From Clostridia bacterium (GTDB lineage Bacteria > Bacillota > Clostridia > Oscillospirales > QAKW01), in NCBI GenBank assembly GCA_017937065.1, contig JAGBEI010000031.1, forward strand, positions 62,001-126,000: 64,000 bases of DNA. Direction: 5' to 3'. This document shows positions 1 to 64,000 of the stretch, piece after piece; the first letter of the stretch is position 1; each line of letters begins with the position of its first letter. The notes under the pieces are model-generated. The model searched no databases. It had not been told where the DNA came from and was given only the letters and a program-made list of their open reading frames with translations. A program made the translations under genes and the position numbers.

Positions 1-42
1 AAATATATACTTAAATCAACGAAAAAACGGAGGTTTTTAAAA

Positions 43-1911
43 ATGTACAAGCTCGATTTACTTCCCGCAGAACTGAAAACGGGCGCGGCGGAGCTATGCT
101 CCATGCTGGAAATCCCCATTTCCGACGGCGGAATACCGATTACGGCAAAGCACGGCGACATGTCGATTGAAAAAGGCGCGAACAGCGTTGAAATCACATA
201 CGGCACCAAGCCTCAATTTTTCAGAATGCTTTCAATGCTGACAGGAAAGATTGAAGGAAAATACTGCGAAAATCCGCGTCAGACAATGCTCTGCTACATG
301 GCGGATCAATCAAGAAACGCCGTTATGAATACTGATACGGCAAAGCGCATGATACGCTATCTTGCAGCTCTCGGCTTTGACTCTCTGATGCTGTACACCG
401 AAGATACATATGAAGTCAAGGGTCAGCCGTATTTCGGATATATGCGCGGACGCTGGACTGAAAGCGAGCTTATCGAGCTTGTGGAATACGGCGAGATGTT
501 CGGGATTGAGCTTATCCCCTGCATTCAGACGCTCGCGCACCTTGCACGCATGATGCGCTGGAAATGCTACAAGGACATAATCGACTGCAACGATATCCTG
601 CTTGCAGGAGACGAGAAAACCTACGCATTCATTGAAGAGACCTTTAAGACGTGTGCAAAGTGCTTTAAAAGCCGCAGAATAAATATAGGGCTTGATGAGG
701 CGCATATGCTGGGGCTTGGAAAATATCTTGATAAAAACGGATATCACAACCGCTCGGATATAATGCTTGCCCATCTTAAAAAAGTATGTGAAATTGCCGA
801 AAAATACGATTTCCACCCGATGATGTGGAGCGATATGTTTTTCAGAATCGCATTCGGTACATATTACGTCAAAACCGGAGAAATCACAAAAGACGTAATT
901 GATAAAGTGCCGCAGAATCTGACTCTTATTTACTGGGATTACTATACGCCGGACAAAGAGATGTTCTCACATATGGTAAAATGTCATAAATCGTTTAACA
1001 ATCCCGTCGCATTCGCAGGCGGCTGCCATAAATGGGGCGGATTTATAGCCAACAACATGGTAACCTACGAGCTTGAAAGCATGCATATTGATGAATGTAT
1101 GAAAGAGGGACTCACTCAGATTATCGCCACCGGCTGGGGCGACGACGGTGCAGAGGCAGCGCATTTTTCAATAGCCCCCGGACTTGCCGTATACGCCGAA
1201 AAGTGCTATAAGGGCAACTTTGACAGAGAGTGGTTTGACAAGCGATTTGAAAATATTTTCAAAATACCCATGAAGCCCTTTGAGATTATGGACGCTGTTG
1301 ACTGCCCGCCCGGTTTCAAAAAAGCCGAGACCGGCAGACGCACATATTTCCACAAGTCAATGGTATATTTTGACGTGCTGACAGGACTTTTAAACAAGCA
1401 CATAAAACGCGATGAGGCACAAAAATTTTACGCGGATATGGCGCAAGCGCTGGAGCCGTACTGCGACAATAAGAATTTCGGATATATCGTAGAGGTAGCG
1501 CGCTCGGTAGCTGGGCTCCTTTCCTATAAGGCGACAATACCGCATGACCTTCGCACGGCATACGACAAAAAGGATAAAAACACCCTCGCAGCCCTTGCCC
1601 AAAAGGATATCCCATCTCTTATCGAGGCTGCCGACAAGCTTTTAAAGGCAGTAGAAGCCCAGTGGAGACGTGAAAGCCGTGCGTTCGGGCTGGAGGTTCA
1701 GCAGTTACGTATCGGCGGCATGAAGCAGCGCTTAAACGGCGTTATAGATGTCATAATCGCATACTGTGACGGCACGATTGACAAAATAGACGAGCTGGAG
1801 GAGCAGGTACTGTGGTACGACTGCCGCACAGAGGACGGAGACGACCTGACGCCTGAGCGCGGAACAGGCTACTCCGGCTGGAGAAGCAGCTCGACAGTAA
1901 ACATTATCTGA
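43..1911 (+). CDS. GH20 beta-N-acetylhexosaminidase (GH20C-like), cytoplasmic
   Basis: The 622-residue protein resembles the signal-less glycoside hydrolase family 20 exo-hexosaminidases such as streptococcal GH20C. The acid/base and neighbour pair is visible as Asp218-Glu219 in the motif IGLDEAH, inside a TIM barrel spanning roughly residues 80-400. An all-alpha C-terminal extension follows. No signal peptide is present, so it should act in the cytoplasm on imported GlcNAc or GalNAc oligosaccharides. An ACGGAGG ribosome site lies upstream of the ATG. The gene faces a sugar dehydrogenase/isomerase operon and the two share one bidirectional terminator. Family assignment is firm; the exact substrate is unknown. 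Confidence 0.85.
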   Translation: MYKLDLLPAELKTGAAELCSMLEIPISDGGIPITAKHGDMSIEKGANSVEITYGTKPQFFRMLSMLTGKIEGKYCENPRQTMLCYMADQSRNAVMNTDTAKRMIRYLAALGFDSLMLYTEDTYEVKGQPYFGYMRGRWTESELIELVEYGEMFGIELIPCIQTLAHLARMMRWKCYKDIIDCNDILLAGDEKTYAFIEETFKTCAKCFKSRRINIGLDEAHMLGLGKYLDKNGYHNRSDIMLAHLKKVCEIAEKYDFHPMMWSDMFFRIAFGTYYVKTGEITKDVIDKVPQNLTLIYWDYYTPDKEMFSHMVKCHKSFNNPVAFAGGCHKWGGFIANNMVTYELESMHIDECMKEGLTQIIATGWGDDGAEAAHFSIAPGLAVYAEKCYKGNFDREWFDKRFENIFKIPMKPFEIMDAVDCPPGFKKAETGRRTYFHKSMVYFDVLTGLLNKHIKRDEAQKFYADMAQALEPYCDNKNFGYIVEVARSVAGLLSYKATIPHDLRTAYDKKDKNTLAALAQKDIPSLIEAADKLLKAVEAQWRRESRAFGLEVQQLRIGGMKQRLNGVIDVIIAYCDGTIDKIDELEEQVLWYDCRTEDGDDLTPERGTGYSGWRSSSTVNII

Positions 1912-1930
1912 TTTTGAACTGTAATCAAGC

Positions 1931-1968
1931 AAAAAACTCACTGCAAAGCTTTGCAGTGAGTTTTTTAT
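1931..1968. terminator. Bidirectional terminator between GH20 gene and sugar operon 1
   Basis: A perfect 18-bp inverted repeat (arms 1931-1948 and 1949-1966) has an A-tract on one side and a T-tract on the other. It can therefore terminate both the plus-strand GH20 gene and the minus-strand operon ending at 1978. Confidence 0.9.
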
Positions 1969-1977
1969 TTATGACGG

Positions 1978-2826
1978 CTAATTTCCGTTTTGTTCAAGAA
2001 GCTCAATCAACGCATTATACGCTGTTGTAAAAGCTGTTTCTCCGGGTATTTTATCCTTTTTGTCAATCTCGCCTTTTTCCAGCTTGTCAAGACCGTGGAA
2101 ATTCGAAAGATGAGGCTCAAGACTTAAAAAGCCGTGATAACCGTCCGAAAACGCCGCGTTAAGAATATCCTTCAGTCTGCCGTCGCCCATTCCCGGCGGC
2201 ACAACATGACCGCCGTCATACAGCGCGTCCTTGATGTGTATATACTCAATATACGGTCTGAGCGCCTTATACGCCGAAACAGTATCGACTCCGCATTGAA
2301 CAAAGTTTGCAAAGTCAAACGTACATTTAAAGCTGTCGCCGTAAAAACGCTCCATAAGCTGTACGCACCGTTCAAGATTGTCGCCGTAAATGCCCTTTTC
2401 ATTTTCATGCAGCAGCACAACATTCACTTTTGCCGCGGCATCGATAAAACGCGACATACGCTTAAATACCTCGTCCTTATGCGTGTTATAGTCACCGTCC
2501 ATGTAGAAGGAGAATACGCGAATATAGCGCGTATCCAAAATTTTTGCAAAGGACAGCAGCTTTTCAAGCATTGCAAAATGCTCTTCAAAATCATCCGTTA
2601 TTTTGATTTTGCCCAAAGGCGAGCCGATTGCGGAAATTTTTATTTTTTCACGGTCCAGCTCCGATTTGAGTAAACTCACCTCAGCTTCCGTAAGCTTTGA
2701 AATATTTTTTCCGTTTACACCGCGCAGCTCGATATACTCTATACCCAGCCTGTGCAAAAGCGCATACTGCTTTTGCATCATAGGGTCAATCTCGTCCGCA
2801 AAACCCGTTAAAATACAGTTTTTCAT
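1978..2826 (-). CDS. Sugar phosphate isomerase/epimerase-family TIM barrel
   Basis: This 282-residue protein is of the xylose-isomerase-like TIM barrel family (AP endonuclease family 2). The expected metal ligands are visible: Glu in LLHENE, Asp in CTFDFANF, His in YIHIKD and Glu in LSLEPHL. It is last in a five-gene operon and starts 2 nt after the SDR stop codon. An ATG at 2826 is preferred over a GTG at 2829; a GGGGGTG-like ribosome site lies just upstream. Family members isomerise or epimerise sugars, dehydrate inosose (IolE), or cleave 3-keto-glycosides. Sequence alone does not choose between these. Confidence 0.82.
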   Translation of the reverse strand: MKNCILTGFADEIDPMMQKQYALLHRLGIEYIELRGVNGKNISKLTEAEVSLLKSELDREKIKISAIGSPLGKIKITDDFEEHFAMLEKLLSFAKILDTRYIRVFSFYMDGDYNTHKDEVFKRMSRFIDAAAKVNVVLLHENEKGIYGDNLERCVQLMERFYGDSFKCTFDFANFVQCGVDTVSAYKALRPYIEYIHIKDALYDGGHVVPPGMGDGRLKDILNAAFSDGYHGFLSLEPHLSNFHGLDKLEKGEIDKKDKIPGETAFTTAYNALIELLEQNGN

Positions 2827-2828
2827 CA

Positions 2829-3647
2829 CTACACCCCCGAATATGCGGAAAATCCGCCGTCAACCGGAATTACAGTACCGGTGACAAAGCCCGACGCATT
2901 ATTATCCGCAAGCCACATCAGCGTGCCGCAAAGCTCTTGCGCCTCACCGAAGCGCCCCATCGGCGTTGCACGGAGTATTTTTTCAGTGCGCGGAGTAGGA
3001 TTTCCTTTATCGTCAAACAGCAGCGCACGGTTTTGATTTGTGACAAAAAAGCCGGGAGCTATCGCATTTACACGTATTCCCGATTTTGCAAAATAAACGG
3101 CAAGCCACTGAGTGAGATTGGATACCGCGGACTTTGCGCCGCTGTACGCAGGTATTTTCGTAAGCGGACGGTATGCGTTCATGGACGACACGTTGATAAT
3201 CACACCCTCATTTTCAAGCATGAGGGGCGCAAAAACCTGAGTCGGCAGCAGCGTGCCGAGAAAGTTAAGCTCCAGCACGAATTTAATTCCGCTGTCGTCA
3301 AGGTCAAAAAAGCTCTTCGCACTGTCCGCGTCATACATCTCGTCGTCCGTCGTGCCGCGCGGATTATTGCCGCCCGCGCCGTTTATGAGAAGATCCACCC
3401 TGCCGAAACGCTCCGTCACCTTATCCCGTGCCGCCTCAAGGCTTGCCTTTTCAAGGCAGTTTGCCTGCACCGCAAGCGCATTATCGCCTATTTTTTCGGC
3501 AGCAGCTTTTGCGGCATCGTAATTCAGGTCAAGCAGCGCCACCTTTGCGCCGTTTTGAGCAAGGGTCTGCGCAAACATCGAGCAAAGCACCCCGCCCGCA
3601 CCCGTGACAACAGCAACCTTGCCTGTCAAATCATGTGTATATTTCAT
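2829..3647 (-). CDS. SDR-family oxidoreductase, D-mannonate oxidoreductase (UxuB)-like
   Basis: A 272-residue short-chain dehydrogenase. It has the Rossmann motif VVTGAGG near residue 15, NGAGG near 90, an active-site Ser (NVSS) and the YSGAKSA Tyr-Lys pair, and a C-terminal PVDGGFSAYSGV typical of the Bacillus-type fructuronate/mannonate reductase SDRs. It would interconvert a keto-sugar acid and its alcohol with NAD(P)H. The gene is fourth in the operon, between a Gfo/Idh/MocA dehydrogenase and a TIM-barrel isomerase. Assignment to SDR is sure; the hexuronate specificity is an inference from overall similarity. Confidence 0.82.
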   Translation of the reverse strand: MKYTHDLTGKVAVVTGAGGVLCSMFAQTLAQNGAKVALLDLNYDAAKAAAEKIGDNALAVQANCLEKASLEAARDKVTERFGRVDLLINGAGGNNPRGTTDDEMYDADSAKSFFDLDDSGIKFVLELNFLGTLLPTQVFAPLMLENEGVIINVSSMNAYRPLTKIPAYSGAKSAVSNLTQWLAVYFAKSGIRVNAIAPGFFVTNQNRALLFDDKGNPTPRTEKILRATPMGRFGEAQELCGTLMWLADNNASGFVTGTVIPVDGGFSAYSGV

Positions 3648-3665
3648 TATGTCAGTTCCTTTCTG

Positions 3666-4661
3666 TCAAACAGTTATAAGTCCGCCGCTGTAAATTCTGC
3701 ACATCGCATCCATGGTGCCTCGGCAGCTTTCAAGCGGGCACGGATTTTGTTCGTTCCCGATTTTGTCAAGGCTTGAATAGAATTTTCCGATAAGCTCCGA
3801 GTGCGAGCTGCCCCAGCAGGATTTACCGGGAGTTATATCGGAAACACTGAAAATTTCAGGTTTTTCGTCCTCGGGATATACGGCGCACTCCCTGAAGCTT
3901 AAATTAATATTCGCCCGCTCGCAAAACAGCATAATCTCCGCACAGGGTGACTTGCAGGCGGAAACGGTGGAGTAAAAAACCGCGTTTTTGCCGCCGTAAT
4001 CTATTTCGGCACACACGGTATCCTCCGTCTCGATTTCGGAGTGAGAAAGATTGGCGCAGACAGCGCGCACGTCTGTCGGCTCGCCCAGAAACACGCCCAA
4101 AAGGTCAAGCGTATGCAGCGCCTGATTGATAAGCACGCCGCCGCCCTCGGTATTATATCTGCCGCGCCAGCCGCTTTCTGTATAGTAGGCTCCGCGGCGG
4201 TTCCACGTAACAATCCCACGCGCACCGAGCAAAGCGCCGTATTTGCCGCTGTCTATCAGCTTTTTTGCATGTACGGTGGTTGCATTAAAACGGTTTTGAA
4301 AGCAGACACAAAGCTGCACATTCCCGTTTTTTTCTGCCTCAGACAGACTTTGAAACTCCTTCATGTTCATGACAGGCGGCTTTTCAAGCACAACATTGAT
4401 GCCGCGCGCCAGCGCCGCTTTCGCCATAGGCAGATGCAGAAAATGAGGCGTACATACATGCAGCACGTCTATTTTCTCAGCCTTTAGCATTTGCTCAAAC
4501 AAAATATATGCCGCAGCGCCCGTTTTTTCGGACAGCGCGTGAGCACGCTCAGGCTTTATATCGCATACGGCGCAAAGCTCAGCGCCGTTTTCCTTTACAG
4601 CAGCAGCGTGCACGCTGCTGATTGAGCCGCAGCCGACAATCGCCGCACGGTAGCTGTTCAT
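3666..4661 (-). CDS. Gfo/Idh/MocA-family oxidoreductase (operon 1, second copy)
   Basis: 331 residues with an N-terminal NAD(P)-binding fold (IVGCGSISSVHA near residue 10) and the family EKP motif (VVLEKPPV), whose Lys is catalytic. The substrate-domain motif is GGGVLINQALHTLDLLG, in which Asn occupies the usual Asp position while the following His is kept. The start ATG overlaps the upstream dehydrogenase stop (TGATG), so translation is coupled; GGAGGG inside the upstream 3' end serves as the ribosome site. Likely oxidises or reduces a sugar or glycoside hydroxyl. Substrate unknown. Confidence 0.85.
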   Translation of the reverse strand: MNSYRAAIVGCGSISSVHAAAVKENGAELCAVCDIKPERAHALSEKTGAAAYILFEQMLKAEKIDVLHVCTPHFLHLPMAKAALARGINVVLEKPPVMNMKEFQSLSEAEKNGNVQLCVCFQNRFNATTVHAKKLIDSGKYGALLGARGIVTWNRRGAYYTESGWRGRYNTEGGGVLINQALHTLDLLGVFLGEPTDVRAVCANLSHSEIETEDTVCAEIDYGGKNAVFYSTVSACKSPCAEIMLFCERANINLSFRECAVYPEDEKPEIFSVSDITPGKSCWGSSHSELIGKFYSSLDKIGNEQNPCPLESCRGTMDAMCRIYSGGLITV

Positions 4662-5821
4662 CAGTAGCTGCCCTCCGTATCAAGCACGGCATCTACAGCC
4701 GATACCTTTTTTGCCGAGTTTGCCGCGCGCTCGGAAAGAAGTCTGTAAAACAGCTCCTCGTCAACGGGAAGGGTTACCTTCCGACCCAACCAGCTTGAAA
4801 GGTGCATGGCATTTGACAGCATCAGTCCGTTAATGCCCTCAAAGCCGTTTGCGACAAGCGGCGCACCATTTAATATATGGTTTGTAAACGCTTTTAAGAC
4901 GCCGACATGCTGCTCGTTCATGCCGTCAGTCTCAACAATAACCGTATCCTGTGCCGGCGGCTTTTTAAAGCCCTCGGAGGCGGTGCGGCAATACTCCCGC
5001 TCGTCTGTATCAAGCTTTGTGTATTTAAGTGTTTTTGCGCCCTCGCATACAAGTGTGCCGCGAGTTCCGGTTATCTCAAAGCGGTTTGTTCCGGGAGCGT
5101 CGCCCGTTGTTGTAATGAATACGCCTGTCGCGCCGTTTTCATATTCAAGGTATGCCGTAACGTCATCCTCAACCTCGATATCATGCCACTTGCCCTCATG
5201 ACAAAACGCCTGCACCGTTTTCGGCATTCCGCAAATCCACTGCAGCAGGTCAAGGTTGTGAGGACACTGGTTTAACAGCACGCCGCCGCCCTCGCCCGAC
5301 CAGGTGGCGCGCCACTCGCCGCTGTCGTAATAGTACTGGGTGCGGTACCAGTCGGTAATTATCCAGTTGACGCGTTTAATCTGACCGATATCGCCGTTTT
5401 CCACCATCTCCTTCATCTTGCGGAAAACGCAGTTTGTACGCTGATTGAACATCATCGCAAAGGTCTTATCCTGCTTTGCGGCAAACTCATTCATTTCACG
5501 CACCTGCTTTGTATAAACGCCCGCCGGTTTTTCGCACATAACATGCAGACCGTTTTCAAGCGCCTCCATCACAAGACGGGGATGGTCGTAGTGAGGAACG
5601 GCGATTATCACGGCGTCAATTCCGGCATTTTTTATCATGTCCGACGCCTCGCCGTAAATCTCCGCTCCGCTGTACAAATCAGCCGCAAGCTCCCGACGCT
5701 GCGCTTTTTTATCCGCCACCGCGCAAAGCTCAAGCCCCGGAACAAGTCCCGCAAATATTTTTTTGGCGTGGGACGAGCCCATATTGCCAAAGCCCGCAAT
5801 ACCTATTCTTACCTTATCCAT
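4661..5821 (-). CDS. Gfo/Idh/MocA-family oxidoreductase (operon 1, first copy)
   Basis: 386 residues. The Rossmann motif IGIAGFGNMGSSH is at the N-terminus, and the EKPAG Lys motif lies near residue 100. The catalytic-region motif GGGVLLNQCPHNLDLLQW carries Asn-Gln-x-x-His, like its neighbour. The two dehydrogenases are paralogous but clearly divergent (331 versus 386 residues), which suggests different substrates or a heteromeric enzyme. The ribosome site is GAGGTG, 8 nt before ATG. It is second in the operon, 10 nt after a TIM-barrel gene. Confidence 0.85.
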   Translation of the reverse strand: MDKVRIGIAGFGNMGSSHAKKIFAGLVPGLELCAVADKKAQRRELAADLYSGAEIYGEASDMIKNAGIDAVIIAVPHYDHPRLVMEALENGLHVMCEKPAGVYTKQVREMNEFAAKQDKTFAMMFNQRTNCVFRKMKEMVENGDIGQIKRVNWIITDWYRTQYYYDSGEWRATWSGEGGGVLLNQCPHNLDLLQWICGMPKTVQAFCHEGKWHDIEVEDDVTAYLEYENGATGVFITTTGDAPGTNRFEITGTRGTLVCEGAKTLKYTKLDTDEREYCRTASEGFKKPPAQDTVIVETDGMNEQHVGVLKAFTNHILNGAPLVANGFEGINGLMLSNAMHLSSWLGRKVTLPVDEELFYRLLSERAANSAKKVSAVDAVLDTEGSY

Positions 5822-5831
5822 CTTTCACACC

Positions 5832-6584
5832 TCAGAAGTATTTTTTCAGATTGTTACAGCTGCGTTCAAGGCAGTCAAACGGATCTTCACCGTTGCAGTC
5901 GTCCTGCTCAACAAGCGCGTATTTTGTGCCTGCCTTTTCAAGATGCTCCAAAATGCGCGGATAGTTCATATTGCCCTCGCCTACCGGCAGCATAACGATT
6001 TTATCGTTTGCAATACCGTAGTCTTTAAGATGAACGCAGTCAATTCTGCCCGAAAGCCTGTCAATCCAGTCACATACATCCGCGCCGCCGTAATTTACCC
6101 AGTAACAGTCAAGTGTCACTTTCATCTGCTCGGATGAGAACGCTTTAAGCAGTCTGTCGAAAATCAGGCTGCCGCCGGTACGTTCAAATTCAAATGCGTG
6201 ATTATGGTATGTAAACTCAAGGTCACCGTCTCTCAGCTCTTCTACTGCCCGCGTAAAATACTGCTTAAACTCGTCAACGCCCGCCGCCGAGCGGTAACCC
6301 TTGGGCATAGATCCCAGTCCTACATATCTGCAATCCATGATTTTATGCTCCTCTATAACGCGGGCAGTGTCACCGAGCAGTCTGTCAGAAGGTATATGCG
6401 TAACCGCGATTTCAAGAGAAAGTCTGTCACAGACCGCCCTAAGTCTTTGAGCGTCGATTTTACCTATGCCCGAAATCTGTACGCAGGAATAGCCCATTTT
6501 TGCTATCCGCTCCAGTCCGTGTTCGATCTCATCGGGGGTCTGCATCTGTTTTCTGAGGGTATAAAGCTGTGCGCCGAGTTTCAT
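5832..6584 (-). CDS. Sugar phosphate isomerase/epimerase-family TIM barrel (first gene of operon 1)
   Basis: 250 residues beginning MKLGAQLYTLR, the usual first strand of IolE/YcjR-like TIM barrels. Metal ligands are visible as Glu in YHNHAFE, Asp in TLDCYWV, His in CVHLKD and Glu in LVEQDD. This combination is typical of the subgroup associated with Gfo/Idh/MocA dehydrogenases. GAGGTG precedes the ATG. The gene opens a five-gene operon and is divergent from an AraC regulator. Confidence 0.84.
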   Translation of the reverse strand: MKLGAQLYTLRKQMQTPDEIEHGLERIAKMGYSCVQISGIGKIDAQRLRAVCDRLSLEIAVTHIPSDRLLGDTARVIEEHKIMDCRYVGLGSMPKGYRSAAGVDEFKQYFTRAVEELRDGDLEFTYHNHAFEFERTGGSLIFDRLLKAFSSEQMKVTLDCYWVNYGGADVCDWIDRLSGRIDCVHLKDYGIANDKIVMLPVGEGNMNYPRILEHLEKAGTKYALVEQDDCNGEDPFDCLERSCNNLKKYF

Positions 6585-6675
6585 AGAAAAACACCTCTTG
6601 TTTTTTTCTTAAATTATAGCATTTTATACATAATATTTAATTGCATATTATCACTTTTATATTGCAAAAATAGCG

Positions 6676-7497
6676 GTGTTGATGTATCATTACAGTATGA
6701 ACACAAAAAACTTTAAAAATCATTCGGTCGGCGTGCGGTTTTCAGTATCGGACGGCGGCGACGACAATATCATAATCCACTGTCACAGCAGCTACGAGAT
6801 ACTGTATTTTATCCGCGGAAATGTTCGGTACATAATCGAGGGTGCAGAGTACAATCTGAAAGCGGGAAGTCTTTTGCTCATTCCGCCGAATGTCGTGCAC
6901 GGAGTTAAAGCCTGCGGAGACGGAACGTATCAGCGCTGCGTTTTGGATATTTACCCGAAAGCCTTCGACCTTGACGGCGAAAATCTGCTGCGCATGGTAT
7001 TTAGCAGCAAATGCTATTATGAAAACACAGACGGATGCGGTATAGGAAATGCGTTTGACGATATTTTCAGCGCGGCACCGCTGAGCGACTGGGCACTGAA
7101 CATTTCAGTACAGGCGCTGCTCATAAAAATCCTTTTAATGCAGAATACACTTGAAGCCTCCGAGCCGAGAATTGCGGCAAGCGGCGCAGTTTCCCAGATA
7201 ATTACCTATATCAATGAAAATTTTACCGAAAAAATCACGCTGGACGACATCTCTGCAAAATTTTTTGTAAGCAAGCATCATCTGAACAAGCTGTTTCGCA
7301 AGGCAACAGGCATTACTGTCGGAGAGTATGTAATATACAAGCGCGTATACTACGCCCGCGGGCTTATACAGCGCGGCGTGCGTGCAAGCGAGGCGGCTGA
7401 AAGCTCGGGCTTTTGCGATTATTCCGCATTTTATAAGGCATACATCAAGCGGATGGGGCATAATCCACAAAGTGACAGCCCCGATGCCGTAAACTGA
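6676..7497 (+). CDS. AraC-family transcriptional regulator (controls operon 1)
   Basis: About 270 residues. The N-terminal cupin-type ligand domain contains the HCHSSYEILYF and LLLIPPNVVHG motifs. The C-terminal double helix-turn-helix contains ISAKFFVSKHHLNKLFRKATG and a second helix around SGFCDYSAFYKAY. It is divergent from the sugar operon at 6584 and probably activates it in response to a sugar. The start is uncertain: GTG 6676, ATG 6682 and ATG 6697 are all in frame and none has a good ribosome site. That, and the AT-rich 90-bp divergent gap, suggest weak translation or autoregulation. Confidence 0.88.
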   Translation: MLMYHYSMNTKNFKNHSVGVRFSVSDGGDDNIIIHCHSSYEILYFIRGNVRYIIEGAEYNLKAGSLLLIPPNVVHGVKACGDGTYQRCVLDIYPKAFDLDGENLLRMVFSSKCYYENTDGCGIGNAFDDIFSAAPLSDWALNISVQALLIKILLMQNTLEASEPRIAASGAVSQIITYINENFTEKITLDDISAKFFVSKHHLNKLFRKATGITVGEYVIYKRVYYARGLIQRGVRASEAAESSGFCDYSAFYKAYIKRMGHNPQSDSPDAVN

Positions 7498-7516
7498 ACA
7501 AAAATATAAATATATG

Positions 7517-7545
7517 TTGCAAATATGTTGTGTTTATTATATAAT
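7517..7545 (+). promoter_or_regulatory. Promoter for cotH-like gene
   Basis: TTGCAA (7517-7522), 17-bp spacer, TATAAT (7540-7545), placed 36 bp before the ATG of the CotH-family lipoprotein. Confidence 0.65.
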
Positions 7546-7580
7546 AATTGTAAATCTATCTGTAAAGCAGGGCTAATATT

Positions 7581-9299
7581 ATGAAACGAATAATATCAGT
7601 TTTAGCAGCTGCCGTAATGCTTATAACAATGCTGGGCGGCTGCGGAAAAAAACCGGCACAGGATAATGACAGTGAGCAGACCTCAAACAGTCAGGATGAA
7701 AATTCGCAGACTATACAGAACCAAGAAGAGGGAGAAAGCTCCGGCGACAATAAAAATACAGCAAAGGACAATCAGTCCGACGGCAGCAACAGCCAAACCG
7801 CAGGAAAAGCCGACAGCAGTGATAAAACTCAGGACAGCGGCAAAGTGACATCCGATAATAACACTCAAAACGGAGACGGCAACGGCAATAACGGAGACGG
7901 CACACATACCGGCGACGGTGCACCGTCTGACAATTATGCTCCGCCTGTTACAAACACTGACGATCCCGGAGATATTGATCCGGACGAAATCGGTCACCTT
8001 GAAAGCGACGGAGAAATAGACACACGCTATGAAGGCAAAAATGACAATTTGCCGTATATTGATAAAGCATCTACAACAGTTTCGGATTTTGAGATAACTG
8101 CCGACAGCTATGATGAAAAAAAGCTTACTCTGCCCATAATGAAAATAGTGACGGGCAACGGCAAGGATATCACATCGAAGACAGAGTATACCGGAGCTAC
8201 GGTTTCCATCTCAAACACACTTAAAAACTATTCGCTCGGCAATACGGTTGTAGACATACGCGGACGCGGCAATTCCACATGGCAGTTTTTTGACAAAAAG
8301 GCATATAAGCTCAAATTCACGGTTAAAACCGACCTGTTCGGAATGGGCGCTGCAAAAAAATGGGTTCTGCTTGCAAACGCTTTAGACGAAAGTATGATGC
8401 GCAACTATCTCGCATTCAACCTGGGCAAAGCACTCGGACTTGAATTTACAAGCGACTGCCAGTTCTTAAACCTGTATATCAACGGTCAATACAAGGGAGT
8501 TTATCTTCTTTGCGAGCAGGTGCAGGAGGGTTCAAACCGCGTGAACATAAATACCTCGCCTGTCGGTCAGGTGGACACGGGCTACCTTTTAGAGGGTATA
8601 AACAACGCATCTCCAGTTGACTACAAAACCTTTAAGCTGAATGATGTAAACGGTAAGTCTCTCGGAAAGGGCGCGTTTACATTTATTATCAAGTCTCCCG
8701 ACATCATTCAGTGCACCGAAGAACAGAAGAACTTTATTTCGGACTATGTTGCAAAAGCCAATGAAGCCATTTTCAATAAGGACTGGGACGGGATTCAGAA
8801 GTATATTGATGTAGATTCGTTTGTAAACATGTTTCTGCTTGACGAGATTCTTCTCAATCAGGATATGGGTTATAGCTTTTACTTATATAAAAAACAGGGC
8901 GGCAAGCTGTTTATGGGACCTGCCTGGGACTTTGATCAGGCATGCGGCTCGTCATCCCACGGAGGCTCAGGGTATAAAGGCTGGTATGCCGGAAGCGAGC
9001 TCCAGTGGTTTACAACACTGATTGAAATGCCTCAGTTTAAAGAGCTTGTTTCAAAGCGTTATCAGGAAAAGAAAACCGCCATTCGCGGTATGCTAAATAC
9101 CATAGACAGCACCGTCAACAAATACAGCTTTGACTTTGCGATGAGCAACTATGTATTCAACACCTTCGGCGATCCGAATCGCTGGCGCACTATGTACGAA
9201 ATTGCGTCCTGCAAAACGTACAAAGACCATATAATATATCTCAAAACCTGGCTTACAAACAGATTTATCTGGATGGAAAATCAGCTCGGTGTAAAATAA
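7581..9299 (+). CDS. CotH-family (spore coat kinase-like) lipoprotein
   Basis: 572 residues. A lipoprotein signal peptide ends in LGGC (Cys about residue 22). A low-complexity linker rich in Asn, Asp, Gln, Ser and Gly (roughly 25-150) then reaches the CotH domain, with motifs GRGNSTW, KKAYKLKF, KWVLLANALDESMMRNYLA, YKGVYLLCEQV and GPAWDFDQACG. CotH proteins are atypical protein kinases in Bacillus spores, and related domains occur on secreted proteins of gut Clostridia. The lipobox and linker place it outside the membrane, so a surface anchoring or modifying role fits better than a coat kinase. A terminator hairpin follows the gene. Confidence 0.85.
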   Translation: MKRIISVLAAAVMLITMLGGCGKKPAQDNDSEQTSNSQDENSQTIQNQEEGESSGDNKNTAKDNQSDGSNSQTAGKADSSDKTQDSGKVTSDNNTQNGDGNGNNGDGTHTGDGAPSDNYAPPVTNTDDPGDIDPDEIGHLESDGEIDTRYEGKNDNLPYIDKASTTVSDFEITADSYDEKKLTLPIMKIVTGNGKDITSKTEYTGATVSISNTLKNYSLGNTVVDIRGRGNSTWQFFDKKAYKLKFTVKTDLFGMGAAKKWVLLANALDESMMRNYLAFNLGKALGLEFTSDCQFLNLYINGQYKGVYLLCEQVQEGSNRVNINTSPVGQVDTGYLLEGINNASPVDYKTFKLNDVNGKSLGKGAFTFIIKSPDIIQCTEEQKNFISDYVAKANEAIFNKDWDGIQKYIDVDSFVNMFLLDEILLNQDMGYSFYLYKKQGGKLFMGPAWDFDQACGSSSHGGSGYKGWYAGSELQWFTTLIEMPQFKELVSKRYQEKKTAIRGMLNTIDSTVNKYSFDFAMSNYVFNTFGDPNRWRTMYEIASCKTYKDHIIYLKTWLTNRFIWMENQLGVK

Positions 9300-9309
9300 A
9301 TATAAAATT

Positions 9310-9340
9310 GCGGTACACAAAAAAGTGTGCCGCATATTTT
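9310..9340 (+). terminator. Terminator after cotH-like gene
   Basis: Arms 9310-9318 and 9325-9333 form a 9-bp stem with one G-U pair, followed by ATATTTT. The next gene's ribosome site (GAGGTAA) starts directly after it, so it could also act as partial attenuation. Confidence 0.65.
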
Positions 9341-9352
9341 GAGGTAAGTTAC

Positions 9353-10207
9353 ATGAAACTGATTGAAAAACAAAACTTTGACCAAGAACGTGCACTTTAT
9401 CATCTTGAAAACACCAAAGTCAGCCGATGCACATTTGCAGGACCGGCTGACGGCGAGTCTGCACTCAAGGAATCAAGTAATATTATCATTTGCGAGTGCA
9501 GTTTTTCGCTGCGATATCCGATTTGGCATTCTAAAAATTTCACACTTCAAAATTGCCGTGTGGATGAACTTACACGCGCACCGCTGTGGTATTGTGAAAA
9601 CGGTAAAATCACAGACTGTACGATAAACGGAATTAAATGTCTGCGTGAATGCAATAATATATCATTTGAACGCGTTACCGCAAGCTCTCCGGAATTCGGC
9701 TGGAAATGTCGCAATATATCGATGACAGATTGTAATATAGATTCCGTTTATTACATGCTGGAATGTGAGGATTCAACGCTTGAAAACGTTACCCTGAACG
9801 GTAAATATTCATTTCAATATACAAAAAACCTCACAGTAGAAAACTCGGAGCTTTATACTAAGGACGCCTTTTGGCATGCAAATAACGTCACCGTTAAAAA
9901 CAGTATTGTCAGCGGAGAATATCTGGGCTGGTATTCTGACGGACTTACATTTATAAACTGCAAAATATCGGGAACTCAACCGCTCTGCTACTGTAAAAAT
10001 CTACGGCTTATAAACTGCACCATGGACGGCGCCGACCTGTCATTTGAATATTCAGACGTTACGGCAGATATAAACGGTAAAATTCTGTCGGTCAAAAATC
10101 CAAGGTCAGGCGAGATCGAGGCGGACGAGATAGGCGAAATCATTCTTGAAAATTCAGTTATGGAAAATAACTGCCGTATTAATATAAAGAATACCTCGTT
10201 AATATAA
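9353..10207 (+). CDS. DUF3737 right-handed beta-helix protein
   Basis: 284 residues starting MKLIEKQNF. ATG 9353 is chosen because GAGGTAAG lies 8 nt upstream; a TTG 45 nt earlier falls inside a terminator stem. The protein is built from short repeats of the form xNCxxxxxxxx(F/Y)xxC, with recurring Asn-Cys and Trp/Tyr turns, as in pectate-lyase-like beta-helices. This matches the DUF3737 family of unknown function. It has no signal peptide and is probably cytosolic. It sits 50 nt after the CotH-like gene and may be partly co-transcribed with it. No catalytic residues can be named. Confidence 0.8.
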   Translation: MKLIEKQNFDQERALYHLENTKVSRCTFAGPADGESALKESSNIIICECSFSLRYPIWHSKNFTLQNCRVDELTRAPLWYCENGKITDCTINGIKCLRECNNISFERVTASSPEFGWKCRNISMTDCNIDSVYYMLECEDSTLENVTLNGKYSFQYTKNLTVENSELYTKDAFWHANNVTVKNSIVSGEYLGWYSDGLTFINCKISGTQPLCYCKNLRLINCTMDGADLSFEYSDVTADINGKILSVKNPRSGEIEADEIGEIILENSVMENNCRINIKNTSLI

Positions 10208-10211
10208 CAAA

Positions 10212-10250
10212 AACGCAGATGCAGGACACAGCCTACATCTGCGTTGTTTG
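10212..10250. terminator. Bidirectional terminator
   Basis: A 10-bp perfect stem (10212-10221 with 10236-10245) carries T-rich tails on both strands. It ends the DUF3737 gene and overlaps the last codons of the 71-residue gene on the other strand. Confidence 0.8.
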
Positions 10251-10448
10251 TTTTACGATTGAGGTAAGTTTTAAGATAAACTCCTCCGGTGACGGACGCG
10301 ACGCAAAATTATCAGCAAGAAATTTCTGTACGTTAGTTTCACTGCTCTCATAGCATCTGTCAATAGCGGCAGATATCTCCTGCCTGTAACTTTCAACATC
10401 CATATTGCGCGCGGCTGCCGCACGCTTAAAAACTTCATCTATCCCCAT
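10233..10448 (-). CDS. Small Spo0A-C-terminal-like protein (71 aa)
   Basis: A 71-residue soluble, helix-rich protein preceded by GGGAG. Residues 20-65 read like the end of a Spo0A effector domain: an EISAAIDRCYES segment in place of the ERAIRHAIE recognition helix region, then SRPSPEEFILKLTSIV in place of the GKPTNSEFIAMIADKL tail. Small stand-alone proteins of this type occur in gut Clostridia. The recognition is mine from pattern and is not certain. It starts 17 nt after the DUF2812 gene stop, so the two form one operon. Function unknown; possibly a DNA-binding or titrating mini-regulator. Confidence 0.6.
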   Translation of the reverse strand: MGIDEVFKRAAAARNMDVESYRQEISAAIDRCYESSETNVQKFLADNFASRPSPEEFILKLTSIVKQTTQM

Positions 10449-10464
10449 TACGTCTCCCTTTCAT

Positions 10465-10983
10465 TCAGGATTTAACCGTGCCTTTTCGCAGACCGCGCAT
10501 ATACTGCTCCGTCCGTGCCGCACGATAAAAATTCCCGCATGCCGCGAGCAAAAATAACAGCGCGGGAATATACAAAACCGCAAGACCCGTTCTGCCCGCC
10601 AGTAAAATAAACACGGCAGTAAATGCCAGCATTATCAGCGCGTTTATCGAAATCGAGCTTTTATAACGCGCAAATGCCAAAAAAAGCTCAGCATTTGTCA
10701 AAAGCTCCGATTTTCCTTTGCTTTTCGGCTTTTTAAAAAGTGCCATATCTGATTTAGCATACACAGCTTTAAGATTTTTATCCTTTTTCTTATAATTCAG
10801 AGCCGAAAATGACTTTTTCCCCCTGCACAAAGGTACATATTCATACTGCACCTGCGTGTCTGTCTTTTCAAACTCAAATTTAAACGGCGCTGCGCGCATC
10901 AGCTCCAGTCCGTCGGAATTCATTTTTTCCAGCCAGCGCCCTTCATCAACAAAAGAAAAAAACATTCTGTGTTTTACTGTCAT
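10465..10983 (-). CDS. DUF2812-domain membrane protein
   Basis: 172 residues from ATG 10983, which has GGGAGC 8 nt upstream. An upstream in-frame extension to 11148 would run through the neighbouring terminator and is rejected. The N-terminus (HRMFFSFVDEGRWLEKM) is typical of DUF2812. Two adjacent hydrophobic segments (about residues 105-150) span the membrane, followed by a short basic tail. DUF2812 genes usually follow a PadR-type regulator; here the partner is instead the 71-residue Spo0A-C-like protein. Molecular role unknown. Confidence 0.75.
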   Translation of the reverse strand: MTVKHRMFFSFVDEGRWLEKMNSDGLELMRAAPFKFEFEKTDTQVQYEYVPLCRGKKSFSALNYKKKDKNLKAVYAKSDMALFKKPKSKGKSELLTNAELFLAFARYKSSISINALIMLAFTAVFILLAGRTGLAVLYIPALLFLLAACGNFYRAARTEQYMRGLRKGTVKS

Positions 10984-11073
10984 TGTATGCTCCCGAAAAC
11001 TATTATGGTTCAAATAGCCGCAATTATCCGATAAAAGAATACTATAACTTAGACAAAATGTCAAGAAAAGCAT

Positions 11074-11105
11074 AAAAACCGGGCAGATAAACTGCCCGGT
11101 TTTTA
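11074..11105. terminator. Terminator of sugar operon 2
   Basis: A 13-bp perfect stem (11074-11086 with 11092-11104), flanked by A- and T-runs, lies 18 bp after the end of the minus-strand operon. It also shields the DUF2812 gene. Confidence 0.88.
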
Positions 11106-11122
11106 AATCAAATTTAACAGAA

Positions 11123-11998
11123 TTACCCACCGTAAACCTGGGACACATAGTGTTTTAGGTTATCAAGACCTATCGATATTCCGTCGATGCAGTCCTCCAT
11201 ACCTTCAAACTCAATAGTGATAAAACCGTCATATCCGGCGCGCTTAAGCGCATAAAGACACTGTACTACCGGCACATCACCGTGACCGATTATCGTGCCG
11301 CGCAGAAAGTTTCCGCCGCGGGACATGAAAAAGCCGCGTCCCGGGTTTGCCTGCTGTCCGCTTTTCACAATGAAGTCCTTTGCATGGACATAAAAAGCAT
11401 ATCGCGCCGCCCGACCGACAGCCGCCGCAGGCTCGTCATCCGCACACAGAAAATTTCCGATATCAATAAGCCAGCCGAAATTATCGTGAGCAACCGTGTT
11501 AATAAGCTTTTCCACACGAATACTGTCCTGCGAAAAATATCCGTGGTTTTCGGTCATGGTACGCACTCCGACAGATTGCGCGTACTCCGTTACCCTGCGG
11601 CAGCCGTAGGCAAGCCGCTCCAGCACATTGTCGTAGCCCTCAAATTTATGAGCTGTTTTTCCGCCGGTCACGTCATGGCGCATTACGGGACAGCCCAGAA
11701 GCTTTGCAACATCCACCTGTGCGCAGACCCGTGCTATCTCCTTTTCAATATCGCCGCCGCTGCCGCTGATAAAGTCCGCCCCGACGGCATAATTTGAAAT
11801 TTCAATTCCGAAGCGCGCCGCCTCCTGAGCCAATTCCGTCGCATATTCTGAAAGCGTCTTGCCTTCAGGCGCGGAAAGCTCGACAAACTCAACAGCGTCA
11901 AAGCCCAGCTCCTTTGCCTTCTGTATGCAGGAAAATGCCGTCAGTCTGCCGTCCTTTAAATACTGAGAAAAGCTGTATGAGCTTACCGAATATTTCAC
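11123..11998 (-). CDS. Sugar phosphate isomerase/epimerase-family TIM barrel (operon 2, last gene)
   Basis: 291 residues. Putative metal ligands are Glu in MTENHGYF, Asp in WLIDIGNFL, His in YVHAKDF and Glu in ITIEFEG. The loop GRGFFMSRGGNFLRGTIIGHGDV is glycine-rich and may form a distinctive lid. The start is GTG in a GTGA overlap with the preceding dehydrogenase stop, with GAGGTG as ribosome site, so translation is coupled. It probably acts on the product or substrate of that dehydrogenase. Confidence 0.83.
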   Translation of the reverse strand: MKYSVSSYSFSQYLKDGRLTAFSCIQKAKELGFDAVEFVELSAPEGKTLSEYATELAQEAARFGIEISNYAVGADFISGSGGDIEKEIARVCAQVDVAKLLGCPVMRHDVTGGKTAHKFEGYDNVLERLAYGCRRVTEYAQSVGVRTMTENHGYFSQDSIRVEKLINTVAHDNFGWLIDIGNFLCADDEPAAAVGRAARYAFYVHAKDFIVKSGQQANPGRGFFMSRGGNFLRGTIIGHGDVPVVQCLYALKRAGYDGFITIEFEGMEDCIDGISIGLDNLKHYVSQVYGG

Positions 11999-13059
11999 AG
12001 TATCACCTCATGTCCCGTCCTTGCCGATTCATAAATAGCGTCAAGAATCTGCATAAGAATTATACCGTCCTCGGCAGGCGACTTACACTCGGTGCCGTTC
12101 ATAACACAGTCGACAAAATGATTGATTTCATTTGCAAACAGACCGTCAAAGCTGAGCGCCGTCGGAGTTTTGAGCTGTACGTCGGACATATACCCGTTAA
12201 GCTCTGTGTAGATTTCAAGCTCGGGATCCATTTTAGCGCCCGCTTTTGTACCGAACAGCTCGATTTTGCCCTCATCGCTTTTTATATTGAGCGAAAATGC
12301 CGCCTCAACCGAGATAACGGTACCGTTGTCATAGCGAATCATGGCACTTGCCAAATCCTCTACGTCAAATATGTCCTTATTACCCCTGGAAGCCGAAACA
12401 TAGCCGGGTCCCTTATCCTTTATACCGGGTCTGTTTTTCAAATAATCAAAGGTCGCGCCGTAAACCGAAACGGGCTTGGGATTGCCGCAGAGATAGCGGG
12501 TAAGGTCGATAACATGCACGCCCAAATCAATAAGCGGGCCGCCCGCCGAGCGCGATTTATCGCCGAACCAGCCGCCGGGGCAGCCGTTGCGGCGAAGATA
12601 TGTAGCCTTGCCGTAGTAAATATCACCGAAAAATCCGTTATTAATATAATCGCTGACAATTTTACAGTCATTGCCGAAACGGCGGACAAAGCCTATCATC
12701 AGCAGCTTGCCGTTTTTCTCGGCGGCTGCTTTCATCTCTCTTGCCTCAGCGGCGCTTGTTGCCATGGGCTTTTCACAGATGACGTGACAGCCCGCATTGA
12801 GTGCGGCGATTGTACAGGGTGCATGCTGACTGTTCCATGTGCACACGCTGACAGCGTCAATCTCAGGCAGCTCGCGGAGCATAACGTCCTTATCCGTATA
12901 GGTACGTGAAACACCGTATTTTTCAGCCATCATTTTCACTCTGTCGGCATCTATATCACAGAATGCATAAAGCTCTACATTCGGATTTTTAAGATAGCTG
13001 TTGATATGCTCCTTTGAAATATTGCCCGTGCCTATAACTGCAACTTTAATCTTTTCCAT
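11995..13059 (-). CDS. Gfo/Idh/MocA-family oxidoreductase (operon 2)
   Basis: 354 residues. N-terminal VAVIGTGNISKEH Rossmann motif, CEKPMA Lys motif near residue 95, and the canonical GGPLIDLGVHVIDL motif with both catalytic Asp and His. That makes it a more conventional member than the two enzymes of operon 1, which carry Asn at the Asp position. AAGGAG lies 12 nt before ATG. It is flanked by two TIM-barrel genes and 15 nt after the first. Substrate unknown. Confidence 0.86.
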   Translation of the reverse strand: MEKIKVAVIGTGNISKEHINSYLKNPNVELYAFCDIDADRVKMMAEKYGVSRTYTDKDVMLRELPEIDAVSVCTWNSQHAPCTIAALNAGCHVICEKPMATSAAEAREMKAAAEKNGKLLMIGFVRRFGNDCKIVSDYINNGFFGDIYYGKATYLRRNGCPGGWFGDKSRSAGGPLIDLGVHVIDLTRYLCGNPKPVSVYGATFDYLKNRPGIKDKGPGYVSASRGNKDIFDVEDLASAMIRYDNGTVISVEAAFSLNIKSDEGKIELFGTKAGAKMDPELEIYTELNGYMSDVQLKTPTALSFDGLFANEINHFVDCVMNGTECKSPAEDGIILMQILDAIYESARTGHEVIL

Positions 13060-13074
13060 TGTAATTATTACTCC

Positions 13075-13917
13075 TTATTTAATGAGATTTTTAAGAAAAT
13101 CAACAGCGGTGCGGATATCGTCCTCACGATTATTGCCGGCTTCGCGCTCGATTGTCAAAAAGCCGTGATAGCCGATATCGTCAAGAGCCTTGAGGTAATT
13201 TTTAAAGTCGACATTGCCCATACCCAGAGGCAGCTCCTCAAAAGAGGGACTGGAAGGCTTTTCAACATCCAAAAGTCCGTAAACCGCCTCGGGGTCACGG
13301 TAATAATTACGCCTGCCGTCCTTGGCATGAGTGTGTACTATGTAATCACGCAGATTATATACCGCCTGAACAGGGTCGTCACCCGTGACCATAACAAGAT
13401 TTGCCGGGTCAAGGTTTACCGCAACGCCCGTTGAATGCAGACTGTCAAGAAAACCCTTGAGCACTGCCGAGGTTTCGGGGCCTGTTTCAATGGCAAAATG
13501 TGCGTCTATTGAATCTGCATACTCCGCAAGCTTAAAGCAAGCCTCCTGCATAACCTTATAGCGGTCATGGTTGGGGTCATTCGGCACAACGCCGATATGG
13601 GTGGTTACAATGTTTGTCTCCAAATCCTTGGCAAGGTCAAGAATACGTTTAGACTTTTCAATAAGCTCAGCATGCATTTCCCTCTTATGAAAGCCTATAC
13701 CCAAATCTCCGCAAAGAGCGGACATAACAAGCCCCTCGCCCTTTACCATATTCAGAAAATCGCGGCGTTTCTGAGCCGACATATTTTCGGGCGCGAGCTC
13801 ACCGCGCGTAGCATATGCCTGCACGCCGCATACGCCGACCTCACGGGCTTTTTTGACTGCTTCGGGAATAGGCAGCTTAAAGCCCTCAAGCACAACACCG
13901 ATAGAAAAATCGTACAT
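13075..13917 (-). CDS. Sugar phosphate isomerase/epimerase-family TIM barrel (operon 2, first gene)
   Basis: 280 residues. Predicted metal ligands: Glu in FAIETGPET, Asp in AVNLDPANL, His in VHTHAKDG and Glu in LTIEREA. AAGGAG precedes ATG 13917. It is the promoter-proximal gene of operon 2 and divergent from an AraC regulator, mirroring operon 1. With two different barrels in a three-gene operon, one may isomerise while the other lyses or epimerises the oxidised sugar. Confidence 0.83.
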   Translation of the reverse strand: MYDFSIGVVLEGFKLPIPEAVKKAREVGVCGVQAYATRGELAPENMSAQKRRDFLNMVKGEGLVMSALCGDLGIGFHKREMHAELIEKSKRILDLAKDLETNIVTTHIGVVPNDPNHDRYKVMQEACFKLAEYADSIDAHFAIETGPETSAVLKGFLDSLHSTGVAVNLDPANLVMVTGDDPVQAVYNLRDYIVHTHAKDGRRNYYRDPEAVYGLLDVEKPSSPSFEELPLGMGNVDFKNYLKALDDIGYHGFLTIEREAGNNREDDIRTAVDFLKNLIK

Positions 13918-14055
13918 AACAAGTTCTCCTTATTATCTTATTGCTGTATATTGACAGCTGTATTGTCTTTATTATATAATTATTAAAGATAAAGTAAAGA
14001 CAGTTATTTTGCCGCAAACTGATACTATATTGCCCTAATCCTGGAGGATGGTACA

Positions 14056-14868
14056 GTGTATGCAACCTACGAAAAACACAATTATATGAATCCGGAGTTC
14101 CCAATTTTTTTTCACTTGGACAAAATAGATAAAACGCACAAGGGAATACATGTCCACTGGCACGAGCATGTAGAGCTGCTGTATATCATGAAAGGCGCTT
14201 GTACCGTGCAGGGTAACGGAATCGAAATATATGCACAGACCGGCGATATTATAATGATAACACCCAACTGTATACACGATATTTATATAGACCGCGACGT
14301 CTGCGAATACTATTGCATAACTGCGGACAAGGGCTTTTGTGACAACTTTAACGTACCCGTATGTGCCGGACAGTTTGCAATGGTTATAAAAGAAGAACAG
14401 GCAAAAAAGTGCTACGACAGTATTATTGAGATAATGAACAGCAAGCCCGGCTATTATAAGGCGGAGGCGAAAATGCTTGTTTTGCAGCTGATGATCCGCT
14501 GCTGCCGCTTGGCGGAAAGCAGAGATATCGAAAGGGAGGGCACAAAATCATACTCCAAAACAGTAGCGCACGCTGTCGATTATCTGCGAGCGCACTTCAG
14601 CGACCCTGTGACGGTAGACGAGCTGTGCTCTTATCTGGGTTTCAGCAAATTTTATCTGTGCCGTAAGTTTAAGGCAGAGACGGGAAGAACGGTTATAGAC
14701 TATCTCAATTTTCTGCGCTGTGCCAATGCACGGCGGCTGATTTCAAGCGGTCAGCACAATGTATCCGAAAGCGCTAAGCTAAGCGGCTTCAACAATATGT
14801 CATATTTCACAAAAACCTATAAAAAGCAAATGGGCAGCGCTCCGTCCGAACAGCTGCACAAAATGTAA
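14056..14868 (+). CDS. AraC-family transcriptional regulator (controls operon 2)
   Basis: 270 residues starting at GTG, 8 nt after GGAGG. The N-terminal cupin has HWHEHVELLYI and IIMITPNCIHDIY metal-like and beta motifs; the C-terminal AraC HTH pair lies around VDELCSYLGFSKFYLCRKFKAETG and SGFNNMSYFTKTYKK. It is divergent from the TIM-barrel/dehydrogenase operon across a 138-bp gap and is its likely regulator. A bidirectional terminator follows. Confidence 0.9.
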   Translation: MYATYEKHNYMNPEFPIFFHLDKIDKTHKGIHVHWHEHVELLYIMKGACTVQGNGIEIYAQTGDIIMITPNCIHDIYIDRDVCEYYCITADKGFCDNFNVPVCAGQFAMVIKEEQAKKCYDSIIEIMNSKPGYYKAEAKMLVLQLMIRCCRLAESRDIEREGTKSYSKTVAHAVDYLRAHFSDPVTVDELCSYLGFSKFYLCRKFKAETGRTVIDYLNFLRCANARRLISSGQHNVSESAKLSGFNNMSYFTKTYKKQMGSAPSEQLHKM

Positions 14869-14901
14869 AAACACGGTATTTTTATAAATACCGTGTTTTT
14901 T
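14867..14901. terminator. Bidirectional terminator (araC / small membrane protein)
   Basis: A 14-bp perfect stem (14867-14880 with 14887-14900) with flanking A- and T-runs sits between the convergent AraC gene and the 59-residue ORF. Confidence 0.88.
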
Positions 14902-14934
14902 ATTGTTTAACAATAAAGCGCATATATATGGATT

Positions 14935-15114
14935 TTAAGAGTGATATATAATATAAATAATTGTACCGAAAATAATCATATTTGCAAAAGCAATTGAAAA
15001 TATAGGTCCGGCATACGGAAAATTCCCTTTTTTTGAAATATAATTTCCCAAAAGCCCCGCAGATAAAACCATAAAGAAAAATAAAATGCATATAACAGCT
15101 ATTTGCAAAATCAT
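14935..15114 (-). CDS. Small membrane protein, 59 aa
   Basis: A short gene found by reading the minus strand. A near-perfect AAGGAGGAG ribosome site lies 8 nt before ATG 15114, and the frame is open to TAA at 14935. The product has two hydrophobic segments (about residues 2-24 and 36-57) joined by a short loop with two lysines, so it is a likely two-pass membrane protein. No family recognised. It has its own terminator, a promoter about 160 bp upstream and an unusually long leader. Confidence 0.7.
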   Translation of the reverse strand: MILQIAVICILFFFMVLSAGLLGNYISKKGNFPYAGPIFSIAFANMIIFGTIIYIIYHS

Positions 15115-15276
15115 ATATAAAACTCCTCCTTCTTTTAAATATATGCTTGTTAGCTCATATAAATATTTCTAGCTCTTACCTCCATAGGATGGGACTCAGC
15201 AGTAAGATTTATACTTGGACTTATAGAAAAACTCAATCCTATACCAGAACTTGATACACCAATATTTTACCACAAA
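15115..15276 (-). other. Long 5' leader of the 59-aa gene
   Basis: Between the predicted promoter and the ribosome site lie about 155 nt with no complete convincing ORF. Segments 15237-15243 and 15184-15190 are complementary (7 bp) and would form a stem in the transcript. One frame encodes an orphan C-terminal-looking peptide ending ESHPMEVRARNIYMS at 15150; it lacks a supported start and may be a gene remnant. I cannot assign a riboswitch class. Confidence 0.35.
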
Positions 15277-15305
15277 ATAGTATCACAAAATATAACATAA
15301 AGCAA
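15277..15305 (-). promoter_or_regulatory. Promoter for the 59-aa gene
   Basis: On the minus strand: TTGCTT (15300-15305), 17-bp spacer, TACTAT (15277-15282). Confidence 0.45.
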
Positions 15306-15340
15306 TACTTTTACATAAAATATTTCACCAAATCATATAT

Positions 15341-15383
15341 AAAAATACCCCCGTACAGTTAAAAACCGTACGGGGTATTTTTT
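15341..15383. terminator. Terminator after DUF4340 gene
   Basis: A 15-bp stem with one bulged C (15341-15356 with 15368-15383), rich in C/G at the base and followed by T-runs on the minus strand. It closes the Gld-like operon. Confidence 0.85.
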
Positions 15384-15397
15384 AAACTTAATTTGTT

Positions 15398-16984
15398 TTA
15401 CCAGTCAAGAACGATTTCCTCACCGTCATAAAGCTGCTGTGCAAACTTCAGTATCTGCTCAACCTTTGCAGTGGATACTATCAGTCTGCCCTTGCCGTTA
15501 AGCTCATAGAACGAATTAATATCGCTCTGCTTATAGTATTTCAGAACGTCCTGCGTTCCGTCGTTACAGTCTATCGTAACAGTGACAAGAAGCTCGTCTT
15601 CAGGCTGTTTATTCCCTACCTCTTTAATCTCTATGCTGAGTATATGCGCGTAAAGATTTGCAAAATTATCGTATTCGACGTACTTATTATTTATATACGC
15701 CTTCATATTGTCATCATCGGCAGTACCCGTAATATCAATTTCATAGCGTTTGCCGCCGCCGGAAATAGTAATGCTGTCAATCGTATCATATGAACGGACA
15801 TACGACATATTCTCACAATAATACGCTATATCGTGCTGAAGAATATTTATATCCTCCTCATCAACAATATATATAAAATCATGTCCGTCAGCGTACATAT
15901 AGCGGTAACCCTCATCGGACAGGTTTCCGAAATATGCGGTGTTTACCTGCTGAACATTGGTAAACGAAAAAGTATACTCAGGGTCATCCAGCCCGTACTT
16001 TGCAAGATTATTCGGGCTTATATCATCATCGTAAACAGTGCAGGAGGTAAGAGTTTTCATAAGCTCTGTTATTGATGATGATTTTTCGATAGAAAAGTTA
16101 TGCTCTATCGGCTCTACGATAAGATAAGCGCTGTCCACCGTTTCGTCGGTAATGTCCTGGAGAATGACATCGACTGTATCTCCGCCTTTCTTGGCGATAG
16201 TAAAATGATTTATATACGAAGCGTCGCTCTCCTCATCAAAATCAAACAATTTCGTATCGTAAAAATCCATTCTCGGCGACATATAATATTTTGCATTTGT
16301 ACTGTCATAAGTATATACGGTATCTCCGCCGTCAACACGCATATAATAGCCGCCGCTGGGCGCCAGAGTACCCAGCTCTATATAATGCGACGTTTCACCT
16401 TTAGTCCATGTAACCTTTGAAAGCGGCTCATCCAGACCATACTGTTCAAAAGAAGTGACGCCTTCTGCCACAACAGAGTCAGCAGAAAGTGATCCGAAAT
16501 TGGAAAGCGCGGATAAAATAGCGGCATTATTGACAGGCAGCTCCTCCTTGTCCTTGATAACATACGTCTTTTCTACTTTTTTGACAAAGGTAAAGCTATC
16601 ATTGGTATTTTGTATTTCCATCTTATCTGCGGTGCTCCCGCTGAGATCGAAAATCTCAATACCCTTATTGTCATCGCCCTCAAGCGATGGGTCTTCCTCT
16701 GTGGGAAGAACCTTTTTGAGAACAAACGCAGAGCCCACAAGCAGAACCGCTATAACGCACAGTGCAATTATAGGGCGCAGACGTTTAAATGTACTGCTTT
16801 TATTCTGCTTTTCATCTGTATGAACATTCGGGTCGCCGAGATATTTAAAATCAGGCACGGCAAGCTCTGTATTTTGGTTTTCATTAATGCTCCCGTCGGG
16901 GGCTTGAGCTGAATCCTGACTTAAGTTCTCATTATCAGACGGATCATTCTCAGGGATATTTTGTTTCAAATCCTTGTCGTCCAT
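15398..16984 (-). CDS. DUF4340-domain membrane-anchored protein
   Basis: 528 residues from ATG 16984, with AAGGAGATT at a good distance; this start overlaps the previous stop (TAATG). An acidic, Gln/Asn-rich N-terminus of about 70 residues precedes one transmembrane helix (around 74-95), then a large extracytoplasmic part with repeated beta-rich DUF4340 modules. DUF4340 genes commonly follow GldG-like genes in ABC-2 exporter clusters; it is the last gene here. Probably a periplasm-facing accessory of the exporter. Biochemical role unknown. Confidence 0.8.
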   Translation of the reverse strand: MDDKDLKQNIPENDPSDNENLSQDSAQAPDGSINENQNTELAVPDFKYLGDPNVHTDEKQNKSSTFKRLRPIIALCVIAVLLVGSAFVLKKVLPTEEDPSLEGDDNKGIEIFDLSGSTADKMEIQNTNDSFTFVKKVEKTYVIKDKEELPVNNAAILSALSNFGSLSADSVVAEGVTSFEQYGLDEPLSKVTWTKGETSHYIELGTLAPSGGYYMRVDGGDTVYTYDSTNAKYYMSPRMDFYDTKLFDFDEESDASYINHFTIAKKGGDTVDVILQDITDETVDSAYLIVEPIEHNFSIEKSSSITELMKTLTSCTVYDDDISPNNLAKYGLDDPEYTFSFTNVQQVNTAYFGNLSDEGYRYMYADGHDFIYIVDEEDINILQHDIAYYCENMSYVRSYDTIDSITISGGGKRYEIDITGTADDDNMKAYINNKYVEYDNFANLYAHILSIEIKEVGNKQPEDELLVTVTIDCNDGTQDVLKYYKQSDINSFYELNGKGRLIVSTAKVEQILKFAQQLYDGEEIVLDW

Positions 16985-18543
16985 TACATAAATCTCCTTC
17001 TTATATAAACGGCAAGCCCTACTATAAGGCATATGAGCGGAAGAACGACAAGCACAATGAGCGTCATCGTGAGAGTCTGGTTTTTAGAAAGCGTTACAAC
17101 GGTAGACGAAGTTGACTTCTGCGCGGCAAGGATTGTATCATCCTGCTCGTTTACCATGAGCTTATAAAGCTGCATTATATATTCGCCGTTGCCGGAATAG
17201 GTGAGAATATTCCCATCCAGCATATCAACCGAACCGCTTGCCATTACATAGCTCTGAACCTGAACATTATTAAGATATTTATACTTCATCGACAGAGCAG
17301 CCAGGCTAAACGGACCGGACTTATCGGCATCCTGTCTGTCCCAGGTAGAGGAAACCACGGATTTATCCTTGCTGTAAGAACTCTCCTCAAAAGTAGAGAT
17401 TAAAGACTGAGTCTTATACATCGTATTCTCGGCAAACAGCAGATTGACCGAGCGGGAATTAGGCATAATCGGCGAGGTTACCGTTGACGGCACCGTGCCG
17501 GTATTCATTATTTCCTCGGTTGAAAACTGAGGAATTACCATATACGGGGTGGTTCCGACACAATACTCACTGTCCAGAACCATATCGTTTGCAAACTCAA
17601 TGCCCCATTCCCTGAGATACTTTTCTAAATTCGGAACCGAAACCGCATCGGTTGAGGAAAAATACATCAGATTTCTTCCTAAAACATTTTCATTATTCAA
17701 AAAATCATCAATAAGACGAATTTCCGAATCGGAATAATCCCTTTTCGGATTGCAGATTACCATGAGCTTAGACGCAGGGTCAAAGCCGGAGGTATCGGTC
17801 ATAAGGTTTATTTCCTCAACCTCGGCGCCGTTATTGGCAATCATATTCATAAGGCTGTCATAGCCCTCTTCACCGTGACCGTTCAAAAAGTACACAACAG
17901 GAATTTCATCCTTTGTAACAAACAATACACCGGCTGCAAGACGCTCCTCAACATAAATGTGCATAGAGCCGGTCTCGGTGTCCGACTCAAGATAATCGTC
18001 CACATTGAATACCCTTACGCGGTCGCCGCCTTTTAAGACAATGGCGCCCGACTGAATATTGTATTCATCACCGAAAGCCGTGAGCTGACCCGGGTTTTTC
18101 TCAGGGTCAACATAAGTAACGCTGATATTATCCGAAAGGTTTGCAAAGCGCTTTATAGGCTCTGAAAGATAATAAGGATATGCACTTTCCTTATAAAAAA
18201 CAGTTATTTCTATATTCAGCGACGGGTCAAGCGAATTTACAACCTGTTTTGTCGCGTCGGAAATATCATACATTCCGGTTGATGTAAAGTCCAGTGCCCA
18301 CGAATACCTGTCCGACAGTGTGGACAGCAGCATATTGGCGGCGATTACGACGATTATCAGAAGCGCCGTCATTGCCGTTGCAAAGCTTCCGTACTTGAAG
18401 CCGCGGCTTTTGAAAAAGCCTGTTTTTTTGCTTTTTTTATCCCCTTCCATGGCGGAAACTGTTATTTCCTCAGCGGAGACCTCGGGAACTACCGGTTCGA
18501 TTTCTCTTTCCGGTTCGGGAATGTTCTGATTGTTATTTTCCAT
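16984..18543 (-). CDS. GldG-like ABC exporter auxiliary protein
   Basis: 519 residues from ATG 18543, placed 9 nt after GAGGAGG and in a TGATG overlap with the permease gene. A GTG nine bases earlier is less well placed. A cytoplasmic N-terminus of about 50 residues leads to one TM helix near 55-75, a large extracytoplasmic ABC-type auxiliary domain (ITVFYKES and PVVYFLNGHGEEGYDSL region) and a C-terminal TM helix ending in IRRRFM. This two-helix architecture matches GldG-family partners of GldA/GldF. Substrate unknown. Confidence 0.85.
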   Translation of the reverse strand: MENNNQNIPEPEREIEPVVPEVSAEEITVSAMEGDKKSKKTGFFKSRGFKYGSFATAMTALLIIVVIAANMLLSTLSDRYSWALDFTSTGMYDISDATKQVVNSLDPSLNIEITVFYKESAYPYYLSEPIKRFANLSDNISVTYVDPEKNPGQLTAFGDEYNIQSGAIVLKGGDRVRVFNVDDYLESDTETGSMHIYVEERLAAGVLFVTKDEIPVVYFLNGHGEEGYDSLMNMIANNGAEVEEINLMTDTSGFDPASKLMVICNPKRDYSDSEIRLIDDFLNNENVLGRNLMYFSSTDAVSVPNLEKYLREWGIEFANDMVLDSEYCVGTTPYMVIPQFSTEEIMNTGTVPSTVTSPIMPNSRSVNLLFAENTMYKTQSLISTFEESSYSKDKSVVSSTWDRQDADKSGPFSLAALSMKYKYLNNVQVQSYVMASGSVDMLDGNILTYSGNGEYIMQLYKLMVNEQDDTILAAQKSTSSTVVTLSKNQTLTMTLIVLVVLPLICLIVGLAVYIRRRFM

Positions 18544-19247
18544 CAGCTCCACCTCCTCTTGTCAATTACACGTATTGTAAGAAAGATAAAAATTACCGCA
18601 ATACTTAAAAAGTAAATAATAGTCGAAATATTGAAAAGCCCCTGATTGAACTGCTCATATCGGCTGGTAACGGATACTACGCTTACAATCTTGCTGAGAA
18701 TCGTTATATTCAGTGACTGAGCAACAAGGTCGGCAACAGCGAACAGAGCAAGTGAAAACGCACCCATAATAAAGGCTGTAATCATACTTTCGGTGAGCAC
18801 CGACATAAGCATCGCAATTGCCAGAAACGCTGCGGCAATAAACAGCAGACCGATATAATTTCCAGCCGCAATGCCGATTTCAAGATAACCGACGCTTGCT
18901 AAAAAAATCATATTTATAAGCGTTGGTATCAGTCCTATTACAAACATGGTATAAGCCGCAAGGAACTTGCCCATTACCATCTGGGTAATACTGATAGGCG
19001 CGGTTATAAGAATCTGATCGGTCTTGTTTTTACGCTCTTCGGGGAAGAGCTTCATTGCAAGAAGCGGAAGAATTACAATCAGAAGATACCTTGTATATGC
19101 AAAATATCCTATTGTATCGGTGGAATTTGCAACGATATTATTTACCCAAAAGAAAAACCCGGTCACCAGCAGGAAAATAAACAGGTAGGAATAACCCACG
19201 GGCGACGACAGATAAGATTTAAGCTCTCGCTTGAATACTGCAATCAT
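18543..19247 (-). CDS. ABC-2 type permease, GldF-like
   Basis: 234 residues, six predicted TM helices, starting MIAVFKRELKSYLSSPVGY, the standard N-terminus of GldF/NosY-type permeases. The loop LFPEERKNKTDQILITAPIS after the second helix is the family's coupling segment. The gene starts 2 nt after the ATPase stop. It forms the membrane channel of the exporter with the ATPase at 19250-20200. Confidence 0.88.
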   Translation of the reverse strand: MIAVFKRELKSYLSSPVGYSYLFIFLLVTGFFFWVNNIVANSTDTIGYFAYTRYLLIVILPLLAMKLFPEERKNKTDQILITAPISITQMVMGKFLAAYTMFVIGLIPTLINMIFLASVGYLEIGIAAGNYIGLLFIAAAFLAIAMLMSVLTESMITAFIMGAFSLALFAVADLVAQSLNITILSKIVSVVSVTSRYEQFNQGLFNISTIIYFLSIAVIFIFLTIRVIDKRRWS

Positions 19248-19249
19248 TA

Positions 19250-20200
19250 TTATTCTACCCCCTCGCCTGTTTCATTTGTAATGAGCTGAACAAATACATC
19301 CTCAAGCGACATATCCATTGAACGCAGTCCGATAAGCGGCCAGCCTTTCTGCGCCAGCGTAGAAAACATCATCTTCCTGATATCCACATTCGGCTGGGAC
19401 TCAACCAAATAGTCGTAAGATCCCGATTCCTTGGAGGAGAGCGCTTCAACATAGATAACACTGTCAAGAGAGCGCAGAGTCTTTACAATTTCAGTCTTAG
19501 GTCCGCAGACTCTGGCAATCAGCTTGCGGTTGCCCGCAACCTTATAGGTAAGAGTATCCGCATCGCCGTCTGCAACAAGCTGACCCTTGTTAATGACAAT
19601 AATTCTGTCACAGACCGACTGCACCTCCTGCAGTATATGCGTTGATAAAATGACAGTGTGCGTCTTTCCGAGCTTTTTCACAAGGCTTCTTATTTCGATT
19701 ATCTGCCTGGGGTCAAGACCTACCGTCGGCTCGTCAAGAATGAGAACGGGCGGGTTGCCGATAAGCGCCTGCGCAAAGCCCACGCGCTGCTTATAGCCCT
19801 TGGAAAGGTTTTTAATCATCCGATTATATACATCGGTTATCTTTATAAGCTCGCAAATCTCATCAATATGCGGTCTGCGCGGAAATTTACAGCCCTTCAA
19901 GTCATAAACAAAATCCAGATATTCCCTGACCGTCATATCCATATAGAGCGGAGGCAGCTCAGGCAGAAATCCTATCAGCCTTTTTGCCTTGGTAGGCTCC
20001 TCCAAAATGTCATGTCCGTCTATTTTTACAGTACCGGATGTTGCCGACAGATAGCCCGTGAGTATGTTCATCGTAGTGGATTTTCCCGCGCCGTTGGGAC
20101 CTAAAAAGCCCACAATCTCACCGCTGTTTACAGCGAAAGATATATCGTTGACAGCATACTTGTCGCCGTATTTTTTTACAATATTTCTGACCTCTATCAC
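19250..20200 (-). CDS. ABC exporter ATPase, GldA-like
   Basis: 316 residues from GTG 20200, 7 nt after AGGAGGG; an upstream TTG would run through the ribosome site. Walker A is GPNGAGKST, signature LSKGYKQRVGFAQA, Walker B LILDEPTVGLDP, H-loop STHILQEVQ. The extra C-terminal domain of about 80 residues is typical of ABC-2 drug and Gld ATPases. It is first in the four-gene operon ATPase, permease, GldG-like, DUF4340. Confidence 0.92.
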   Translation of the reverse strand: MIEVRNIVKKYGDKYAVNDISFAVNSGEIVGFLGPNGAGKSTTMNILTGYLSATSGTVKIDGHDILEEPTKAKRLIGFLPELPPLYMDMTVREYLDFVYDLKGCKFPRRPHIDEICELIKITDVYNRMIKNLSKGYKQRVGFAQALIGNPPVLILDEPTVGLDPRQIIEIRSLVKKLGKTHTVILSTHILQEVQSVCDRIIVINKGQLVADGDADTLTYKVAGNRKLIARVCGPKTEIVKTLRSLDSVIYVEALSSKESGSYDYLVESQPNVDIRKMMFSTLAQKGWPLIGLRSMDMSLEDVFVQLITNETGEGVE

Positions 20201-20279
20201 GGCATTCCCTCCTAACAATTTTAATAAATTTATAATAGCATATAAAATTCACACAAAGGTGAATAATTTGTTAATTATT

Positions 20280-22033
<1,754 letters not shown>

Positions 22034-22037
<4 letters not shown>

Positions 22038-23296
22038 CTGTTCAAAAACTCCGTTATCGTCTGCAAATTTATATTATCAAGAGCAATTTCGCTTGAAGCG
22101 CCGTCTGTCATGCTCTTTATCAACGCACGTCCCGTATCCAGCTCGTTATCACCCAGAACAACGCATGTTCGGGCGCCGATTTTATCCGCATATTTCATCT
22201 GTGCCTTTAAAGAGCGCTCCATGATATCGTATTCAGCCCGCACACCGTCCGAAATCAGCCGCTGTGCCAAAAGCGCCGCATAGGCCTTTGCCCGCTCGCC
22301 CATCGCCGCAATATAAATCTGAGGCTCGGGGCGGGCAATTTCATCTCCGTTCAGCAAGAGCATAATACGCTCAAGACCCATGGCAAAGCCGATACCGGGA
22401 TAAGACGCGCCGCCCAGCTGCTCGGTCATGCCGTCGTAGCGGCCGCCGCCGCAGACGGTGCCCTGCGCCCCGATATTCGAGCTTACAAACTCGAAAACCG
22501 TGCGGTTATAATAATCAAGTCCGCGCACGATGTACGGGTCAACGGTATAGCCGATATTCATACAGTTCAGAAGTGATTTCACACTGTCAAAATGAGCGCG
22601 GCAGTCATCGCACAGATAATCAAGTATTTTAGGCGCACCCGCCGATATTTCACGGCAGATTTCGCTTTTGCAGTCCAAAATACGCATGGGGTTTTTATAC
22701 AGCCTGTCATTGCAGGTGGCGCAGAGGCTGTCCTTTTTATCTTCAAAATACGCCGTAAGCGCGCGGCGGTACTCTGCACGGCAGGTTTTGCAGCCGATTG
22801 AATTTATTTTAAGCTCAATATCCCCTATGCCTATTTCCTTAAAAATAGTATAAGGCAGCGATATCACCATAGCGTCCGCCGCGGGAGAGGTGGCGCCGAA
22901 CAGCTCGATACCGAACTGGGAGAACTGACGCAGCCTGCCCTTCTGAGGCTTTTCATAGCGAAAGCAGTTGATAAGGTAGTAGAGCTTGGCAGGCATCGGC
23001 TCGTTAAAAAGCCCGTTTTCAAGAAATGCACGGACAACGCCCGCCGTGCCCTCGGGACGCAGTGTGACCGAGCGCCCGCCCTTGTCCGTAAATGTATACA
23101 TTTCCTTGGAGACAACATCTGTCGTGTCCCCTACCCCGCGCTCAAACACCTCAGTGTGCTCAAAAACGGGGGTACGGATTTCCGAAAAATTAAAGCGTGC
23201 GCAGATATCCCGTATTTTCCCTTCAAGATACTGCCATTTATAGGAATCGCGCGGGAGAATATCCGCCGTGCCCTTGGGCGCAGTTACCGATGCCAT
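22034..23296 (-). CDS. hisS: Histidine--tRNA ligase
   Basis: 420 residues, class II HisRS. Motifs include LRPEGTAGVVRAF, the histidine-A motif GLDYYNRTVFEF and motif 3 GIGFAMGLERIMLLL, followed by the C-terminal anticodon-binding domain. The start is preceded by AAGGAG. It lies 90 nt downstream of the MgsA-like gene; no T-box is visible in that gap, so it may be transcribed from the minD promoter. Confidence 0.97.
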
Positions 23297-23386
23297 TTGT
23301 TTAAAACACTCCTTTTACAAAAACGTGCTCCCGCACTCAGGGCACAGCAAAACAAACTGTAACAGCCCTCAATCCGGGAGTTGGTA

Positions 23387-23785
23387 TTATTTCCTTGAAA
23401 TTTCTATCCAGTCAAGGTCGCCCCTGTCAAGCGCCATAATGATTACCTCCGCCGTTGCGATATTGGTAGCGACAGGCACGTTATGCACGTCGCACAGGCG
23501 AAGTATTCCGGTCTCTTCATTTTTACGTGTGGTCGGGGTAAGCGGGTCGCGGAAAAACAAAAGAACATCAATCTCGTCGCAGGAAACACGGGCGGCGATT
23601 TGATCCTCGGCACCGTTTATGCCGCTGATAACCTTATTTATCTGAAGCCCTGTATTGGCAGATATTAGATTGCCCAGTGCAGAGGCGGACCACAGGTTAT
23701 GCTTTGACAGCACACCTGCATATGCTATACAGAACTGCACCATCAGCTCCTTCTTTTTCTCGTGAGCAAGCAATGCTATATTCAT
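23387..23785 (-). CDS. Methylglyoxal synthase homologue with degenerate active site
   Basis: 132 residues, co-linear with MgsA over the full length: N-terminal IALLAHEKKKELM and C-terminal NVPVATNIATAEV, followed by GDLDW. Against E. coli MgsA (constant offset of 11), Asp71 becomes Glu60, His98 becomes Arg87, Asp101 becomes Glu90 and Asp20 becomes Glu9, and the TGTTG phosphate loop is ASALG (34-38). His8 and Asp80 are kept. Loss of the phosphate loop and His98 makes normal dihydroxyacetone phosphate elimination doubtful. The gene lies 20 nt after minD; mgsA next to min/rod genes is common in Clostridia. It may be a pseudoenzyme or have another ligand. Confidence 0.85.
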   Translation of the reverse strand: MNIALLAHEKKKELMVQFCIAYAGVLSKHNLWSASALGNLISANTGLQINKVISGINGAEDQIAARVSCDEIDVLLFFRDPLTPTTRKNEETGILRLCDVHNVPVATNIATAEVIIMALDRGDLDWIEISRK

Positions 23786-23805
23786 CCTGTTTTATCCTCC
23801 TTATT

Positions 23806-24561
23806 TTATCTGTTTTTCTTTTTGCGCCAGTATTTGTCAAGCGGCACGCTTTTGCCGCAAAGCCGCGCGGCTATATTTTCAAACGGACCTGAGCAAACGC
23901 TTTTCGAGCCGGCAACGGGTTTTCCGCTGTTGGAATATATCAGTATACTGTCATCGGTCGGGACAAGACCCAAAAGGGGCAGCGCAACACTGTCCATCAT
24001 ATCGTCCACATTCTGAAGATAACCGCGTTTTATCATTGACGGACTTACTTTATTAATAACAAGCCTTGCAGACGGATTGCCGCTGTCGGCAATAAGCTGG
24101 GCAACACGCTGAGCGTCACGCAGCGCAGTAAGATCCGGAGTTGCAACAACCACACATTCGTCGCAGCAGCTTATGATATCCCGTACCCAGCCGCCGACGC
24201 CCGCCGGAGCATCTATAAGCACAAAATCATAAGACGCGCGAAGACGCATACACAGATCACGGAATTTTACCGGATCGGGAGCCGACTCAATCTCCTGCGG
24301 CGCGGAAATAAAATGCAGTGCGGGATAATCGTCATGCACCTGTACTGCACGCTCAGGGTCGCAGCCGTTCAGAATATCCGTCAAATCATACGCCGACTTA
24401 TCGGTCATTCCGAGCGGAATATCAAGATTTTTAAGACTGATATCCCCGTCAACCGCTATAACTTTTTTACCGGCACGCGCAAGCGAAAACGCAGCGTTTG
24501 CGCACAGCGTCGTCTTGCCGACGCCGCCCTTGCCGGACACAATTCCGATTATCTTATTCAT
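23806..24561 (-). CDS. minD: Septum site-determining protein MinD-like ATPase
   Basis: 251 residues from ATG 24561. The deviant Walker A GKGGVGKTT is at 10-18, with Lys11 the signature Lys. Switch motifs are DGDISLKNLDIPLG and LIDAPAGVG. MinD normally blocks polar division by recruiting MinC to the membrane. Unusually, the C-terminus ends in FENIAARLCGKSVPLDKYWRKKKNR, without the usual amphipathic membrane-targeting helix (a hydrophobic/basic FxxRLFG-type end). No minC or minE lies nearby. It could be another member of the ParA/MinD group, but the Walker A and length fit MinD best. Confidence 0.85.
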   Translation of the reverse strand: MNKIIGIVSGKGGVGKTTLCANAAFSLARAGKKVIAVDGDISLKNLDIPLGMTDKSAYDLTDILNGCDPERAVQVHDDYPALHFISAPQEIESAPDPVKFRDLCMRLRASYDFVLIDAPAGVGGWVRDIISCCDECVVVATPDLTALRDAQRVAQLIADSGNPSARLVINKVSPSMIKRGYLQNVDDMMDSVALPLLGLVPTDDSILIYSNSGKPVAGSKSVCSGPFENIAARLCGKSVPLDKYWRKKKNR

Positions 24562-24594
24562 ACAAGCTTCCAATGCAAACACTTTAATGTATTA

Positions 24595-24623
24595 ATAATA
24601 TCATATACTTAAAGCATAGTCAA
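24595..24623 (-). promoter_or_regulatory. Promoter for minD-mgsA(-hisS-aspS)
   Basis: Minus strand TTGACT (24618-24623), 17-bp spacer, TATTAT (24595-24600), 34 bp before the minD ATG. The -35 element lies in the second copy of a short tandem repeat. Confidence 0.65.
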
Positions 24624-24655
24624 ACTGTTTTTTCGACGTCAAACCGTTTTTTTCC
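24619..24655. repeat. Two-copy tandem repeat over the ANL gene end and minD promoter
   Basis: GTCAAACTGTTTTTTCGAC at 24619-24637 is followed directly by a copy with a near-identical first 15 bases at 24638-24655. The second copy contains the stop codon of the ANL-like gene; the first carries the minD -35 element. Confidence 0.7.
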
Positions 24656-25688
24656 TGAAAACAAAGCTTTTGGGCACATTATAAGCCGAAAGAAGCCGGC
24701 GGCAGTCTGCGGCAAGCCGTTTTACATACGTACTTTGCATATCGGGCACCGAATCGGTTTCAAAAATAATTCGCAGCCTGCACCCGTCAAATTCACACAC
24801 GGCATTCATTCCCGAAATAGCGCTCAGCCGTGCGTTTATATCCTTTAGACAGAAAAGTCCGCCGCCGACATACAGAAACGGTCTGCGCGGGTCGGTTTCA
24901 GCTGTCAATATCTTACACGGAAAATCCCTGTAAGCCTCGGCTGAAAGTCTATCGCAGATAACAGCACCGACCTTTTTGCGTTTAAACAGCTTTTTATCCG
25001 GCATATCCGTCAGAAAACAGCGGCGACCGCCGTACAAGAGCGACGTCACCGCCACAGCGCCGGCATGTTCATAAAGCGGAAGGTCAATATACACAGGTGT
25101 GCGCGGGGGAAGATTTGCAATCCCGTCGGGCATGGTATCAATGTATTTTCCGTCACAGTCGCCGCCGCTGAAAAACACATGCTCAAAACGCCTGCCGCCC
25201 CTGTCCTTATCCACAAAGGTATAGTCGTTTTTTTCAAGAAGAGAATCAAATTCAAACTGCGCGGGAAACATCTGATTACTTTCAATACCGCCGTTTTGTG
25301 ACGGAATTTCGGTCAGCACCGCAGTCCTGCACCCGAAGCGCAAAAATACATCCGCCAGTCTTAAAAGCTGACTGTACGGCATTATCACAACGGACGGGCG
25401 GTATTTTTCGGCAAGCCGCTCTGCCGCCGCCTCGGAAATAAGGCTGTCCGCAGTGATACACTCAAAGCCTGCCCTGTCACATGCAAAGGAGCTGCACACC
25501 GAAGCCGCACACGAGCGCAGAAGCACCGCGACCGCGCCGCCCGTAACATTCATTACACACAGTGAATTATACACGGCGTCTATCATATTCAAAAGCTCTC
25601 TGTAACTTATGCGTAAGCTCTGAGTTTCAAGTGCCGTCTCATACTTGTACTTATATGCGGCGGATTTAATTCTATCATAATCAAACAT
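24639..25688 (-). CDS. Compact, degenerate ANL-superfamily (acyl-adenylate-forming) protein
   Basis: 349 residues from ATG 25688 with GGAGGAAA upstream. The N-terminal half follows ANL enzymes (TALETQSLRISYRELLNMID, GGAVAVLLRSC, RYRPSVVIM-like strand), and the end YNVPKSFVFRKKTV mimics the C-terminal domain segment before the catalytic Lys, which is absent. The usual Thr/Ser-Gly-rich ATP loop is replaced by HVFFSGGDCDGKY, and the protein is about 150-200 residues shorter than active ligases. It is unlikely to be a normal CoA ligase. The gene is isolated between two minus-strand genes, next to minD. Role unknown. Confidence 0.65.
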   Translation of the reverse strand: MFDYDRIKSAAYKYKYETALETQSLRISYRELLNMIDAVYNSLCVMNVTGGAVAVLLRSCAASVCSSFACDRAGFECITADSLISEAAAERLAEKYRPSVVIMPYSQLLRLADVFLRFGCRTAVLTEIPSQNGGIESNQMFPAQFEFDSLLEKNDYTFVDKDRGGRRFEHVFFSGGDCDGKYIDTMPDGIANLPPRTPVYIDLPLYEHAGAVAVTSLLYGGRRCFLTDMPDKKLFKRKKVGAVICDRLSAEAYRDFPCKILTAETDPRRPFLYVGGGLFCLKDINARLSAISGMNAVCEFDGCRLRIIFETDSVPDMQSTYVKRLAADCRRLLSAYNVPKSFVFRKKTV

Positions 25689-25710
25689 GTTTTTCCTCCG
25701 TTTATGCACA

Positions 25711-25741
25711 AAAAGACCGCCGGAAAGCCTGCGGTCTTTTT
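25711..25741. terminator. Terminator between membrane protein and ANL-like gene
   Basis: Arms AAAAAGACCGC-type at 25711-25720 and 25731-25740 form a strong stem with T-runs on the minus strand, just after the stop at 25745. Confidence 0.85.
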
Positions 25742-25744
25742 ATG

Positions 25745-26608
25745 TCAGTTAAGCTCGGTTTCATCCTTTTCCTGCTGTCCGCTGTCCGCAGCTCCGTCAC
25801 CGTCGGGGTCAGCTGTCTCATCCACTGTTTTAGAAGAAAGAATCATGTATCGCGGCACAGGCGTTCCGGTCTGGGCGTCATAACTCTGAATTCCCATATC
25901 CTGAAGGGTGATGACGACGCGCCGGCGGAAGTTTGCAGGGTCATTTTCGGGTATCTCGGATGAAACGAGATTGCCCTCATAGCAGTCAGCCGTTATGATA
26001 TACGTATCGTTTTCGCCTTTTTCAACATTAAGTATGTCGGGAATCAGATAGGAATTGACATTCGCCGGCGGAACGGTATAAGTCTTATTGAGCATATTAT
26101 ATTTGAAGCTGCCGCAGATATCAACCGAGCGGTGGTCAATCTTGCGCGGAAAGTCAAGACAGTAGCCCGCATACATTTCAACATCCTTGACAGGTATCCT
26201 GAAGCTGCCGTTTGAATTATAAGTATACACGCTCTGGTAGTTGTTAAGAGTTATCGCCTGCCAGATTCCGAAAGAGATTATGTACTGGTCGTTAAGGTCA
26301 AGCGGGTCTTCAAAATCCGGCATATCCTGCATGATAAAATTTGCAAGATAGTTTTCAAAGTACTCAGCGCTGCCCTCTTCATAGGTCTCGTCCGTGCGTA
26401 CCTCGTACACCGAACCGCCGTACAGCGTATTTTTATATCCGGGGTCGGTATAAATATTGTTGGGCACAAAGATTCTGTATACACCCACCGCCAGCCTGCC
26501 GACTGCAAAGCAAACCGCAGCGATAAACAAAAGACCTACAATAAAGGTGAAAATCTTATGTCCGCGGGTTTTGAAGAAATCCCCCGTCTTTTTTATAAAT
26601 GTATTCAA
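25745..26608 (-). CDS. Membrane-anchored protein of unknown function
   Basis: 287 residues from TTG 26608, preceded by AAGGAGA; the first in-frame start 33 nt earlier has no ribosome site. A short basic cytoplasmic N-terminus is followed by one TM helix (about 20-42), then an extracytoplasmic domain of about 220 residues with many Tyr and Asp residues (YIISFGIWQAITLNNYQSVY, ICGSFKYNMLNKTYTVPP). The C-terminus is an acidic Asp/Glu/Gln tail. No family recognised. It resembles small single-pass proteins found near minD/division genes only by position. Confidence 0.75.
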   Translation of the reverse strand: MNTFIKKTGDFFKTRGHKIFTFIVGLLFIAAVCFAVGRLAVGVYRIFVPNNIYTDPGYKNTLYGGSVYEVRTDETYEEGSAEYFENYLANFIMQDMPDFEDPLDLNDQYIISFGIWQAITLNNYQSVYTYNSNGSFRIPVKDVEMYAGYCLDFPRKIDHRSVDICGSFKYNMLNKTYTVPPANVNSYLIPDILNVEKGENDTYIITADCYEGNLVSSEIPENDPANFRRRVVITLQDMGIQSYDAQTGTPVPRYMILSSKTVDETADPDGDGAADSGQQEKDETELN

Positions 26609-26713
26609 GATATTCTCCTTATAATGCCGTTTAAACGACAATTTTTTCTAAACATATTCTAATACCGCCGAAGCAATATGTCAAGTTACAATCTGTTTAC
26701 AGTTCCGGGTACC

Positions 26714-27673
26714 CTATGCAAGCATGATCGCAAGAGCAACGCAGGCGGGCATTGTGATTACCGACAGCACGCTTGTAAAACCGCAGACCTGAGACGCAAG
26801 CGACGTGTCGCGGTTATATTTTGCTGCAAACATAACTGTATTATTGGCGCTCGGCGCACTCACGAAAACAGACGCGACAATAAGCAAATTTCCCGTAATG
26901 CCGCACACTCTGAAAAGACCTATCATGGCAAGAGGAATAACGGCAAGTTTCATAAGAGCCGCCACATACATGTTTTTTTGTCTGAACGCTGCGCCGAAAT
27001 CAGCCTTTGAAAGATATGTTCCGAACATTACCATTGCAAGCGGAGTATTCATGCTCCCCAAATGTTCAATCGGCGCAGTCAGAACCTGAGGCAGCGATAT
27101 ATTCAGCAAAAACAGCGGAAGTCCTGCGGCAACGGACAGCGTGCCGGGATTGACAATCAGCTTTTTCCAGTTGAATTTGTGTTTACCGCCGCTGCCGGAC
27201 ATAAGCCAGACACCGTGGGTAAAGCAGAAAAGATTAAATGCCGCCACTGCCGCAGAGCAGTAAAAAACACCGATTTCACCGTTACCCGCCACGGCGTCCA
27301 TAACAGCCTTTGCAAGCGGAAGCCCCATATATCCCGTATTGCCGTAAACCGTGGCGTATTTGTAAATTATATTTTTATCCCTGTCACCCTTTCTGAACAG
27401 AAACAGACTGAAAACCGCCGCCAGCGCGTGAAACACCAAAGCGCAGGCAAACGCCGTAAAAAAGCCGCCGGCACTCTGCCGCGTATATTCGACACTGAGA
27501 AACGAATTTACAATAACGCACGGGGTTATAACATAAAAAAGCAGATTGTTGCAAAGTCTTGCCGCATGCTCCGTAAAATACCCGAATCGGTCTCCGAAAA
27601 AGCCGACGGCAACCATAACCGCCAGCACCATAACCTGAATAAAAACCGTATAAACATTACCGAAAAATGCCAT
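26714..27673 (-). CDS. AEC-family transporter (auxin efflux carrier type)
   Basis: 319 residues, ten predicted TM helices in a five-plus-five arrangement. ATG 27673 is chosen because AAAGGGA lies 7 nt upstream. Family marks: FGDRFGYFTEHAARLCNNLLFYVITPCVI near the start and ASVFVSAPSANNTVMFAAKYN near the end. AEC proteins export or import organic anions such as malate. It is divergent from the zapA-mre operon with its own promoter. Confidence 0.85.
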   Translation of the reverse strand: MAFFGNVYTVFIQVMVLAVMVAVGFFGDRFGYFTEHAARLCNNLLFYVITPCVIVNSFLSVEYTRQSAGGFFTAFACALVFHALAAVFSLFLFRKGDRDKNIIYKYATVYGNTGYMGLPLAKAVMDAVAGNGEIGVFYCSAAVAAFNLFCFTHGVWLMSGSGGKHKFNWKKLIVNPGTLSVAAGLPLFLLNISLPQVLTAPIEHLGSMNTPLAMVMFGTYLSKADFGAAFRQKNMYVAALMKLAVIPLAMIGLFRVCGITGNLLIVASVFVSAPSANNTVMFAAKYNRDTSLASQVCGFTSVLSVITMPACVALAIMLA

Positions 27674-27696
27674 ATTCTGTTCCCTTTCGGCTTTCA

Positions 27697-27725
27697 AGTA
27701 TATTATATCGTCTTATTTATGTCAA
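27697..27725 (-). promoter_or_regulatory. Promoter for AEC transporter
   Basis: Minus strand TTGACA (27720-27725), 17-bp spacer, TATACT (27697-27702). It is 20 bp from the divergent zapA promoter. Confidence 0.7.
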
Positions 27726-27744
27726 GAATATTACTAAAATATAC

Positions 27745-27773
27745 TTGAAATACATATTAATGTATTTTATAAT
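27745..27773 (+). promoter_or_regulatory. Promoter for zapA-dut-maf-mreBCD-PBP2 operon, with palindromic spacer
   Basis: TTGAAA (27745-27750), 17-bp spacer, TATAAT (27768-27773). The spacer holds an ATACAT-ATTA-ATGTAT palindrome (about 27750-27765), a possible operator between -35 and -10. Confidence 0.7.
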
Positions 27774-27801
27774 GTAAATTATAACTACCGGAGGAAAGAA
27801 A

Positions 27802-28164
27802 ATGAGTAAAAATAAAATAATCGTTTCCATAGCGGGCAGCGAGCTTGTCGTAATGACGGACGAAACCCGCGAATATACAACAATGCTTGCCGGAATAATA
27901 GACACGAAGGTTCGCGCACTGCTCGCGTCAAGCAGCAAGATTACAACGCCGATGGCGTGTATTCTCGCATGTCTTGACCTATGCGACGAAAACGAAAAGA
28001 ACAAAGCCGCCGCAAGCCGCATGCGCGATGAAATCCGCAGCTATTATGAACAGAACGCGGAGCTTGAAGCGAAAATATCGACACTTGAAAACGAGCTTGC
28101 AGCGGCAAAGCGCAAGCTTTCAATGCTTGAGAGGAAGGATGAACTGCATGAAAGTCAAAATTAA
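27802..28164 (+). CDS. zapA: Cell division protein ZapA
   Basis: 120 residues. The N-terminal beta-alpha ZapA domain (KIIVSIAGSELVVMTDETREYTTMLAGIIDTKV region) precedes a C-terminal coiled coil (75-118, rich in Glu/Ala/Leu heptads). ZapA tetramers bundle FtsZ filaments at the division site. CCGGAGG lies before ATG. Its stop lies 14 nt inside the dut gene, so translation is coupled. Longer than E. coli ZapA but normal for Firmicutes. Confidence 0.88.
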   Translation: MSKNKIIVSIAGSELVVMTDETREYTTMLAGIIDTKVRALLASSSKITTPMACILACLDLCDENEKNKAAASRMRDEIRSYYEQNAELEAKISTLENELAAAKRKLSMLERKDELHESQN

Positions 28165-28597
28165 GCTTATTCCGACAGAAGAAGGCAAAACGGCGCCCCT
28201 GCCGCAGTATCAGAGCGAATACTCGGCGGGCGCAGATCTCTGTGCCTGCACGGACAAGCCCGTAACAATAGCACCGCACGGGCGGGCACTTATCCCGTCC
28301 GGGCTGGCGATTGAAATGGAGAGCACGGGCTTCGGCGCGTTCATATTCGCCAGAAGCGGACTGTCCTCAAAAAAGGGTATCTGTCTTGCAAACGGCGTCG
28401 GCGTCGTTGACAGCGATTACCGCGGTGAAATAAAAGTTGCGGTGCTCAACACCTCGGAGCAGGAGTATACGATAGAGCCGTTTGAGCGGATAGCACAGCT
28501 AATTTTCATACCCGTTGAAACCGCAGAGTTTACGGTTGCACATACACTGTCCGAAACGGTGCGCGGCGACGGCGGCTTCGGCTCGACGGGAAAATGA
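28148..28597 (+). CDS. dut: dUTP diphosphatase
   Basis: 149 residues from ATG 28148; the longer upstream frame is inside zapA. The five trimeric-dUTPase motifs are in order: AGADLCA, ARSGLSSKKGI, NGVGVVDSDYRGEI, ERIAQLIF and GDGGFGSTGK. It cleaves dUTP to dUMP and pyrophosphate, protecting DNA from uracil. AGGAAGG serves as ribosome site. Overlaps zapA by 17 nt. Confidence 0.95.
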   Translation: MKVKIKLIPTEEGKTAPLPQYQSEYSAGADLCACTDKPVTIAPHGRALIPSGLAIEMESTGFGAFIFARSGLSSKKGICLANGVGVVDSDYRGEIKVAVLNTSEQEYTIEPFERIAQLIFIPVETAEFTVAHTLSETVRGDGGFGSTGK

Positions 28598-28598
28598 A

Positions 28599-29186
28599 AT
28601 GGGAAGACTGATTCTCGCGTCCGGCTCTCCGCGAAGACGTGCACTGCTTGAAAATTTCGGGTTTGACGTCACGGTGATAAAGCCGGAATTCAACGAAAAT
28701 ACAATTTCCAAAACAGATCCCGCCGCGCTTGTCGCGGCGCTTGCCGCGGGCAAAAATCGCGCAGTGCGCACAGGCTTTGACGCTTCATTGAAAGAAAGCT
28801 CTGTTTTTCTATCCGCCGACACCGTGGTCAGCATAGACGGAAAAATTCTCGGCAAACCGCAAGGGCGCAAAGAAGCGTACGGTATGCTGAAGCTTCTGTC
28901 GCACAGAACGCATACAGTTTACACGGGCGTATGCATTGCATCAGGCGAAGACGAAATATGCTTTACAGAAAAAACCGACGTTACATTTTACACTCTAAGC
29001 GACACGCAGATACTGCGGTATATAGACAGCGGCGCGCCCTTTGACAAGGCGGGCGGCTACGGAATACAGGACGATATGGGCATAGGCTTTATTGAAAGCG
29101 TACACGGAGAACTCAGCAACGTAATAGGTCTGCCGATGGGAAGAACCGTGCGGGAATTACAAAAATTACAAGGAGACATAATATGA
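28599..29186 (+). CDS. maf: Maf-family nucleoside triphosphate pyrophosphatase
   Basis: 195 residues beginning [18 protein letters not shown], the Maf signature; ATG 28599 follows the dut stop by one base. Further motifs are [17 protein letters not shown] and [10 protein letters not shown]. Maf enzymes hydrolyse dTTP/UTP or modified nucleotides and delay septation in Bacillus. The dut-maf pairing suggests nucleotide housekeeping tied to the division genes. The stop overlaps mreB by 4 nt. Confidence 0.93.
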
Positions 29187-30214
29187 AGAACAAAACTAAA
29201 TTCAGGGATTTTTTTAAATTTACACGCTATAACGATATCGGCATAGATCTGGGCACTGCAAACACAATAGTATACAAAACGGGCAAGGGAATAATTCTGC
29301 GCGAGCCGTCGGTTGTTGCCATAAATACCGAGACTAAGCGCCCGGTCGCCGTCGGAATAGAGGCAAAAGACATGATAGGCAGGACACCGGGCAGCATTGA
29401 AGCGATACGTCCCCTGCGCGACGGAGTAATAGCCGATTACGAATCGACGGCAACCATGCTCAAGTATTTTCTCAGAAAAGCAATGGGAAAATCCTTTATG
29501 GGCAAGAACAGAATACTCATATGCATTCCTTACGCCGTAACGGACGTTGAACGCTCGGCAGTGGAGAAGGCAGCATATTTTACAGGTGCAAAGGACGTTA
29601 AAATAATCGAGGAACCGCTGGCTGCCGCAATCGGCGCCGACCTGCCGGTGAGCGAGCCGACGGGCAGCATGATTGTGGACATCGGAGGCGGTACAAGCGA
29701 GGTTGCCGTAATTTCTCTCGGAGGCATAGTCTCGTCGGAATCGGTACGTGTCGCGGGAGACGCCATTGATGCGGCGATTATCGCATATATCAAAAAGAAT
29801 TTTTCACTGGTAATAGGCGAACGCACAGCCGAGGAAATTAAATTTGAAATAGGCAACGCCAAGGGCTACAGCGGAACTATGGAAATACGCGGCAGGGATA
29901 TGATGTCGGGTCTGCCGCAGAATCTCACCGTCTCCGCAGAGGATATATGCAAGGCGATAGAAGAACCTGTCGCCCTGATACTTGAGTCGGTCAAAAACAC
30001 GCTTGAGCACACCCCGCCCGAGCTTTCGGCAGACATTATTGACCACGGAATTACACTTACCGGCGGCGGCGCGCTGCTGAGAGGACTGGACGCACTTATT
30101 TCCGAGGAGACGGGCATTCCGGTACACATCGCTCAGGCACCGCTCGACTGCGTTGCACTGGGCACCGGAAAATCACTTGAAAACACAGCGCTGTGGAACT
30201 CGCTGTCCAAATAA
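29183..30214 (+). CDS. mreB: Rod shape-determining protein MreB
   Basis: 343 residues, actin fold: [12 protein letters not shown] phosphate-1 motif, [19 protein letters not shown] phosphate-2 and adenosine motif [12 protein letters not shown]. It polymerises under the membrane and directs side-wall peptidoglycan synthesis. An ATG in a 4-nt overlap with maf has AAGGAG upstream. First of mreB-mreC-mreD-PBP2. Confidence 0.97.
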
Positions 30215-30229
30215 ACACGGAGTTTTAAC

Positions 30230-31141
30230 GTGAAAGATTTTCTCAAAACAAGAACATTTATATCCATCTGCATAATAGCCGTTTTGCTTTTGGGCATGAT
30301 GGCTGTAAGTGCCGCAGACAGCGGCAGAGTCACTATTTTTGAGGACATTGCGGGAATAATAATCACGCCGATACAAAATCTGTGTACCACAGTTTCTTCA
30401 AAGTCGGGTGATTTTATTGCGGTTTTTACCGAATTCAATGAAATGAAGGAGGAAAATGTGCGGCTGAAAGAAGAGCTTGCCGCAACCGCTGCCGCACTGC
30501 GTGACTCACAGGAGTACAAGCTGGAAAACGAAAGCCTCAAGGGTATACTCGGAATTAAGGAGGAAAACCCCGATTTTACCTTTGAGCCGGCACTGATTGT
30601 AGCTGATGACCGCAGCGGATATTCGCATACGCTGACTCTTAATAAAGGAAGTCTCAGCAATATAAAAAAGCGTGATGTCATCATAACCGAACAGGGGCTT
30701 GTGGGATATGTCACAGAGGTCGGCTCCACCTGGTGCCGCGCAATAACCATTCTCGACGCGTCATGCGAGATAGGCGCACTTGTCACACGCACTCAGGATA
30801 TCGGAGTTTTGGAGGGTGACTACGAGCTTCAGTCAAACGGAAACTGCAAGGTGTCTTATCTTTCAAACGAAGTGCAGCTGAATTCCGGCGACGGCATCGT
30901 CACATCAGGCATAGGCGGCACCTTCCCCGGAAAAATACTTATCGGAAACGTAATAGAAATAAAGCCGGAGGCGCACGGCATATCACAGTATGCCGTTATC
31001 GAGCCTGCGGTGAATTTTGACGAGCTTAAAAATGTATTTGTCATAACCGGTTTTGCCGCGTCAGCCGGCGAATCGGAAAAAACGGGCACTGAAGGCGCAA
31101 ACCCCGAAGCCGCGGACGGCGATATAAACGGTGAAAACTGA
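30230..31141 (+). CDS. mreC: Rod shape-determining protein MreC
   Basis: 303 residues from GTG. One TM helix (about 12-30), then a coiled coil with VRLKEELAATAAALRD, then the MreC beta-barrel domain (GYVTEVGSTWCRAITILD, GDGIVTSGIGGTFPGKILIG). A Ser/Glu/Gly-rich tail is poorly ordered. It links MreB filaments to PBP2 outside the membrane. The stop overlaps the mreD ATG by one base. Confidence 0.95.
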   Translation: MKDFLKTRTFISICIIAVLLLGMMAVSAADSGRVTIFEDIAGIIITPIQNLCTTVSSKSGDFIAVFTEFNEMKEENVRLKEELAATAAALRDSQEYKLENESLKGILGIKEENPDFTFEPALIVADDRSGYSHTLTLNKGSLSNIKKRDVIITEQGLVGYVTEVGSTWCRAITILDASCEIGALVTRTQDIGVLEGDYELQSNGNCKVSYLSNEVQLNSGDGIVTSGIGGTFPGKILIGNVIEIKPEAHGISQYAVIEPAVNFDELKNVFVITGFAASAGESEKTGTEGANPEAADGDINGEN

Positions 31142-31662
31142 TGTTTGAAAAAAATGACACTCCGTTTAAAATAATACTGTATGCGCTGTTTACGCTTGTT
31201 TTGTATCTTTTGCAGAGCGTACCGGCGCTCGGCATACGGTTCATGGGCGTCTCTCCCGAGCTGCTGCTGACACTTGTAATTGCGGTCGCGTTTTTTGAAA
31301 ACGAGACCTTTTCTGCATTTTTCGGACTGGCGTGCGGATTGCTCAACGACATAATAACGGGCGGGGTTGTAGGCAAGAGCGCCTTATTTTTTATGTTCTC
31401 GGCTTTTTTTATTTCCGTACTGCTTCAGACTCTGCTGCGCAAAATGTTTTTGACATATACTGCAATTACGCTTGCTCTCACCGCGCTGTTTTTAGTTTTG
31501 GAATATATATTCACAGTAATATTTTTCAAAACGCCGCCCGTTGCTTTTTCTCTCATGAAAATTATATTACCGAAATTCCTTTTTACGGGAGTTGTGTCAT
31601 ATCCCGTATATTACATCACAAAAATTCTGCACAAAAAGACGACAAGGAGGGATGAAGAGTGA
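31141..31662 (+). CDS. mreD: Rod shape-determining protein MreD
   Basis: 173 residues with five to six hydrophobic helices and little else, the usual MreD pattern; position between mreC and PBP2 supports it. Motifs such as LLLTLVIAVAFFENETFSAFFGLACGLLND are typical of the second half of MreD helices. Overlaps the PBP2 start by 4 nt. Confidence 0.9.
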   Translation: MFEKNDTPFKIILYALFTLVLYLLQSVPALGIRFMGVSPELLLTLVIAVAFFENETFSAFFGLACGLLNDIITGGVVGKSALFFMFSAFFISVLLQTLLRKMFLTYTAITLALTALFLVLEYIFTVIFFKTPPVAFSLMKIILPKFLFTGVVSYPVYYITKILHKKTTRRDEE

Positions 31663-33713
31663 ATCTGAAGGACGGAAACGCACGGTTTTTGTCTATAATC
31701 ATCGCCGCTCTATGTATTTTTTCCGCATATCTGTTCGTTCTGTTTAAAATGCAGGTTATCGATAATGAGTACTACCGTGAGCAATCGGAAAGCAAAATTT
31801 ATTCAACCGAAAGCATTTCCGCTTCACGCGGAAACATCTGTGACCGCAACGGTCAGCTGCTTGTCACCAATGAAACGGTATATACAATCCGCTTTTCGCG
31901 CTCGCTTATGCCGACAGATAAGCAGGACAGTATCATACTTAGCCTGTGCAAGCTCCTTAACAGCGCGGGCGAGAGCTACTTTGACTCACTGCCTATAAGC
32001 GACAGTGCTCCCTACTCGTTTGTTTATGAGGACGAGACCTCTGAAAAGCAGATACAGGCGCTTATCGAACGCTTTAAGCTGAATGAAGACGCAACTGCCG
32101 CTCAGGTTATGGAGCAGCTTATCAAGAAATACAAAATCAACACCTCGCTTACAACACAGGAAAAGCGTATTATTGCGGGAGTGCGCTATGAGATGGAGCG
32201 CTCCTCCTTTTCTGCGTCCAATCCGTATACATTTGCAAATGATATTTCCATAAATACCGTCACCGCGATAAAAGAGCTGTCCGATGAGTATCCGGGCGTG
32301 GATATAGGTACTGAAAGCAAGCGCGTATACACAACCCCGTACCTTGCTTCGCACATACTCGGAAGAACCGGCAAAATATACGCAGAGGAATATCCCGAAC
32401 TGCGCGACAAGGGATATAAGATGAATGAGTACGTCGGCAAGGAGGGCATAGAAAAGGCGATGGAGGATTACCTGCGCGGCACTGACGGCGTGCGGGTAAT
32501 AGAACGTGACTCAGACGGCAAGGTACTCAATGTCACGACTGTCCGCGACCCTATTTCGGGCAATAATATTATACTGACGCTGGACAAGGACCTTCAGGAA
32601 ATCGCACAGAAATCACTGGCTGACACAATAAAAAGCATTTCCGACGGTGGTAAAAACAAGAAGAGTCAGGAGGGCGCCGACGCATGCGCGGGTGCCGTGG
32701 TTGCAATTTCCGTTGACAGCGGCGAGCTGCTTGCATGCGCGTCAGAGCCGAATTTTGATTTGACAAGCTATATAGAAAACTACAACGCGCTTTCAACCGA
32801 TGAGCTGAAACCGCTGTTCAACCGGGCGACAAACGGCACATACGCACCTGGCTCCACCTTCAAGATGGCAACCGGCATCGCAGGGCTTGAGGAGGGGTAT
32901 ATTACAACGAAAACCCTGATAAGAGACCAGGGAATTTATAAAAAATATCCGGATTACCAGCCGCGCTGCTGGGTATATTCCGATTACGGAACAACCCACG
33001 GCTCAATAAATGTTTCTCAGGCGCTGGAAAAATCCTGCAATTATTTCTTTTACGAAACGGCAGACCTGATGGGAATCGACCATTTGAATACCTACTGTAC
33101 AAAGCTGGGGCTCGGACAGAAAACCGGTATAGAGATACCGGAGGCAGCGGGTGTGCTTGCAGGTCCGGAATACAGAAAGAAGACAGACAGCGAATGGTAT
33201 CCGGGCGACGTGCTTCAGGCGTCAATAGGTCAGTCGGATAACCTGTTTACACCGCTTCAGCTTGCAAATTACGTTGCTACAATCGTAAACGGCGGCACAC
33301 GCTATAAGGCTCATCTTGTAAAGTCGGTAAACAACTCCAAAGACGGCTCAAACGTAACAGGCGCCACTATTCAGGCAATGGAAACTCTTGAAATGAAAGA
33401 GGAAAACTATCACGCGATAATGTACGGAATGAAGCTTGCCGCCGACAGCGGCACGGCTTCCACCCTGTTTTCAAACTACAAGGTCGGAGTAGGCGCCAAA
33501 ACGGGAACCGCATCGGTGCCAAGCGGCACGGCAAACGGAATTTTTGTGGCATTTGCACCGTACGAAGATCCGGAAATCGCCGTCTGCGTTGTTGTGGAGC
33601 ACGGCGCGCACGGCAACTATGTCGGTGCTGTCGCAAAGGCTATATTCGACGAATATTTCAACGGAAAATCCACTGAAATAACGGTACCTGCCGAGGAGCA
33701 GCCGGTATACTGA
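31659..33713 (+). CDS. mrdA: Penicillin-binding protein 2 (elongasome transpeptidase)
   Basis: 684 residues from GTG 31659 with GGAGGG upstream. One TM helix (about 10-30), the dimerisation domain (SRGNICDRNGQLL at 56-68), then a transpeptidase with catalytic Ser399 in STFK (399-402), SCN at 459-461 and KTG at 616-618. It cross-links side-wall peptidoglycan with MreBCD. The pairing with mreBCD is standard. Confidence 0.95.
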   Translation: MNLKDGNARFLSIIIAALCIFSAYLFVLFKMQVIDNEYYREQSESKIYSTESISASRGNICDRNGQLLVTNETVYTIRFSRSLMPTDKQDSIILSLCKLLNSAGESYFDSLPISDSAPYSFVYEDETSEKQIQALIERFKLNEDATAAQVMEQLIKKYKINTSLTTQEKRIIAGVRYEMERSSFSASNPYTFANDISINTVTAIKELSDEYPGVDIGTESKRVYTTPYLASHILGRTGKIYAEEYPELRDKGYKMNEYVGKEGIEKAMEDYLRGTDGVRVIERDSDGKVLNVTTVRDPISGNNIILTLDKDLQEIAQKSLADTIKSISDGGKNKKSQEGADACAGAVVAISVDSGELLACASEPNFDLTSYIENYNALSTDELKPLFNRATNGTYAPGSTFKMATGIAGLEEGYITTKTLIRDQGIYKKYPDYQPRCWVYSDYGTTHGSINVSQALEKSCNYFFYETADLMGIDHLNTYCTKLGLGQKTGIEIPEAAGVLAGPEYRKKTDSEWYPGDVLQASIGQSDNLFTPLQLANYVATIVNGGTRYKAHLVKSVNNSKDGSNVTGATIQAMETLEMKEENYHAIMYGMKLAADSGTASTLFSNYKVGVGAKTGTASVPSGTANGIFVAFAPYEDPEIAVCVVVEHGAHGNYVGAVAKAIFDEYFNGKSTEITVPAEEQPVY

Positions 33714-33767
33714 ATATGCGGAATATTGGTTTTTATATTTAAAATGTTGTCTGCCGCATCACTTTCC

Positions 33768-33796
33768 TTTACATGCCGAATATGTTAGGGTATAAT
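33768..33796 (+). promoter_or_regulatory. Promoter for YoaK-like gene
   Basis: TTTACA (33768-33773), 17-bp spacer, TATAAT (33791-33796). Confidence 0.7.
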
Positions 33797-33837
33797 ACAA
33801 AATGCGGCAACAGTATATAGGGCGGGAGAATCTATAT

Positions 33838-34536
33838 ATGCCGAAAGATACACACAATAGAATGCCAAACGGCGGCAGTATTTCGGAGTCGCTTGTACTG
33901 AGCCTGCTGCTGTCCTTCAGCGGCGGCTTTCAGGACGCATATACATATGTGGTAAGGGGACATGTTTTTGCAAATGCACAGACGGGAAATATTGTTCTGA
34001 TGAGCACGGACTTCTTTTTGGGGAACTGGCTCCGCGGGCTTGGCTACCTGCTGCCTGTAACGGCTTTTGCGCTCGGAGTATTTATCGCCGACAATATACG
34101 GTATTTTTGCAGCAAACGTATAAAAGCCGTGAACTGGCGTCAAATAATTCTTATTATTGAAATTATAATTATGCTTGCCGTAGGTCTGCTGCCAGAGTCG
34201 CTTAACACGCTTGCAAACATAATGGTCTCATTTTCCTGTGCAATGCAGGTGCAGGCTTTCCGCAAGGTGCGCGGCAACTCATACGCAAGCACAATGTGCA
34301 TCGGTAACCTGAGAAGCGGCACTTATGCACTCTCGCATTTTCTGCGCACAAAAGACAAAGAAATATTAAAAAACGCAATGTACTATTTCAGTGTAATACT
34401 GGCATTTGCCGCAGGCGCAGGACTGGGAGGCATTCTCTGCACAGTCTTTGAGCAATACGGGCGGCAAAATATCTGGATTTCCTGTGCCGTTCTGACAGTC
34501 TGTGCACTTCTGATGTTTCGGCGTCAAAAAAGTTGA
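33838..34536 (+). CDS. YoaK/DUF1275 membrane protein
   Basis: 232 residues from ATG 33838, with GGGAGAA upstream. Six predicted TM helices. Family features: SFSGGFQDAYTYVVRGHVFANAQTGNIVLM near the start and QVQAFRKVRGNSYASTMCIGNLRSGT in the middle. Function of DUF1275 is unsettled; a transporter role is proposed. Own promoter; the following HAD gene has a separate one. Confidence 0.87.
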   Translation: MPKDTHNRMPNGGSISESLVLSLLLSFSGGFQDAYTYVVRGHVFANAQTGNIVLMSTDFFLGNWLRGLGYLLPVTAFALGVFIADNIRYFCSKRIKAVNWRQIILIIEIIIMLAVGLLPESLNTLANIMVSFSCAMQVQAFRKVRGNSYASTMCIGNLRSGTYALSHFLRTKDKEILKNAMYYFSVILAFAAGAGLGGILCTVFEQYGRQNIWISCAVLTVCALLMFRRQKS

Positions 34537-34544
34537 AAAACACA

Positions 34545-34573
34545 TTGCAATTACGCAAAATTTAGATTACAAT
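34545..34573 (+). promoter_or_regulatory. Promoter for HAD phosphatase gene
   Basis: TTGCAA (34545-34550), 17-bp spacer, TACAAT (34568-34573). Confidence 0.6.
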
Positions 34574-34620
34574 ACCATATTGTTAAACACAGTCACGGTA
34601 AAATTTCAAAGGAGAACGAA

Positions 34621-35232
34621 ATGATTAAAAACTTTATTTTCGATTTCGGCAACGTGCTCACCCAATATGACCCCGTAGCGTGGGCAACAGATATCATGGA
34701 CGGAGACGAGGAAAAAGGCACATATCTTCACGATAAGACAATAAACAACAGAAAATTCTGGGACGACTATGATGCAGGTCTATGCAGTGAAGAAGAAGTG
34801 ACAGAGCGTCTTTGCAGCGATATCGAGCCGGAATACCGCGACGCAGTCAGAACATTTGTGACTACGGTGGAACGCTGCTTTAATCAGTATGACGATATGG
34901 TACCCGTTTTGCAAGAGCTGAAAAATCGCGGCTGCCGTACATATCTCCTGTCCAATTTTCCCAAAGAAATGTTCGTGCGCGTATCGGCAAGATGCCCTAT
35001 CCTGAAATTGCTGGACGATACGGTTGTCTCATATAAAATTCATCTGATAAAGCCGCACCGCGAAATTTTTGAATATGTACTGAACACATACGGACTTAAA
35101 GCAGAGGAAACATTGTTTGCCGACGATGTGGAAGTCAATACAAAAGCCGCGCAGGAGCTGGGAATTCACGGATACACCTTCACTACGGCACAGAAATTCA
35201 CACAGCATCTGAAAGATATCGGCGTTTTTTAA
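34621..35232 (+). CDS. HAD-family phosphatase (YihX-like)
   Basis: 203 residues. Catalytic motif I FDFGNVLTQYDP (nucleophile Asp near residue 9), motif II LLSNF, Lys region SYKIHLIKPH and motif III LFADDVEVN. The DFGNV form is that of HAD subfamily IA/YihX, which dephosphorylates sugar phosphates such as glucose-1-phosphate. AAGGAG lies before ATG. Confidence 0.87.
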   Translation: MIKNFIFDFGNVLTQYDPVAWATDIMDGDEEKGTYLHDKTINNRKFWDDYDAGLCSEEEVTERLCSDIEPEYRDAVRTFVTTVERCFNQYDDMVPVLQELKNRGCRTYLLSNFPKEMFVRVSARCPILKLLDDTVVSYKIHLIKPHREIFEYVLNTYGLKAEETLFADDVEVNTKAAQELGIHGYTFTTAQKFTQHLKDIGVF

Positions 35233-35262
35233 CAATTAAAGGGAAAATTACGGGGGATTAGA

Positions 35263-36138
35263 ATGCAGACACTGTTTATTATTGTTGTTATAGTACTATA
35301 CAGTCTTCAGACACTGTTCTGTAAGCTGTACTCAGACAAATTCAAAGGCAAAAAAGAGCTGATAACGCCTGTATTCTGTATTCTGGAAAGTGCGGCAATC
35401 GTCCTTATATCGCTGGCATTTAACGGGTTCAGATTTAACATTTCACTGCAAACTCTTATAATCGGCGTTATAAACGCGGCAGTGCTGTTCGGCTACAACT
35501 CCTCTCTCATTGCTGCCGGCGCACGCGGGTCTTACGCCTTTTTAAATGTCGCCATGCTGTTCGGCGGAATACTTGTGCCGATGATTTACAGCGTAGGATT
35601 TTTAAATGACGAAAAACTGGGACCGCTGAAATACATCGCTATCGCGGCAATGCTGGTATCATTTATACTGATGAATTTCGAGGGGCTGCGCCCCGGAAGC
35701 GTACATATTTCATATTATCTGTTCTGTCTTCTGCTGTTTGTCTGCAACGGCGTTTACGGTACACTTATCAAGGTTCAGGAGCAGATAAACGACTCGCAGA
35801 GCAAGGAAATGATTATTCTGACATACGGGATCATGGGTGTTATCGCACTGATACAGCTTGTCGCCAAAGAAAAGTCCAAGACACGGAATGCATTTCACAT
35901 CAATAAAGAGGCGCTCGTATTTCTCATACTCTGCCTTATCACAGCAGGCTTGGCAATTAATCTGCTTGTCATAATAATACCGTATTTCAACGCCGCTGTG
36001 TTCTATGCGGTGGAAAGCGGCGGCGTGCTGCTGATTTCGGCAATCTATTCCATGGTATTCTTTAAGGAAAAACCGACTGCCGCTAAAATTTCGGGCATTC
36101 TGCTCGCAGCGGCAAGCATTACGGTTCTAAGCATCTGA
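35263..36138 (+). CDS. DMT/EamA-type membrane transporter
   Basis: 291 residues, ten predicted TM helices, two EamA-like repeats; the second repeat ends FKEKPTAAKISGILLAAASITVLSI, the standard EamA/triose-phosphate-transporter end. Substrate unknown. It lies 30 nt after the HAD gene and 12 nt before an EEP-family gene, so the three are probably co-transcribed. Confidence 0.8.
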   Translation: MQTLFIIVVIVLYSLQTLFCKLYSDKFKGKKELITPVFCILESAAIVLISLAFNGFRFNISLQTLIIGVINAAVLFGYNSSLIAAGARGSYAFLNVAMLFGGILVPMIYSVGFLNDEKLGPLKYIAIAAMLVSFILMNFEGLRPGSVHISYYLFCLLLFVCNGVYGTLIKVQEQINDSQSKEMIILTYGIMGVIALIQLVAKEKSKTRNAFHINKEALVFLILCLITAGLAINLLVIIIPYFNAAVFYAVESGGVLLISAIYSMVFFKEKPTAAKISGILLAAASITVLSI

Positions 36139-36150
36139 CGAGGTATCGAC

Positions 36151-36861
36151 ATGTTTAAGGTTGCATCTTACAACATAAAATGCGGGGCAATGACAGGCTT
36201 TGACTGCTCGATGCAGGGCTGCGACTTAAAAAATGCAGGAGCAGACATAGCGGGCATTCAGGAGGTCGACGAGCATACGGAAAGAAACGGCTTTACACAA
36301 ACAATGGCACCGCTTAGCAAATTTGCAAGTCTCTCAAACTTTCAGTTTGCCGAGGCAATGCCGTATAAAGGCGGAAGCTACGGAATAGGAATTCTGTCAC
36401 GCTATAAGCCGAAAGGTATGTATACCGCTCACCTTCCGCTTCAGTCCGGCTTGGAGCCGCGTGTTTTCTGCGCTATGCTGCTTGAAATCGACAACAATCC
36501 CCTGTACTTTATAAACACGCATCTGTCATATGAAAGCGTAACGCTGCAGAAAGAGCAAATGTCTGCACTGGGAAAATATCTGAGCACACTTAAATATCCG
36601 TTTGTACTGACAGGTGATTTTAACACTGAGGATTTTACCCTGTTTGATATACTGTCCGAAAGTATCAAAAGTCCCATACAGCTTATGAACAGCGGCAAAA
36701 ACCGCTTTGCATCGTTTTATCCCACAGGCAGTGCAATAGATAACATTGTCATATCAAAAGGTCTTAAATTTACTGAAACAGGCATGTATACAAAGAGTAA
36801 AAATTCCGACCATTACATGATATATGCTCAGATTGAATTCGAAAAGCAGATAAAACCATAA
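36151..36861 (+). CDS. Endonuclease/exonuclease/phosphatase-family protein
   Basis: 236 residues. EEP fold: SYNIKCG, Glu in AGIQEVDE, INTHLSY, VLTGDFNTED and C-terminal NSDHYMIYAQI, which gives the catalytic Asn, Glu, Asp-Asn and Asp-His set. It hydrolyses phosphodiesters (DNA, RNA or small phosphates); no signal peptide. GAGGTATCGAC precedes the ATG. The nearest named relatives are sphingomyelinase-like or DNA-repair-like proteins, which sequence alone cannot resolve. Confidence 0.85.
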   Translation: MFKVASYNIKCGAMTGFDCSMQGCDLKNAGADIAGIQEVDEHTERNGFTQTMAPLSKFASLSNFQFAEAMPYKGGSYGIGILSRYKPKGMYTAHLPLQSGLEPRVFCAMLLEIDNNPLYFINTHLSYESVTLQKEQMSALGKYLSTLKYPFVLTGDFNTEDFTLFDILSESIKSPIQLMNSGKNRFASFYPTGSAIDNIVISKGLKFTETGMYTKSKNSDHYMIYAQIEFEKQIKP

Positions 36862-36905
36862 GAGTCGCAGCTTAATTGCGATAAACGGTTACATAAAAAT
36901 ACGAC

Positions 36906-36951
36906 AAAGACATCAGGTTGATTTCTACAGCTTTTCCGGATGTCTTTATTT
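36906..36951 (+). terminator. Terminator after EEP-family gene
   Basis: Arms 36906-36914 and 36939-36947 (9-bp perfect) with TTTATTT after. Confidence 0.6.
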
Positions 36952-36982
36952 AATTTCCGAAAGAGAGGTTTTAAGAAAAGCA

Positions 36983-38338
36983 ATGGAAAAGAAAGCAGTA
37001 CGTACGCAAAGCGATTTTTCCAAAGGGCCTGTCTGGAAATGTATTGTCGTTCAGGCAATCCCGCTGACAATCGCGCAGATGGTGCAGCTTTTATATAATA
37101 TTGTTGACCGTATTTACATAGGGCACATGGAGGACGGGAACAGTCTCGCACTCACCGGAGTGGGACTGACTTTTCCCGTCGTCACGCTTATAATGGCGTT
37201 TACCGCGCTTTTCGGAACGGGAGGAGTGCCGCTGTTTTCAATCGCCAGAGGCGCCAAAGACAGAGAAAAAGCAGGTAAGATACTCGGAAACTCTTTTGCG
37301 CTGCTCACAGTCAGTGCAATTATTCTGACAGCCGCCGGATATTTCTTCTGCCGACCGCTGCTTTTTTTATTCGGTGCGAGCGAAGCCTCCTATATTTATG
37401 CACGGGAATATTTGCAAATCTATCTTTCAGGCACTCTGTTTTCAATGCTTACAACAGGGCTCAACGGGTATATAAACGCACAGGGATTTCCCAAAACAGG
37501 TATGATGACAACGGTTTTGGGAGCCGTTATAAATATTGTGCTTGACCCGATTTTTATTTTCACATTAGACATGGGAGTAGCGGGAGCAGCGCTCGCAACG
37601 ATAATCAGCCAAATGATTTCGGCGGTATGGGTCGTAAGCTTTTTGATTGGCAAAAAAGCGGTCATCAAGCTCGGCAAAGACTGCTTTAAACCGGACGCCA
37701 AAATAATCAAAAGCATTTTCAGTCTCGGAAGCTCCAATTTCATTATGCAGGGCACAAACTGTCTTGTGCAGGTAGTATGCAACTCCACGCTTCAGCGCTG
37801 CGGAGGTGATATTTACGTGGGCGTTATGACAGTTCTCAATTCAATAAGAGAGGTATTTATGCTGCCTGTCAACGGCATCACAAACGGCGGACAGCCCGTA
37901 ATAAGCTTTAACTACGGAGCAGGAAAAAATGACAGGGTAAAAGCGGGTATTCGCTTTAATACGATTATCGGCTGCGCCTACACAATAGCTGCCTGGGCGC
38001 TTATTGTAATTTTCCCTAAGTTTTGGTTTGGAATTTTTTCAAACGATACGTCAATACTGGCAAACGGAATCGACGCGCTCAGAATTTACTTTTTCGGGTT
38101 CGTATTCATGTCCCTGCAGTTTGCAGGGCAGCATGTATTTCAAGCGCTCGGAGATGCAAAGCATGCAATTTTCTTTTCACTCCTGCGCAAGGTAATCATT
38201 GTCGTGCCGCTTACTCTTTTACTGCCGATGATGGGCTTTGGAGTAAGCGGCGTATTCCTGGCAGAGCCGATATCAAATGTTATCGGCGGTCTGGCAAGCT
38301 ACATAACAATGAGACTGACGGTTTATAAAAGGCTTTGA
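36983..38338 (+). CDS. MATE-family multidrug/toxin exporter
   Basis: 451 residues, twelve predicted TM helices. MATE marks: AIPLTIAQMVQLLYNIVDRIYIGHM near the start, FGTGGVPLFSIARGAKDREKAGKILGNSFAL in the N-half and the matching FNYGAGKNDRVKAGI in the C-half. It exchanges cations for drugs or metabolites at the cell membrane. GAGAGG ribosome site lies about 16 nt before ATG. A bidirectional terminator follows. Confidence 0.92.
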   Translation: MEKKAVRTQSDFSKGPVWKCIVVQAIPLTIAQMVQLLYNIVDRIYIGHMEDGNSLALTGVGLTFPVVTLIMAFTALFGTGGVPLFSIARGAKDREKAGKILGNSFALLTVSAIILTAAGYFFCRPLLFLFGASEASYIYAREYLQIYLSGTLFSMLTTGLNGYINAQGFPKTGMMTTVLGAVINIVLDPIFIFTLDMGVAGAALATIISQMISAVWVVSFLIGKKAVIKLGKDCFKPDAKIIKSIFSLGSSNFIMQGTNCLVQVVCNSTLQRCGGDIYVGVMTVLNSIREVFMLPVNGITNGGQPVISFNYGAGKNDRVKAGIRFNTIIGCAYTIAAWALIVIFPKFWFGIFSNDTSILANGIDALRIYFFGFVFMSLQFAGQHVFQALGDAKHAIFFSLLRKVIIVVPLTLLLPMMGFGVSGVFLAEPISNVIGGLASYITMRLTVYKRL

Positions 38339-38370
38339 TATACCATAACGTCTTACCTGTCAATCCCAAT

Positions 38371-38402
38371 AAAAATATCCGTGTTTTCACACGGATATTT
38401 TT
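38371..38402. terminator. Bidirectional terminator (MATE / ABC exporter)
   Basis: A 12-bp perfect stem (38373-38384 with 38389-38400) with A- and T-runs at the edges, between the convergent genes. Confidence 0.9.
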
Positions 38403-38410
38403 ATATTTAA

Positions 38411-40294
38411 CTAATCAAGCTCTTTCTTACCTGTATACAGCTCATAATACCTGCCCTTTTGCCGCAAAAGGTCGTCATGGTCGCCGCGCTCTATAATCTC
38501 TCCATGTTCCAGAACCATTATAGCGTTGGCGTTTCGTACAGTTGAAAGTCGGTGCGCAATAACAAATGTCGTCCGCTCCTTCATCAGTCTGTCCATACCG
38601 TGCTCGATATGACGCTCCGTACGTGTATCTACCGAGCTTGTAGCTTCATCCAGCACAAGGATAGGCGCCTTTGACAAAGCCGCGCGGGCTATATTCAAAA
38701 GCTGGCGCTGACCCTGAGACAGGTTTGCGCCGTCGCCCTCTATAACAGTATCGTAACCGTCCGACAGACGCATGATAAAGCTGTGCGCGCTTGCGGTCTT
38801 TGCTGCCTGTACCACCTCGTCATCGGTAGCATCCAGACGGCCGTAGCGGATATTTTCCCTTATTGTACCGGTAAACAGATGAGTATCCTGAAGCACCATT
38901 GCAATGTTGCGTCTCAAATCATCCATCTTATAATCACGGATATCTGTGCCGTCAATGGTTATACTGCCCTCACTTATATCGTAAAAGCGATTTAACAGAT
39001 TTGTTATCGTGGTTTTTCCGGCACCCGTTGAACCGACAAACGCTATTTTCTGACCGGGCTTTGCATATAAGGAAATATCTTTTAGAATAACCTTGTCGGG
39101 ATTATATCCGAAGGTTACGTTTTTGAGCTCGACATGTCCTTTCATGCCGTCTGCGCAAACGGAGTCTGCACTGTCCTGCGGCTCCGGCTCCAAATCAAGC
39201 ACGGCAAACACCCGCTCGGCACCGGCAAGCGCCGAAAAAATAGTTGCCATCTGCTGAGAGATATTATTTATAGGCATGGAAAACTGCCTTGCATAGTTGA
39301 CAAATATGGTAAGTCCGCCTACGTCAAACCCGCGCAGAACGCAAAGTATTCCGCCTATTCCCGCCGTCAGTGCATAGCTTATCTGAGACACGTTTCCCAT
39401 TATAGGTCCCATAACGCCGCCCCAAAACTGCGCGCCTATTTGCTTGTCGCGCAGATCCTCGTTCAGCTCTGAAAACTCGTCTTCACAAATCTGCTCATGG
39501 TTGAATACTTTTATAACCTTCTGACCGGAAACAGACTCCTCTATATAACCGTTTACGGCACCCAGCGCCGTCTGCTGCGCTACATAGTATTTACGGCTAA
39601 TCTTGGCGATTGCCGATCCGCCGAGCGCAAAGACGGGCGCAAAAACAAGCGTTATCAGCGTAAGCCAAATGTTTGTAAATATCATCATTGACATAGTGCC
39701 TATCAGCATAACAGAACCGGAAATCAGCGCTACAACCGAGTTATCAAGCATTGTGCCGATATTATCAATATCATTTGTAAATCGGCTCATAACCTCGCCT
39801 GTGCTGTTATTGTCAAAAAACCGTACCGGCAGCGACTGAATTTTATCAAACAGGTCGTTTCTGATTTTCTCGATAGCGCTCTGCGAAACAATCAGCATAA
39901 AGCGCTGCTGCAAATAAGTAAAAAGAACTCCCACAAGGTAAACACCCAGCATAACGCCTATCATCATAAGCAGATATGCCGAACGCTGTGCTACCGTCTT
40001 GTCTGACATCGTCAAATTGTTTATAACAGGTCTCAGTATATATGAACCGGCAAGGCTTGTCGCCGTAGACAGTACCATAAACAACAGAACAAAAATCAGC
40101 TTGACCTTATATATACTTACATAGGACATCAGACGTTTCAGAACATGCTTTGTATTCTTCGGCTTACCGTGCGCACGTACACCGCGGCCGTGACCCGGAC
40201 CGTTGCCAGGACCGCCGGCAGGCTTTATACCGGGTGCTTCGCTATGCGCACCGCTGTACTGCTTCTGAAGCTCTTCAAGACTGCGTGCAGGCAT
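38411..40294 (-). CDS. Heterodimeric ABC exporter subunit B (ATPase/permease)
   Basis: 627 residues. An N-terminal Gly/Pro/His-rich, basic extension of about 50 residues precedes six TM helices, then an ATPase with Walker A VGSTGAGKTT, signature LSQGQRQ, Walker B ILVLDEATSSVDT and His switch IAHRLSTV. The catalytic Glu is present here. The gene overlaps its partner at 40294 by one base. The unusual glycine-rich N-terminus is worth noting. Confidence 0.93.
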   Translation of the reverse strand: MPARSLEELQKQYSGAHSEAPGIKPAGGPGNGPGHGRGVRAHGKPKNTKHVLKRLMSYVSIYKVKLIFVLLFMVLSTATSLAGSYILRPVINNLTMSDKTVAQRSAYLLMMIGVMLGVYLVGVLFTYLQQRFMLIVSQSAIEKIRNDLFDKIQSLPVRFFDNNSTGEVMSRFTNDIDNIGTMLDNSVVALISGSVMLIGTMSMMIFTNIWLTLITLVFAPVFALGGSAIAKISRKYYVAQQTALGAVNGYIEESVSGQKVIKVFNHEQICEDEFSELNEDLRDKQIGAQFWGGVMGPIMGNVSQISYALTAGIGGILCVLRGFDVGGLTIFVNYARQFSMPINNISQQMATIFSALAGAERVFAVLDLEPEPQDSADSVCADGMKGHVELKNVTFGYNPDKVILKDISLYAKPGQKIAFVGSTGAGKTTITNLLNRFYDISEGSITIDGTDIRDYKMDDLRRNIAMVLQDTHLFTGTIRENIRYGRLDATDDEVVQAAKTASAHSFIMRLSDGYDTVIEGDGANLSQGQRQLLNIARAALSKAPILVLDEATSSVDTRTERHIEHGMDRLMKERTTFVIAHRLSTVRNANAIMVLEHGEIIERGDHDDLLRQKGRYYELYTGKKELD

Positions 40295-42030
40295 TATCTG
40301 TCACCCTCTTTCTTTTCATTCTGTGAATAGTAAATCTCCTTATACTCCTCATTGTTTTCCAAAAGCTCGTCATGCGTACCCATACCTGTTATTACACCGT
40401 CGTCCATAACTATTATCTTATCGGCGTCGATAACCGAAGATATACGCTGAGCGATAATGATTTTTGTAGAATCGGCAAGCTCATTTTTAAACGCGCGGCG
40501 GATATTTGCCTCAGTAGCCGTGTCGACAGCGCTTGTAGAGTCGTCAAGAATAAGTATCTTGGGATTTTTAAGAAGCGCACGGGCAATACAAAGTCTCTGC
40601 TTCTGCCCGCCCGAAACATTGGTACCGCCCTGGTCCAGCTCGGTCTGATAGCCGTCTGTAAAGCTCTGAATAAACAGATTTGCCTGCGCGCTCTCACATG
40701 CGGCTTTAATCTGCTCATCGGTAGCATTTTCATCTCCCCAGCGCAGATTGTCTTCGATTGTACCGGAAAACAGCACGTTTTTCTGAAGCACCATACCGAC
40801 GCTTTCACGCAGATGATACAGGCTGTAATCACGCACGTTCACTCCGTCGACAAGCACCTCTCCCTCATCAGCGTCATAAAGACGCGGTATCAGTGAAACA
40901 AGAGTTGTCTTGCCGCACCCCGTAGAGCCGATAATACCTACCGTTTCTCCGGGGTTTACAGTGAGGTTTATATTGTCGAGCACCTTCCCCTCACTTGTTT
41001 TATAATATCTGAAGCCGACATTTTTAAACTCAACTTTTCCGCTTGTGATAACACGATCCTTCTGCAAGGCATCTTTATCCGTAATATCCGCGTTTTCATC
41101 CAAAACCTCCGATATACGGCGCGCCGAAGCTATTGCACGCGATGAGAACATAAACATCATCGTTACCATAATAAGTGACATGAGTATCTGAGTAATATAG
41201 GTAATAAATGCGATAAGGTCGCCGTCCGGCATCGCGCCGTTCATGACAAGCCTGCCGCCTAACCACAGTACCGAAACGGTAGTGAGATTCATCAGCAGGG
41301 TCATAACAGGCTGCATACAAATCATAACAAGCATCGCGCTCATACCGGCATGCTTTAAATCTCCGTTTGACTTTCTGAATTTCTTTATTTCAAAGTCACG
41401 GCGTACAAAGGATTTTACAACCCGTACATTCGTTATATTCTCCTGAATATTTGAGTTAAGACCGTCCACCTTGTCCTGCATGATTCCAAAACGCGGGAAA
41501 CCGATACGTATGATTATCAACAATACGACAAACAATACGGGAATTGCCACAGCCAGCACGACAGCCAGCGACGGGCGCAGTGCTATCGCCATAAACAGTG
41601 CTCCGATAAGCATACCCGGAGCACGCAGAAACATACGCAGAAGCATATTTACAAAGTTTTGTATCTGCGTGACGTCGTTTGTAAGTCTTGTTACCAGCGA
41701 GCCCGTAGAGAATTTATCAATATTTGCAAAGGCAAAGCTCTGTATCTTTGAAAACACATCCCGACGTACGTCCGTCGCAAAATTAACCGATGCCTTTGCC
41801 CCGAAATAAGCGCCGCCTATACCGCCCGCCATCATGAGCACTGCCGTAAGAATCATAAGCGCACAGGTGCCGGCAACATACTGCCAGTTGCCCTTATTCA
41901 CGCCCTCATTTATTATCTGAGACAAGAATTTCGGCATCAGCACCTCGCCTATAACCTCAACAATCATACAAAGCGGTCCTAAAATAAAAAACAGCTTATA
42001 CGGCTTTACATATTTCATCCATCTTTTCAT
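40294..42030 (-). CDS. Heterodimeric ABC exporter subunit A (ATPase/permease)
   Basis: 578 residues. Six TM helices and an ATPase with Walker A GSTGCGKTT and signature VSGGQKQR. The catalytic Glu after Walker B is replaced by Asp in ILILDDSTSAVDT, and the switch is QRISSV rather than HR. This is the degenerate-site subunit of heterodimeric exporters such as BmrCD or TM287/288. The start follows the MarR stop by 4 nt; translation is likely coupled. Confidence 0.93.
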   Translation of the reverse strand: MKRWMKYVKPYKLFFILGPLCMIVEVIGEVLMPKFLSQIINEGVNKGNWQYVAGTCALMILTAVLMMAGGIGGAYFGAKASVNFATDVRRDVFSKIQSFAFANIDKFSTGSLVTRLTNDVTQIQNFVNMLLRMFLRAPGMLIGALFMAIALRPSLAVVLAVAIPVLFVVLLIIIRIGFPRFGIMQDKVDGLNSNIQENITNVRVVKSFVRRDFEIKKFRKSNGDLKHAGMSAMLVMICMQPVMTLLMNLTTVSVLWLGGRLVMNGAMPDGDLIAFITYITQILMSLIMVTMMFMFSSRAIASARRISEVLDENADITDKDALQKDRVITSGKVEFKNVGFRYYKTSEGKVLDNINLTVNPGETVGIIGSTGCGKTTLVSLIPRLYDADEGEVLVDGVNVRDYSLYHLRESVGMVLQKNVLFSGTIEDNLRWGDENATDEQIKAACESAQANLFIQSFTDGYQTELDQGGTNVSGGQKQRLCIARALLKNPKILILDDSTSAVDTATEANIRRAFKNELADSTKIIIAQRISSVIDADKIIVMDDGVITGMGTHDELLENNEEYKEIYYSQNEKKEGDR

Positions 42031-42034
42031 TGTA

Positions 42035-42475
42035 CTATATCTTTTTCTCCTCTCCGGTCAAATTATTGCGTATTCGTTCAAGATAACTTAAAAGCAGCGA
42101 AAGCTCAAACTCATCAAAATCACTGAACATACGCTCGTCAACAGCATGGAAAATTGAGTGCGACTTTTCTACAAGCTCCCTGCCCTTTGGGGTTATCTCA
42201 ATACGATTCTGACGCATATCACCCTTAAAAGACGTGCGGGCGATATACCCGCCGTTTTCCAGCTTTTTAATGGTAACTGCAACCGCTGCGGGGCTGACGC
42301 CGAAGTCTTCTGCAATATCCTTTTGGGACGGAGCCATACTCCTTTTTGCCAAATTCATCAGCAGTCTGTGCTGAGAATGATGGACACCGAGCTCGCTCAC
42401 AAGCTGCTCACACATGTTTCTGTGCATACGCAGCACTCCCGCCATAAGAAGCACTGTTTCGCTTTTCTTTTCCAT
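42035..42475 (-). CDS. MarR-family regulator
   Basis: 146 residues from ATG 42475, with GAAGGG 8 nt upstream; a GTG 9 nt earlier would put the start inside the ribosome site. Winged HTH: SQKDIAEDFGVSPAAVAVTIKKLENGGYIARTS, then wing GDMRQNRIEITPKGREL. First gene of the operon with the ABC exporter; a palindrome just after its promoter implies autorepression relieved by a drug-like ligand. Confidence 0.92.
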   Translation of the reverse strand: MEKKSETVLLMAGVLRMHRNMCEQLVSELGVHHSQHRLLMNLAKRSMAPSQKDIAEDFGVSPAAVAVTIKKLENGGYIARTSFKGDMRQNRIEITPKGRELVEKSHSIFHAVDERMFSDFDEFELSLLLSYLERIRNNLTGEEKKI

Positions 42476-42493
42476 TGCGGTCACCCTTCAAAA

Positions 42494-42513
42494 TTAATTA
42501 ACGTGTTAATTAA
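42494..42513. promoter_or_regulatory. MarR operator (perfect palindrome)
   Basis: TTAATTAAC-GT-GTTAATTAA: 9-bp perfect arms (42494-42502, 42505-42513). It covers about +4 to +24 of the transcript from the promoter next to it, a classic repressor roadblock site. A second, imperfect TTAACA-N11-TGTTAA lies at about 42569-42591, upstream of the promoter. Confidence 0.75.
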
Positions 42514-42523
42514 ACTGCTAAGT

Positions 42524-42552
42524 ATTATAACAGCATAAAAATTATATGTCAA
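42524..42552 (-). promoter_or_regulatory. Promoter for marR-ABC exporter operon
   Basis: Minus strand consensus TTGACA (42547-42552), 17-bp spacer, TATAAT (42524-42529). Confidence 0.85.
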
Positions 42553-42599
42553 CACAATTTTTTTACTTTAACAAATTATTAATATGTTAAAAAATAAAA

Positions 42600-42626
42600 A
42601 TCAGGGTACCGTGAGATACCCTGATA
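42600..42626 (-). terminator. Terminator after spo0A
   Basis: A 9-bp stem (42600-42608 with 42617-42625), followed on the minus strand by a T-run. It ends the envelope/spo0A operon. Confidence 0.8.
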
Positions 42627-42640
42627 TAGTCATTTAAAAA

Positions 42641-43462
42641 TTATAATATACCCAGTTCGTTTTTAACATGTTCTGTCAGCATGGAAATGAACTGACCGTT
42701 GGTGGGATTGTTTCCCGCTTCGACGGAATAGCCGAACATCTCGGTAACCACCGTATAATCACCGCGCTCCCAGGAACGGCGGACGGCAACGCGTATGGCA
42801 CGCTCAACGCTGGCAACCGAAGTATCGTTTAGCTTGGCAAGCCGAGGATACAACTGCTTTGTAAGCGAATAAAGCATTTCACCCTCATGCATTGCAAGCA
42901 TAACAGCGTCAAAAATATATCTGTAACCACGCATTTTAGCAGGGATACCGAGCAAACGCATATTTTCGCGGATACTGTTTACTATCCTGTAATTTTCGTA
43001 AGAGTCGGGATACTGCACGCTTCCTACCTCCGCCGAAGCTTTTTCAGCGATATACGAAGTATCATGCTCTGCCCCGTCATGCAGCTTTTTGCGCTGCTCC
43101 GCAAGATGAATCAGCTTTTTATGAAAATTAAGATAGTCAAACGGTACAAGCGAATAAAAGCTGATATCCCGACATGACGAAAGCTCTGCAAGCCCGCTCA
43201 CGTTAGAACGGCTCACAACGACAAAAACGGGGTCAGCCTTGCCCAGCTTTTTAACTGTTTCGATAATCTGACACGCATTCAGGTCATACATAAATGCGTC
43301 ACATATTACAATATCAGGCAAGTATTCATTTATTGCTTCAACACAGTCATAGCCGTACTGCGTCGTATCAAGAACATCATACTCAAAGGTCTCCAGAAAT
43401 TCAGATACAAACCCCTGCGTTTCCTTATCCGAATAACCGACCACTACCGTTATATCCGACAC
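42641..43462 (-). CDS. spo0A: Spo0A-family regulator with atypical receiver domain
   Basis: 273 residues from GTG 43462 with CGGAGG upstream. The receiver (1-115) keeps Asp55 (VICDAF) and Ser84 in the Thr position. The conserved Lys of the LKPF motif is Val106 (SLVPFD), one acidic-pair residue is Ser11 (YSDKE), and the Met-Pro after the phospho-Asp is missing. The effector domain (150-273) is normal: GIPAKMRGYRYIFDAVM, SVERAIRVAVRRSWERGD, and NPTNGQFISML near the end. It should bind 0A-boxes; control by phosphorelay is doubtful. It is last in an operon after a phosphodiester glycosidase, not next to spoIVB as in most sporulators. Confidence 0.9.
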   Translation of the reverse strand: MSDITVVVGYSDKETQGFVSEFLETFEYDVLDTTQYGYDCVEAINEYLPDIVICDAFMYDLNACQIIETVKKLGKADPVFVVVSRSNVSGLAELSSCRDISFYSLVPFDYLNFHKKLIHLAEQRKKLHDGAEHDTSYIAEKASAEVGSVQYPDSYENYRIVNSIRENMRLLGIPAKMRGYRYIFDAVMLAMHEGEMLYSLTKQLYPRLAKLNDTSVASVERAIRVAVRRSWERGDYTVVTEMFGYSVEAGNNPTNGQFISMLTEHVKNELGIL

Positions 43463-43476
43463 CTGTATCCTCCGTT

Positions 43477-44523
43477 TTACTTCTCAACCACCAAAAACGC
43501 ATTCGGCAGGAAACGCATACCGTCCGCATCGGAACCGCTGGGGTTATTTACAATCTCTCCATCATATTGCAAAACAGTGGACGAACCGCCGTCAAGATTG
43601 GCGGCATTATAACACTCCTGCTCAATCATAATTTCCTGTAATGTTCTTATTGATACGCCTGCGGAAGAGATGGAACGACCGTCAACTACGACAAATACTA
43701 CCGTGCCGTCGCGGCGCTGACCTATCGCCGTTCTGGGAGCCGTACCCCAACCGCCGTTGCCCTCCATCTTGGCAGGCTCGCCGTTTATAATAAGAAAAGG
43801 TGTAAATTCAACTGCATCACGCAGTTTCAGCTCACTGAGTTCGCCCTTGCGGAAGTTACCGAGAACAAGAATGTTATCCTCATTAAAGCCGACAATATTA
43901 TAGGAGCTTTTATTCGGCTGATGCAGTATTTCACCTTCGGAAATAACAAGCCCCATAGGAATTCCGCCGTTGCCGAAGCCGTTGGCGTCACCGAAGCCTC
44001 CGGCATTTATACCTGCCACTGCCGACGGATAGTTCTGCATAAGATACGGCAGCTTTTGACCTTTAACTCCGAAATATTCCGAAACGCCGAGAATAACGCT
44101 GGACGGATCGGATATTTCAAGCATCCACGCCTTGTAATTGCCCTTGCTGATATTAGTCAGCTTTATTTCATTTTTATTCGTGCTTGTGTTTATACTGTTC
44201 GTATCAGTCTGAGTATCAAGGTCAATGACCGTATTTTTGCTCATGACATCGTCAATGACCGCCTTTGGGTAAAACAGCTCGGACAGATATTTATGATTTA
44301 TTGTCGTCTGCGACGACGTTATGAAATACGTGCGAAAACCGTCCCACGGACCGTACAGCAAAAAAAGCCCTACCACGCCGCAGATAAACCACGTATACAG
44401 CATTGACATTACAAACTTACCCGCAGGGCGTTTTGTAAACTTGGTCTTCTTCCCCGAAGGCTGAGCATCCTCCCCCATATGCAAAAGCTCATCGTTTTCT
44501 GATTTTTTATTTTTACGTTTCAT
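43477..44523 (-). CDS. Phosphodiester glycosidase (NAGPA/DUF2233) membrane protein
   Basis: 348 residues. A basic cytoplasmic N-terminus (Lys-rich, 1-35) precedes one TM helix (38-60) and an extracytoplasmic NAGPA domain with AGINAGGF, APRTAIGQRRDGTVVFVVVDGR and AANLDGGSSTVLQYDGE. The family removes terminal GlcNAc phosphodiesters from glycans and is common in exopolysaccharide or wall clusters. It starts 6 nt after wecB and ends 14 nt before spo0A, so all are one operon. Confidence 0.88.
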   Translation of the reverse strand: MKRKNKKSENDELLHMGEDAQPSGKKTKFTKRPAGKFVMSMLYTWFICGVVGLFLLYGPWDGFRTYFITSSQTTINHKYLSELFYPKAVIDDVMSKNTVIDLDTQTDTNSINTSTNKNEIKLTNISKGNYKAWMLEISDPSSVILGVSEYFGVKGQKLPYLMQNYPSAVAGINAGGFGDANGFGNGGIPMGLVISEGEILHQPNKSSYNIVGFNEDNILVLGNFRKGELSELKLRDAVEFTPFLIINGEPAKMEGNGGWGTAPRTAIGQRRDGTVVFVVVDGRSISSAGVSIRTLQEIMIEQECYNAANLDGGSSTVLQYDGEIVNNPSGSDADGMRFLPNAFLVVEK

Positions 44524-44529
44524 TGATAA

Positions 44530-45678
44530 TTATTCACCGAAATCCTTTGGTTTGTCCCCTAAGCCGAAATAATAAAGTATTGCATCGCAGATACGCGCTG
44601 ACGCATGACCGTCACCGTAAGGGTTAACCGCCTCCGCCTGACTGCTGTATGCAGCCGTATCACGTATAAGTGTATTCGCCATGCCGACAATAGTATCGGT
44701 CTCAACGCCTGCAATTTTAACAGTCCCTGCCGTCACCGCCTCCGGACGCTCTGTCTCGGTACGAAGAACAAGCACGGGCTTACCCAGCGCAGGCGCCTCC
44801 TCCTGCAGTCCGCCGCTGTCGGTCATGACCATATAACAGCGGTTCATAAGATTGTGCATATCGCAGACGTCAACAGGTTCTGTTAAAATAACATTATCCA
44901 GTCCGCCCAAAATTTCACGCGCCGTATTCCTGACAAGCGGATTAAGATGCATAGGATAGATAAATTTTACATCAGCATTGTCTTTGGCGAGTATACTCAC
45001 CGCCTGACATATCTGCCTGAGCGGCTGACCGAGGTTTTCACGGCGGTGAGCAGTCAGAAGTATGTATTTTGCATTGTTGAAATCGACAGCGTCAAGCACT
45101 TTATCCGCAAATCGATAATTTTTACTTACGGTTGTACTCAATGCGTCTATAACGGTATTGCCGGTTACATACACATTGTCCGAAACATTTTCACGCTTAA
45201 GGTTTTCCCTGTTGGCTTTGGTCGGCGCAAAATGCAGGTCTGCAAGACGCGATGTCATCTGTCTGTTCATTTCTTCGGGAAAAGGCGACAGCTTATCATA
45301 GGTTCTCAGCCCCGCCTCAACATGCCCGACGCGCACGCCCGCATAAAAAGCGGCAAGAGCACCGGCAAATGACGTACTTGTGTCACCGTGTACAAGCATA
45401 ATGTCCGGTTTTACATCTTTAAGAATATTCTCCATTCCGGAAAGCACGTCTGTTGTGATAGTCGTCACTGTCTGTCCGGGACGCATGATATCAAGATTAA
45501 AGTCAGCCTCAATATTGAATGTATTAAGCACCTGCATCAGCATTTCGCGGTGCTGACCCGTAAGGCAGACAATACTCTCGATATTTTCACGCTTTTCAAG
45601 TTCCTTGATAAGCGGAGCCATTTTTATAGCCTCGGGACGAGTGCCGAAAACACTCATCACTTTAATTTTGTTTGTCAT
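44530..45678 (-). CDS. wecB: UDP-N-acetylglucosamine 2-epimerase (non-hydrolysing)
   Basis: 382 residues. VFGTRPEAIKMAPLIKEL at the N-terminus, VHGDTSTSFAGALAAFYA, GHVEAGLRT (catalytic Asp/Glu/His loop) and MTDSGGLQEEAPALGKPVLVLR in the second Rossmann domain. It makes UDP-ManNAc for wall teichoic-acid-like polymers or linkage units. It overlaps the preceding transferase gene by 17 nt. Confidence 0.95.
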   Translation of the reverse strand: MTNKIKVMSVFGTRPEAIKMAPLIKELEKRENIESIVCLTGQHREMLMQVLNTFNIEADFNLDIMRPGQTVTTITTDVLSGMENILKDVKPDIMLVHGDTSTSFAGALAAFYAGVRVGHVEAGLRTYDKLSPFPEEMNRQMTSRLADLHFAPTKANRENLKRENVSDNVYVTGNTVIDALSTTVSKNYRFADKVLDAVDFNNAKYILLTAHRRENLGQPLRQICQAVSILAKDNADVKFIYPMHLNPLVRNTAREILGGLDNVILTEPVDVCDMHNLMNRCYMVMTDSGGLQEEAPALGKPVLVLRTETERPEAVTAGTVKIAGVETDTIVGMANTLIRDTAAYSSQAEAVNPYGDGHASARICDAILYYFGLGDKPKDFGE

Positions 45679-46735
45679 CTTTTATACCTCTGTGAATTTT
45701 ATGCTTATACATTATAAGCGAGCACATGATTACAACAATAAACACTATTATAACAAGCACAATCGCACGCATAAAGCCCTCTCCCGCAATCAGCACGGCG
45801 GTAAGCCCGAGTATTGCGGCAATGGCATACATAATCGCAACCGCCTGTTTCTGTGTAAAACCAAGGTCGATAAGCCGGTGATGCAGATGCGTTTTATCCG
45901 CCGCCATAGGGGATTTGCCGTTGAGAACACGGCGGATAGATACAAATATCATGTCAAAGATAGGCAGACCGAAAATCAGAAACGGAATTGCAAAGGCAAT
46001 GATAGCATATGCCTTGAAAAGCCCCATAACAGACATTACCGCAAGCGTATATCCTATAAACATAGACCCCGTATCGCCCATAAACAGCTTTGCAGGGTTA
46101 TAATTATACGGAATAAAGCCCAGGCAGGAGCCTGCAAGAGCCGCTGCAATAATTGCGACGGCAGGAGACTGCAAAAGCACGACAATAACCGTAACGCACA
46201 CCGCCATAATCGCGGAGACACCGACCGCCAGTCCGTCCAGACCGTCTATCAGGTTGACAGCGTTCAGTATACCCAAAAGCCAAATTATCGTAACTATATA
46301 CTGAGCATAAATATTAAGACTTATATAAGCATTTGCCCCGCCGAAAAAATTAGGAAGGCTTGTAATCCGCACTCCGCAGTATACCGGAATTGCCGTGGCA
46401 ATAAGCTGAAAAATAAATTTTTGGGACGGTTTGAGAGCCAAAACGTCATCGAAAATACCCAGCGCCACTATAATCACAGAGCCTATCAGCATACCGCGGA
46501 TTTCCTTTGTCATATACTGAGTGCAAAATACAAGAACCGACACATAAAAGCCGGAAAAAATAGCGAGCCCGCCCAAACGCGGAATCGGCTTTTTATGCAT
46601 ACGGCGCTTATCGCGGGGTACGTCAATAGCACCGATTTTATACGCAAAATTACGCGCTATCGGTGTACAGGCAAATGACAGCACAAGAGCCATAATAAAC
46701 GCGCCCGCCAAAAAAATATAGTCAATTTTACCCAT
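45662..46735 (-). CDS. Undecaprenyl-phosphate GlcNAc-1-phosphate transferase (TagO/WecA-like)
   Basis: 357 residues, ten or eleven TM helices. Active-site motifs: DKRRMHKKPIPRLGG, GIFDDVLALKPSQK, NLIDGLDGLA, FMGDTGSMFIGY and KTHLHHRL. It transfers GlcNAc-1-P (or similar) to the lipid carrier at the inner face, the first step of teichoic-acid-type polymer synthesis, with wecB next. A MraY homologue, but the WecB neighbour and the order argue for TagO. Confidence 0.93.
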   Translation of the reverse strand: MGKIDYIFLAGAFIMALVLSFACTPIARNFAYKIGAIDVPRDKRRMHKKPIPRLGGLAIFSGFYVSVLVFCTQYMTKEIRGMLIGSVIIVALGIFDDVLALKPSQKFIFQLIATAIPVYCGVRITSLPNFFGGANAYISLNIYAQYIVTIIWLLGILNAVNLIDGLDGLAVGVSAIMAVCVTVIVVLLQSPAVAIIAAALAGSCLGFIPYNYNPAKLFMGDTGSMFIGYTLAVMSVMGLFKAYAIIAFAIPFLIFGLPIFDMIFVSIRRVLNGKSPMAADKTHLHHRLIDLGFTQKQAVAIMYAIAAILGLTAVLIAGEGFMRAIVLVIIVFIVVIMCSLIMYKHKIHRGIKDDKQN

Positions 46736-46759
46736 TATCAGAAGGTTTCCTTTTTTAGC

Positions 46760-47755
46760 TTATTTTTTGATAAAGCCTATCTTTTTCTGTACCTTGGACA
46801 GCATTTTAGAAGCAAGATACGCCGCTTTTTGAGCACTGTCCGTATATACCTTTTGGAGATAATCCTTATTATTCATAAAATATTCGTACTTTTCACGCAG
46901 CGGCTCCAAACCGTCGGCAACCGCTTCGCCGACAGCAAGCTTAAAGTCGCCGTAGCCGCGTCCGTCAAACTGAGACACTGCCTGTTCAACAGTACAGCCC
47001 GTCATAACACTGTAAATGGTAAGCAGGTTGGAAATGCCCGGCTTATTCTCTGAAAACTCAATTTTATTATCACTGTCGGTAACAGCGCTTTTAAACTTCT
47101 TTATAATCGAATCCCGACCCTCCACAATGCTTATATACGACTTTGGATTGGGGTCGGATTTACTCATCTTTTTATCAGGCTGAGACAGCGACATAACCTT
47201 AGCACCGACCGACGGAATATGACCCTCGGGTACTTTAAAAACATCGCCGTAAATACCGTTGAAGCGGATTGCGATATTACGCGCCAGCTCCAAATGCTGT
47301 TTCTGATCCACACCGACAGGCACAAGATCGGTATTATAGAGCAGAATATCGGCAGCCATGAGCGTCGGATAGGTAAACAGTCCAGCATTTATATTGTTTG
47401 CGTGCTGCTTAGATTTATCCTTAAACTGAGTCATTCTTCCCAGCTCTCCGTACATAGTATAGCAATTAAGTATCCATGCAAGCTCGGCATGAGCGGAAAC
47501 ATGGCTCTGAATAAAAACAAGATTTTTTTCAGGGTCAACACCGGACGCAAGTACGACAGCAAGAGTAGAGAGTGTACGCGCGCGAAGGTCTGCCGGAGTA
47601 TTGCGCACCGTTATAGCATGCATATCCACGACCGAAAAAATACCGAAGCCAAGCTCCGATACAAGCGGCCAGTTTCTGACAGCACCGATATAGTTGCCAA
47701 GCGTAATAGTACCGCTGGGCTGAATGCCGCTGAAAATGATTTTTTGTTCATCCAT
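46760..47755 (-). CDS. trpS: Tryptophan--tRNA ligase
   Basis: 331 residues. FSGIQPSGTITLGNYIGA holds the class I HIGH-like motif, VMSLSQPDKKMSKSDP holds KMSKS. The full-length protein charges tRNA-Trp. The ribosome site is GAGGTG 9 nt before ATG. Its own promoter lies 70 bp upstream; the leader is about 65 nt, too short for a T-box. Confidence 0.96.
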   Translation of the reverse strand: MDEQKIIFSGIQPSGTITLGNYIGAVRNWPLVSELGFGIFSVVDMHAITVRNTPADLRARTLSTLAVVLASGVDPEKNLVFIQSHVSAHAELAWILNCYTMYGELGRMTQFKDKSKQHANNINAGLFTYPTLMAADILLYNTDLVPVGVDQKQHLELARNIAIRFNGIYGDVFKVPEGHIPSVGAKVMSLSQPDKKMSKSDPNPKSYISIVEGRDSIIKKFKSAVTDSDNKIEFSENKPGISNLLTIYSVMTGCTVEQAVSQFDGRGYGDFKLAVGEAVADGLEPLREKYEYFMNNKDYLQKVYTDSAQKAAYLASKMLSKVQKKIGFIKK

Positions 47756-47825
47756 TATATTTTACACCTCAGTCCGTTCCAGGTATATTTCAGTTATACT
47801 TTTAAATAATATCATAACTTACGCT

Positions 47826-47854
47826 ATTATACAATAACAAAAAATTAATTTCAA
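47826..47854 (-). promoter_or_regulatory. Promoter for trpS
   Basis: Minus strand TTGAAA (47849-47854), 17-bp spacer, TATAAT (47826-47831). Confidence 0.75.
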
Positions 47855-47910
47855 ACATTTTTAACAAACATTATTAGACAATACAGGTAATTAAAGCGCA
47901 TATACAGAAA

Positions 47911-47942
47911 AAATCCACCCGGCTTTACAGCCGGGCGGATAG
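47911..47942 (-). terminator. Terminator after SLH-protein gene
   Basis: A 12-bp stem with one G-U pair (47913-47924 with 47929-47940) and T-run on the minus strand. Confidence 0.9.
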
Positions 47943-47957
47943 TTAAAACAGATTTAA

Positions 47958-49901
47958 TTAATAAACAATAGAAATTACGCAGTTTGCCATATCAAGGTTA
48001 AGCGTAGCTGTACCGGAGGTGAAATCACCGCCCGAACCAAGGTTGCCCATATAATATGTATTCTTATAATACATCTGACCGCTTACCGTATCCATGAAAT
48101 AGTCGCCCATATCCGATACTGACAGCGTTTTGGAGGCAGTTTTCTTTACATATATGATAGGAGCCTCGGCATCATTATCACTGACATCGATAAGGTCGCC
48201 GACTGCAAGTGCCGTTGTTGAATCAACATCATCGAAAGCCACAGCAAAGGAAACGCTTTCGCCCGATTTAAGATTCTTTGCGGTAATATTATGCACATTG
48301 CCGGAGGATGAAATAGATTCAATTATCATCTGACGGTAATTTGTCTTGTAGTTCTCCCATGTATAAACGAGAGTTCCGCCGGCATCATCAACAATAAACT
48401 GATACTGAACTGCAGTTTCCGGATCGTCGCTCTTTTGCAGAATAACATCTCCGGGTCTGAAGAACATATGTTCTTTAAGCTCGCTGTCATCTACCAAGGT
48501 GTAAATTCCCTTTTCATTTTCCTTAACACCTGACAGCTTGGTCGTACCGGGATTGCAGTAAAGCTTGCCGGCTGATTCATAGAAATTAATAAAGTCACCG
48601 ACTTTGACCGGGTTGGAAAATATGCAGTCTGATATATGATACGTCTTAATTTCCTTGTCTGTACCGGCATAGTAGTAGTCATAAACGGAGTAATAACCTT
48701 TATTTATACCTACAATTTTGCCGGGCTTGGATTCCGTAGCAAACACTGTTGCAAGATACTTGGAATCGGAATTTGCCGCCATACATTTGAAACGCAGGTT
48801 GGAACGGTTGGTTATGCTTGAGCTTTTACCGATAGCTGAAACCATTGTAACAAGGTCGTATTTATCATCGCCGATAGGCCACGGATCGTCATTCAGATAC
48901 ATAAAAGTAGAGCTGCCTATCTGGAAAGAAGCAGAACCGCTTACAACAGAAATGGAATTTCCCGAGGCAATACTCAAATCATCAAGCGGAACGGTTGCGG
49001 TTACGGTAGAGCCTATCGAATATGTAAGTACATCTTCATCCTCCGTGTATGTGCCGGAATTATCACCGTCACGGTATGTAACGGAAATGCCGTAACCTAC
49101 ATAGTCGGAAAGATCCTCACCCAAGTCAACATCGGCACCGTTTGAAAGAAGCGTTCCGTTTTTAACATCGTATCCGAGTGTTTTGCCGGTGGTGGCACGG
49201 ATTATAAGGTCGACGCTTGACATGTGGAAAACATTCACAGCCAAAGAATCAAGCGGCTCACCTTCAAAGCTTGTATAGACGCCCAGCTCGTTAAGCGTAC
49301 CGTCCGAGGACATAATGGCGTTTGTAAGTGCAATCGCCGCCTGCTTTCTCGTAACAGGTCCGTCGCCGGCTTCTATGTCGCCCACAATATCCGCAACGGC
49401 ATCCGTATACGAGTCGGGATATGTTGCCGTGTCGGTATCCGGAATAAGTCTGAGAACCTTGGCAAGCAGCGTCATAAACTCATTTGCCGTTATCGGCTCT
49501 GCGGGCTTAAACAGAGGCTCTTCCATCTCTGTCGTAACAAGATAATTATCAACCGCCCAGGACAGATAAGCTTTGAGCACCGATGTCTGTTCGATATCTC
49601 CGGCATCACCGTTAACGATAAAGTCAATGGTAACATCCTCATAAAGAGACGGATCTATGTCAGTGCCGTAAAGCATCTTATAAACCGCAATAACGGCGTC
49701 GGCACGGCTGAGATACTGCTCGGGCCGGAAGTCGTTATTCCAGGTACTGGGCAAGATACCGAGTCTGTCAACAAATTCAATATAAGGCATTGCCTCGTCT
49801 TCCATCGGAACGTCATTATAAGCCAGCGCCGAAAAACACATCGTGAAGACAAGCAGCACGGTGAGAAGCGATGCCATTAAGCTCTTTGCTAATTTCATCA
49901 T
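47958..49901 (-). CDS. S-layer homology (SLH) domain surface protein
   Basis: 647 residues from ATG 49901, 5 nt after AGGAGG (a second ATG follows directly). Signal peptide MMKLAKSLMASLLTVLLVFTMCFSALA-type, length about 27. Three SLH-like repeats span about 35-210 (FVDRLGILP with FRPEQYLSRADAVIAVYKML; AVDNYLVT with FKPAEPITANEFMTLLAKVL; a third ending RKQAAIALTNAIM). They should bind wall polymer. The rest (220-647) is beta-rich and Ser/Thr/Asp-rich with no recognised domain. Strong promoter; probably an abundant envelope protein. Confidence 0.88.
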   Translation of the reverse strand: MMKLAKSLMASLLTVLLVFTMCFSALAYNDVPMEDEAMPYIEFVDRLGILPSTWNNDFRPEQYLSRADAVIAVYKMLYGTDIDPSLYEDVTIDFIVNGDAGDIEQTSVLKAYLSWAVDNYLVTTEMEEPLFKPAEPITANEFMTLLAKVLRLIPDTDTATYPDSYTDAVADIVGDIEAGDGPVTRKQAAIALTNAIMSSDGTLNELGVYTSFEGEPLDSLAVNVFHMSSVDLIIRATTGKTLGYDVKNGTLLSNGADVDLGEDLSDYVGYGISVTYRDGDNSGTYTEDEDVLTYSIGSTVTATVPLDDLSIASGNSISVVSGSASFQIGSSTFMYLNDDPWPIGDDKYDLVTMVSAIGKSSSITNRSNLRFKCMAANSDSKYLATVFATESKPGKIVGINKGYYSVYDYYYAGTDKEIKTYHISDCIFSNPVKVGDFINFYESAGKLYCNPGTTKLSGVKENEKGIYTLVDDSELKEHMFFRPGDVILQKSDDPETAVQYQFIVDDAGGTLVYTWENYKTNYRQMIIESISSSGNVHNITAKNLKSGESVSFAVAFDDVDSTTALAVGDLIDVSDNDAEAPIIYVKKTASKTLSVSDMGDYFMDTVSGQMYYKNTYYMGNLGSGGDFTSGTATLNLDMANCVISIVY

Positions 49902-49928
49902 ATATTCCTCCTGCATGATACTGTTCAA

Positions 49929-49957
49929 ATTATAATATTAATAGCGTTTCAAGTCAA
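49929..49957 (-). promoter_or_regulatory. Promoter for SLH-protein gene
   Basis: Minus strand TTGACT (49952-49957), 17-bp spacer, TATAAT (49929-49934). Confidence 0.8.
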
Positions 49958-50061
49958 CCGAGTCAGCCCTATTGTAACATAAATGCAACAAACAAGCACA
50001 GTTTTCACAAATTCTAAGTTGTTTTTTTGTGCATAATCACAATAAAATAACTGCCAAATTA

Positions 50062-51159
50062 TTACAGAGACAGTAAATACGCATTGATAAAACCGTCAAT
50101 ATCACCGTCCATTACGGCGTTGATATTTCCCGATTCAAAGCCCGTTCTGTGATCCTTTGCAAGAGTATAGGGCATAAAAACATATGAACGAATCTGAGAG
50201 CCCCAGCCAATCTGCATGTGCTCACCCTTGATATCGTCTATCTTTTCAAGATGCTCGCGCTCTTTTATTTCCACCAGCTTGGACTTGAGCATTTTCATTG
50301 CCATTTCACGGTTTTTATGCTGCGAGCGCTCATTCTGGCAGGCAACGACAACACCTGTCGGAATATGGGTTATGCGAATAGCGCTTTCGGTCTTGTTTAC
50401 ATGCTGACCTCCGGCGCCCGACGAACGGTAGGTATCTACCTTCAAATCGTCATCGCGTATTTCTATTTCGGAATCGTCGTCAAGCTCCGGCATTACCTCA
50501 AGAGAGGCAAACGAAGTGTGACGTCTGCCGGACGAATCGAAAGGAGATACGCGCACCAGACGGTGAACACCGTTTTCCGCTTTGAGATAGCCGTAGGCAT
50601 ACATTCCTTCCACAAGTATGGAGGCACTTTTGATGCCTGCCTCATCACCGTCAAGGTAATCAAGAACCGTAACCTTATAATCGTGACGCTGCGCAAAACG
50701 CGTATACATGCGGTAAAGCATTTCAACCCAGTCCTGTGCCTCTGTGCCGCCGGCACCCGCATGAAAGGTCAGTATCGCATTGTTTTTGTCATACTCACCC
50801 GAAAGCATTGTTTTGAGCTTTGCCCCCTCCAGCTCCCGCTCGAATTCGGGAAAGCCGGATACTATATCCTCCTCTACATCCTCAAGCATACCGTCCTCCG
50901 CAAGCTCTATAAGCGTTGCAAGGTCGTCCGCGCGCCGCTCCAGCTTTTCATAATCGGAAATTATATCCTTGGCGTTTTTAATTTCCTGCGAAATTTTCTG
51001 AGAGCGCTCCATATCGTTCCAGAAACCGTCCTGCGCTGTGAGCGCCTCATCGGCGCTGAGCTTTTCCCTGACGGCGTCAATCTTCAGTGCGTCATACAGA
51101 TTTGCCATATCCTCGCGAAATTTATTAAGTCGCATCTTGTAATCATCAATTATTATCAT
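50062..51159 (-). CDS. prfB: Peptide chain release factor 2, no programmed frameshift
   Basis: 365 residues from ATG 51159 with GGGAGAA upstream. SPF codon-recognition motif at 205-207 and GGQ at 250-252, so RF2 (UAA/UGA). The whole protein is in one frame, with no in-frame UGA near codon 26 where many bacteria carry the autoregulatory frameshift site. The consensus promoter is visible just upstream. Confidence 0.96.
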   Translation of the reverse strand: MIIIDDYKMRLNKFREDMANLYDALKIDAVREKLSADEALTAQDGFWNDMERSQKISQEIKNAKDIISDYEKLERRADDLATLIELAEDGMLEDVEEDIVSGFPEFERELEGAKLKTMLSGEYDKNNAILTFHAGAGGTEAQDWVEMLYRMYTRFAQRHDYKVTVLDYLDGDEAGIKSASILVEGMYAYGYLKAENGVHRLVRVSPFDSSGRRHTSFASLEVMPELDDDSEIEIRDDDLKVDTYRSSGAGGQHVNKTESAIRITHIPTGVVVACQNERSQHKNREMAMKMLKSKLVEIKEREHLEKIDDIKGEHMQIGWGSQIRSYVFMPYTLAKDHRTGFESGNINAVMDGDIDGFINAYLLSL

Positions 51160-51195
51160 AAATTCTCCCATTTGCGGTTATTTTTATATTTTAAT

Positions 51196-51224
51196 ATTAT
51201 ATAATCGTTGCAATGTTTTGTCAA
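51196..51224 (-). promoter_or_regulatory. Promoter for prfB
   Basis: Minus strand TTGACA (51219-51224), 17-bp spacer, TATAAT (51196-51201). Confidence 0.85.
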
Positions 51225-51269
51225 CAGCGGCAAAATACCTCGGGCAAAGATAAAAATTGCCTGCCCGTA

Positions 51270-51298
51270 TTTACATTCACGGAAAAATATAGTATAAT
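51270..51298 (+). promoter_or_regulatory. Promoter for membrane protein-GDPD operon
   Basis: TTTACA (51270-51275), 17-bp spacer, TATAAT (51293-51298). A GGGCA...TGCCC hairpin (51241-51267) lies between it and the prfB promoter. Confidence 0.75.
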
Positions 51299-51352
51299 TA
51301 AAAATATGTTGTTATGCAGGTACTGAATTTACTCTGTACGGAGGCGTTTTAA

Positions 51353-52267
51353 TTGAAAACAAAGCACTCACTTATATTTACAATCGCCGCAGCGGGCATA
51401 TGCGCCGTGCTGCGGATAATGCAATACTGCTTTATTATTGACCAAAACGGATATTTCAGACCGGAGAGCACCGCGCACACAATGCTGATATATATATTGT
51501 ACGCAGTTATGGCGCTGGCGGCGGTCACGGCACTCATTATTATGTTTGTCGGAAGCCGCGAACGTGTGGGAGCCGAAGTTTTTAAAAATAACTCTTCGGG
51601 ATTTCTAATGCTCGGCGCTGCGGTGCTTATGACAGTGGATTTCGGCATATGCGCCGGAAAAATGTTTCAGACTTCCGTGCCGGACATTGCAGCATTGTTC
51701 GAGCTGCTTACCGCAATATATTTTGCAGTACTCGGATATAAAATACTCAGCGGCAGCCGCATCGGCGGCGCCGCCGTTATCGGGCTTTTTGCACCGATAT
51801 TCGTAATTGTATTTGCTGTGACTGAATTTTTCGGTTCGTTTGAAAAAGTTCATGTAAGCGAGACAAAGTTCAATATGCTTGCAATCTGCGCAATGGCTCT
51901 TTTTGTCGTCACAGTTACTCTGCTGTTTGCCGGGAACGCGGTTTCAAAAAAAAGGCTCACCGCAGTTTGCATGCTGTACACGGTAATCGCATCTCCCGCA
52001 GCCGTAGCCGGTCTTGCCGCACTTATCGCGGGTAAAATAACGGCAGAATCACCAGTGCGTTTTACCGTTAAGGCTCTGACCGAAATTGTATTTATGGTGC
52101 TTGCAATAACGGCAATGGCAAGAACTGACCGCTGCATAATCAGTACAGATAAAGAAGAAACGCAAAACGAAGCAGAAAGCAATTCAGAAACAGCCGGTGA
52201 AAATCTAACAGATATTATTTCGGATATAACAAATGACAATAACAAAGGAGAAGACTGTAATGGTTAA
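51353..52267 (+). CDS. Eight-helix membrane protein, unknown function
   Basis: 304 residues from TTG, 9 nt after CGGAGG. Eight hydrophobic helices fill residues 5-260, and a charged Glu/Asn-rich cytoplasmic tail follows. No family recognised. The stop overlaps the GDPD start, so the proteins are made together; a lipid- or wall-related role is only a guess from that link. Confidence 0.75.
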   Translation: MKTKHSLIFTIAAAGICAVLRIMQYCFIIDQNGYFRPESTAHTMLIYILYAVMALAAVTALIIMFVGSRERVGAEVFKNNSSGFLMLGAAVLMTVDFGICAGKMFQTSVPDIAALFELLTAIYFAVLGYKILSGSRIGGAAVIGLFAPIFVIVFAVTEFFGSFEKVHVSETKFNMLAICAMALFVVTVTLLFAGNAVSKKRLTAVCMLYTVIASPAAVAGLAALIAGKITAESPVRFTVKALTEIVFMVLAITAMARTDRCIISTDKEETQNEAESNSETAGENLTDIISDITNDNNKGEDCNG

Positions 52268-52997
52268 GATTATCGCACACAGAGGCTCATCGGGTGAAGC
52301 TCCCGAAAACACGATGTACGCATTCAGGAAGGCTGTTGAAGACGGCGCAGACGCCATTGAAACAGACGTCAGAAAAACAAAGGACGGCGTACTTATAATC
52401 ATGCACGACGCAACGCTGAAGCGTATCGCGGGCGATGACTTTGCAGACTTTGACGTCACCAAAATGACATACGATGAAATAAAGGACGTCGACATCAGCT
52501 CAAAAAATTACCCGAATCTGCCGGTTCAGCGTATTGCAAAGCTGGCTGAGCTTTTAGAGCTTGTAAAAGAGACCGGAATTGAAGTCAATATCGAGCTTAA
52601 AGGCAACCAGCTTGTCGACGACGGACTGGAGTACGATGTCGTTGAGCTGGTAAGGCAGTACGGCGTTGAGAATAAAATCTTTTATTCCTGCTTTGACCAC
52701 CCCATGCTTGTAAACGTTCTTAAAGCCAATCCGAGCGCAAAGGTGGCGCCTCTTTACGGAAATTCAATGTATAAGGTTGAGGAGTACGCAAAAGCAATGG
52801 GCGCTTTTGCCATACATCCCGAATTTAAGGGATTGCTGGTGCGCGGCGATATAAAAGCCGTGCGCGGCGCAGGGCTTGAAATAAACACATGGACCGTCAA
52901 CCACGCCGAGGACGCAAAAACGCTTGTAAAGGCGGGAGTAACGGGTCTTATTACCAATTTCCCCAAACAGATTCGTGCTGCTGTTGAGCAAATGTAA
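52260..52997 (+). CDS. Glycerophosphodiester phosphodiesterase
   Basis: 245 residues from ATG 52260, 9 nt after AAAGGAG. GDPD motifs: HRGSSGEAPENT, GADAIETDVRKTKDGVLIIMHD (metal Glu/Asp and His), VNIELKG, WTVNHAED. It hydrolyses glycerophosphodiesters to glycerol-3-phosphate and an alcohol. Cytoplasmic, no signal. Overlaps the eight-helix membrane protein gene by 8 nt. Confidence 0.93.
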   Translation: MVKIIAHRGSSGEAPENTMYAFRKAVEDGADAIETDVRKTKDGVLIIMHDATLKRIAGDDFADFDVTKMTYDEIKDVDISSKNYPNLPVQRIAKLAELLELVKETGIEVNIELKGNQLVDDGLEYDVVELVRQYGVENKIFYSCFDHPMLVNVLKANPSAKVAPLYGNSMYKVEEYAKAMGAFAIHPEFKGLLVRGDIKAVRGAGLEINTWTVNHAEDAKTLVKAGVTGLITNFPKQIRAAVEQM

Positions 52998-53035
52998 AAA
53001 AACGCGGGAATAATTGCCGTTTTTTACTGCAAACT

Positions 53036-53070
53036 AATTATACGGCGCTGCGGTGCAGCGCCGTATAATT
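53036..53070. repeat. Perfect 16-bp inverted repeat with 3-base loop
   Basis: Arms 53036-53051 and 53055-53070 are fully complementary, and the loop is GGT. It lies between the GDPD and the 62-residue gene and lacks a clear T-run, so it is not a typical terminator. TATAAT occurs in its right arm (53064-53069). Confidence 0.85.
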
Positions 53071-53087
53071 TAAAACGAGGTTGCAGT

Positions 53088-53276
53088 ATGAAACGTTTTT
53101 TAATATTTGCCGCAGCGGCGGCACTGTGCGCCTTTACAGTGTACGCACTGTACAAGGTAGACGTCAACACCAAAGGCATAGCAGGTTTTTTGGACTCAAA
53201 CATTTTTTTTGATATACAAAAGGAAAACGGACAAACCGTAATAACAATACTAAACGAAAAAATAAGACTGAGGTAA
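53088..53276 (+). CDS. Small membrane protein, 62 aa
   Basis: A 62-residue product with an N-terminal hydrophobic helix (about 4-22, signal-anchor) and a mixed extracytoplasmic tail of 40 residues. ACGAGG lies upstream of ATG. Directly followed by lepA (2 nt after the stop) and so co-transcribed with it. No family recognised. The tail keeps a net-neutral charge with the short motif [11 protein letters not shown] at the end. Confidence 0.6.
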
Positions 53277-53278
53277 AG

Positions 53279-55087
53279 ATGAGCCGAGAAAACATACGTA
53301 ATTTCTCTATAATCGCACATATTGACCACGGAAAAAGCACGATTGCCGACAGACTGCTGGAGCTTTGCAACGCGGTCACGGCACGTGAGATGGAGGATCA
53401 GCTCCTTGACAACATGGAGCTGGAGCGGGAGCGGGGAATAACGATAAAGGCGCGCGCCGTACATCTTGACTACAAGGCGCTGGACGGCAAAATATACACG
53501 ATAAATCTGATAGACACGCCCGGACATGTGGATTTCAACTATGAGGTTTCCCGCGCTCTTGCAGCCTGCGAGGGAGCCGTGCTTGTCGTCGACGCATCAC
53601 AGGGTATCGAGGCACAAACTCTTGCCAATACATATATTGCCATCGACAACAATTTAGAGCTTGTACCGGTTATCAACAAAATCGATCTGCCGGCTGCCGA
53701 CCCTGCAAGATGCATACATGAAATTGAAGATATAATCGGCATACCTGCGGAAGATGCGCCGCAGGTTTCCGCCAAAATGAATATCAACATGCAAGCCGTA
53801 CTGGAAGCCGTTGTCAACAATATACCCGCCCCGTCTGGGGACGAAAACGCCGCGCTGTCCGCGCTCATCTTTGACAGCTTTTATGACAGCTACAAGGGCG
53901 TTATAGTCTACATCAGAATGATGGACGGTACGCTGAAAACAGGCGACAAAATTAAAATGATGGCAACCGGCGCCGAGTTTGAAGTGGTCGAGTGCGGTTT
54001 TATGCGTCCGCTCGGACTGGAGCAAACCGGGATATTGCGCGCGGGGGATGTCGGATACTTTACGGCGTCTATCAAAAATGTTGAAAATACACGAGTAGGC
54101 GATACCGTTACCCACTCAGACAAGCCCTGCTCAGCTCCGCTTGCAGGCTATAAAGAGTGTACTCCGATGGTATTTTCGGGCATATATCCCGCCGACGGTG
54201 CAAAGTACGACGATTTGAAGGACGCGCTTGCCAAGCTCAAGCTGAACGACGCGTCATTTATGTTTGAGCCGGAAACATCTGCGGCGTTAGGGTTCGGATT
54301 TCGCTGCGGATTTTTGGGGCTTTTACACATGGAGATTATCCAGGAACGCATTGAGCGCGAATTCATGCTGGATATAATTACGACGGCGCCGTCCGTATCG
54401 TATCATATAAAATATACCGACGGCAGGAGCGAGTATATTTCCAATCCGACAAATTACCCCGACCCCTCACTGATTGCCGAGACATCAGAGCCGTATGTAA
54501 ACGCGGATATAATTTCGCCCGAGGAGTTTGTCGGAAATATAATGGAGCTCTGCCAGGACCGCCGCGGTATATTCAAAAATATGACGTATATAGACACCGG
54601 GCGCGTAAACATTCACTATGAGCTTCCGCTGGGCGAGATTATATATGACTTTTTCGACACACTCAAATCGCGCACGCGCGGCTATGCATCTCTCGATTAC
54701 GAGCTGTCAGATTACAAGCCGTCCAAGCTTGTAAAGCTTGATATCCTGCTGAGCGGGGAAATCGTGGACGCGCTGTCGTTCATAGTGCACACCGACAAGG
54801 CGTACCCGCGCGCCAGAAAAATGGCGGAAAAGCTGAAAGAGCATATCCCGCGCCAGCTGTTTGAGATACCGATACAGGCAGCGGTAGGCGGCAAGATTAT
54901 TGCGCGCGAAACCGTAAAGGCTTTGCGCAAGGACGTTCTTGCAAAATGCTACGGCGGAGATATTACCAGAAAGAAAAAGCTGCTTGAAAAACAGAAGGAA
55001 GGCAAAAAGCGCATGAGAAGCCTCGGCAGCGTCGAGGTGCCGCAGGAGGCGTTCATGGCAGTCTTGAAGCTGGACAGCGATAAATAA
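53279..55087 (+). CDS. lepA: Elongation factor 4
   Basis: 602 residues. GTPase motifs [17 protein letters not shown] and [10 protein letters not shown]; domains II and III, and the LepA-specific C-terminal domain with [23 protein letters not shown]. It back-translocates or stabilises ribosomes. GAGGTAAAG before ATG. Starts 2 nt after the 62-residue gene. Confidence 0.97.
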
Positions 55088-55127
55088 CGTCCGATGATAT
55101 ATTTGCAAACACACAGAGGATTTAAAA

Positions 55128-55607
55128 ATGAAAATATCAGTAAAAGGAATAACGACAAGCGCTGTAATTGCTGCGGCGTACGTTGTGCTTACACTGCCGT
55201 TTGCTTCGGTAGGCTTCGGTCCCGTACAGTTTCGCATTGCGGAAGTCTTTACCGTTCTGCCGTTTCTGTCGCCCTATGCGATTTTCGGCAATTTTATAGG
55301 CTGCTTTGTATCAAATATGCTGTTTTCAACGCCGCTTGATATGGTAGTGGGCAGTCTTGCAACGCTTTTGGCGGCGTTTCTTACATATAAATGCAAAAAA
55401 GTGTATACCGCAGCTTTGCCGCCTGTAATCGTAAACGCGCTTGTCATCGGCACAATGCTTTCCGTAATCAGCGACGGATTTACACCGATACTGCTTTTAA
55501 GCTATATCGGAAGCATAGCATTGTCACAGTTTATTGTCTGCTTTATTCTCGGAATACCGTTTATAAAGCTACTCCAAAAATATAAGCTGGATAAACTTAT
55601 GAAATAA
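55128..55607 (+). CDS. QueT-family transporter (queuosine precursor ECF S-component-like)
   Basis: 159 residues, five to six TM helices; the motif ASVGFGPVQFRIAEVFTVLPFLSPYAIFG is typical of QueT proteins, the substrate-binding component for preQ1 or queuosine-type precursors. No preQ1 riboswitch-like sequence occurs in the 40-nt gap after lepA. AGAGGA precedes ATG. Likely lepA co-transcribed. Confidence 0.82.
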   Translation: MKISVKGITTSAVIAAAYVVLTLPFASVGFGPVQFRIAEVFTVLPFLSPYAIFGNFIGCFVSNMLFSTPLDMVVGSLATLLAAFLTYKCKKVYTAALPPVIVNALVIGTMLSVISDGFTPILLLSYIGSIALSQFIVCFILGIPFIKLLQKYKLDKLMK

Positions 55608-55643
55608 AACAGCAGCAACCGTTCGGCGGTTGCTGCTGTTTTA
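55606..55643. terminator. Strong bidirectional terminator
   Basis: A perfect 16-bp stem (55606-55621 with 55627-55642) of CAG/CTG-rich sequence ends in A- and T-runs between the convergent queT-like gene and the ABC uptake operon. Confidence 0.93.
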
Positions 55644-56198
55644 TTTTAATTCGATTACTTTATCTGCTATACATATATCCCCGTCATCATGCGTGACAAA
55701 CATAACCTGGCGTCCGTCAGCCGCCAAAAGTTCAAGCATACAGCTGCGGTTTTCGGCATCCAGCGCGGAGAAAGGCTCGTCAAGCAGCAGCAGCTCCGCG
55801 TCATATGCAAGTGCGCGCGCAAAGGATACCCGCTGCTTCATACCCCCTGACAGCTGACCGGGATACTTGTCAAATTCACTTATACCGACGCTTTTCAGAA
55901 TTCTTTCGGCATAGCCGGAATTTCTATCATAATCATGCAAAACCGCCGTTATGTTCTCAAGCGCGGTAAGCCACGGGAAAAGCCGCGGCTCCTGAAACAT
56001 CACCGAAATTTTTTTATCACATACAAACCTGCCTTTGCACGGCTTTACAATCCCCGCCGCGACCGACAAAAGCGTAGTTTTGCCGCAGCCCGACGGTCCC
56101 TTCACAGCGGTTATGCGGCTTTCGGACAGATCTGCGCTGAACCCGTCCAGCACTGTTTTTTCTCCGTATTTTACGGTCACATTGTCAAAACACAGCAT
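55641..56198 (-). CDS. ABC importer ATPase (nitrate/sulfonate type)
   Basis: 185 residues, short for the family (SsuB is about 250) because the C-terminus ends right after the core. Walker A KGPSGCGKTT, signature LSGGMKQRVSFARA, Walker B LLLLDEPFSALDA, H-loop VTHDD. It energises the importer with the permease at 56204-56959 and the binding lipoprotein. The gene stops inside the terminator stem. Confidence 0.9.
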   Translation of the reverse strand: MLCFDNVTVKYGEKTVLDGFSADLSESRITAVKGPSGCGKTTLLSVAAGIVKPCKGRFVCDKKISVMFQEPRLFPWLTALENITAVLHDYDRNSGYAERILKSVGISEFDKYPGQLSGGMKQRVSFARALAYDAELLLLDEPFSALDAENRSCMLELLAADGRQVMFVTHDDGDICIADKVIELK

Positions 56199-56203
56199 GT
56201 TTT

Positions 56204-56959
56204 TTACCCGCCCTGCCTTTCATAACGTCTGCCCGCCCGTGAAAGGGCGGCACAGATTACGTTTTCTATAATGACGCTTAAAACTATGACAACGGCGCTC
56301 CATGCAAACAGATCGGTAGTTTCAAGATACATTTTGCTGCCGTAAATCATTTTGCCGATAGAAACAGCCGGAACAGCCAAAACCTCCGCCGCGACCCCCG
56401 CCTTCCATGCAAGCCCCAGCGACGAACGGCAGGCGGACAAAAAGTACGGAAATACGGAAGGTATGTACAAAATACGTATCTTTTTCCGAAAACCGAATCC
56501 AAAGCTGCGGCAAACCTGCCAAAGACCGCGGTCAATCGCAAGCATTCCGCCGCTTACATTAGAGTGTACAACAGGCAGCGCGATAAGAACGGTTATAAAT
56601 ACGGGCAGAACATTGCGGTCAAGCCATAAAAGCGCAAGCATTATAAATGATGCAACCGGCGTTGCCTTTATAATATTTATCACCGGCGATATAACGGCAC
56701 GCGCAAGTCTGAAACGAAAGCACACAACCGCAGTCAGCACACCCAAAATCAACGCGGCAAAAATACCGAGCAATATACGCAAAAGGGATATTCCCGCCGT
56801 CTGCCAAAACTGTGACGTTGCCCCCAGCTCCAAAAGCCGTTTTACAACGCTTACGGGACCGGGCAGCAAAAGCGGACTGGCAACAGCTGCTGAAGCCGCC
56901 TGCCAGACCGCCAGCCAAAACAGTGCAGATATTAAATTTACAGTCAGTTTTTTTCTCAA
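56204..56959 (-). CDS. ABC importer permease (SsuC/TauC-like)
   Basis: 251 residues, six TM helices. The coupling-loop EAA-like motif appears in AIDRGLWQVCRSFGFGFRKKIRILYIPSVFPYF. The start is TTG 56959, directly after the stop of the binding protein, with a weak AGGA three bases upstream. Inserts into the membrane as a homodimer. Substrate as for the cluster: sulfonate-, nitrate-, thiamine-precursor- or ethanolamine-like; not resolved. Confidence 0.9.
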   Translation of the reverse strand: MRKKLTVNLISALFWLAVWQAASAAVASPLLLPGPVSVVKRLLELGATSQFWQTAGISLLRILLGIFAALILGVLTAVVCFRFRLARAVISPVINIIKATPVASFIMLALLWLDRNVLPVFITVLIALPVVHSNVSGGMLAIDRGLWQVCRSFGFGFRKKIRILYIPSVFPYFLSACRSSLGLAWKAGVAAEVLAVPAVSIGKMIYGSKMYLETTDLFAWSAVVIVLSVIIENVICAALSRAGRRYERQGG

Positions 56960-57946
56960 CTATCCTAAATAGTAAATATCATCCGCAGGCAGGGCGCCGC
57001 CGACGGACTTGGGATCGGCATCAAACATTACATTAAAAAAAGTATTCAGCGATTCTTTCATGCTGTCCCCCGCAATATAGCAGAGATTACAGTTTGGTAT
57101 CGCATTTTCCGCAACCGCGGCTTTCTCAAAAATTCCGTGAGCGGCAATCATTTCGGATGCCTCCTTCGGATTTTCATTTACAAATGTGACGGACGCGCTG
57201 TATTCTTCCAGGAATTTATTTAGCTCATTCGGATTTTCCTCTGCAAATTTCTTCGATACCACAATACAGCCCTGCATGAGCGAATCCTTCTGTGCTACCT
57301 TGTTCCATTCCGCGGTCAGGTCAAGAACCGTGTTTAATTTGTCATTTGCCGATTTTGCTATTGTCACCATCGGCTCGGGAAGAACCGCAAGCTCAACCTT
57401 ACCGCTTGCCACCGCTGTACGCAGGTCTGCGGGTGCATTATAGGTAAAATCAAGAGTTATATCCTCCCCCACCTTTAGACCGTTTTGCTCACAGAGATAT
57501 GCCGTGATATACTCGGGATTGGAGCCCTGACCGGGAACATAAAGCGTTTTTCCCTTAAGGTCGGCAAAGCTCTTTACGGTATCGCCGTTTTCAACAACGT
57601 ACAAAACGCCGAGCGTATTCACTGCCGCAACCTTAATTTGACCCTGAGTTTTATTATAAACCACAGCCGCCGCGTTTGTCGGCAGAGCGGCAATATCAAC
57701 ACTTCCGCTGATGAGCGCGGCATTGACGGCAGATGCGTCACTCTCTACGGAAAAATTATAGTTAAGCGCAGCGGTGCCGTTTTTACTGTCGTCAATGAGC
57801 TTTGCAGCCCCGAACCCCGTCGTGCCGTTAAGCACCATAACCGAAATTTCCTTCTCGGCATCATATGCCGGAGCTTTATCGGCACACGACACAAGCGAAA
57901 ATACCATAACCAATACGGTTATAACCAAAAACAGTCTCTTTTTCAT
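56960..57946 (-). CDS. ABC importer substrate-binding lipoprotein
   Basis: 328 residues. Lipoprotein signal MKKRLFLVITVLVMVFSLVSC with Cys21. NMT1/SsuA-type periplasmic-binding fold: SDASAVNAALISGSVDIAALPTNAAAV, LYVPGQGSNPEYITAYLC, KVELAVLPEPMV. AGGAGG lies 9 nt before ATG. Delivers the ligand to the SsuC-like permease. Confidence 0.9.
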   Translation of the reverse strand: MKKRLFLVITVLVMVFSLVSCADKAPAYDAEKEISVMVLNGTTGFGAAKLIDDSKNGTAALNYNFSVESDASAVNAALISGSVDIAALPTNAAAVVYNKTQGQIKVAAVNTLGVLYVVENGDTVKSFADLKGKTLYVPGQGSNPEYITAYLCEQNGLKVGEDITLDFTYNAPADLRTAVASGKVELAVLPEPMVTIAKSANDKLNTVLDLTAEWNKVAQKDSLMQGCIVVSKKFAEENPNELNKFLEEYSASVTFVNENPKEASEMIAAHGIFEKAAVAENAIPNCNLCYIAGDSMKESLNTFFNVMFDADPKSVGGALPADDIYYLG

Positions 57947-57958
57947 TTCAGTTTCCTC

Positions 57959-58603
57959 CTAATATCTTTTAATCATATTTTGCCGGTCGAGTATTGTTAT
58001 ATCATTGCCATCCCGTAAAATACATCCGTCCGACACCATCTTATCCAGCGCACGGTAAAGCGACGCACGGCCGATACCGAGCATATCGGAGACTGATGTA
58101 AGATTGACCGGAAGATGCAGTCTGTCCTCGCCGAACGAATCAAGAAACACGGCAAGCTTGCGCTCAGCACTGCCGGCAGTCAGATAGGTTATTTTTTTAT
58201 TGAGATACCCTATCCTTCCGCTTAAAAACGAAATATACCCGTACATAAAAGAGTTGTCATTTTCAAGCATATACCGCACTGTCTCTTCGTCAAAAAACAA
58301 GACCTGCGACTCACCCTTGGAAAAGACGCGGCTTATCTGCTTTTCCTCAGCGAAAAGACCTGCGACACCGCACACCTCACCGCTGCCTATTCTGCGCAAA
58401 AGCAGACGGCGGCGGCTGTCACTTGAATAAGCATGGGCACTCCCGCTGAGCAAGACCGCAAGGCTTTTGTAAATCTCGATTTCCTGACCCGAGCCGTATC
58501 TTGCAGTACGCGCATTTTTAAGCGCGCAAAGCAGAACATCACTTTTTATATCCGCAAACAACCGAATATTTTTAATTTTTACAAGATATTTTTGAGCTTC
58601 CAT
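57959..58603 (-). CDS. Crp/Fnr-family regulator
   Basis: 214 residues from ATG 58603 (upstream in-frame codons fall in the promoter and are rejected); GGGG 9 nt before it. The N-terminal cNMP-like beta barrel (about 15-115) carries an RMISRV-like loop; HTH TSVSDMLGIGRASLYRALDKMVSDGCIL lies at 165-192. Weak Cys content, so an Fnr-type iron-sulfur cluster is unlikely. First gene of the four-gene ABC operon; divergent from a DMT permease. Confidence 0.9.
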   Translation of the reverse strand: MEAQKYLVKIKNIRLFADIKSDVLLCALKNARTARYGSGQEIEIYKSLAVLLSGSAHAYSSDSRRRLLLRRIGSGEVCGVAGLFAEEKQISRVFSKGESQVLFFDEETVRYMLENDNSFMYGYISFLSGRIGYLNKKITYLTAGSAERKLAVFLDSFGEDRLHLPVNLTSVSDMLGIGRASLYRALDKMVSDGCILRDGNDITILDRQNMIKRY

Positions 58604-58639
58604 TCTCAACCCCAAAATTGTATCATATGAGACATATAT

Positions 58640-58668
58640 ATAATAATACCAATAAAGTCGTTTGTCAA
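58640..58668 (-). promoter_or_regulatory. Promoter for crp-ABC importer operon
   Basis: Minus strand TTGACA (58663-58668), 17-bp spacer, TATTAT (58640-58645). Its -35 forms half of a 12-bp palindrome. Confidence 0.85.
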
Positions 58669-58670
58669 TA

Positions 58671-58699
58671 TTGACTTGATAAATTTTTGAGGATATAAT
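58671..58699 (+). promoter_or_regulatory. Promoter for DMT permease, apparently leaderless
   Basis: TTGACT (58671-58676), 17-bp spacer, TATAAT (58694-58699). The ATG begins at 58707, seven bases after the -10 element, so transcription should start at or next to the A of ATG. The GTCAATATTGAC palindrome (58664-58675) links both -35 elements. Confidence 0.85.
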
Positions 58700-58706
58700 A
58701 TTCTGC

Positions 58707-59582
58707 ATGAAAATAAACGGAAAAACAAAGGGAATAATCTGCATTATCGCGGCAGCGTTCGGATTCTCGCTGATGTCGGTGTTTGTGCGTCTGGCAGGCG
58801 ACCTGCCGTCTTTTCAAAAAGCATTTTTCAGAAACTTTATTGCGCTTATTTTTATGACCGGCACGCTTTTGAAAAAGAAAACAGGCTTTTTGCCCCGAAA
58901 AGAAAATGCTCTTTATCTTGTGGGACGCTCACTGTTCGGTACGATAGGAATTGTCTGCAATTTCTATGCAATAGACAGGCTGGTACTTGCAGACGCCAAC
59001 ATGTTAAATAAGCTTTCGCCGTTTTTTGCAATAATTTTTTCGGCGCTGCTGCTTAAGGAAAAGCCGGATATAGTACAGCTATGCGCAGTCGCCGCCGCAT
59101 TTGCGGGAACGGTTATGATAGTAAAGCCGGGATTTACCGGAATGTCTTTTTTTCCTGCGGCAGTCGGAACACTCGGCGGTGCAGGCGCCGGAATTGCATA
59201 TACATTTGTCAGAAAGCTCGGATGCAGAGGAGAGGACAGCACCAAAATTATATTCTGGTTTTCTGCGTTTTCCACTGCGGTATGTCTGGGATTTATGCTG
59301 ATACCCGGAAATTTTGAAAAAATGAGCGTGCGGCAGCTTTTGTTTATGTGCCTTGCGGGACTTTGTGCGTGCATAGGTCAGTTCGGAATAACAAATGCGT
59401 ACATCTTTGCGCCGGCAAAGGAGATATCGGTATACGACTACTCACAGGTAGTTTTTGCTGCGCTGCTGGGATTTATTCTTTTCGGGCAAATCCCCGATAT
59501 ACTCAGCATTCTCGGATACGCTCTTATCTGCGGCGCGGGCATTGCGATGTTTTTTTATAATAAAAGGAGGACGTACTCATGA
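58707..59582 (+). CDS. DMT/EamA-family permease
   Basis: 291 residues, ten TM helices in two EamA repeats; start MKINGKTKGIICIIAAAFGFSLMSVFVRLAG is typical. The consensus promoter predicts transcription starting at the ATG, so no ribosome site of its own can lie in the mRNA. Divergent from the Crp regulator; ends in a 4-nt overlap with a P-loop kinase gene. Substrate unknown. Confidence 0.88.
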   Translation: MKINGKTKGIICIIAAAFGFSLMSVFVRLAGDLPSFQKAFFRNFIALIFMTGTLLKKKTGFLPRKENALYLVGRSLFGTIGIVCNFYAIDRLVLADANMLNKLSPFFAIIFSALLLKEKPDIVQLCAVAAAFAGTVMIVKPGFTGMSFFPAAVGTLGGAGAGIAYTFVRKLGCRGEDSTKIIFWFSAFSTAVCLGFMLIPGNFEKMSVRQLLFMCLAGLCACIGQFGITNAYIFAPAKEISVYDYSQVVFAALLGFILFGQIPDILSILGYALICGAGIAMFFYNKRRTYS

Positions 59583-60091
59583 TAATCCTAATTTTCGGAT
59601 GTTCTCATACGGGCAAAACCTGCCTTGCGCAGCGTCTGCTCGAAAAATACAAATATCCTTATCTTTCAATAGACCATCTCAAAATGGGGCTTATCAGAAG
59701 CGGTCAGACAGAGCTTACGCCCGAAGACGACAATGAGCTAACGGAATATCTGTGGCCGATAGTTTCGGAAATTATAAAAACCGCCGTTGAAAACAATCAA
59801 AATCTGATTGTTGAAGGGTGCTATATCCCGTTTGACTTCAAAAAGGATTTCACGGACGAGTATGCAAAGCATATACGCCATGTGTGTCTTGTGATGAGCG
59901 GAAAATACATTGAAACACACTTTGACGATATAATAAGCCATGCAAGCGATACGGAACAGCGCTCTGACGAATCTTGGCTCACAACAGAATTTCTCATTGA
60001 GGAAAATGAGCACAGCCTTGCAATGTGCAAAAAATACGGCTGCGAATACATTTTAATAGATAGCGAATATAACGTAGATTTGATAATTTAA
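59579..60091 (+). CDS. P-loop kinase-like protein
   Basis: 170 residues. Walker A GCSHTGKTC at 7-15, followed by a DHLK motif near residue 33 and a lid-type region with many charges. A Walker-B-like LIVEGCYIPF lies near 80. It resembles adenylate-kinase-like or zeta-type small kinases that phosphorylate sugars, shikimate or nucleosides. ATG in a 4-nt overlap with the DMT permease, so the pair may import and phosphorylate a metabolite. Confidence 0.8.
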   Translation: MIILIFGCSHTGKTCLAQRLLEKYKYPYLSIDHLKMGLIRSGQTELTPEDDNELTEYLWPIVSEIIKTAVENNQNLIVEGCYIPFDFKKDFTDEYAKHIRHVCLVMSGKYIETHFDDIISHASDTEQRSDESWLTTEFLIEENEHSLAMCKKYGCEYILIDSEYNVDLII

Positions 60092-60122
60092 AAAGGTTGT
60101 GAATATTTCACAGCCTTTATTA
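60092..60122 (+). terminator. Terminator after kinase gene
   Basis: An 11-bp stem (60092-60102 with 60108-60118) with one G-U pair; moderate T-run. Confidence 0.65.
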
Positions 60123-60217
60123 TTGGATATTTTCACTATAAATCAATCTGTAAACAATGCATTTCAATCGTATTATTGTGCAAGAGTTACAATAATTTAT
60201 TTAATTTTAAAAGAGTA

Positions 60218-60246
60218 TTGACATATGCTGCCGCTTTTTCTATTAT
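60218..60246 (+). promoter_or_regulatory. Promoter upstream of metzincin fragment and lipoprotein gene
   Basis: TTGACA (60218-60223), 17-bp spacer, TATTAT (60241-60246), consensus -35. Confidence 0.8.
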
Positions 60247-60251
60247 GTAAT

Positions 60252-60362
60252 CATGGTTAACACTCGGAATCAACGATGTATTACGACACAAACTACGGAG
60301 AGACAAAAAAGCGTACATTGGAGCAGGACGATATCAACGGCTTTAACGTAATCTTCAGATAA
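60252..60362 (+). pseudogene. C-terminal remnant of a matrixin/metzincin-type metalloprotease
   Basis: Reading the frame of ATG 60276: an in-frame TAA at 60258, then HSESTMYYDTNYG and LEQDDINGFNVIFR, stop at 60360-60362. This is the end of an M10-like protease, with the third zinc His (HS), the Met-turn (STMYY) and a closing DDINGFN helix. The remainder, including HExxH, is missing. It lies between a consensus promoter and the lipoprotein ribosome site, hence inside that gene's leader. Confidence 0.6.
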
Positions 60363-60375
60363 GGAGGAAATAATA

Positions 60376-61011
60376 ATGAAAAAATTAATTATTACTGTTA
60401 TCGCATTAATAGCTTTAGTGTCATTTTCAGCCTGTAAGCAAATGCCGGAATCAGAAAACAACATGCAGGGTTCGTCGTCCGAAAACTCCGTTTCATACCA
60501 TAATGACAATGATACACTAATAACGAATTCTGAAAACGAGCAGGAACCATCAACAATCTATATGGTAGACTCGATGTTTCAATCCTTTGATGCCGCGCAA
60601 CTGGAAGAGATTGCCGATCTTATCATAACCGCGGGCTTTGACGGTACCACAAGCACATTCACGGTAGACGAAAACGCGGGAATATACCGTTCTGATTACG
60701 CCTATACACAGCAGTTTGTAGCTCCGACGGTTACAATCAAAGGCAATGCACCGGAAACTGTAAATATCAGACGCACAGGCGGTATAAATAAGGAAGGCAT
60801 ACCGGTTATATCAAACGACCCCGAGCTTGTAAGCGGCAAAAGCTACCTGCTTTATCTGGAAGAAAACGAGCCTGCGTTCAGTGACGATGAACAAAGCTTC
60901 ACTATACTGGAATTTTTCGAAATAAAATCAGACGGTACGCTCGATACAAAAGACAGAGATGCTGACGACGCAGCCGCTGTCATCAGCCTGTATAATGAGC
61001 ATAAAAGCTGA
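60376..61011 (+). CDS. Lipoprotein of unknown function
   Basis: 211 residues. AAGGAGG before ATG. Lipoprotein signal MKKLIITVIALIALVSFSAC (Cys20), then a Ser/Asn/Glu-rich linker of about 45 residues and a beta-rich domain (DLIITAGFDGTTSTFTV, TVTIKGNAPETVNIRRTGG, GKSYLLYLEENEPAFSDDE) similar in outline to small cell-surface lipoproteins. Secreted and lipid-anchored. No family recognised. Preceded by a truncated metzincin gene. Confidence 0.75.
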   Translation: MKKLIITVIALIALVSFSACKQMPESENNMQGSSSENSVSYHNDNDTLITNSENEQEPSTIYMVDSMFQSFDAAQLEEIADLIITAGFDGTTSTFTVDENAGIYRSDYAYTQQFVAPTVTIKGNAPETVNIRRTGGINKEGIPVISNDPELVSGKSYLLYLEENEPAFSDDEQSFTILEFFEIKSDGTLDTKDRDADDAAAVISLYNEHKS

Positions 61012-61100
61012 GTTTTTACCGCAAATAAAAAGGGCGTTTATGTCAGTCTATGCTAAAACAGTATAGTAATTGACGGTCCTTCAGGGGCTTGCGGAGAATT

Positions 61101-61135
61101 AAGCATATCACATTATAAATGTGATATGCTTTTTT
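61101..61135 (+). terminator. Terminator downstream of lipoprotein gene
   Basis: A perfect 13-bp stem (61101-61113 with 61119-61131) and T-run. The 90 bases between the gene and this hairpin hold a second small stem-loop (61049-61067 region) but no gene. Confidence 0.85.
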
Positions 61136-61241
61136 CGATTATGTGATAAACAGTAAAATGACAGATGTGTAAAATCGCCGTATTTTCAATACCTTCTGCC
61201 GACAAAACAAGCAGGATATTAAACCCTAAAAATATGTTCTA

Positions 61242-61766
61242 TCATTCCGCTTTTCTGACATATTCACTTTTGATAATATCTGCAATTTCTTCAGGACTTT
61301 CCCGACAATCATTGTTTAACCACTTTTTCAGTACAGCATTAAGACCGTTTTTAAAAAATTCTATATGATAGTCAACATACCTCATATCAAAATACTTTTG
61401 CGCCAGTTCCATATCAAAACCGACAATATCCACATTGATATTTCCTATTTTGAAATAAGTTTTATAAAACAACTGATTTTCCTTAATATGATAAAACAAC
61501 CGCGTAAAATCGTTACTTCGTGTTTCGGTTTTTATTTCGTTTGCATATAACGATAAAAATTCTTCTTCAAGATGTTTACACACCTTGTCGGCAAGGTCAT
61601 ATATGTCGGTAAAATTTGAGTAAAACGTGCTCCTGTTCAAGCCGGTAATTTTGCAAATTTCGGAAACAGAAATACAGTCAAGCTCTTTTGTCTGCAATAA
61701 ATTTATAAATGCCTTTTCTATTTTGTTAACGCTTTCTTTTCTCCTTTTATTATTCGGTGTATTCAT
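61242..61766 (-). CDS. TetR/AcrR-family regulator
   Basis: 174 residues from ATG 61766 (GGAGG 7 nt upstream; an earlier in-frame start overlaps the ribosome site). N-terminal TetR helix-turn-helix ISVSEICKITGLNRSTFYSNFTDIYDLADKV at about 35-65; variable ligand-binding C-terminus rich in Phe and Asp. Divergent from a three-gene membrane operon, which it probably represses or activates. Confidence 0.9.
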   Translation of the reverse strand: MNTPNNKRRKESVNKIEKAFINLLQTKELDCISVSEICKITGLNRSTFYSNFTDIYDLADKVCKHLEEEFLSLYANEIKTETRSNDFTRLFYHIKENQLFYKTYFKIGNINVDIVGFDMELAQKYFDMRYVDYHIEFFKNGLNAVLKKWLNNDCRESPEEIADIIKSEYVRKAE

Positions 61767-61828
61767 AATATCCTCCATTAAACCAACACATATATCGAAA
61801 TTGATGATTGTTTTTAAATTTTAATTAT

Positions 61829-61857
61829 ATTATACTTTAATCACATTAAAGGCACAA
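61829..61857 (-). promoter_or_regulatory. Promoter for tetR gene
   Basis: Minus strand TTGTGC (61852-61857), 17-bp spacer, TATAAT (61829-61834). Nearby AT-rich TTTAATCA repeats could serve as operators. Confidence 0.6.
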
Positions 61858-61896
61858 CTGTTGTTTTAATCAAATTTAATTTCGGAGGTCATTCAG

Positions 61897-62265
61897 ATGA
61901 AAAAAAGTAATTTTACAGCCCTTGTGTTGGGAACAATAGGCGGAGTGTTGTTTGCACTCGGAATGTGCATGGCTCTTTTGCCCGAATGGAACTCATTTAA
62001 GCCGGGTATTGTATTCGGGACAATAGGTATAATATTAGAGCTCATAACTGTATTTGTATGGCGTAAAATGGAAAATAAAGCACCGATCAAAGTAAGCGGC
62101 AAAGGGGTCAGTGCAGTTGTTGTTGCCATTATCGGAGCATTAACACTCGGAGTGGGTATGTGTTTTTGTATGGTATGGGAAAATATCGTGACGGGTACAA
62201 TTATAGGTCTTGTGGGAATTACAGCTCTTTTAATGCTTATACCAATAACAAAAGGCATTAAGTAA
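61897..62265 (+). CDS. Four-helix membrane protein (TetR-linked operon)
   Basis: 122 residues with four TM helices (about 8-26, 35-55, 68-88, 95-115). CGGAGG lies before ATG. The gene ends directly at the next start (62266). Similar small proteins occur next to TetR and the 11-residue-repeat gene in related genomes, from my recollection. Function unknown. Confidence 0.78.
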   Translation: MKKSNFTALVLGTIGGVLFALGMCMALLPEWNSFKPGIVFGTIGIILELITVFVWRKMENKAPIKVSGKGVSAVVVAIIGALTLGVGMCFCMVWENIVTGTIIGLVGITALLMLIPITKGIK

Positions 62266-62895
62266 ATGAATATTAAAAATATGCTGAAAAGCAGCAGAAA
62301 ACGCATATTGCATATTGCATTACTGAGTCTTGTACTTAACACTGTATATGCTTTAGGGAATTTCGCTCTCGGAATTTGGAGCAGATCATACTGGTTTTTA
62401 ACGATGGGGGCATACAACCTGATTTTGGCAATAATGCGTTTTTCTGTTGTTATGTCTGACAGGAAAAACGATAAAAATGTTTCGGGGATTTTTGTTCAAA
62501 GATTTATCGGAATAATGATTATTCTGTTAGGCTTTATATTAGGCGGCAGTGTGTATTTAAGTATCAATTTTGATGTTGCGCATAAGTATCATGAAATTAT
62601 AATGATAACAATAGCAACATATACATTTACTAAAATTACACTTGCAATTATAAACTATATAAAAAGAAATAAATTCAATTCACATATCATATCAACGATT
62701 AGATGTATAGCGTTATGCGATGCAACAGTATCTATGTATTCTATGCAAAAGTCGATGCTTGTTTCGTTTGAGGGAATGACGATAAATAAAATTTCTCTGA
62801 TGAATACTTTAACGGGAGCAGGTATTGTTATCATAGTAATCGCGCTCGGTGTGTTATTGATTAAAAAATCAAAAAAGGAGATAAAAAATGGCTAA
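62266..62895 (+). CDS. Multi-pass membrane protein (TetR-linked operon)
   Basis: 209 residues, five to six TM helices. It starts at the base after the preceding stop, and its end overlaps the repeat-protein gene by 8 nt. The N-terminus is basic (SSRKRILH). No family recognised; translation is coupled with both neighbours. Confidence 0.78.
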   Translation: MNIKNMLKSSRKRILHIALLSLVLNTVYALGNFALGIWSRSYWFLTMGAYNLILAIMRFSVVMSDRKNDKNVSGIFVQRFIGIMIILLGFILGGSVYLSINFDVAHKYHEIIMITIATYTFTKITLAIINYIKRNKFNSHIISTIRCIALCDATVSMYSMQKSMLVSFEGMTINKISLMNTLTGAGIVIIVIALGVLLIKKSKKEIKNG

Positions 62896-63109
62896 ATCAA
62901 AAATAGCGAAAGGCGTTCAGAAAATATCTGACGGAGTAGCCGACGGCTACAAAAAAATCGAAACCGGTGTTGTTAACGGATATAAGAAAATCGAAACAGG
63001 GGTAGTCGACGGTTATACAAAAATAGAGGATAAATTTGTAGATACATTTTTAACAAAAGACGGAGAGACAGTTGAAGAAGCAAAGCAAAGATTGAAGGGT
63101 AACAATTAA
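62888..63109 (+). CDS. Small protein with 11-residue amphipathic repeats
   Basis: 73 residues. Residues 16-48 hold three near-identical 11-residue units of the pattern G-V-V-x-G-Y-x-K-I-E-x, then KFVDTFLTKDGETVEEAKQRLKG. Such hendecad repeats form long amphipathic helices that lie on membranes or coil together (apolipoprotein- and LEA-like). The closing FLTKDGETVEEAKQRL is a soluble helix. AAGGAG precedes ATG. Probably a membrane-peripheral partner of the two upstream proteins. Confidence 0.8.
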   Translation: MAKSKIAKGVQKISDGVADGYKKIETGVVNGYKKIETGVVDGYTKIEDKFVDTFLTKDGETVEEAKQRLKGNN

Positions 63110-63138
63110 TCCCGTTTTTACAATGGATAATTTAATAA

Positions 63139-63187
63139 ACGGATCTGTCGTACGGCTATGTGTGATTTTCGGCAGGTCTGTTTTTAT
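63139..63187 (+). terminator. Terminator of TetR-linked operon
   Basis: A 12-bp stem with three G-U pairs (63139-63150 with 63170-63181), then TTTTATT. Confidence 0.7.
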
Positions 63188-63213
63188 TATACGAGCATAA
63201 AGAAATATATATA

Positions 63214-63243
63214 AAAAACGGCATAGAAAACCTATGCCGTTTC
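63214..63243 (-). terminator. Terminator of tfoX-like gene
   Basis: A perfect 11-bp stem (63216-63226 with 63232-63242) with a T-run on the minus strand. Confidence 0.85.
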
Positions 63244-63292
63244 AACGAAATCAGTATACTTTTTCATCGAGTACTCTCAAAAAGCGTCATTA

Positions 63293-63616
63293 TTATTTTT
63301 TGCGTTTTTTCGGTTTCGGAACAAGAAGGTGCGGTTCAAGGCAGTTCATCACCTCATGCGCCAATTCGCGGTCTTCTATATCGAGTATATACCGCTCCTT
63401 TGCGCCGTCATACGGCACTCCGCGCTCGGCGTCCTGCATAAGATGTGCAATGCTGTCATGAACGGGGGCAAAAACGGTATCGTCGCATACAAGCAGAACC
63501 GGCTTGTCATTTATATATACCATATATTCGCCGAACATTTTTCGGTACCGTATTTCACCGCCGCAACCGTGAAGCTGTTCACGCACAAACTCGATATATT
63601 CCTTCGATGTAGCCAT
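63293..63616 (-). CDS. TfoX N-terminal domain protein
   Basis: 107 residues. CGGAGGG before ATG. TfoX-N features: the MFGEYMVYINDKPVLLVCDDTVF segment and YDGAKERYILD; basic tail PKKRKK. Only the N-terminal half of competence regulator TfoX is present, as in many bacteria; function not proven. It lies before an iron-sulfur protein gene on the same strand. Confidence 0.9.
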   Translation of the reverse strand: MATSKEYIEFVREQLHGCGGEIRYRKMFGEYMVYINDKPVLLVCDDTVFAPVHDSIAHLMQDAERGVPYDGAKERYILDIEDRELAHEVMNCLEPHLLVPKPKKRKK

Positions 63617-63642
63617 GTTACAGCCCTCCGACTGCCGTAGTC

Positions 63643-64000
63643 TTATTTATCATTACCGATAAATTTCAATGCCCCTGTCGGACACGCCTCAACGCATGCG
63701 CGGCAGTCTGCACAGCCGCGGATAATCTCATCATCCTGAAACTCAGGACGAATCACCGTCTTAAAGCCGCGGTCTACAAGACCCAAAATGCCTTTGCCTG
63801 CCACCTCGCGGCACTCGCGCACACAGAGATTGCAAAGTATGCACTTGCCCTGGTTACGTTCTATAACCTCAAGCCTTTGTTCCACAAAGCTCTCATGCTT
63901 TTGCCCCTCAAAGCGCTTTGCGTCCAGCTCATACATATTTGCATATTTTATAAGCTTGCAGTCATGGTAGTCGTGACATCCGCACTCAAGACAGCGCTTT
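63643..64000 (-). CDS. C-terminal part of an iron-sulfur oxidoreductase (runs off window)
   Basis: The open frame continues to the window edge: RCLECGCHDYHDCKLIKYANMY precedes the internal Met at 63936. Four Cys of the form CxxCxxC and two ferredoxin-type clusters follow (CILCNLCVRECREV and CADCRACVEACPTGA). This resembles the end of FAD-dependent NAD(P)H oxidoreductases with glutamate-synthase-beta-like and 4Fe-4S parts, as in formate dehydrogenase or hydrogenase-associated subunits. The start lies outside the window; the internal Met is not the start. Confidence 0.75.
   Translation of the reverse strand, partial: KRCLECGCHDYHDCKLIKYANMYELDAKRFEGQKHESFVEQRLEVIERNQGKCILCNLCVRECREVAGKGILGLVDRGFKTVIRPEFQDDEIIRGCADCRACVEACPTGALKFIGNDK

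Follow-up and report, generated by a model that had tools for sequence, protein, structure and literature searches.

The nearest precedent for the locus reported here is the account of HcpR- and FNR-type regulators in PMC1274295. The accessible part of that paper gives the HcpR sites as TTGAC-N4-GTCAA (HcpR1) and GTAAC-N4-GTTAC (HcpR2) and the FNR box as TTGAT-N4-ATCAA. It reports a correlation of residues R180 and E181 with bases G3 and A6 of CRP/FNR sites, and gives position 181 (CRP numbering) as Pro in most HcpR2 proteins, as Ser in two species of Clostridium and as Gln in the HcpR of P. gingivalis. As to leaderless genes, the accessible part of PMC4342826 refers to predicted leaderless transcripts in about a quarter of Firmicutes species, where they make up 2.4-16.6% of the sequences, and states that no truly leaderless transcript was found in B. 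methanolicus. Our search of the open-access literature, which included six exact 16-mer boxes of the type described below, returned no paper with the boxes and none recognisably on this regulator; the conserved box and its one-residue code were not met in the literature so searched.

The window, that is, the whole stretch of 64,000 nucleotides analysed here, carries divergent genes for a Crp/Fnr-type regulator (crp) and a DMT/EamA transporter (DMT). The region between them (58603-58707) very probably controls a local uptake operon that regulates itself, with the Crp-type regulator acting on TGTATCATATGAGACA by autorepression; in kind there is nothing out of the ordinary about such a Crp-type operon. 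The crp product matched PF00027 with 33 bits (cutoff 27.5) and PF13545 with 32 bits (cutoff 27), namely a cNMP-binding-type domain and a Crp-type HTH, and by these domains and its fold matches it belongs to the Crp/Fnr superfamily. The gene order crp, substrate-binding protein (SBP), permease and ATPase was kept in 14 of 14 fetched relatives, the nearest of the same genus and the farthest of the same order. Three same-family relatives (L042-L044) have about 0.9 kb more between the SBP and permease genes, which leaves room for an extra gene. The features are collected in Table 1.

Table 1. Features of the crp-DMT intergenic region and its neighbourhood (positions in the window)
Feature	Position	Strand	Basis and remarks
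ABC transporter ATPase	55641-56198	-	PF00005; same order in 14/14 relatives
ABC transporter permease	56204-56959	-	PF00528; same order in 14/14 relatives
ABC transporter substrate-binding protein (SBP), NMT1/SsuA-like	56960-57946	-	domain and family matches; with crp in 14/14 first-set relatives
crp, Crp/Fnr-type regulator, 214 aa	57959-58603 (ATG at 58603)	-	PF00027 and PF13545 above cutoff
Predicted operator of the Crp-type regulator	58619-58634	-	TGTCTCATATGATACA on the crp strand, TGTATCATATGAGACA on the plus strand; conservation and covariation
crp operon promoter, -10 TATTAT	58645-58640	-	consensus scan; aligned block largely kept in G001 and G003
crp operon promoter, -35 TTGACA	58668-58663	-	consensus scan; kept in 3/3 aligned same-genus sequences, window included
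Palindrome GTCAATATTGAC	58664-58675	.	formed by the abutting -35 boxes; not conserved as an operator
DMT promoter, -35 TTGACT	58671-58676	+	consensus scan; lineage-specific; 3-nt gap and unlike bases in both aligned relatives
DMT promoter, -10 TATAAT	58694-58699	+	sequence and consensus scan; ends 7 nt before ATG 58707
DMT/EamA transporter, 291 aa	58707-59582	+	PF00892; ATG 58707 the only plausible start
P-loop (AAA-like) protein	59579-60091	+	ORF coordinates; weak AAA matches below cutoff

Consensus scanning confirmed the divergent promoters with 17-bp spacers that the preliminary description had read; each has 11 of the 12 bases of a sigma-70-type consensus. That description had also rightly given the two -35 hexamers as 2 bp apart (58669-58670, TA) and forming GTCAATATTGAC, and the DMT -10 box as ending 7 nt before the ATG (58699 to 58707). 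Between 57000 and 60500 the scan returned 16 promoter-like sites versus 7.5 (sd 2.4) in shuffles. The minus-strand promoter is further backed by conservation in G001 and G003, the two same-genus relatives with crp; crp had no match in the third, G002. Elsewhere, another 11/12 promoter, TTGACA-17-TATTAT, lies on the plus strand at 60218-60246; the ORF that follows 130 bases downstream, at 60376, starts like a lipoprotein and has an NCBIfam match below cutoff.

The predicted operator TGTATCATATGAGACA lies just in front of crp, about 40 bases from the palindrome GTCAATATTGAC. It is symmetric at 7 of 8 base pairs, and its 16 bp are identical in all three aligned genomes (window, G001 and G003). 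The strict form TGT-N6-TG-N2-ACA was found once in the 320 bases upstream of crp at each of the 15 loci of a first set, the window included; this set held 14 fetched of the 16 non-window places with E ≤1.2e-14, and the other two, G040 and G017, entered later as L169 and L168. The crp search gave matches in 277 of 394 genomes, and a further set was made of the 56 best-ranked new places, leaving out G100 (no upstream sequence on its contig) and everything below G223 and sharing some genera with the first set. At these 56 loci the loose form TGT-N10-ACA was present 50 times and the strict form 43 times, as against means of 3.5 (maximum 8) and 0.21 (maximum 2), respectively, in 200 shuffles. TGT and ACA (box positions 1-3 and 14-16) were required by the search pattern and are invariant by construction.

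The box goes largely with the transporter. An SBP gene was linked to crp at 52 of the 56 further loci, and 49 of those 52 had the loose box. The box was absent at six loci, of which L177, L215 and L217 were SBP-linked. All three judgeable loci at which no linked SBP gene was detected (L179, L187 and L207) were without it, L187 having only 201 upstream bases in view; at L216, where the box is present, the contig is too short to judge linkage. Thirteen more distant Crp genes gave three loose matches, with cores such as TTGYA, and one strict match; one of these controls, L032, has a linked SBP gene, yet no box. In 63 crp promoters scoring at least 9/12, the box starts -1 to 16 nt past the -10 hexamer, most commonly at 5 nt, as in the window. 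These distances cluster at 0 (9 promoters), 5 (19) and 11 nt (7), steps of about half a helical turn that recur across several families and may reflect relatedness and sampling. L168 and L169 have two boxes upstream of crp (at about -106 and -32), the distal one TGTTCC or TGTTAC...GGCACA, a possible double operator. Membership of the box in a larger regulon was rejected: with up to three mismatches, the window's genome gave 15 matches versus 19 control matches, the crp box being the sole exact one and one other place having two mismatches, and the degenerate pattern TGTNTCANNTGANACA brought in no more than two parS-like sites.

The protein side of the contact was examined on an AlphaFold model of the regulator (pLDDT 87.7), in which the recognition helix comprises residues 179-191 and starts R179-A180-S181-L182-Y183-R184. 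R179, Y183 and R184 were invariant across 15 aligned regulators. The profile alignment sets residue 180 against the Gln of P. gingivalis HcpR; since the accessible part of PMC1274295 puts this Gln at CRP position 181, residue 180 of the window protein corresponds to that position. In the numbering of the same source, as far as accessible, the G of the box TGT is G3 and the covarying base, our box position 5, is position 6. Because the G was fixed by the search pattern, it is no test of the code, and the covariation is the test. Residue 180 and base 5 agreed in 60 of 64 cases, counted on the first half-site only and with family labels assigned by hand: T was the base in 46 of the 49 cases with Ala, and C or A in 14 of the 15 with Thr or Ser (contingency counts Ala-T 46, Ala-other 3, non-Ala-T 1, non-Ala-other 14; Fisher 2e-10). 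Permuting residues within families gave a mean of 48.3 agreements and reached 60 in none of 20,000 trials. The four exceptions are L171, L204, L206 and L221. L203 was dropped, its helix (SRAGVYR) falling outside the search pattern; its box, TGTATC, would agree. For L168 and L169 the promoter-proximal box was substituted for the distal one, and base 5 is not T in either box. These results are strong, if indirect, evidence that the Crp-type protein would bind at 58619-58634, and they point to a palindromic site read by the helix residues at 180, 181 and 185, as is usual in the superfamily.

In the mechanism that we propose, a Crp-type dimer would sit on TGTATCATATGAGACA and cover the transcription start of its own operon, which would lie near 58633 when the last -10 base is counted as -7. 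Arg179 would read the G of TGT, and residue 180 (Ala) would set box position 5. The box spans roughly positions -1 to +15 of the crp promoter, which reads most naturally as autorepression: by its position, the bound dimer would keep RNA polymerase from initiating at crp, presumably in a manner tuned by a ligand. DMT would be driven by its own strong promoter, the -35 box of which adjoins the crp -35 box, and the DMT mRNA would probably start at the ATG or 1 nt upstream. With the -35 boxes so close, there is probably no room for two polymerases at once, and the promoters may compete. The joint block of both promoters by one regulator, as first suggested for this region, is not expected, because the DMT start lies about 80 bp downstream of the centre of the predicted box.

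DMT itself looks like a neighbour that crp acquired by a lineage-specific rearrangement, since no DMT homologue beside crp was matched by tblastn in 70 crp loci (median 1785 upstream bases in view; under 1000 at L034, L040, L043 and L187) and since G001 and G003 have another gene in its place. That gene, which we take from its translation to be flavoprotein- or rubredoxin-like, is found in the window's genome at C26:28016-28681 with 93% identity. The start of the P-loop gene behind DMT overlaps the stop codon of DMT, so that the two are probably co-transcribed.

From the sequence, the DMT mRNA could plausibly be leaderless or nearly so, which would not be extraordinary. The -10 spacing predicts a leader of 0-1 nt (start at 58706-58707). 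The frame holds no other ATG, GTG or TTG back to the upstream stop, nor any in the next 30 bases, and 57 of 58 rows of DMT homologues, its own row included, align from residues 1-7. We consider it unlikely, if well worth weighing, that DMT is instead translated from a longer mRNA by way of GAGGAT (58689-58694). The AGGA of this motif ends 13 nt before the ATG, and SD-like sites occur close to the starts of several DMT homologues; the 13-nt spacing is nevertheless long for an SD, the other upstream plus-strand sites in the scanned region (57994-58021, 57177-57206 and the overlapping 58676-58704) score only 9/12, and the 11/12 promoter would start transcription at the ATG or just before it.

The -10/ATG layout was not seen at the plausible starts of any of 31 DMT homologues. 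L088 has TAAAAT 7 nt before a GTG that lies 48 bases upstream of the aligned part, and in L103 and L113 a TATAAT-like box directly abuts a start. In the window's genome the pattern TTGA-N17..20-TATAAT-N5..8-ATG gave 16 matches versus 2 for the reversed control, only 5 of the 16 opening ORFs of at least 158 aa (the next is 72 aa), and no promoter peak 4-8 nt before starts was found among 414 ORFs in 464 kb. The idea that genes of this genome are commonly leaderless was rejected on the last two counts. L120, L121, L122 and L128 have TTGA...TATAAT ending 6-8 nt before ATG and are further leaderless candidates; from their translations we take these genes to be TrxB-like, QueH-like, radical-SAM-like and TadA-like.

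A more far-reaching reading of the same data, which we hold to be decidedly unlikely as a whole, is that the regulator belongs to an order-wide and apparently undescribed branch of local Crp-type autorepressors with a one-residue code at CRP position 181 (Ala reading T, and Thr or Ser reading C or A, at box position 5), and that in this lineage a rearranged DMT gene parasitises the crp promoter. The abutting -35 boxes would then make polymerase occupancy mutually exclusive, and autorepression of crp, in leaving the -35 region free, would indirectly raise the leaderless DMT mRNA.

Returning to the local autorepressor that we prefer, its operator might act in another way. Crp-family proteins are often activators, which would favour activation from the 58619-58634 box; the box is also partly transcribed, in the crp leader, and might work as an RNA element, the leader of one relative folding modestly (z -1.18). 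Both roles are very unlikely. Classical activator sites lie upstream, whereas the box is at or downstream of the -10 end in all 63 scored promoters. As to RNA, the leader in the window folds no better than shuffles (z 0.93), at gaps of 0-5 nt the transcript would begin within the box, and the changes in the box follow a protein residue. A reading of the box as an RNA hairpin was rejected.

The preliminary description had placed the Crp-type protein on GTCAATATTGAC, between the promoters, as a repressor of both, and this we regard as most improbable. The appeal of the idea is evident: the 12-bp palindrome is perfect, two strong promoters surround it, a Crp-family gene lies beside it, and the 1.91-Mb genome holds only three copies. 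The other two copies are inside long ORFs, which from their translations we take to be one thioredoxin-like and one repeat-like. However, the palindrome is accounted for by the abutting -35 boxes. Ten of its 12 bases are simply TTGAC and the reverse complement of TTGAC, set 2 bp apart, so that GTCAATATTGAC is not evidence independent of these boxes; its symmetry is lost at the sixth -35 base, with T on both flanks.

The comparative data also speak against GTCAATATTGAC. Of the 60 crp promoters that were scored, all with sufficient sequence in view, the window's own alone has the back-to-back form GTCAA-NN-TTGAC, GTCAANNTTGAC, and none of 56 test crp upstreams contains it. In the three-genome alignment the crp-side half of the palindrome is conserved, G003 having a single T-to-C change immediately outside this half. 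At the DMT-side half, both same-genus relatives show a 3-nt gap and dissimilar bases. The recognition-helix code matches the other box, at 58619-58634. The half-site order of GTCAATATTGAC is moreover opposite to that of the FNR and HcpR sites given in the accessible part of PMC1274295. GTCAATATTGAC was thus rejected as an operator on its rarity at crp promoters, its poor conservation and its absence from the test upstreams. As this case shows, two -35 boxes can incidentally give rise to a conspicuous palindrome between divergent promoters, with the likely operator lying inconspicuously close by.

Almost no weight can be given to the box being a degenerate parS (ParB) site, an idea raised by the outer pattern that it has in common with TGTTTCACGTGAAACA, which we take to be the parS consensus, and by the matches of TGTNTCANNTGANACA in the window's genome (besides the crp box, only a tandem pair of parS-like sites 5' of a parA-like gene), since a central CG occurs in 0 of 65 crp boxes and the box covaries with the Crp helix. 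The tandem TGTTTCACGTGAAACA sites themselves, at L225 (own genome, C9:51473-51488 and 51502-51517), have an outer pattern like the crp box; the name parA-like for the gene 3' of them is our presumption.

The autorepressor and its operator can be set against the known systems. Like the Firmicutes genes predicted to be leaderless, DMT has a -10 box 7 nt before its ATG and no properly spaced SD; in contrast to a general pattern, such a layout is a minority in this genome and was not seen in the 31 DMT homologues. From FNR, with its N-terminal cysteine cluster (Fe-S), the window protein differs in having one Cys in its first 35 residues.

E. coli CRP (TGTGA-N6-TCACA) has the same 16-bp TGT...ACA geometry and overall fold, and the window regulator has Arg at the places of CRP R180 and R185. 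It differs in that CRP Glu181 is replaced by Ala, Thr or Ser, the core bases are unlike, and the regulator appears to be local, whereas CRP is global. In the cNMP-binding-type domain, the profile reads GdvfGvaalF versus the FGEAAL...RSAT of cyclic-nucleotide kinases, and the phosphate-cassette Glu is not kept in it.

P. gingivalis HcpR (structure 9day, 25% identity) was the best Foldseek match of the regulator and also the best among Crp-type PDB chains by profile. The two have palindromes of similar span, GTAAC-N4-GTTAC in HcpR2 and GTNTC-N4-GANAC in the window-type box, and in both the residues at CRP positions 180 and 181 go with the site bases. TGTATCATATGAGACA fits neither the HcpR1 nor the HcpR2 site as given in the accessible part of PMC1274295; the box of L041, TGTAATAAATGTTACA, is near the HcpR2 motif. 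Unlike HcpR, the window family has Ala or Thr, rarely Ser, at CRP position 181, and the window regulator is linked to an ABC transporter, not to hcp, with a site that overlaps the start of its own operon. For this Crp-type regulator, which is widespread and serves an ABC uptake system of Clostridia, the present analysis offers a predicted operator and a code that links residue to base, and it extends the R180/E181 code of PMC1274295, the accessible part of which already includes Ser, Pro and Gln, to Ala and Thr at position 181.
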